Shown one piece after another: positions 1 through 31,992 of a stretch of DNA of 31,992 bases; positions within the stretch are counted from its first letter, which is position 1, and each line of letters opens with the position of its first letter. The notes beneath the pieces are model-generated. The model was given only the letters and a program-made list of their open reading frames with translations. It was not told where the DNA came from and did not search any database. The translations under genes were made by a program, and so were the position numbers. This stretch comes from Chromera velia (lineage: Eukaryota > Sar > Chromeraceae): contig JAHBMJ010001352.1 in assembly GCA_018398765.1 (NCBI GenBank), positions 1 through 31,992 on the forward strand, read 5' to 3'.

Positions 1-255
1 TCCTTCCCTTCCTTCCCTTCCTTCCCTTCCTTCCCTTCCTTCCCTTCCTTCCCTTCCTTCCCTTCCTTCCCTTCCTTCCCTTCCTTCCCTTCCTTCCCTT
101 CCTTCCCTTCCTTCCCTTCCTTCCCTTCCTTCCCTTTTCTTTTCTTTCTTTTCTTTCTTTTCCTTCTTTTCCTTCTTCTCCTTCTTTTCTTTCTTTTCCT
201 TCTTTTCTTTCTTTTCTTCCTTCCTTCCTTCCTTCCTTCCTTTCACTCCTTCCTT
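1..255. repeat. Polypyrimidine microsatellite, (CCTTCCCTT)n then mixed TTTTC/CTT units
   Basis: A nine-base CCTTCCCTT unit repeats almost without change over about the first 134 bases and then degrades into TTTTC, TTTCC and CCTT units up to about 255. The + strand is nearly pure pyrimidine. It lies just upstream of the acceptor of the first visible cotransporter exon (TGCAG ending at 286), so it is intron sequence of that gene and may serve as an extended polypyrimidine tract. Long mirror-type purine/pyrimidine tracts like this can form triplex DNA; that is known of such tracts and not shown here. Confidence 0.95.
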
Positions 256-286
256 CTTTCTTTGTGATGACTGACTGTGGGTGCAG

Positions 287-457
287 GTACATTCTGATTC
301 TCATCGGTGCCGGGTGCACCGTGCTCGTCCAGTCGTCATCGATCTTCACGTCCTCCCTGACTCCCCTGATTGCGATGGGCCTCGTCGGACTCGACAAGGC
401 CCTCGCGCTGACGATCGGGTCGAACATCGGAACGACGATCACAGGTCAGCAAGAAAG

Positions 458-533
<76 letters not shown>

Positions 534-1693
534 TATGACTCTCCATCGAGCACCTTCTCTTTGAGTTTGTTCCTTTCCTCAATTTGATAGTTTGTATGTC
601 TCTCTCTCGCTCGCTCTATGTGTTTCTCAACTGCAATCTGTGTGTCTGTCTCTCCCCCTTTCTGTTTCTGCAGGAATCCTCGCTGCCCTCGCGAGTTCGA
701 ACGTGGGAACAGCCCTGACTCTCGCACTTGCACACACCTTCTTCAATATCACTGGTTCGTCTCTTTGTCACTCCTGCCTGCATGAATTGTGTTGCCCCCT
801 CCTCTGTGAACGTGTATGTGTCTGTCTGTCTGTTGGTCAATATAGTTTGTCATTCTGTCTCTCTGGCTTTCCGTCTGCCTCACAAGACAGCCTTCGTCAG
901 AATGCGCGAAAGCACAGATCTCTATTTCTTTCTTTTAACATTTCTTCGATTGATGTCCATCTCCGGAAACAAGGGAGGGAACGAACTCTGGCTGGCGAGT
1001 TTGAATGAAAATGAGAGAGAGTAAGTGCACGACAGGATAGCTAGGCGCTGCACGTAGACACTCACTGTTCCTCCATTGCACACCTGCCTGCCTGCCTGCC
1101 TGCCCGCAGGTATCGTTATCTGGTGGCCAATTCCCTTTCTTCGCCGCGTCCCCCTCACAATGGCCAAATGGCTCGGCGTGTTTGCCGAAAATCAACGCTG
1201 GTTCCCCCTGGCTTACGCGATCGGTGGCTTCATCGTCTTCCCGGGCCTCGTTGTTGGCCTGGCCTCCCTGGGTCCGACCATTTTTCTGGCCATCTTCATC
1301 CCCCTCCTCTGCGTCGCCATCATCCTCCCGATCGTCTTCTTCTTCCTCTGTAGAAGGTGGAGACAGAAGGGACTCCTGAAGGAGCAGCTCAAGAAGTCAC
1401 CCTCCGTCGGGGGCACTTCCATTCACCAGCCTGGCACCGCAGGCACTGACACGAAAAGAGCACCGCCGTTCCTGGAAGCAGAGACCACGCCCCCTTCTCA
1501 GGAGGCTGCCCCTGTTGAGAGAAGACGTACGGGAGAGCTCCGTGTCTCCCTTGGAGGGTCTTCGATCTCCTCTGAGTCGCAACCGAATCATCTGCCCAAC
1601 AACAGCAGCCTCACCCGGCCCCACAGCCAGGACTCGGTCACGGAGACGCCTGTCGTCCCCGTCAGAATGGGGGAAGGGGGGATTTCGTCGTAG
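287..1693 (+). CDS. Sodium-dependent phosphate cotransporter, SLC34/NptA family (3' part, 3 exons)
   Basis: Exons 287-444, 674-754 and 1110-1693 join in phase and end at TAG; the 5' part lies before the window. The 273-residue fragment covers the second half of the Na/Pi-cotransporter fold. It has the QSSS motif (fragment residues 15-18) followed by GSNIGTT, ILAALASSNVGTA, an FFNITG segment and the IVIWWPIP...R..P..MAK stretch. These match the second inverted repeat of type II transporters, which co-transport Na+ and inorganic phosphate across the plasma or a vacuolar membrane. Two hydrophobic spans follow (IGGFIVFPGLVVGLASLG and a stretch ending PIVFFFLC), then a basic RRWRQK stop-transfer and a Ser/Pro/Thr-rich tail of about 110 residues, probably cytoplasmic. 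All three acceptors are GCAG; donors are GTCAGC and GTTCGT. Family assignment is strong; the exact membrane is not shown. Confidence 0.93.
461..533. repeat. (CA)n followed by (GA)n microsatellite in cotransporter intron
   Basis: About 32 bases of CA repeat run directly into about 41 bases of GA repeat, starting 17 bases after the 5' splice site at 445. The motif is the strand complement of the (TC)n(TG)n tracts that precede 3' splice sites elsewhere in the window (22485-22530, 26390-26438). Confidence 0.95.
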
Positions 1694-2389
1694 AAGGTGA
1701 CTGACACACGCTCTGTCAACGAGCCCAGCGCCTTATCAGGGCTAGGTCGAAAAAGGAGAGGAGAAAGAGAGAGAGAGAGAGAGCTCTTCGAACAGACCAA
1801 CAATGCACTCAATTATTCCTGAACACAGAGGTCGAAAGAAGGGGGGGCGGAGAGAGAGAGAGAGAGACTTCGTCCCTGAGGGCGCCTGAACATCAGGAAG
1901 AAGAAAGGGGAGGGGGCGGCAAACCTTTTTTGTCCATGATTGGTCGTTCCCGTGTGTCCTCTCCGTAATTGTGGGATTCACAGTCGACTCCCCGAACGAT
2001 CTGTCGAGGATCGAATGGAATTCACGCAAAGAGGAATATTGAGTGCATGGGCTCAGAGGAGGCAGGCTCCCTCCATGGTTCCTTTTTTCTCTTTTTTCAT
2101 GCGTGTCAATGCATGTCTCCTTTCTTTCAATGCAATGCGATTGTGACTCTGTCAGTCCACCCGCCCGCCCGTGTGCGCCTTCCTTCCTTCCGCTCTGCAA
2201 GTTGCCTCCTTCCTGGCTCTGGAGAGCGGAGGGCTTTTTTCGTCGTTGCATGTTTCTTTCTGCAAACTCGTGTTGATGCAAGCAAATGAGGTGGTTGTGT
2301 TTGCATGTTATAGTCCGCTGTGTTGACCTCATTGTCCGGTCTCTGTAAGTAGGTATTCATTCTTTCAGGGGAGTGCGTGCATGGGGTCT

Positions 2390-2437
2390 TCATTCATTCA
2401 CTCATTCATTCATTCATTCATTCATTCATTCATTCAT
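2390..2437. repeat. (CATT)n tetranucleotide microsatellite
   Basis: About eleven CATT units, with one CACT interruption near the start, in the non-coding DNA downstream of the cotransporter gene. Confidence 0.95.
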
Positions 2438-2829
2438 GTCGCCTGTCTGCCGATGGCGCTGTCACAATGTGGGCGCGTCCTTCGCTCGCTCGCATGCTGG
2501 GCCTTCTGACTTTCTTTCGGAAAAGTAATGATTCTGCCGGTCATAGAGGGGACAGAGCAAGACACAATAAAGAGGTTGGAGAGAGGTCGAAAATTGAATG
2601 AATGGGGGAAGACAGGCAGGGAGGACAGCCGAATACAAGCAAGCAAGTAAGCGGGAAAGATTGATCGATCCAGGAATAAAGAAGGAAGAATGAATGAATG
2701 AAAGATCCACCGCCTGCTGATTTAATTGGAGATGATGGCACCTTATCCCCCCCCCCGTTTGATCTTAGCTCGGCGTTTGAATGATCCATGGGAAGACAAA
2801 GAGATGAATTCACTTCATCTCGTTGCCTG

Positions 2830-2943
2830 CTTGAACGATCTGTCGAGCCTGCATGGGAAGGGAAGAGCTTGAACGATCCGTCGAGCCTGCATGGGAAGGG
2901 AAGAGCTTGAACGATCCGTCGAGCCTGCATGGGAAGGGAAGAA
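2830..2943. repeat. 38-bp tandem repeat, three copies
   Basis: Three head-to-tail copies of a 38-base unit begin at 2830, 2868 and 2906. The unit begins CTTGAACGATCCGTCGAGCC and ends GCATGGGAAGGGAAGAG. The first copy differs by one C/T change and the third diverges in its last bases. A shorter, more diverged copy lies at about 2775-2802. The period is not a multiple of three and no frame stays open as a repeat protein, so this is a non-coding minisatellite. Confidence 0.9.
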
Positions 2944-3955
2944 AGATCGTGAAGAGGAGCAAGAGGGGGGGGAGGAAGAAAGCGAACTTCATTGTCGTAA
3001 ACGTCTTTCCACCTTCCTCTTCCTCCGTTTGCCCTTTTTGTGCCCATGTACCTTTTTGCGTTCGCGTGCATCCAGGTGTAGTTTTGCTTTTGTGCGTGTG
3101 TGTGTGCGCGCGCGTGTGTGTGTGTGTGCGCGCGCGTGTGTATGTATGTATGCCTGCATGTCTGCAAGTTGAAGGTGCGCAGTCGATTCAATGAGGAGTT
3201 CATGCAAGTGTAGTCCAGAGGATGACATATCCTTCCTTCCTTCCTTTGCTCCATGCTCCGCCTGCTGTGCTGGTCTTGCTCCAGTCCACCCACCTGTGTG
3301 ACAGACAGCAGAGCCTTTTTTTGGTCCGTCCGTTTGGTCTGGTCTGTCTTTCCCTGCATGCTTTCTCTTTCTTTCTTTCTTGGATTGCGGGGTGCGTGCC
3401 TAGACATCCTTCCTTCCTTCCTTCCGCTCTTTGTCTGGCCTTCTGACTTCAGAGAGCGGCTTTTTTTGTTGTTTGTTCCTGTAGATGGATACTGATTTAA
3501 ACTAAGTGCATGCTTGTGGTTGCGCGTGTCTGCTCTGCTCTGCTACCTGTGTTGTGCGGTCTCTGTCGGCTTGAATAAATTCTTTTGGGTGGCTTGAGGT
3601 GTGCTGCAGGTGAAGCCAAAGCGGGAGGGCATTCTTTCTTTCTGTTTGCTGGTTGCCGATGGAATGGATCTGTTTGAGTCTGACTATGGGAGCGTCGTTC
3701 GCTTGTGTACTGAGGCTCTGCTGACTTTAATTACTTGCATGTTTGTTTTCATTGCACTGCAGACAATCGAATGCTTTGCCTCTTGGTAGTTCATAAGCAT
3801 GGCAGTTCATGTGTCCACTCATCCGCGGGTCAATCAGTCTTCTCTGTAAAATGAAAACGGCCTACATTGCAAAGAAAGTTTTTGATGAGACCGACGCTGG
3901 CGAGACATCGAAGAAAAAACGGAAGACGGGCAGATGACATTTGCGGTCTCTTTAA

Positions 3956-3956
<1 letters not shown>

Positions 3957-3988
<32 letters not shown>
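3957..3988. repeat. (GTCT)n microsatellite
   Basis: Eight or so GTCT units in intergenic DNA. The same tetranucleotide recurs at about 15598-15624 (as GACA) and near 23770-23795. Confidence 0.9.
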
Positions 3989-3989
<1 letters not shown>

Positions 3990-4803
3990 GTCCATCTGCC
4001 GAGTAGTCCTTCATTCTTTCGCTTGAGAGCGGAAACCTCCTCGCCCGATGGCTCGATCGAAGAAAGAGGGAAGAGCCTCAACTGACAGCAGCGGGTCTAG
4101 CTCCTTTTTGCGTGAAGGTGCCAGGGTGCGTCATTCGCTTGCCTACCGCTAAATTGAATAGGAGCGATTGGCCAGGGGGACCGGGAGAGATTGAACACAG
4201 TTTTTTTGTCTTGTCCTGTGAGGGTTCTTATGTGTTCTTGTTCTTCGTTTCATGCGTCGTGACTCGATCATGCCACGCAGCTCGATTCTTCCTCTAGACA
4301 GACGTATGCAGGTCTCTCTCACGAGACAGACCTGCAACAGGAGAAGGCAGCATCAGAGTGACAAAGGGGTTAAGGAGAGAAGAGAACAGCTCACGTTGAA
4401 TAGTCGCACACAAGAGAGATGGTTGAACACTGGCGATGTGTGCACGCAAAACGCACTTACATGCGGTGTATGCAGACAAGTCGACTGACAGATATTGCTG
4501 TCGGTTTCCGGTGACGCCGACGCAAAAGAGATGACTAACTTGCTGTCGAGAGACGTTTGCATCGAACAGGTCGACTGAAAGAACTTTCAAGTTGTGAATT
4601 GAAATCCAAACAAACAGTACAACGGAACTCTTTGCCATCAGAACCTAGGGGTAATTTTTTTTTAAAAAAAAATGTTATTTTCGCTTTTTTGTTTTTTGTT
4701 TTTTTTCTGTTGTCAAACTAAAAAATATGTTGTTTTAGTGTTGTTGATGTGTTATACAAATCAAAAAGTGGTGTTTAAGTGTTATTATACTATTGTTTCT
4801 TTG

Positions 4804-5035
4804 TATAAGGAATTCACATGTCAGAACAGAGTTCGGGGAGGAGAGAGTGAGCGAATGCGCCTCTCCTTGAATAAATCAATGTGGATCAATCAGTTTCTCC
4901 TATACGGTGCATGCACAGTTTGTAGTGTTGCAGATTTACATGCATAGCTTGTAGCGCGCTGAGCCCAGGCCGAAGTCCCTGGGACCGCGGCCGTGAAAGG
5001 CCGGCGTTAATCGACCCCGGACGCAATCTCCAACA
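4804..5035 (-). repeat. 3' LTR of the copia element
   Basis: 232-bp long terminal repeat, left copy on the + strand and 3' LTR in element orientation. It matches 10547-10778 with six differences. At five of the six this copy has A or T where the other has G or C. Confidence 0.93.
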
Positions 5036-5090
5036 ATCACCCCCTGACTCGAACATTCACTGGAGAGTCACCTCTTTTCTTAGCTTTCGA

Positions 5091-7448
5091 TCAACATGTC
5101 TTTGCGAAATCTACCATTCCTCTCTTCACATGCCCTTCCTTCTTCGCTTCAACCTGAGGTGCTTGACTCCCTCTCTCCTTTTCTAACTTGTACTTTGTGT
5201 GTCTGTCTGCCCGCTGCCGATCAGTAGAAACCCAAAGCACCCGCGCCTTCAACGCTCTCAGCTCCTGCTGCATATATTTCAACAATCCATCCATCCGAGG
5301 CTCTCGCTTCGAATATCCACTCTCCAATTGCTTCATAAGAGGAGCGCTGTCTATATAAATCTCTACCTCCAGCGGCTTCATCCACAACGCCTCTGCAAGA
5401 CGCTTCCATTGAAAAGATTGTTTCACACCATCTACAAGCGCACAAAGCTCTGCAGAGGTCAAAGAAATCAGCTTCCTTTTGATTCGTTTGCTCTTCCATG
5501 CCACCAGATTCGTTCTTCTCATTCCCTCAATCTTTTCCTTCTTGTCAACCAAGTAAGCCTCAAAGCCCCCTCTTCCTTCACAACGGGAAAGAGAATACGC
5601 AGCATCCACAAATAAAACAAGCTTTGGATCAATCATGCCCTCAAAGCGCAAACTGTCGTTCTTTTCACGAGCTCTGATGAGGGCAAGCAAAGCAGCAACA
5701 AGCTTTGAACCAGTCGGGCGGGAACTGTAACAAGACAACTCACTGAAAACAAAAGGAAGATCGGCAGACGTCCGACACACCCAACCAAGCACACCCATCA
5801 CTTTCATCATCACCGCAACCAGGTCTTCTTCTTTCTCTTCTTCCCTCTCTTCATTCAGCATCTCAGGGGAAAGAGACTTGCGAGGCAAATCGTTTGTCTG
5901 AACAGGAATGGACTTCAAGTATGCCTCCTGGCTGATCTCAAACCCGCTTTCATTCTTTCTCACCTCCAAACCCGTGTAGCCCATTTCACCCCCTGCAGAG
6001 AGAATTTCTGGCTTATCCATTTTCAAACGTTGTCTCAAAGGTTCAAAATCACGAGCAGAGTCGGCAGAGAAAATGAGTAAATCATCAACGTGAACAGCCA
6101 TCACTGCTTTCACCTTCTTCTCTTCATCCTTCAACACAAAGATGCTCTCAACGATTTCCTCCCATCCTTCTTCTGCTGCAATCTGTTTGAAATGCTTTCC
6201 ATACAGACGAGGGGCATCTTTCAATCCATACATGGCTCTCTCTAACTGACTGATAACTCCAGGTGCGAATCTTTCTGGGGAACCCGTCGGGACGCGTCCT
6301 GGCAGCTGCACAAACACCTCATAATGAATAGATGCAGTCAGGAACGCAGTGCGCACATCTGACTTACCGATCGTCTACCTCTGACTGGATGCAAACGTAA
6401 AACAAACCAAAAGAGCCCACCAAGCAGCTGTCCCACTGTACATCTCAACGTTCTTTTGATCATCTTGAAATCCTTTACACACAAGACGGGCTTTCGGCTT
6501 TCTCTCTTTCCTTTTCATCTTCCATATGAGCACCCATCTGGTTTTCATTGCTCTTCTCTTCTGTGGTATTCTTCCTCCGTTTATTTTTAACACTTTATTC
6601 TCCTCAAAGCTTTTCAATTCCCCTTGTATCGCTTCATCAAAGAGGCCTTTCTCTACCTCCTCTTCCTTTGCATCAATGTGCCCCTTCCTTGGGTTCACAT
6701 GCTTCATCATCTGGTCGACCACTTTTTTATCCACCATAAGTCTCTGTGGTGCCTTCTTGAATCCATTTCCTTCTCTCCTCACTTTCTTCCTTTCACCCTC
6801 CTTACTATCGTTCTGTGCTCTCTGCACCCTCTTCCCTTCCTGTGCCCCCTGCACTTTTTTATCATCCTGTGCTTCCTGCACTCCCTCCGTTTCTCTGCTG
6901 CCTTGCTGCTCTCCTTCACGTGCAAGAAAGCTAGCAAAGGCTGCGGCCCCCCCAGACTCCCCAAGCAAGTTGAGGCCAAACAACGAATCGTCATCTGGAA
7001 TGTCTGGCAGGACGACTTCTCCTTCTCCCTTTTTCTCTGCTGGCTGCGCTGCCTGAACAGGTTCGCGACCCTGCCCTGACTGCTTTTCCTTTTCCTCTCC
7101 ACCCCCCACCCCCTGCTGCTGACTTCGCAACTCCAGATGGCCTGCCTGAAGTTGAGAGCCTGCTGCAAATGGAGGAGGGAAAGGGACAGGTGCATAAACA
7201 GAAGACACAGACTCTTCCACAACACAATCCAGCTGCCTGACGGCCGCTGACGGAACAGAGTCGGGAAAGATTGCCTGCGACTTGGAGGAAGAGACAACAG
7301 CTTCAGGGTCCGCACCCCCTGCAGCAAGAACATCGACCTCTCTGTCTTCATCGACATCGAAATCGGAAAAACGATCAACATCGTCAGCAAGTGCAGCTGC
7401 TAACTCAGACACTCCATTCAAAAAGTCAGAAGACACATTCAAACCATA
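5091..7448 (-). pseudogene. copia linker, reverse transcriptase (RVT_2) and RNase H segment
   Basis: The N-terminal part (about 6650-7448) is an acidic and Gln/Lys-rich linker with VQ.AQ repeats, usual between copia integrase and RT. RT starts near 6560 with LKSFEENKV and MKTRWVLIWKMK, continues to KARLVCKGF, is cut by TAG at 6375, and resumes TIGKSDVRTAFL. MYGLKDAPRLYGK follows near 6210-6235. The catalytic box is HVDD (about 6081-6092) where most copia RTs have YVDD. RNase H follows with LFVDAAYS, SAELCALVDG and IYIDSAPL, placing its acidic residues between about 5320 and 5640. The last about 60 codons are basic and low in complexity. Apart from the one stop, the RT and RNase H motifs are intact. 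Confidence 0.9.
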
Positions 7449-7451
7449 TCA

Positions 7452-8429
7452 TTTAATCAAAGACACAGCACTCGGATACATACGCAAAGGTCTCCATCCC
7501 TTCCCACTGTCTGTCTTCACAAGAACACACACGACAGAGTCGCTTTCGACTCCAGCAAAGAACCCTTCCTTTCCCCTGACAGGCACAGCAGAAGAGGGAA
7601 TCAGACGAAGGTCAGTCACCAGAACACGATCACCGACAGAGATGGGGGAAATGGGACAAGCAGCCTCAACACTAAACACAGATGCATTGGGCGACTTACC
7701 CATCGCAGATGAAACACATTCATTTAAAGAATCAATCACACCACTTAACAACCACTTCACACAATATTTCGGCAAATTCAAATCCGCAAGCAACTTCTAG
7801 AGCAATCTTTTCACTGTACGATTCATTTTCTCTACTTGCACTTGAGACTAGGGAGTGTAGATGCTTCCTTTCTTATGAAAGATAGACTCCTGATCACACA
7901 TATGCTCGTACTGTCCCTTCTTTTGACCCACAAATTCTCTTCCGTTGTCAGTGCAAACCGTTGCAGGCTTTCCTTTCACTTTCAGCTTCTCATCCAGTCT
8001 CTCCCATCTTCTTACCCACGCAGTCAGATGTCTTACTGCCTTCCCTTTCGAAGGCAGAACCATGCTAGAAACAAAACGAGTTGCAGCATCGACAATCAAA
8101 GACACAGGGGTACCACCAGGTAAAAACATGACATCCTGATAAATGACTTCATTAAATTCCTTTGCTTGCATGCATTCCTGGCTCTTCTGAGGAATACGAT
8201 GCATCACAGCATTCATATGCTTGCACTGTCTGCACACATGCCTCACTTGATCACACGCCTCTCTGCTCACACGCGATATAATGCCTTTCTCTTTCATTGT
8301 TTCATACAGTCGCACACTAGTCGCATGCCCAAATCTCTTATGCCATATCAAAACCTCCCTCGCACTCATCTGACCTTCAGAAGGGAAGCTCACCCTCCGC
8401 GATCGATGCGCACCTAACCGAATTGGCGG
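7452..8429 (-). pseudogene. copia integrase segment (GAG-pre-integrase plus rve core)
   Basis: The pre-integrase zinc-binding motif is visible as WHKRFGH then CRQCKH (about 8210-8345). In the catalytic core, Asp in IYQDVMF is near 8133-8135, Asp in CTDNGREF near 7947-7949, and the Glu in QVEKMNR near 7830-7832, giving the D-D-E triad with about 38 residues between the last two. TAG codons at 7848-7850 and 7797-7799 flank the Glu segment; the first sits where TPQ is normal. The rest (about 7452-7796) reads through DLNLPKYCVKWL into a C-terminal domain with GDRVLV and ends at TGA 7449-7451. Confidence 0.9.
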
Positions 8430-8432
8430 TCA

Positions 8433-9089
8433 CTCCTGCGGGGCCCCCTTCTGACCTCTGTGCTGGAAAAACGCCCACTCACGTGTAAGAGGTCTATCCT
8501 TTCTATTTATGTTCAAACACACACAAAGGGGGCCATGCTTCACTGCCGGACTCTTTAACTGCACCTCTCCATGTACACTCAAAACTAGAACGCCTTCCTC
8601 CTCTTTTATACGCGTACAAAAACTGCCACCCCCTTTTTCAGGGAGCTCCACCCAGAATGGCTCATGCACTTTCTGTAAGCGGAGACCATACATACTCATA
8701 AGAGAGACTGGCACAGACCGAGAGAAAGCTCCATCCAAACGTGCCATCTTCCTACCTCTATCCACACATTCGACTCCAGGGAGATCCACAGTCACGTCGC
8801 TCTCTGCTCGTGCGACGTCTCCTTCAACCCCTACAAACTCACTGTCCGTCTCCCTTACCTCAACCACACAGGCCTCGATGTCTCTGTTAAAGAAATGCCG
8901 GCTGCATCCAGAATCAACCACCGGCTTCTTCACCACCCATTTTATCCCACCCCCTCTCGCTCCACCTGCAAGCCCCATAGCATGTGGTCGCAGTTTTGTC
9001 ATATCCTGCCCGGGACGGCTCTCCCCCTCTTCTTCAGCAAGCAACACAAAGCGATTGAAAACCCGTACGCCGGGGGAATGCGCTGCACT
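8433..9089 (-). pseudogene. copia aspartic protease segment
   Basis: The segment lies between in-frame TAG 9090-9092 and TGA 8430-8432. The active-site motif VVDSGCSRHFFN (Asp codon near 8913-8915) matches the copia retropepsin signature DSG(A/C)S.H. The downstream LPGVECV and a Val-rich region fit the family's flap and core, although with low similarity. The following part (about 8435-8650) is the usual linker to the pre-integrase domain. Confidence 0.82.
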
Positions 9090-9107
9090 CTACACCCCCG
9101 AGTGTGG

Positions 9108-10502
9108 TCATCTCCCTTCCTGTCCCTTAGAGGAGGACGAGGAAGACTGCTGCTGCTGGCTTCTGTTGGGATCTTGGCTGGGGGGAGGGGGAACCCAAGG
9201 GCGAGGCTCGATTCTGGGCTGCCCCGCACGTTTGCGCGCACAGTTCTTCTCGAAGTGGCTCGTGTCCTGGCACCACCAGCACCTCTTTGGTCCCCATGGC
9301 TGCTGCTACTGTTGAGGGGGAGACTGTTGGGAGGAGCGCTGACCATTCTGTCTGTTCCCCTGATTTCTGAATCCACCAGATCCCCAACCCCGTCTCTACT
9401 GGCCTCCGAAAGCTCTTTCTCTGCCCCCACTCTGCCTCTGTCTCGCTTTGATCTCTGCATCTCGATCAAAGGACGCAAACCACTCGAGCTCCTTCTTCAA
9501 AGTGGCATAGTCAATCTGTCTAAGATCCAGCTGCCCCCCCAATCCAGAAAGTTTCGATCTGAGGGAGTTGACGAGCTTCATACGCTGGTCGTCCGTGAGG
9601 GCGTTGACGATCATGATGACCTTGGCGGGATCTGCGATCTCCTACTCTGCGTCGTCGGAATTGAGGAGGAGATCCTCGAGTCTCTAGTCGATCTTCGCAA
9701 ACGACAGCACCACACCGCTTGGGATGACGATACGACCGTTCCGATCACGGTGGTCGAGGAGCCATGGGAAGACCTGCACACGCTCCTGCACAGCTAGCTG
9801 TATCGCCAGCAGGGTCGAGGAATACTCCTGCTTCATCTTCTCTACAATATTCTCAGGGTTCACCCGCTTCCGTCTCCATCTCCTCACATCTCTCCTGAAG
9901 GCCCGAGCATCACTTCCTGCCTTGTTCAGCGCGACGATGATGTTGGATCTCCACTCCTTTGTCGACTGGAAGTGCTTCCTCTGTAGCTGCACATTGGAGA
10001 ACTCCCCCCACTGCGACACAAAGTCGACAATCTCCTTCTTTCCAGCGAACTTCGGGCAGGCGGTCAGGTCCACTTTTTTCGACTGTTTCGACGATCTCTT
10101 CTTCCTGCATGCGGAACCCACTCTCTGAGCTGCAGAGTGGCGGGAAGACGCATCGGAAGATCCACTCACATCAGACGAGTTAGAGTGGGAGGGAGACGGG
10201 TCCTTATCCGAGAAGAAAGCTACGGCATCGAAGGGCTTTCGGACTTTCTGAGCCTGAACGACTCCAGGTGCAAATAGAGAAACAGGGGAAATTCTTTCTT
10301 TCTTTTCTGCCACTGCAGCACTGGTTCGACTGGGTAGAATCCATCTGTCTAACGAGTCTTCTACTCTCTCCTCCCGCTGGCCTGGAGGCGCAGCATCTCT
10401 TCGATCAAACTCTGTACTGAGTCTGGATACTTCAGCGCTGATCGGTTCAAGAGCATCATTGAGTAAGCCCCTGAAAAAGCTTTTCATGTCTTCAAAGTTC
10501 AT
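9108..10502 (-). pseudogene. copia gag segment with CCHC zinc knuckle
   Basis: The ATG at 10500-10502 starts MNFEDMKSFF shortly after the 5' LTR. The N-terminal half is Ser-rich and basic (KKRSSKQSKK). The UBN2-like gag core follows, ending in VNALTDDQRMKLVNSLRSKL (about 9545-9610). A single CCHC knuckle, CWWCQDTSHFEKNC (C-x2-C-x4-H-x4-C, 9240-9281), confirms gag. TAGs at 9684, 9642, 9396 and 9306 and TGA at 9108 break the frame. The one at 9306 lies inside a glutamine run (QQ-stop-QQ), consistent with a CAG to TAG change. Confidence 0.88.
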
Positions 10503-10546
10503 TTTGACAACAAAGTGGTAACAAATCAGAGACTGACACACTGATC

Positions 10547-10778
10547 TATAAGGAATTCACGTGTCAGAACAGAGTTCGGGGAGGAGAGAGTGAGCGAATG
10601 CGCCTCTCCTTGAATAAGTCAATGTGGATCGATCAGTTTCTCCTACACGGTGCATACACAGTTTGTAGTGTTGCAGATTTGCATGCATAGCTTGTAGCGC
10701 GCTGAGCCCAGGCCGAAGTCCCTGGGACCGCGGCCGTGAAAGGCCGGCGTTAATCGACCCCGGACGCAATCTCCAACA
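10547..10778 (-). repeat. 5' LTR of the copia element
   Basis: 232-bp long terminal repeat, right copy on the + strand and 5' LTR in element orientation, ending next to the CTTTG target duplication (10779-10783). It contains a GC-rich dyad-bearing segment (about 10705-10765, GGGACCGCGGCCGTG...GGCCGGCG) conserved exactly in both copies. Confidence 0.93.
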
Positions 10779-11252
10779 CTTTGTTATAATGATAAATGAA
10801 TGTTGTACAACTGTCTAGATAACTGTTGCTTTTGCATGTGTTGCAAGGTGTTGCATATGGTTGTTATGTCTTCATGGAGGTCATCATTAAAAAGTTAAAA
10901 AAAAAAAATTGCCTTAGAGCTATAGACCATATTTTTTTTTTTTTTGAAAATATTTGAAAATTACCCCTAGATCAGAACAGTTACAAAAGAAACGTACAAA
11001 GCGTAGAATCAAAGAAGGAGTTTTACCTGGAGTTTCACCTAGGCGTCGGCTAAAGAAAGAAAAAAAAGATCCCCCAAAACTCTTTACTTTTTTTCTTTTC
11101 TTTTTTTTTTTAGTCAAACAACTGAGTTATAACTCAGTTATAACTGTTGTTCGAGTGTTGCACAAGTGTTGTTCACGTGTTGCACAACTATTGTTAAGTG
11201 TTGTTTAAGGTAAAAAAGTAAAAAAAAAAAAAAAAAAGACCTCCTCTGATTG

Positions 11253-12253
11253 CTAGGCGTGGTTTATATATACATACATTCTTACATACATTCTGGACTT
11301 GGAGAATATAATGTATACACAATGTATATAAAGATTATGTTAAAAAAAAATAGTAATCGGCCTATTATTAAATAAATTTTAGTAACATATATACTAATAT
11401 ATATACTGTATATGAAATGTCCTATTGCCAGTTTATAGCCAAGAAGCTTGGCCCTCTATCTCAGTTTCTATCCGGAACCCGTCTTCACTGCAATGATACC
11501 AGTCTTCTCATCATGCAAAAAAAAATATCTGTTTTGTATCCTCTGCAATTGTTGGCTTCCTATCTACCCAGGAAAGACGCACCTAGGGAATGAACCACAA
11601 CACTTTTCCGAACTTAAAATTGGCAGAGTGTGCGGCAATAACACTTTCATCAAAGTCATTAATAAGCTGCTGCCCGCCTACGAAGTACACAACTCCGTCT
11701 TTATAAAATGCATCCCATCCCTCTTCCAAGGTCTCAGCTGCATCGGATTCCTCGAGGAGAGTCTGCATGTCTTCTTTCTTGGATTTTCTCTCTTCCTCAT
11801 CTTCCTCTTCTTTATTTTTGTCCCCCTTATCTTCATCTTCTTCATCAGATGCACGAGACTGCTCTGACTGCTTATCCTCGCTCTCAAAGGGTTCATCCGA
11901 GGAACCCGTGAACTCATCCTCATCCTCCTCCTCATCTTCGATCTCCCCCCCTTCTTTCTCTCCACCCCATTTCTTCTCAGGGACATAAAATCTCATACCG
12001 CGGAACTGCACATTCTCTGTATTGATTTCAACCTTCTTTGCCTCTGCCTCAGCTTGTATATAAATATGATATTTATCCTTCATAATCTCGTTATGCTTCT
12101 TGCACCGGTCTAAGTGCTGGGTCATGTAACGGTTGGCAAGAATTCACTCACCTGAGTTGGACTCAGGCTCCCTATAAATTATGAAAACTTTTATAACATT
12201 AGTTTACATATATTACATATATGCATACATACATTCTTGATAGACAGAATATA

Positions 12254-12290
<37 letters not shown>

Positions 12291-12298
12291 ACGCCTAG
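11253..12298. mobile_element. hAT-like element of 1,046 bp nested inside MITE 2
   Basis: TIRs CTAGGCGTGGTTTATATATA (11253 onward) and the inverse ending CCACGCCTAG at 12298 are flanked by a perfect 8-bp duplication, TCTGATTG, at 11245-11252 and 12299-12306. After the TIRs both ends carry TATA and CATACATTC-like repeats, and the right end has a long (TA)n run (about 12256-12285). It shares the first eight TIR bases (CTAGGCGT) with the element it entered. It contains one ORF (11583-12125, minus) but nothing resembling a full hAT transposase with a C-terminal dimerisation domain, so it probably depends on a transposase supplied elsewhere. Confidence 0.87.
11583..12125 (-). CDS. Acidic 180-residue ORF inside the 1,046-bp hAT-like element, function unknown
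   Basis: I do not recognise this protein with confidence. It opens MTQHLDRCKKHNE, and the frame just upstream reads NRY, so the start resembles the second half of a BED zinc finger (N....HL..C..H), a domain at the N terminus of hAT transposases. Residues about 55-125 are almost all Glu, Asp, Lys and Ser. The C-terminal 50 residues are ordinary globular-like sequence (GWDAFYKDGVVYFVGGQQL). A good donor-like CAG/GTGAGT lies upstream at about 12150 on the complement, so an upstream exon is possible. It is most likely a cargo or truncated transposase ORF; it could also be decayed and not expressed. Confidence 0.4.
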   Translation of the reverse strand: MTQHLDRCKKHNEIMKDKYHIYIQAEAEAKKVEINTENVQFRGMRFYVPEKKWGGEKEGGEIEDEEEDEDEFTGSSDEPFESEDKQSEQSRASDEEDEDKGDKNKEEEDEEERKSKKEDMQTLLEESDAAETLEEGWDAFYKDGVVYFVGGQQLINDFDESVIAAHSANFKFGKVLWFIP

Positions 12299-12357
12299 TC
12301 TGATTGCTTACTTTTTTTCTTTTTTTTTTTTTCTTTAGCCGACGCCTAGAGTTTCAC

Positions 12358-14399
12358 CGAAGTACACCGAAGTTGAGAAGCGCACATCAATCAGACTAGA
12401 TATCAGACTATATTTAATGTAGTGGAAGTAAGCTTTGCTAATCAGATAATAATAATATTATCGCCGTAAGGCTGCAGGTGATATACTCACCACAGATAGA
12501 AAATATTTTTTATATTTTACTTTTATATATGATGATGAATCATTGATGATGAGGAATTCCACGTCGGGTAAAATCCATCAAACTTTCTTAATTAAATTAA
12601 GTCAATGTACCCTATACAAAACTAGGTTAAATTTCCCGGGAATTTAGTGGAATTTAATGGAATTTATCCTTAGAATTTAGTGGAATTTGGAGGATTTTAG
12701 TGGAATTTACCGTGGAATCTACTCATCTAGATTCCACTATAAATTCTATAAACTTTGGAGGCTTTAAGTTATTTCTCACGATTTAGAAAGAGTTAGGAGT
12801 TCAAATTGACAGTGTTTTATAGTGTCCTACCTCCCGGCGCCGCCGTCCTGCCGCCGCCGTTCGGTTTTTCTCGCATACGCGCCGCCTTTACTTCGATCGC
12901 CCGCCGCCGTGTTCTGTCTGCCTAGCCCCAGAAAGCTTGTCTTCACGTTTGCGCAGGGACCGGGCTTTAAAAAGTTTATGCTCAGCCATCTCCGACATTG
13001 AGATCGTTCGTTCTATTTATCCGGTCATGAGTTTAAAGCTGCAACAAATTGGTGGAACACATCTATAGTAAGATCATCTTCAGTTTTCTAGACTTTGGGG
13101 AAGCCCTCTCCTTCCTCTGCAGAGTGAACAAACTCACCGGTCATTCTAGAAAGGGCAAATCTAGTTCCAGAAAAACGAAAACAGCACTGCTTGCGGTATA
13201 GTTAGGAGTTCCTTCTGTATAAGTGAAAGTATGAAGGAGACCAAGACAAACACGTTGGACTACAAAGGTTCCTACAAGGAAACAGATAGATGGTCCTGGT
13301 GCATCCTGGTATGTGTTTTGTAATTCAGAGGGTGTCACAGTGAAGACCGAACCGTTACTGAAAGCTAGGTCCAGCAAGGTCAACACCAAAAAACGAGTAG
13401 CGAGTCGCCAAGTGGCAAGCTTTTATAAAAGATGAGGTCATCAGAAGTATGTTCAGTGGTTGAACATCAATGATAAAGTGGCAAGCTTCAATAGCAGAGT
13501 ATAGATGTCACCAAATGACAGTGACCTCACTCGTGACTAACCTTTCTGAATCTCAGTTCACCCATGTTAACATGCCGGTCGATCCAGTCACTCCTGAAAC
13601 TCTAAGACGGCAAAAAAAGAAGAGACACTACTGTGGAAAGACGAGTCTTGGACTACTGTCCTTGAGCTGTTTAGATGTTGGCCAGTGAGCCAACTCCGAC
13701 AGGTCAACAACGAGTCAGGCAACTCTGCATGCTGAGAAAATGAAATTTCTATCCGCCTGATGTTTATAATATGTCTACACCTTAGCTTGTTTTTTCCTCT
13801 TCTAGCTGTTATGGTGCTTTAATTGTCCAGAAGCGGTTTTGTTCAGAAAACGGAAATGATGAAGCTCTCTAGGAAGCTCTGTTAGATCGGATGCAGTGTA
13901 CATGCAGTCTTGTCTTGAAGCCAAGTCGGGCTATTCCGGCCGTTGAGGCTGAATTCAGTGTACGTGCTGGAGCCGCGGTTCCGCTGCAACTTCTGCATTC
14001 ATCGATGCATGGAGCCGGTTGGGGATGTGGTATACGTGTTACTAGGCCTGGCCGCGCCCACGGTCTTCGAGTACCGAGGCCCGCCCCGTCGCGCGCCTTG
14101 CCACATAGTAGCCCAGTCCCTCACAAGCTCTAAGCAGGCCAATACTAACTGATAATCGGCCACTCAAGAAAGAACCGATAGTCGATACTTCAATACTGAT
14201 ATGATATGATACGATATCGATATGATAGCTATCCCTACTGTCATATAATCAATTGACTACAGTACCTAGTACCTACTATACTAACTAATTTTTACACTAA
14301 TTTCATAGTAATTTTGCTCTGCTATAGCTTTGACAACAGACTAGGAAACTAATAAATAGATCCTGAACAAATATATAGCCTAGTATATAGCGGATAGGC
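12358..14399. other. AT-rich intergenic DNA, no recognised gene
   Basis: This 2 kb holds no gene I can support. It includes the GTGGAATTT cluster (12636-12760) and a GC-rich patch of CCGCCG words (12833-12910). A minus-strand open frame (13141-13389, 82 codons) encodes a hydrophobic, unrecognised sequence. A short + strand open frame (13943-14152) includes GDVVYVLLG. Neither has coding support beyond being open. Part of this may be older, unrecognisable transposon remains. Confidence 0.5.
12636..12760. repeat. Cluster of degenerate GTGGAATTT words
   Basis: Within about 125 bases the word TAGTGGAATTT or a close variant occurs several times on the + strand and at least once inverted (AGATTCCACTATAAATTC near 12729-12746). 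It is preceded by a TTCCCGGGAA palindrome (about 12632-12641). Dense short repeats in both orientations resemble subterminal repeats of a TIR transposon, but no terminal repeats or target duplication could be found. Confidence 0.55.
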
Positions 14400-14650
14400 C
14401 TAGGCTCTGCACTCCATAAATAATAAAAAGAAAAAAAAAGAAAAAAGTTTCCAATCTTTTTTTTTTTTTTATTTATCAACCAAACAACACATAGTTTTTA
14501 TGCAACATCCCGTGTAACACTCCTGCAACACTTGAACAACAGTTGTTTGCCTGTTGACTGCCTTGATAAATAAATAAAAAATCTATAAAAAAAAAGTTTT
14601 TCCGATCTTTTTTTTTTTAAAGTTTTTTTTTTATGTAGTACAGAGCCTAG
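14400..14650. mobile_element. hAT-like short TIR element (MITE 3), aged
   Basis: The left end is CTAGGCTCTGCACT at 14400 and the right end is the inverse of CTAGGCTCTGTACT, ending at 14650. The flanking 8-mers GGATAGGC (14392-14399) and GAAAAGGC (14651-14658) agree at six of eight positions, consistent with a worn 8-bp target duplication. The 251-bp interior shows T and A tracts around a core that, read on the complement, contains AACTGTTGTTCAAGTGTTGC, nearly identical to MITE 2. No ORF is present. Confidence 0.75.
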
Positions 14651-14708
14651 GAAAAGGCTCAAGGGAGGAACAAATCAATCCATATCGATCAATCTACATA
14701 TGAATTAA

Positions 14709-14941
14709 ACCTTCCTAAACCTAAGTACCACTTAAAAAAATATAATCAAGATTATCTCTATCTGCGGTATCGTTTTTTAAGAGACCGTCCATGCTTGCGG
14801 CGTACATAGTTAAGACACCGTCCAGATATGCGGCCTTGGCTTTCAAAACACCATAAATGATCCGTGCCTGCGGCGCAGACTTTCAAGCTTATCCAAAAAT
14901 GCGGCTTCATCTTTTAAGTGGTAGTTAGGTTTAGGGAGGTC
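14709..14941. mobile_element. Short TIR element, possibly Mutator-like, with internal about 34-bp repeats
   Basis: The ends are inverted copies of about 28 bases: ACCTTCCTAAACCTAAGTAC at 14709 and, on the complement of the right end, GACCTCCCTAAACCTAACTA; both continue CACTTAAAA. The nine-base word ATGAATTAA lies at 14700-14708 and 14942-14950, which would fit a 9-bp target duplication as made by Mutator-like elements. The interior is built of about five degenerate units of 30-40 bp, each starting TGCGGC or TGCGGT and most ending near ACCGTCCA or ATCC. It is non-coding. The superfamily is inference. Confidence 0.68.
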
Positions 14942-14950
14942 ATGAATTAA

Positions 14951-15592
14951 TCTAGCAGCAATCAATCAATGAATCGTTTGATAGCATATATAAGACTAAA
15001 AATAAAACCTAGGATAAAACTAGGGTCCAAGGATAAAATACAATGTGATAATTCATATCTGCCCGCCGTGTGCAGTGGGTGAAGGATTGACTTTTTGCCC
15101 GGGCTATACTCTAATGTCGATCATGGTCTAGATCATGGTCTGTCATTCTACTGTCATTGGTCGATTATTGTATCAATGTAGACTTCAATGATGGCTTGTT
15201 TAAAGCCTTGTTATAGGGCTTGTTAGAGGAGGCATGCATGAGTGACGAAACCGCTGCAATGATTTCGCGCGAAGCTGAGTCTATGAATTCTCATTTTGAA
15301 TTCCTTTTCGATCAATGAGAGAACGCATGCAGTGTTCAAGACAATTCCGAATCGGTCTAAGAAGAGAAATGGAGATTTGGAAGTCAAAAGCACCAGAGTG
15401 CACCTCTGTTGAAGGGTAGAATTCAACGGAGAGTTCAGACGGAAGGATCGAACGCGAACGTCGTTCGACCAGCCAGACAAATCGAGAGAAGGAGACAAAA
15501 AGACGAAGAATTAAGCGAAGAAATCAAATCGCAAAAACTTGAGGACAAAGTAGAAAAGCCACGATGCCAAAAGAAACGAACAAATAAAAGAC

Positions 15593-15625
<33 letters not shown>

Positions 15626-15648
15626 AAGACAAGTAAAAGGCAAGAAAC

Positions 15649-15680
<32 letters not shown>

Positions 15681-16182
15681 CAAAAAAGAAAGAAAGATTC
15701 ACAAATGTAGGAAGGGATGCCCGCGGGCCTCTCTGAGTGAGTCACTATGCCCGGGCCTGAAGGGAGCACTCGCCCTGCCTTCCTTCTGTCTCCCTTCCTC
15801 CCTCCCTACCTCATACATGCACATCAAGAAAGCAAGAGAGGAGGACAGACAGACAGACTTCGTCCTGTCCTCCAACAATCAAATGCTTGAAGCTTGCAAG
15901 ACCCTTTCATCCGATTTGCCAATCAGTCGACTGACCGACCGACTGATCGCAGCATTCCGCCTTTTCTCCCTTTCTCTCCCTCTCTGTGTGTGTCTTCTTA
16001 CGAATGGATCCTTCCTGTACATCTTCCGGCTGTCCGTTTCAGAGAGCACAGAAGCACCAGCTGCGAAGGTCTCTAAGCTGCTCATCTACACAGAAGACTT
16101 CTTTTAGCCCTTCATTAGTCTCTCAGAGCGGGTGGTCGTGTTTGCAGCTTGAATGTGTGTGTTTGTAGAAGTAGGTAAGTAA

Positions 16183-16228
<46 letters not shown>

Positions 16229-16314
16229 ACAGCCCCCTCCATCCTCTATCGGCCTCTCTCTTCTGCCGCTCTGCGCCATCAATCCCCCCTTTACTCACTC
16301 ACTGGCTCGCTCCC
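14951..16314. other. Intergenic DNA with microsatellites, downstream of the sterol reductase
   Basis: No gene is supported here. It holds a (GACA)n repeat (15598-15624), a (GAAA)n repeat (about 15652-15695) and a (GT)n repeat (about 16182-16227). Since the sterol reductase is transcribed on the minus strand and stops at 16315, the part nearest to it is probably its 3' UTR, in which the GT repeat reads as CA. Confidence 0.55.
16182..16227. repeat. (GT)n microsatellite
   Basis: A nearly perfect GT run of about 46 bases located about 90 bases past the stop codon of the minus-strand sterol reductase, so it may lie in its 3' UTR, read as (CA)n. Confidence 0.93.
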
Positions 16315-18447
16315 TCACACAACGTACGGAACGAAAATGTAGGGCACCTTCTTACAATACTCCACCCAGTCTGTTCCGTATTTCTTTGCCAGCCTTTCTT
16401 GGTCTCTCCATACTCTGTGGCTGAGGACCGCAAGGAAAAAGAAAAAGTAAAAGAACGGGAGGAACGACCGAACACCACACGCCAACCCCCAGCAGAGAGC
16501 CATAACCAGGTCCGCTGTATAGTTGATCTTTCTTGCCACACCAAACCAACCCGAGACGAGAAGGGTTGAACCAGCTTTGGTCTTAATGAACTGAGGGTCC
16601 TTCAGAAGCGCCCAGGGAAGCTGCGGAAATGCAAACGGTCTGGCTTTGTACGTTCCTGCCTGTTGCATCCGAAAGAAATTCTTTTGGGCATTTGAGGTGT
16701 CCCAAACGTAGTAGGCAGTCAACAGGAGGGCAAAGAGGCCGATGCGCACCCAGAGGGGGGTCTGGTCAGCAGACTCGTTGTGGAGACAGTACAGGCTGGA
16801 GATGCAGTAGGTGAACGGGACGCCTGCAAAGGGAGGGAGAAGGAGGAAATCGGAATTCATCCATAAACAGACAAACAGACTGTCATGCATGCACGGAAGG
16901 AGAGAGCTGGCCTTGCAAGGAGACTCAGAGCTTGAGCTTGAGAGGGAGTTGTGGCTAGACGTGCCGAGGTATGCAGAGGAAAACCAGGAGCGGGAGAAAC
17001 GGGAAGGTTGTGTGGATGGGACTGCAGGCGAGCGTGCGCGTTTCCATCAAAGGCGTATGCAACCGAAGTTTCGCTGCTAATTTCGTTCGCTTATTCATCA
17101 GTTGGTTCATTTGACCGACCGACCGACCGACCGAGGAACCGACGGATGGACGGACCTGCAAAGTTCCAGAAGATGAGCATGAAGCCCCACTTCTCATAGA
17201 AGATGTCCCAGGTGGTCGGAATGCACTCCTCACCCTTCATGCAGGCGTTTGTGTACAAACCATGAGCAAGGAGGAGGAACCAGAGTTGCCATCCCACATG
17301 CCCAGTCTGCACGGTTTGTTTCAAAGTCAGAAAGTAACGCAGAAAGAAAGAGTGTGCAGGAAATTGAACACAAAGGACCAAGGAAAAACGGCAGAGAGAA
17401 GATGACAGAATGCAGTCGGCATTAGGAAGAGCCATCGTAAGGGGAAATGTGCTGGCTGGACGAGAAGAGGAAAAGTTAAAAAAACTAGGGAGGGGATTCA
17501 TTGAGACGGGCGAACACATTCTTTATCTAGAGAAAAAGATACAACAAGAAGTGAAATGCATGCACAGGAGAAAAAAAAAGGGCCTCCGCGAGTCTCTGGA
17601 AAGGGAAAAGGTCTTTTTGAAGTCAGACTTTTCCGTCTCTTTCCCTCCCCTGTCCTCTCACTGCTTTCTTTCTTTCTTTCGTTCTTTATCAGAAGCGAAC
17701 CTGTTCCTGTCTCTCCAGACAACACGACAGTGTGATGAAGAACAAAAGGACCCAGGGCACCCGAATTTCCGAAAACATTTTCAGGTCTAGTTTCCCCCCC
17801 AGAAGGCGGGGGTTCAGAGGAGCCCCCATAAACAGATCGTAGACAAAGTTACCAGACATACGATGAGGCGTCCCGAAAAAGACTGTCCATAAATAAGTTG
17901 CAGCCGTACTTGCCAGCCCAAAACCGATTGCTACCGTCATCAAGGGCCCAAAATTCCGAATCAACCACGTAAGAGGGAACACCCCTGACAAATGAAGCAC
18001 TGCAGCTGTCCCCAATGTCGCATACCAACACGCGACCCCATTACAGCAGTAGTCTAATCGTTTCCCCTTCAGCGAAGGTACGGGTAATCCCTGCACCATA
18101 GGGCCCGGCAGAGTTACTGCCAGCACAGCCTCGAAGACCACAAACAAACCGTACACACCGACAGCCTCGAAGGTAGGAACACACGAGTAGAGCATGGAGG
18201 TATAGGCCTCAAAACTGTGCGTGAATCCCGGCACTATCAGGTCCCCTCGGTTGTGTGCGAGGCACACGAAGATGTATATCATAAGGCATGGGAAAAATCC
18301 CATCAAAATCCCGACACTTACAGGTCCCCCGAATTCATAGTGGACCTCCGAGTCGATTTTCTTCTCAATCTCATCAGCAGTCGGAGGGGGGCTGCTGCTG
18401 CTGCTACTGACAGTGTTGCCCTTTTCTGGCTTCGTCCGTGGCGGCAT
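16315..18447 (-). CDS. ERG4: ERG4/ERG24-family sterol reductase, most like delta(24(28))-sterol reductase
   Basis: Three exons on the complement, 18447-17701, 17306-17156 and 16823-16315, join in phase to 468 residues, close to the usual size of ERG4. A Ser/Pro-rich start (about 35 residues) precedes YEFGGP and about eight or nine hydrophobic spans. The motifs LNPRL...[10 protein letters not shown] (from residue 211), GHVGW...[48 protein letters not shown] and the C-terminal [15 protein letters not shown] are family signatures. The enzymes are NADPH-dependent reductases of the ER membrane in sterol synthesis. ARKINYTAD and KGEE...TWDIFYEK fit ERG4 (C24(28) double bond) better than ERG24 or DHCR7, but the substrate needs a tree or assay. 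Both acceptors are TGCAG. It is divergent from BBS5, 770 bp away. Confidence 0.92.
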
Positions 18448-19217
18448 TGAGAAAACCCCCCCTCACTTGATCCACAAACTTGTTTTTCTTCCCGATCTCC
18501 TGAATTCTTTTCTGGCGCCTCTCGATCTTCCAAGAGGAGAGAGCTCTATCCCGTCTCCGGTGTTGAGAGAAAGATTTAATTGGGGGCGTGTGCAGTGCAA
18601 AGAAGGAAGCTCTCCTTTCAACGATGCGAGAATTGGGTCGTCTCACAGACGGAACAGCAGATCTCTTGCCTCACCACGTCGGCCAAATCGTGGGCTCATG
18701 AGATCTCATGAGGTCGATCACGACGATCAGTCTGACAGAGCCTAGCTCAGGAGCCCGGATTTCAGTGCCCTGGCATGTCGCGAATTCGCGCGCACCCTGC
18801 GCGAATTCAATCTGGTGACACTGCCGGGGTCTCGTCGCGGGGTCCCGACTCCCCATTCGCACCGCGCTCCTCCTTTCCTGAACGACGGAAACTTCGTTGT
18901 CAGAGTTCTGGATCTTTTGTCCTACCTCCAGACCTTTCCGTCGAACAGAGCACCCAGAACACTCCGCATTCGCCCCACCTGTACGTCAGTGTTTTGCTGA
19001 GTCGTTTTGTGGATCCGAGACTCGCAAGAAGGGGGGTCATCTTCCAGTCCAATTCAGCGCTGGAAGTGGAGTCGATACACAAGACCATCTAAATCCCCTT
19101 CTGCTGCGGTGAATCTCTGCACACTGGTCGCACGAGTAAGGCCAGTGAGTCTCACTGCACCCTTTGTTCGCCCACCTGTTTTGGACCTGTCTGGACCAGC
19201 CGAGGTCAAGTTGAAGA
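18448..19217. promoter_or_regulatory. Divergent promoter region between the sterol reductase and BBS5, with two dyads
   Basis: The 770 bp between the two opposite start codons must hold the promoters and 5' UTRs of both genes. It has no coding signal or microsatellite, unlike most non-coding DNA here. Two symmetric elements stand out: a perfect 18-bp palindrome CTCATGAGATCTCATGAG (18695-18712), and an inverted repeat with 10-bp arms GAATTCGCGC/GCGCGAATTC (18782-18791 and 18799-18808, 7-base spacer). The second contains the self-complementary CGCGAATTCGCG. No TATA box at a convincing distance was seen. Binding by a dimeric regulator is a guess. Confidence 0.55.
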
Positions 19218-21485
19218 ATGGGGAACTGCTTGCAGTCCCCAGAAGATGAGGACGCCAGGCAGCTGTGGCAGGACCGGCAGATCTGCTGGGACCGTCCAAA
19301 GAAGGCCATCGCCCTCCGACCGGGGGAGGTTCTTCACAATACTTTTGAGAAAGTGGAGGACACAAAGGTAGGTCGGTAGTCCGTCGTGGTTTGGGAGACA
19401 CTTCGTGACACATTCAAACATCTGTGTGTCTATCTGTCTGTCTGTGCCTGCAGGGTGACAACGCCATGGGGAAGCTGTCTGTGACGAATCTGAGGATCAT
19501 TTGGGTATCCGACACAACACCCAAAATTAACATTTCTATTGGATTGGGCAACGTGGTCTATCTGCACTTCAACATGGCCAACACGAAAGCCTACCAGAGA
19601 ACCAGAGCCCCGAACATCATGACGCAGTACAACAACACACGGTTCGAGTTTACCTTCGCCTCTCCTCCTGCAGAGTCAATGAACATGTTCTCTATGCTGG
19701 ACATGACAATCAAGTCAGTAGAGAAAGAGGGGGCGGGTTGGGGACGCAAAAGCCCCAGGGCAAGGGTCAATCAAGGTTCCAAAAAGAAGAGACGGAGAGA
19801 GACTCACGGTGGAGGGGGGGAGAAAAGGACGAGGGCAGCGGCTGTGCTTCGGAGGGGATAATCTGTCGGCGATTTTGTTGCAAGCTTTTCTTTCCGGACT
19901 CCCGCCCGACCGGTTTCCCCCGCCTTCCACTCTAGCCGGCATAATCTCATAACAGCTGTGCCCGTAGGAAGTGTGTGCCCAAGCTCTCTCTCACACGCAG
20001 AGTCTCCCATCTGTTTGTGCTGAATCGTGTGAGTCATCATGCAATGGCATGGATGCTTGCAGGAGATACCGTGCCACACGCGCATTTCGGGACCTCATTC
20101 TCAGGTCCGTTTGTTCGTTCGTTCAATGACAAGCAGGGCGTGTGTGCGTGTGTGTGAATTCACAGCTGGATGGGATCATTGTGTGAATCCTCGCAGTCCA
20201 ACCCAACCGGCAATGAGGGGGGAGAGGAACGAAACAAAGGGGAAAAGAAGTGAAGGAGCAAAGAGGGGGTGTAGTATTTATGCCTGCGAGTGAGACGCCT
20301 GACCAAAATGCGAAGTCTCTTCTCTTCTCTTCTCTTCTCTGCACCGATTTCTCTGTCGCATTTAGACAAAGGATTTTTCTACCGGAGCAACTGACTTCTG
20401 TTCTGACACGATCCCATTATGAATGGATAAAAATACAAATAAATGAATGGTGGGATAAACTTAGAGAAGACGAACAAACGATCGACTGGATGATGATGCA
20501 GGGATGAAAACCTGTTGACGAATGGGGAGGTGAATCTTTTGTATGAAGAGGAGCTTCAAAAGAAGGCCGGTCGAAACCCTCCTCCCGTGCTCTTTTTTTT
20601 TCTTTTCTTTTTTGTCTCTTCTTGTTGAGCCTCTTCCTTCCTTGTACGAGCAGGAAAGTAATGACGACTGTGCTTGTAAAAAGAAAAATTGATGCTTCTT
20701 CTCTTCCCTTGTATTCTTGTGTGAGGTTGCTGAAACGAAGATGCATGAACACGTATGTTGGCTGCAAAGAAAGGGGGGGACAAAGGGATCATCAGTTCTT
20801 TTTCTTTTTTTTTCGGCCCTCCCCCCTAAGGAACAAGAGGGTGCCTCCTCATCTCATGGTCGTGCATGTGTTTCTTCTTTTTCTGCTTCTGTCCGGGGGC
20901 GTGCATGGGCAGAAAGACGGCATGCAGAATTGATTCCTTTCTGTCGCTAAATTCGCTGCTTGGAGGAAGGCCCAAACCTGCATATATGCATGCATACACG
21001 CACTATGTTCTGTGTAAATCTGCGTGTGCACATATTGTGAATGCAACGATGAATATTTGCATGATTGGTGCAGTACACTTCATGTGACAACCTGACAAGC
21101 GACGAGTCCTTCCCGGGAACTTTCTTCATCACAAACGTCCGTGCGTGCGTGCGTGGATGTGCTGCATGCGTCGTGATCGATCGACCGAGTGTCGTACAGC
21201 ATTCATGATAAGTACATGCAGATCGGATGAATGCGATGCGTTCGCCTCTTCTTTTTTGGGGTTAGAGGCTGACTTTGTGGGGTGGCAAGTGGACGGCTCT
21301 CTCTTTCCCTCTCTCGGTTTCTCTTCGTCTCTTTTATGTAGGATTAGTTAGTGTCTCGGATGGGTGACCTGCCTGACGAGGGTGCGCATTTGACTGCCGA
21401 ATACATCGATCTGCTTTTTTGTCGCGCAACTTCATGCACAGGCAAGCCTGGTGTGTGTGTGTGTGTGCGTGTGTGTGTGTGTGTG

Positions 21486-21517
<32 letters not shown>

Positions 21518-22500
21518 CGCGTGTGTGTATTCGCACGCACATCTGGCAAACACACGCAGACTCTCCTAAAGAACTAACCGAGTCTTTGAGTGAAACTACC
21601 GTTCTTGTCTACCTGTCTGTTGCATGATACATGAATGGATTGACCGGTGAAGCTGTGGCTGCACGCATGCAGTTCCGCCTCGTATGGTCAAGTCGAGACA
21701 CTCCCAACATCAACGTCTCCGTGCCCTTCCTCCAGACGGTCAGTCAGTCGATCGGCTACACATGCATACACCTGGATAGTATGCATCTCACGCCTGTCTG
21801 TACCTACTTAATTCTTTTCGCATGCGCCCATTCAGTCACACGCAATCTCTGGATGCCCTTCACGCTGGTCTGTGCGTGCAGAGAGCTGGTCTGTGCGTTC
21901 AGTGGCCACGCAGGGGGGCGTGTCATGAATTCATCCGAATTCCTTCCTGCTCGGCATTCATCTGCTTGCCTTACAGGCTGCTCGTATAGGTAATTCAGCG
22001 CTGCATTGCATCTACTTGTGTCCTACTTTTCCTCAAACAAATGAATGCAGAAGAGCATAGGTTCCCGCTACTCCCGCTTTGGAACAGCCCTCGTGCTGGA
22101 GACCTGCACACTCAGCGGGGGGTACATTCTAGGGTTTAAGTTTGCAACGACTGCGGAGTTCCAGGCTGTGTCGGATCTTCTCAACAAGCTTCTTACCGGT
22201 CAGTCGGCTTCTCGTAGGGGGGGTGACTGTTGATACCGACTGTAGCAACATATTGGGTTGCTTTGATTCACTTCCTGTTGGAGGGCATAATTTTGACGGT
22301 TGCTATGTGAACCCCTAGACTGTCTGCGCAGTGACGATGGAGGGAAGTGCAGGAATTTTATCTGGAAGAAGGAATTGTGTACCGCAAATGTGAGTGGATG
22401 TATGGATGGTGGATCGCGGTTCATCCACATGAGATGTTTTTGTTTCTGCACGCTCTTTCCTTCCTTCTTTCTCCCACTGTCTGTGTCTCTTTCTCTCTCT

Positions 22501-22535
<35 letters not shown>

Positions 22536-23541
22536 TGTGCAGCGAGTCGACAAAAACCCTGGTTTGGCCCCCCGACTGCGAGGGTCCAGGTGATGAACGA
22601 TCGGGTCAGTCAGCTCCACGCTTGCTCTCTCTCTCTTGTTGTGTGTTTCGTTAGTTCCCTTTCCTCACGTGTTTGTTTAGCTCAAGACGAAAAAAAACGG
22701 AGGGCCCCACATTGAGGAAGGAGCGATGGATGGGGAGCGTATGGATAGTTAGTGAGTGCATGCGTGTGCGTGCGCGGGAAAGGCTGAAGCTCCTCGTCAC
22801 CTTATGTCTCGTGGTAGCTGATGCCGATGGGCATCGTGTGACGATCGCAAATGCCCTCCCTGCCTCTCTGTGATGGCTGATGGATGATGATGCTGGCTGG
22901 GTTGCGGCAAGAGCTCTGTGTGTCTGCTTCCGAGACGTTAACGCACAACGACAAAAAAAAGGAAAAGGACTTTCTGCGTCGTTGCACCTTCCAGAGAAAG
23001 CTGATGCTTCCGGGATGTCTGTCTCGTCTCACTCGCATGCATGTCTTGTGGGAAGCTCATGCTGCCGGAAGACGTGTTCTGTGCACTTTGTTTGTAGTCA
23101 ATGAATTCTGCATCGGTCCTATTTATTGCAAGCGTCTGCATCGCGACCCATTTCTGCCTGCAGTGCATGTTTGACCCTAGTTCTCTTCTTTTCTCTTTCT
23201 GTCTATCCTGGCTGCAGCTTGTCATCGTTCCCGATGGACAGGAAGAGGTTGCTGAGGAGGAAGAGGGAGACGAAACGAGACGGCTGGCGGAACAGAACGG
23301 GATCAGACTCACTCCGGTTGCCGCTGGGGGAGAGGAGCGGCCTGCGTTCCCTGTTGACACCAGCGGGGCCATGGACGCGTCTGCAATATCGGCAGGGCCG
23401 GCGGCAGCTGCTGCTGCTGAGGAGGACGGAGGGGCGGGTGCCGTGGCGTTGCCGGGTAGCGCAAGCGCGGCACCAGAGGAACCATCACAGCCCCAAACAG
23501 CGGGGGCGGCTGAGGCGCCCCGCCTGACTGTCAGTGAGTGA
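19218..23541 (+). CDS. BBS5: BBS5, Bardet-Biedl syndrome 5 / BBSome subunit
   Basis: Nine exons join in phase: 19218-19367, 19454-19713, 20063-20104, 20502-20586, 21074-21136, 21673-21738, 22051-22198, 22543-22589 and 23218-23541 (about 394 aa; animal BBS5 is about 340). BBS5 has two PH-like domains that bind phosphoinositides and is part of the BBSome, which moves membrane cargo in cilia. Diagnostic pieces are RPGEVL...VEDTKG, LSVTNLRIIWVS, NNTRFEF, GTFFITN, FRLVW...INVSVPFLQ, SRFGTALVLE, SGGYILGFKF and KPWFG. Exon 4 is the least certain: its acceptor (ATGCAG) fits and NLLTNGEVNLL aligns with the family's IQNK.L.LLP, but its GTGCTC donor is weak. After KPWFG the normal C terminus is replaced by about 107 Glu- then Ala-rich residues. 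The protein starts MGNCLQS. Confidence 0.93.
21449..21530. repeat. (GT)n microsatellite in BBS5 intron 5
   Basis: About 80 bases of GT repeat with a few GC interruptions, about 140 bases before the 3' splice site at 21672. Confidence 0.95.
22485..22530. repeat. (TC)n-(TG)n composite tract before a BBS5 acceptor
   Basis: A TC run passes directly into a TG run that ends 12 bases before BBS5 exon 8 (TGCAG at 22538-22542). The same arrangement precedes the last RING exon at 26390-26450. Confidence 0.93.
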
Positions 23542-24544
23542 GTGAGAGGCAACTCAGTCAGCATTCAGGAGCATAGAAAGAAAAGAAGGACTTTGAGATC
23601 TTTGCGTGGATGAGAAAGAGAAGGAGAAATGTCGTCCGGATAGCCTTTTCTTTGCTTTTCTGTCCGTCGGTCTGCCGCATTTTGCCATCCTGTCTCATCT
23701 CTGCCTGGCTTCCGAGGAGAAACAAACCTCTGATTGTAGACCTTTGTGACTGTCTAAAGAAAATGTACAGTCTGTCTGTCTGTTTGTCTGTCTCTTGGTC
23801 TGCCTGCCTGTCTCTTTTTGAAGGGAAAAAAGGGCGGAAAGAGAATGACTGGGAAGATAAATGCTTGATATTATCTCTCTCGCACTCCTTCGCTGTCTCT
23901 CTGTTCCATATTGCTCTGTATAGCTGCATGCTTGCTTAGGATTCTGCACATTCTTTTCTTCCTCCGTTCCTCTACTTCCTTCCTTCTTTCCTTTCTTTTT
24001 TTCTTCTTATTCGTTTCTCTTTTCGTTCCTTTCTTCCGTCTACTCTACCTGTCTTGGGTGACTTTCCGCCCTTGTCTCTCTCCCTCTCCTTCTCATTGCA
24101 GCTGCCGATAGGACACGATCCTCATAACGTTGTTGCCGGGGTAGGTCAGAAATGGGAAGGGAAGCGGAAATGGACGCTTAAGCAGAGAGGCTCTGAACAT
24201 TGAGGGCGGTGCAAGCAATCACATAGGATAAGATAAGATGAGATGGAGTTAGAGGGAAGGGAGAGCGGCTTCTCTTCTCGCTGTATTTAGCCGTTCTTTC
24301 TTTCTGTGTTTCTTTCTCAACTGATGTTTCAATTTTTGTCTGTCGGCCTGTCGTGACGGTTGGCGTGTTTGTGCGTGCGTGTGTGCGTGTGTATGGGTTC
24401 GGGAAAGAGAACTTTTCTTTCAGCTCCCGAATTGATGATTCTCGAGAGGCCATTGCATTTGTCACTGCATAGAGATGTCGTCATTTTTTTGTTTTTCCGA
24501 GACGAACGGGTTGCTCCAAATTTGTGGGAGTTCAAAACGAAGAA
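23542..24544. other. Short intergenic region between BBS5 and the RING gene
   Basis: About 1 kb between the BBS5 stop and the RING start. It is mainly CT-rich with small GTCT repeats (about 23770-23795). I see no coding exon. It should contain the 3' UTR of BBS5 and the promoter of the RING gene. Confidence 0.55.
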
Positions 24545-26389
24545 ATGGCTGACGTTTGGTTGCAATGGCAGGTGTGTTCTCTTCCAAGGGGCTTTTTTCT
24601 TCTTCCGAGCATTCTTTTTTTCTTCCTTCTTTCCTTCCTTTCTTTTTTTCTATGCAGCGACGGTCGAGGGATGAGACTCTCGACTTGAGGAGAATGGGCG
24701 AGAAGGTAAGAGAGCGAGTGTGTGTGTGGGTGTGTGTGTGTGTGCCTGTCGGTCTTTCCATCTTTCTGTGCGGGTACTGCATCTCTGCAAGGGCTCGGGT
24801 GGTTCCTCTCGCCTGCGTGCGTCGTTTTTCTCCCAATTGACATGCAACGTGCGTGTCTGATTTCTCTCTCTCGCATGTGATGGGAACCTTGACACCCCCT
24901 TCTTTTCAACCCACCCGTTGTTTCCCACTCCACTCCTCTTCTGTTGAATCGCCAATGCCCCACAAACCTTGACGGACCCACAAGTGCCGGTCTTTGCCTC
25001 TCCACCGCTTTTTTCCTGCGGCGTGTTTCTCTTTGTCACTCGCCCGGTTTTTTTGTTTTCCTCTCTTCATTCTGTCTGTCCGTCCGTCTATTTTCACTGG
25101 CTGCTGGCTACTGTCTGTCTATGTGTCTGTGTGTGCAGGAACACCCGGTGGCGGAAAACGCGGGGGGGATGTCCCCACAGAGTCGGAAGTACCACAGCCG
25201 TGCTCCCAACTGCGTGATCTGCCTGACAAGGAGAGACGACGTGAGCAGACAGACACACAGACAAATGGATACCCACCCGCACAGATGCATTCTCTTGCCC
25301 TCCCTCTCTTTGTTGTACTCTGTTAACAGTGCTCGTCAACTTTGTGTGTTTTTTCCTGCACGCGTCTGCATATCCTCTTTTTGTCGAAAATGTTTCTTTC
25401 TTGGGACTTGATTTCTGCCCCTTTGGGAAGCGGTCTTTCTTTCTTTCTTTCTTTCTTTCTTTTCTTTCTTTCTTTCTTTCTTTCTTTTTTCCTTCCTTCC
25501 TTCCTTTCTTTCTTTCTTTTCTTTTCTTTCTTTCTTTCTTTTTTTTTTCTTTCTTTCTTTTTTTTTTTTTTCTTTCTTTTTTTCTTTCTTTCGTTCTTTC
25601 TTTCTTTCTTTCTTTCACATCTTCATGTGCGTACACTGAATGAATGAAGTGCGTGCCACATGTGCCGGCCCGACACGGATGGGATGAATGGATGCATGGA
25701 GAAATCAAATAATCCTGGAAGGAGTACGTTGCATATGTTCATGCTTCTTCTCCTGTCCTGCAATGCCTCGTGCAAAATGGGGTTGAATGGAGTGGAGTGG
25801 AATGGCGCATTGACCTCTGTCTGTTGCATTCTTGTTTGTTTGCTGGCTTTCTTGCAGGTGGCGTTCGACCCTTGTGGTCACGTTTGTTGCTGTCACCAAT
25901 GTGCAGAGTCTCTGGCACAGAAACTGTGTCCGGTCAGTTTTCGTCTTCAGGTCCTTTCGGAAGTCTTTCTGTCTTTCTTTCCTTCTTTCTGTGTCTCTGT
26001 TTTGTTCTGGCAGTCTTCATAGAGGGGCGAGAAAAGTCGTTGAAACACGAACAAGAAGAGTGCCAGAATTGCTTGTGATTCTTTTGCCAGCAAGCAGTGA
26101 GTGAAACAAGCAGCATCCGGTTTGAAGTTTCTTTTCTGTTCGAATTCGATGTGGGTTGGATTGGGGACGTGTGAATTAACTCAGTAGTACTCTCCGTTGG
26201 CAGAGGCGGAGAATGTTATATTAATAGAAGAAACCCCCCAATACGAAGGAAGGCAGGCAGGCAGGCAGGAACGAGCATGGGCCCACGGGTTTTCTTGAGG
26301 CCTCGCTCGCTTTTCTGTGCGGATTTTGTCAGAAGCAATTCGATCAGGCGGAATTTCATATATCTCCGTCTGTTTTTCTCTTCTCTCTT

Positions 26390-26438
<49 letters not shown>

Positions 26439-26501
26439 TCCTTCGTGCAGATTTGTCGAAAGCCCATCGAAAAGATGCTCCGGATTTTTATCACGCGCTA
26501 G
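24545..26501 (+). CDS. Small C3HC4 RING-finger protein, putative E3 ubiquitin ligase
   Basis: Five exons in phase 0 (24545-24571, 24658-24705, 25139-25240, 25858-25932, 26451-26501) give a 100-residue protein ending at TAG. A RING domain fills the C-terminal half: C50-x2-C53-x11-C65-x-H67-x3-C71-x2-C74-x8-C83-x2-C86. These bind two zinc ions and recruit a ubiquitin-charged E2. The pattern, with CGH.CCC..CA..L..CPICR and a short tail ending RIF, is closest to C-terminal RINGs of the IAP, MUL1 and neuralized type, whose tails aid dimerisation. The N-terminal 45 residues are polar, with no partner domain. The start has a favourable context (A at -3, G at +4) and its exon ends in phase, but a further upstream exon cannot be excluded. 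All acceptors are TGCAG. The 100-residue size is unusual for this RING type. Confidence 0.85.
25434..25617. repeat. Long (TTTC)n polypyrimidine tract in RING intron 3
   Basis: About 180 bases of nearly pure T and C, mostly TTTC units, lie in the 617-base intron between RING exons 3 and 4. The + strand has almost no purine, so both strands show long open frames of no meaning. Confidence 0.95.
26390..26438. repeat. (TC)n-(TG)n composite tract before the last RING exon
   Basis: A TC run is followed at once by a TG run of about 28 bases that ends 12 bases before the last RING exon (acceptor CGTGCAG at 26444-26450). Confidence 0.93.
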
Positions 26502-27772
26502 TTTGTTTGCTTGCATGCATGAGTGGTCACGCTGAGTGACTGACTGAGGCCGTCCGGTTGGATGGATGGGGGGGGGTTCTCTTCTTTCTTGTTCGTTGGA
26601 TCAGATGGTTCTTCATGTTGGCAAGGGGAAGGGAGGGGAGGGGAGGGAAGGGGGAGGATGGCTTCTTCATTCATGGTTTACTCGCTTCTTTTCCTTTCCT
26701 CGTTTTTCTTTTTGCTCGGGGACCTTTTTTTTTCTTTTCTTTTTCTCCCCAAGGAACCTCTCCCCCTCGCATGAAATAGGCAGGGTGGGAGAGCACACAG
26801 GCACGTATCTGGAGCAGAGGGGGGGGACCAACTGTCGCTGAGAAAGAAACCGAAGTAGGCGTCGGGGGGAGGGGGGGAAGAGGCATTGCGGTTTGTATGG
26901 AGGGTTGTGAGCGGGTGGATGGACAGAATTCTTCTGAATCAATCAGGAAAGAAGAATTCATTCGGCCTTTCCCTTTTCCCGCACGGAGTTTTGCCCTCCC
27001 TCTCCCTGCCTACACAATGCGTGTCATGTGTACTTGCCGCATCTATCGGGTGGGTGCATGTGGCGGTTCGTGTGACTCTCTGCTGGGGGTCTGTTCTTTC
27101 CTCTGCATGTTTTCGGCGTGCACTTACCTTTCTCGACTTGATTTGACTTGTATTTATTCAACCCCCAGAGAAAGAACGACGTCTGCCCCCCCTCCCTTTT
27201 GCCAATTAATGTGAGTGCCTCACGGCGGGCGGGGGGGTGGAGGTCTGTTCGTGACTGTTTCTTTCTTGCCTCCTCGCTTTCGGTATTTCGTTAATTCGCC
27301 CTCAGAAGGAGCTCCGAAGGCGAGGGATGGATGGGTGTAAGGAAGGATCTGCAAACCTGCGGGTGTGATCTGAAACCGTGACACGAGATCTGGGTTTGAG
27401 TCCTCTGTTTGATCTGTTCAAAGAGAGCAGAAAGAGGCAAAACGACCAAAGTGGAGAAACGGCCGAAGAGCCAATTGCCAAAAACGATGGATCAAGGGAA
27501 GAGATACGAAGAGATCTCTCATTGGAGTGCAAAGGGGTCGATCGATCTACCGTGTCTTCGTATGCGACTCGGGACAGGTGCAAGGAGGCCTCGGCAAAGG
27601 GAACCGTGCCCCCATTATGTTAATACGTCGGATCAATCAATGATTCATGGCTCGACTCGAGCACTCTGAATTCTCAACGAATTGCAGCTGCGCTGTCGAT
27701 CAAGTTACCGCTCAAGTATAAACTATGAAGCGAAATGACGTGATCTCTCGTAAACGCAGACGCACACGTGCG

Positions 27773-27809
<37 letters not shown>

Positions 27810-28280
27810 GCACACACACAGAGAGACAGAGAGAGTCAGACACACAAAAAGATATAATACTGATATATATAGATACAAACGTCCCTGCTACCAGCCACGC
27901 TATTATACTTGACTAATAGATTATCTATAGGAGTCAAGTCTAAACCTAAGTCTAAACACAGTTTCAAAACTAACTAGAAAACTATGTTGCATGCTAGCTA
28001 ACTTGAAAACTTCTCTGAATTGAACTAAAAGTTGATCGAAAATCTATATACAGCTCCTAACGGAAAAGGTAAGGTCGTGGGAAGACATGGAGAGCTCATA
28101 GGTGGTTGAGATAGTTTGCCAGTGTGCACATATTTAGCGGACATATAAAGTTTAGTTTAAAACTGCAAAATGATACCCAAATCTGTAGACTCTCCATATG
28201 CATTAAATTACTACCAGCTTTATATAATCTTATCATAGATCTCATCTTATGATTTAATTTATTTGTTGTTTTATTTAATC
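26502..28280. other. Non-coding DNA downstream of the RING gene
   Basis: No gene is supported. The first part is G-rich and T-rich low-complexity sequence (26560-26890); the middle (26890-27660) is mixed, with a few short open frames lacking recognisable content. A (CA)n repeat follows at about 27775-27820, after which composition turns clearly AT-rich (27840-28280). An inverted repeat ACTTGACT/AGTCAAGT lies near 27907-27940. Confidence 0.5.
27775..27820. repeat. (CA)n microsatellite
   Basis: About 46 bases of CA repeat with one TACG interruption, followed by GA-rich sequence. It marks the border between mixed-composition DNA and the AT-rich island to its right. Confidence 0.93.
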
Positions 28281-28288
28281 GGTGCAAG

Positions 28289-28592
28289 TAACATCTATGA
28301 GTCGGCTTGCTATGTCAAAATAGTGAACATAGTAAAAATAGTGACTATTTTTACTATTTGCTACATTGAATAGTAAAATAGTTCATAATAATTAGCTATT
28401 TCTACTATTTTAATAGTAAAATAGCACCATTTTACTATTTAAATAGTAAAACTAGCTAACTATTTTCTAACTAGCCTAGTAGTATTTTACTATGTGACGT
28501 AGCAAATTTTAAAAATAGTAACTATTTGAACTATTTTTACTATTTTTTCAACTATTTTTACTATTTTAAATAGCTTGCCGACTCATAGATGA
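28289..28592. mobile_element. Short TIR element built of ACTATTTT-like words, 8-bp target duplication
   Basis: The duplication GGTGCAAG is perfect at 28281-28288 and 28593-28600. The ends read TAACATCTATGAGTCGGC from the left and, on the complement, TCATCTATGAGTCGGC from the right, so the TIRs match over about 15 bases after the first few. They continue as TTGCTAT or AAGCTAT. Nearly all of the 304-bp interior consists of the word ACTATTTT and its complement in both orientations, spaced every 10-20 bases. There is no ORF. The 8-bp duplication suggests a hAT-type mechanism, although the TIRs do not start with CTAGG like the other elements here. Confidence 0.8.
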
Positions 28593-28600
28593 GGTGCAAG

Positions 28601-29342
28601 CTAATATCTGGCAGTGGACCGCAGGAATTTTCCGGAACATAATTAAAGTCGTATCTAGAGTCCTATCCTCTAGCCTATCCTATCCGGCCTAATTCATTAA
28701 ACTTTGAACGCTTTGTTAGCGAAGCTATATAATTTTTAAAAGTACAGTTCAAAGTTAGGAATAATAATTTTTGATACACTAAGATGGACTGGGTTAACAT
28801 TGAACTTAACAACAATATTACAACCGGTGTGACATTCTTTGTACAATAATTATCTAATAGATAATTATACAGTGTATCAGTATCATTGCACAACCGTTGT
28901 CAAAATTACAAAGTTTACTATTAGAAGTCACCATCATTCATGCAATCAAACCGTTTCACGGTTTTTGTGTTTTCATGCGCGGCATTGCGTGCGTGAAACA
29001 AAAACGTCAAAAACACATGTATCTCGTCGTAACCTCGAACTTGAGTGGGTATGTACACATTAAGGAGCAGTGGAACCTCGGGCAGTAGCTAGGGCAGTAG
29101 ACTGTACGCTACTACTACTACTAAGGCAGAGCGTAATGCTGGCGAACCCCGCCGAATGACTTCAAAGCAGCATTAAGCTTCGAAGCCCCATTGTTTAGGA
29201 CTCTATTCTTGGCTCAAATTTCACGATAGTCAGTCTTCTCTCTCTCTCTCTCTCTCTCTGACATTGACGACCTCCCACCGATCGCAAAGTCCTCCCCCCC
29301 CCCCTCTCAACGTCCTTCTATTCCACTCCGCCCCCCCCCCTC
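28601..29342. other. AT-rich intergenic DNA and 3' flank of the Pro/Gln-rich gene
   Basis: No gene is supported. It has a near-perfect dyad of 11-bp arms ATAATTATCTA/TAGATAATTAT around one base (28846-28868), a 10-bp inverted repeat AACTTTGAAC/GTTCAAAGTT (about 28702 and 28747), a TC microsatellite (29236-29259) and two C-runs each followed by CTCTCAACG (near 29293 and 29331). The second of these spans the stop codon of the gene to the right. Confidence 0.5.
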
Positions 29343-31577
29343 TCAACGGAAGCCTGCTGCTGAGGGCCCTGTTCTGTAGCCCGACGAGGGGAAGGCTGCT
29401 GCATCGTCTTGTTGCAACCGCCTTGGCGGGGGCTGCTGATGCGGGTGCGGAGGGAGTCGGGATCCCCCTCCCCCTCCTCCCATGGCTGTGGAGGGCCCCG
29501 GCGGAAATGCGGCAGACACGGCAGTAGAAGCATGGGTCGAGGCTGGAGGTACAGTGGGGTGGAGGGGGTGGGGGTGTCCTCTGACCGGGTCGGGCTGCTT
29601 ATAGGGGAGAGGGGGAACTTCGTTGTGAGTATAATGGTGGTGTGCCTGTGTGTGGCTCTGGAGGGCGTTAGGAGGGAGAGCTTGGGGAGCGCTCTGCTGA
29701 AGATGCACGCTGCTTCCGGTGGGCTGGGAATACTGGGGGGGCGGTTGAGAAGAATAGTGGGAGTGGGAGTACTGCGGGGGCCCTCCAAGACTGTCGTTGG
29801 GGGGAACCTGCTGCTGGGAGAATGCGGATCCGGGTTCGGGTCGAGGGGGGTTGCTCGGGGGGTTCATCGAGTGCATGGGCTGTTGCACGTCTGCAGGGGG
29901 GGCGGCTGAGTAGGGAGGCACTCCGGTTGCATGAGAATCAATGCTGCCCATGGGGGGCAGTTTCTGAACAGCACCTTGTTGCTGAAGGGGCGAAGGGGAG
30001 GGTTCAGGAGCGGGCAGCGGGAGGTGACCCTGGGGTGCGGTGGTACGTGGATCGAAACGATGGGCAGCAGGGGGAGGGAACGCATTCGAATACTGAGGGG
30101 CGCCGTGTACCTGTCCCTCACTCGGAGTAGCACTGGCGAGTGCCATTGAGGGCTCCATTGGGGGGGGCATGGTTGGGCGGGATGGGGCGTAGAATATGTC
30201 TTCCTCCTGCCGTGCTTGGAGGACAAAATGCGTTGAGTGGAGAGCTCCGGGCGGTCGCTGTGGAGGCTGTGTCACCGGCCTGTCGAAGGGCTGAAGAGCA
30301 ACAGCCGCAGAACCACGGTCAGAAAATGCAGCCAGCTGCTCAGTGGTGGTGTGGGGGTAGAGATGGGAAGGGACTGTCGGCACTCCGTGCTGCTGTTGCT
30401 GTTGCTGATGGTGTTGCGCGTCGATGGAGCGAGGGGGGGCGCCGAGAAGGACACCCGGCTGGCCCGACAGAGGCGCGCCTCCTTCGTTGTAGTATCGGTA
30501 GGGGGGCAGTGCCTGATCCTTGGATTGAACGGGAGCGGGATAGGCAGGGAGGATATCTTGGGGGGGGGCTTGAGCTTGAGGTTCTTTAGGAAGGGCTTGG
30601 CGAGCTCCGACATTGGACTGCTGAACGGGATAGGGGGGGAAAGGGTCTGGGGGGCTGGCTGCAGCTGGAGGACCGTTAGGCATCGTGTGAGAGGCGTTGA
30701 AGGAGTTTGGCGTGGTAGCGGGAACGGGGGGGAAAGGGTTGTGGGTGGGGGGTTTGCGCACGTTTGCTGGGGCGCTGGGGGGGAATTGGTGCTGAGACAG
30801 CGCAGTTGTGTTCACGGGTGGTGCGATGGGTGGGAAGGGATTGTGGTCGAGTGTCGGATCTGTGGTTGGTCGGTAGTTTTGTTGGTGGGGTGTGGCAGTA
30901 GATGGTGTGGGATTCGAGTGGAGCGGTCTCTGCGAATGAGGAAGGTGATGGTGTTGTACGCTTTGGTGGGAAGGCGACTCGTAAGGAGGGGGTTGAAGAT
31001 TGGGATCCAGGGCAGCACGCAGCTCTATTGGCTGTTGCTGCGGCTGCTTGGGCTGGAGTGGGTTGGGGTTTACGGGAGGAACAATAGGCTGATAACCTGG
31101 GCGGGCGGCATGGGACGTGGGTTGTTCTTGCATGGGTTCTGTCTGGATTGAGACAGAGACTAGAGTCAATCCTCCACCTGCCTGTGTGTAGACAGAATGA
31201 ACCTCTTGCTGCGTCTGCTGTGCCTGAAAGGTGGTTTGGACAACAGCGGTTTGAGTCTCTGTAGTTCGTGAAGGGGGGGGGGCTGTGTCGGAGATGCGTG
31301 AAGCGGGAGGATCGGAAAGCGCAAGTGAGAGGGCTGGGAAGGGATTCTGTTGACTGCTGTCAGCGGCAGTCTCCGAAGACGATGCCCAGAGAGAGTTCGA
31401 GACTGTCCTGCTGCACGACTCAGCAGGTGCAGACACCTCATCGGCGGTCTGCTTCTCCAGAGCCTGCCTCTTCACAAGTGCTGTTTGTATGGCTTGCTGT
31501 TGAATTTGGTCTCTAATTTTCGAATCCAGAGCCCGAAGAGAGGGGGGACAGTGCTTGACTTCGGAAGATTTGACCAT
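29343..31577 (-). CDS. Pro/Gln-rich low-complexity protein with NPF and PPxY motifs, function unknown
   Basis: An open frame of 744 codons runs from ATG at 31577 to TGA at 29343. The first about 50 residues could form a helix (LDSKIRDQIQQQAIQTALVKRQALEKQ). The rest is disordered in character, rich in Pro, Gln, Ser and His, with a polyglutamine stretch (about 30385-30410) and a glycine run near the C terminus. NPFPA (about 31335) and two HNPFPP (about 30737 and 30838) are NPF motifs, known ligands of EH domains in endocytosis; PPPYES, PPYPV-like and PPYRYY segments could bind WW domains. I recognise no folded domain. The frame stays open to 31670 and a possible acceptor (GTCAG, exon start 31580) lies just upstream. 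It does not match the TGCAG rule seen elsewhere, so I chose the ATG, but the 5' end could lie beyond the window. Confidence 0.65.
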   Translation of the reverse strand: MVKSSEVKHCPPSLRALDSKIRDQIQQQAIQTALVKRQALEKQTADEVSAPAESCSRTVSNSLWASSSETAADSSQQNPFPALSLALSDPPASRISDTAPPPSRTTETQTAVVQTTFQAQQTQQEVHSVYTQAGGGLTLVSVSIQTEPMQEQPTSHAARPGYQPIVPPVNPNPLQPKQPQQQPIELRAALDPNLQPPPYESPSHQSVQHHHLPHSQRPLHSNPTPSTATPHQQNYRPTTDPTLDHNPFPPIAPPVNTTALSQHQFPPSAPANVRKPPTHNPFPPVPATTPNSFNASHTMPNGPPAAASPPDPFPPYPVQQSNVGARQALPKEPQAQAPPQDILPAYPAPVQSKDQALPPYRYYNEGGAPLSGQPGVLLGAPPRSIDAQHHQQQQQQHGVPTVPSHLYPHTTTEQLAAFSDRGSAAVALQPFDRPVTQPPQRPPGALHSTHFVLQARQEEDIFYAPSRPTMPPPMEPSMALASATPSEGQVHGAPQYSNAFPPPAAHRFDPRTTAPQGHLPLPAPEPSPSPLQQQGAVQKLPPMGSIDSHATGVPPYSAAPPADVQQPMHSMNPPSNPPRPEPGSAFSQQQVPPNDSLGGPPQYSHSHYSSQPPPQYSQPTGSSVHLQQSAPQALPPNALQSHTQAHHHYTHNEVPPLPYKQPDPVRGHPHPLHPTVPPASTHASTAVSAAFPPGPSTAMGGGGGGSRLPPHPHQQPPPRRLQQDDAAAFPSSGYRTGPSAAGFR

Positions 31578-31992
31578 CACCTGACACACCGAGAAAGAGA
31601 GGGCAAAGCAGAAACAAAGACACACACGGGAGGAGGAGCAAAGAGAGAAGAGGTTGATCAGGACATGCAAAGTAAGCCTGGCGGCGTGGCTCTTTCAAGG
31701 GGGTGTTCCTCCCATCTCAGTAACCTGGCTCGCTGGCTGGCTGGCTGGCGGACTCTTGAGGCCGTCCCAAGACCGACCCTTCATTCACTTTCTTTTTCGG
31801 AACGAAGCAAGGGAGGGTACCAGTGGCAGGAATGAATACTGAAGTAAGAAAAGGCACAGACAGTACCCCCGAGAAAAGGACCTAAGTAGAAAAAGAGAAT
31901 TATGAGATTCGGAATGAACGGCAGACTTGGAGAAAAAAAATGAACAGGGACAGGGACAGCGGAGAAAGGGGAGGGGGAGAGAGAGAGAGAGA
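31578..31992. other. 5' flank or intron of the Pro/Gln-rich gene
   Basis: No coding sequence is recognisable. It contains a GGCT repeat (about 31726-31747) and is purine-rich on the + strand towards the end, closing with (GA)n. It is either promoter or intron of the minus-strand gene. Confidence 0.45.

Follow-up and report, generated by a model that had tools for sequence, protein, structure and literature searches.

In the window, that is, the whole 31,992-nucleotide stretch of Chromera velia contig JAHBMJ010001352.1 that we analysed, positions 4637-12357 hold two nested transposon pairs. We put a probability of about 94% on a history in which two CTAGG-ended MITEs inserted 68 bp apart, after which a copia element entered one of them and a 1,046-bp relative entered the other. 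Three of the elements have inverted ends of the CTAGG type and are flanked by perfect 8-bp duplications; the fourth is a copia element with a perfect 5-bp duplication (CTTTG). The stack is a clean but ordinary case of transposons inside transposons.

Two nested pairs with exact borders

The initial annotation had described four elements with exact borders and intact target duplications; all borders were found at the same bases, and the two copies of each of the four duplications are identical. The features are as follows, with the strand given where one applies.

4637-4644: MITE 1 target duplication, left, ATCAGAAC
4645-4803: MITE 1 left part, 159 bp, including the copia target CTTTG; uninterrupted relatives known
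4799-4803: copia target duplication, left, CTTTG
4804-5035, minus strand: copia 3' LTR, 232 bp
5036-10546, minus strand: copia internal region (stop positions, domain matches)
5091-6356, minus strand: copia reverse transcriptase part, RVT_2, E 6.4e-15
7848-8393, minus strand: copia integrase part, with rve and gag_pre-integrs matches that score below the curated cut-off
10547-10778, minus strand: copia 5' LTR, 232 bp, six transitions relative to the 3' LTR
10779-10783: copia target duplication, right, CTTTG
10784-10970: MITE 1 right part, 187 bp
10971-10978: MITE 1 target duplication, right, ATCAGAAC
11031-11038: MITE 2 target duplication, left, AGTTTCAC
11039-11252: MITE 2 left part, 214 bp, including the target of the inner element
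11245-11252: inner element target duplication, left, TCTGATTG
11253-12298, minus strand: inner element, 1,046 bp, CTAGG ends
11583-12125, minus strand: 180-codon open frame in the inner element, matching the C-terminal part of a 435-codon frame
12299-12306: inner element target duplication, right, TCTGATTG
12307-12349: MITE 2 right part, 43 bp
12350-12357: MITE 2 target duplication, right, AGTTTCAC

With the inserts removed, MITE 1 measures 346 bp and MITE 2 257 bp, and both qualify as MITEs by these lengths, by ends with an inverted match of 14/14 (CTAGGGGTAATTTT for MITE 1 and CTAGGCGTCGGCTA for MITE 2), by their 8-bp duplications and by many dispersed relatives. The ends of the inner element (CTAGGCGTGGTTTA) likewise match at 14/14. 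We searched the entire window for exact repeated 8-mers flanking inverted ends of at least 11/14 and obtained four matches, three of them at 14/14; 30 first-order Markov resamplings of the window, made in 500-base blocks, produced 0 to 3 matches each and none at 14/14. In the searched genome (one assembly, 177.8 Mb, 4,040 contigs), the end CTAGGGGTAATTTTCA, allowing for one mismatch, occurred 76+84 times versus 0+4 for its backwards-read control; the end CTAGGCGTCGGCTAAAG and the variant end CTAGGCGCCGGCTAGAG occurred 130+139 and 125+124 times, respectively, versus 0 for the controls.

Order of insertion, age and spacing

Uninterrupted MITE copies elsewhere in the genome, which had been named as the check on the nesting model, were found for both families. 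For MITE 1, 39 of the 44 matches listed cross the copia insertion point unbroken at 78-87% identity, the remaining five being the two halves in the window and three short end matches. For MITE 2, 88 matches are listed, and among the first 40 of them 39 cross the insertion point of the inner element unbroken (75-84% identity); the fortieth is the window itself, and the other 48 are incomplete, cover an end only or run in reverse. We built the nhmmer profiles from initial family alignments of mixed orientation and used them for locating copies, not for counts; a first look gave 156 family candidates for MITE 1 and 489 for MITE 2. The relatives bear 8-bp duplications of their own and the same kind of ends. 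We tallied 49 CTAGG..CCTAG structures with up to three duplication mismatches in the fetched DNA and the window, the loci being best matches and the weakest entries including chance ones: 25 duplications were perfect, 14 had one mismatch, five had two and five had three. Because the relatives run unbroken across both insertion points, the proposed order stands, with copia inserted into MITE 1 and the inner element into MITE 2. It is legible within each pair only; which MITE came first, or whether copia preceded the inner element, is not legible from the sequence. The empty site of the locus, which was also to be sought, was not found, the left flank (4400-4636) matching only itself in the one assembly.

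The reverse course, in which a long CTAGG element came first, with copia or the 1,046-bp stretch as an ancestral part of its interior, and gave rise to the MITEs by deletion, is contradicted already by these unbroken relatives, and we consider it extremely improbable. Internal deletion does seem to yield short members of the group, as the 1,046-bp element and a 371-bp element share their ends with a 3,615-bp element; however, within MITE 1 the copia element has LTRs of its own and a separate 5-bp duplication, the inner element likewise has ends and an 8-bp duplication that are distinct from those of MITE 2, and the inserts vary among MITE copies (an LTR retroelement, a mariner-like element and a TAGTGAC-ended element, all classed by eye). 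In the history by successive insertion, MITE 1 and MITE 2 are non-autonomous DNA transposons and belong to a single group with CTAGG ends; their 8-bp duplications imply that a transposase from elsewhere would have cut the target with an 8-bp stagger, and we infer one common source mobilising the CTAGG elements. Later, a Ty1/copia retrotransposon entered MITE 1 and duplicated 5 bp of it, and a member of the CTAGG group, apparently an internally deleted 3.6-kb element, landed in MITE 2 and created an 8-bp duplication there.

Seven of 46 exact-ended pairs carry inserts by hand count, so nesting is recurrent; one further candidate, with 12 kb between its ends (C332), was left out of the pair count because the ends come from different copies, and another (C619, locus L082) is a fold-back form rather than an insert. 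On contig C1968, an LTR retroelement with 433-bp LTRs (gypsy by eye) lies inside a MITE with the perfect duplication CCAAAAGC. Among MITE 2 relatives, the insert starts at about base 36-72 of about 257 in five of seven cases (L075, L078, L080, L098 and C1968), the exceptions being L081 and the window; among MITE 1 relatives it starts at about 136-159 of 346 in three of five (the window, L006 and L076), with L074 and a short insert in L003 as exceptions. We do not claim a preferred insertion point inside the MITEs, because the observation is post hoc, the cases are few and the gap placement is uncertain.

The insertions had been called fairly young on the strength of their perfect duplications, which are weak evidence of age because 25 of the 49 tallied structures have them; what speaks for youth is the divergence of the copia LTRs, relative to seven other copies only. 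The pair in the window differs at six positions in 232 bp, all transitions, the fewest of the eight copies examined. The seven other two-LTR copies examined all have 5-bp duplications, five of them perfect and two with one transition. The internal region of the window copy is spanned by one frame without a net frameshift, interrupted by 11 stops (eight TAG, three TGA) from 9686 to 6377.

Transitions outnumber transversions by 79 to 4 in the eight copia LTR pairs and by 14 to 0 in the C1968 LTR pair. The LTR bias exceeds that of the target duplication mismatches (a visual count of 10 to 4; Fisher p 0.009) and that of one DNA-element pair (78 to 17, p 0.002). DNA-element copies favour transitions too, the ratio in six pairs ranging between 96 to 40 and 97 to 10; MITE 2 comparisons show an excess (557 to 149) and MITE 1 comparisons none (527 to 620). 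The dinucleotide indices of copia (TA/AT 0.49; (CA+TG)/(AC+GT) 1.44) are close to the values outside it in the window (0.38 and 0.63 for the first index; 1.36 and 1.25 for the second). Because of the transition bias of the DNA elements, the MITE comparisons and the window-like indices, we do not claim a RIP-like process.

The two MITEs, thought at first to lie about 60 bp apart, are separated by 68 bp, or by 52 bp without the duplications, and this closeness had been taken to point to a permissive insertion site. Close neighbours with separate duplications do recur, beyond the expectation of a uniform model, and this site is not singled out. Seven pairs with a gap below 200 bp were counted among about 324 sampled elements, where the uniform model expects 0.1 to 0.4; three of the seven are two separate elements with their own duplications (the window, C2328 at L064, and C940 at L077, the last read by eye with one duplication at 7/8), and the other four involve partial copies or single ends. 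That the 68-bp spacing arose by chance, such elements being abundant in this genome, seems to us somewhat doubtful against these counts. It would fit the large size of the families and the presence of a fourth CTAGG element in the window (14400-14650), and the expectation would rise were insertions confined to a small part of the genome, seven pairs having p = 0.034 at three expected. Clustering of CTAGG elements is likely, because close neighbours recur elsewhere.

The CTAGG-ended group

A 3,615-bp element (C1977:12699-16313) has its ends and part of a gene in common with the inner element, which appears to be a relative of it shortened by internal deletion. Other both-ended relatives of the inner element measure 371 bp, with the perfect duplication GGTCATGC, and 969 bp; the duplications of the 969-bp and 3,615-bp elements match at 7/8. 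The 3,615-bp element is the longest CTAGG element seen that lacks a recognised retroelement insert, and it carries a single open frame of 435 codons on the minus strand (L096:1636-2943); no second gene was recognised in its ORF lists. This frame had no match in Pfam or NCBIfam and only chance-level matches in the PDB. A search with the protein found only loci also listed by the search with the inner element, and we therefore see no host source of the frame. In the stretches read, no autonomous source with CTAGG ends was found; two long candidates (C1864 and C1968) hold LTR retroelements, as judged by eye from repeats and frames and not by domain search.

The inner element had been called hAT-like, which was not established. 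The window elements share with hAT MITEs the 8-bp target duplication, short inverted ends and many short copies. hAT ends follow the consensus YARNG, whereas the three window elements have CTAGG at each of their six ends, with T and not A at position 2, and no hAT transposase was linked to CTAGG ends. Membership of the hAT group is a tentative possibility. Duplications of 8 bp fit it; they occur also in the P superfamily and other groups. Duplications of hAT elements are biased to nTnnnnAn, and in the perfect duplications 22 of 50 sites fit this at position 2 (T) or position 7 (A) (p 0.007 versus 27%), an excess that would weaken against their own base content of about 31%. The hAT dimerisation domain (PF05699) is present at seven places in the genome, all of which were scanned (L070, L071 extended by L089, and L090-L094). 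None of them was tied to CTAGG ends in the fetched stretches, which may not always reach the ends, and no CTAGG pair with a matching duplication was seen there apart from one weak match at L094 with two duplication mismatches. L071 has a single CTAGGC end-like sequence with no partner in 7.1 kb, and L090 has inverted ends of another type. The absence of a Pfam match for the 435-codon frame also speaks against hAT. The MULE transposase (PF10551, one model only) gave no match in this genome and matched in three of 14 control genomes; the KDZ transposase of the Zisupton group (PF18758) gave none in this genome, nor in the control genomes. We regard it as rather unlikely that the CTAGG elements with 8-bp duplications form an undescribed DNA transposon group, perhaps a new superfamily, whose long members encode a 435-codon protein kept by selection that may be the transposase or its essential partner. 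The transposase of the group, once found, would tell an odd hAT branch from something not yet described.

Comparison with known systems

The stack anchors a CTAGG group of at least two MITE families and a gene-carrying long form, with no identified transposase. PIF/Harbinger elements have an ORF1 plus a transposase, and Pack-type elements carry genes; like them, the long CTAGG member carries a frame that is not a recognised transposase, and unlike them it has no recognised second gene, and the protein search gave no host source of its frame. The copia element agrees with Ty1/copia in its RVT_2 domain, its 5-bp duplication, LTRs that start with TG and an integrase part upstream of the reverse transcriptase (on the minus strand, rve and gag_pre-integrs at 8393-7848, both with scores below the cut-off, precede RVT_2 at 6356-5091). 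It differs in its 11 internal stops and in an LTR that ends with TA on the coding strand, where Ty1/copia LTRs usually end with CA. Nested transposons of plants include LTR retrotransposons and MULEs: 1,491 nested pairs are reported from 12 plant genomes (PMC6911290), and nested insertions in MULEs are treated in PMC3903597. There as here, an element lies within an element and the interruption shows the order, the hosts of the inserts here being short CTAGG elements with no superfamily assigned. Nested insertions with intact duplications provide a local relative chronology and exact ends, and exact ends allow families to be defined without a repeat library.

Borders and insertion order of the nested stack

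The interval 4637-12357 was read directly and the borders of its elements were then verified by script. It contains two adjoining short CTAGG-ended elements (MITE 1 and MITE 2), each entered by a second element. The window makes up all of contig C1350, in a genome that can be placed as eukaryotic from its size, the copia element and a sterol reductase gene.

4637-4644 and 10971-10978: target duplication of MITE 1, ATCAGAAC, the same 8 bases on both sides
4804-5035 and 10547-10778: LTRs of a Ty1/copia retrotransposon, 232 bp each, within MITE 1
11039-12349: MITE 2, with AGTTTCAC on either side and ends CTAGGCGTCGGCTA

The inverted ends of MITE 1, CTAGGGGTAATTTT, pair at 14/14 positions, CTTTG lies on both flanks of the copia element inside it, and the 1,046-bp inner element of MITE 2 has flanks TCTGATTG and ends CTAGGCGTGGTTTA. 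Scanning the whole window for repeated 8-mers flanking inverted ends of at least 11/14 yielded four cases, three of them 14/14; Markov resamplings used as control (n=30) gave 0 to 3 cases each and 14/14 in none. The script check and this control bear out the four elements and exact borders of the initial annotation.

Rejoined at one duplication copy, MITE 1 without copia measures 346 bp and MITE 2 without the inner element 257 bp. Both were searched for in the own genome (177.8 Mb), scoring the best 40 of 156 candidates for MITE 1 (44 matches) and the best 40 of 489 for MITE 2 (88 matches). Among these, the copia point was crossed uninterrupted in 39/44 MITE 1 matches, the others being the window's own halves (two) and short end matches (three). 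The point of the inner element was crossed in 39 of the first 40 MITE 2 matches, the fortieth being the window itself, and the last 48 were partial, end-only or reversed. Two of the relatives, on contigs C234 (L074) and C1733 (L098), carry inserts at other positions. MITE relatives uninterrupted at these points, the test proposed for the model, are thus found elsewhere, and together with the exact borders they uphold the proposed order inside each pair, which is as good as sequence allows.

Age and spacing of the elements

The insertions had been called fairly young because their duplications are perfect, a weak basis for this claim. The window and the loci retrieved for comparison hold 49 CTAGG..CCTAG structures with at most three duplication mismatches (not a random sample, because loci were picked as best matches), and the duplication is perfect in 25, including the window's three; perfect duplications are common in this group and bound the age only loosely. 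What does speak for youth, relative to the other copies examined, is that the window's copia LTRs differ at only 6/232 sites (K2P 0.027), the fewest among eight two-LTR copies examined (range 6 to 15). The retrotransposon is placed as copia because integrase precedes reverse transcriptase and because of an RVT_2 match (E 6.4e-15). Its minus-strand frame contains, at 6377-9686, eight TAG and three TGA stops, never TAA, with no net frameshift, and protein production is therefore unlikely. LTR differences are nearly all transitions (79 vs 4 transversions in eight copia pairs from the window and L100-L113; 31 of the transitions at CpG, 27 at CpA), an excess with which the TAG/TGA-only stops agree. 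The LTR pair on C1968 shows 14 transitions vs 0 transversions, and DNA-element copies 2.4 to 9.7 transitions per transversion (six pairs).

The MITEs, first described as about 60 bp apart at a permissive site, are indeed close neighbours, with a measured spacing of 68 bp. Among ~324 elements sampled from end listings, insert-bearing copies possibly being counted twice, pairs less than 200 bp apart were found on C1350 (the window's contig), C320, C3896, C423, C443, C940 and C2328; the two elements of C2328 were merged in the first pair count and shown separate in the structure tally. A uniform model predicts 0.1 to 0.4 such pairs; the excess of the seven observed over this is likely rather than proved because exons and other closed regions are absent from the model, and nothing marks out this particular site. 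Each of the two elements has its own duplication only in the window, C2328 and C940 among the seven (C940 read by eye, one of its duplications 7/8). Further features of the window are as follows.

14400-14650: fourth CTAGG element, ~2 kb right of the stack, ends CTAGGCTCTGCACT / CTAGGCTCTGTACT, duplication GGATAGGC / GAAAAGGC (6/8), CAACA/TGTTG repeats as in the MITEs
14700-14949: short element bounded by the duplication ATGAATTA, with AACCTTCCTAAACC / GACCTCCCTAAACC as inverted ends (12/14, which also arises in resampled windows; the inverted match extends to ~30 bases by eye)
16315-18447, minus strand: sterol reductase gene in pieces (ERG4_ERG24, E 4.6e-54 and 2.2e-46)
~28260-28600: AT-rich fold-back element, inverted ends CATCTATGAGTCGGC, apparent 8-bp duplication GGTGCAAG (by eye)

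The inner element and its long relative

The inner element is more than a plain MITE. The hAT-like label given to it is not established: 8-bp duplications suit hAT, P and several other groups, CTAGG departs from the hAT end consensus, and in the stretches read CTAGG ends were tied to none of the seven places in the own genome with hAT dimerisation domains. MULE domains were not found in the own-genome search with one model (PF10551), and a search for KDZ transposases gave no match either in the own genome or in the control genomes. Over its ends and middle the inner element aligns with a 3,615-bp element that has 12/12 ends and a 7/8 duplication (C1977:12699-16313), two stretches of which are without counterpart in the inner element. 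Between stops this long element reads open for 435 codons (423 if counted from the first Met), and the C-terminal part of this frame is matched by the window's 180-codon frame. Simple dN/dS between the two is 0.23 (173 codons), and 0.40, 0.44 and 0.67 in three other comparisons; only the first clearly supports past selection, because the transition excess depresses simple dN/dS. The 435-codon protein had no Pfam or NCBIfam match and, against PDB, two matches at chance level only (E 0.31 and 0.81). By eye it contains a C..C..W..H..C..H stretch, which may presumably be likened to zinc fingers of some transposases. All 15 protein-search matches lie at places also listed by the inner element's own search. 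This gene-carrying 3.6-kb CTAGG element is the most promising lead. Another relative of the inner element, of 4,288 bp (C2854:77524-81811; L069, L073), has CTAGGCATGATTTATA / CTAGGCGTGGTTTATA-like ends and the duplication TTCCAATC / TTTCAATC (by eye); it is a further case of nesting, since part of a LINE-like reverse transcriptase (RVT_1, E 9e-11) lies inside it.

Nesting elsewhere in the genome

Convergent ends, both matching one listed sequence without mismatch, were paired by hand among ~100 places listed for each of three end sequences (of 160, 269 and 249 in the own genome). Among these places there were 46 pairs (10, 16 and 20), 38 without insert, one fold-back and seven with inserts (C1350, C797, C857, C1711, C2438, C1968 and C3437). 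A further candidate, C332, was dropped, its two ends coming from different copies. Among the places listed, inserts occur in 1/20 pairs of the younger-looking end variant vs 5/16 for the other MITE 2 ends; nesting is rare in that variant. As classed by eye, the C3437 copy (L076) is interrupted by a mariner-like element with ends CACAGTAYGGTTAGGAGT and target TA, and the C857 copy (L075) by an element with duplication CCAAAATC and TAGTGAC ends, which fit the hAT end consensus.

In the titles and abstract openings found, the CTAGG-ended group with 8-bp duplications is unnamed, which does not mean that it is unpublished, and a Tol2 paper (PMC4818426) was the only one with CTAGG, inverted-repeat and 8-bp terms together; the main text of PMC4501334 lacks MITE and TIR as whole words. 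Nested insertions as such are well known (for instance PMC6911290, PMC3903597). The nested stack is a correct, well-made observation of an ordinary kind. On C1968 an LTR retroelement (433-bp LTRs; gypsy by eye) lies inside a MITE with the perfect duplication CCAAAAGC, which parallels MITE 1 and its copia element; with this case among the seven insert-bearing pairs of 46, nesting is therefore a recurrent outcome in this genome.
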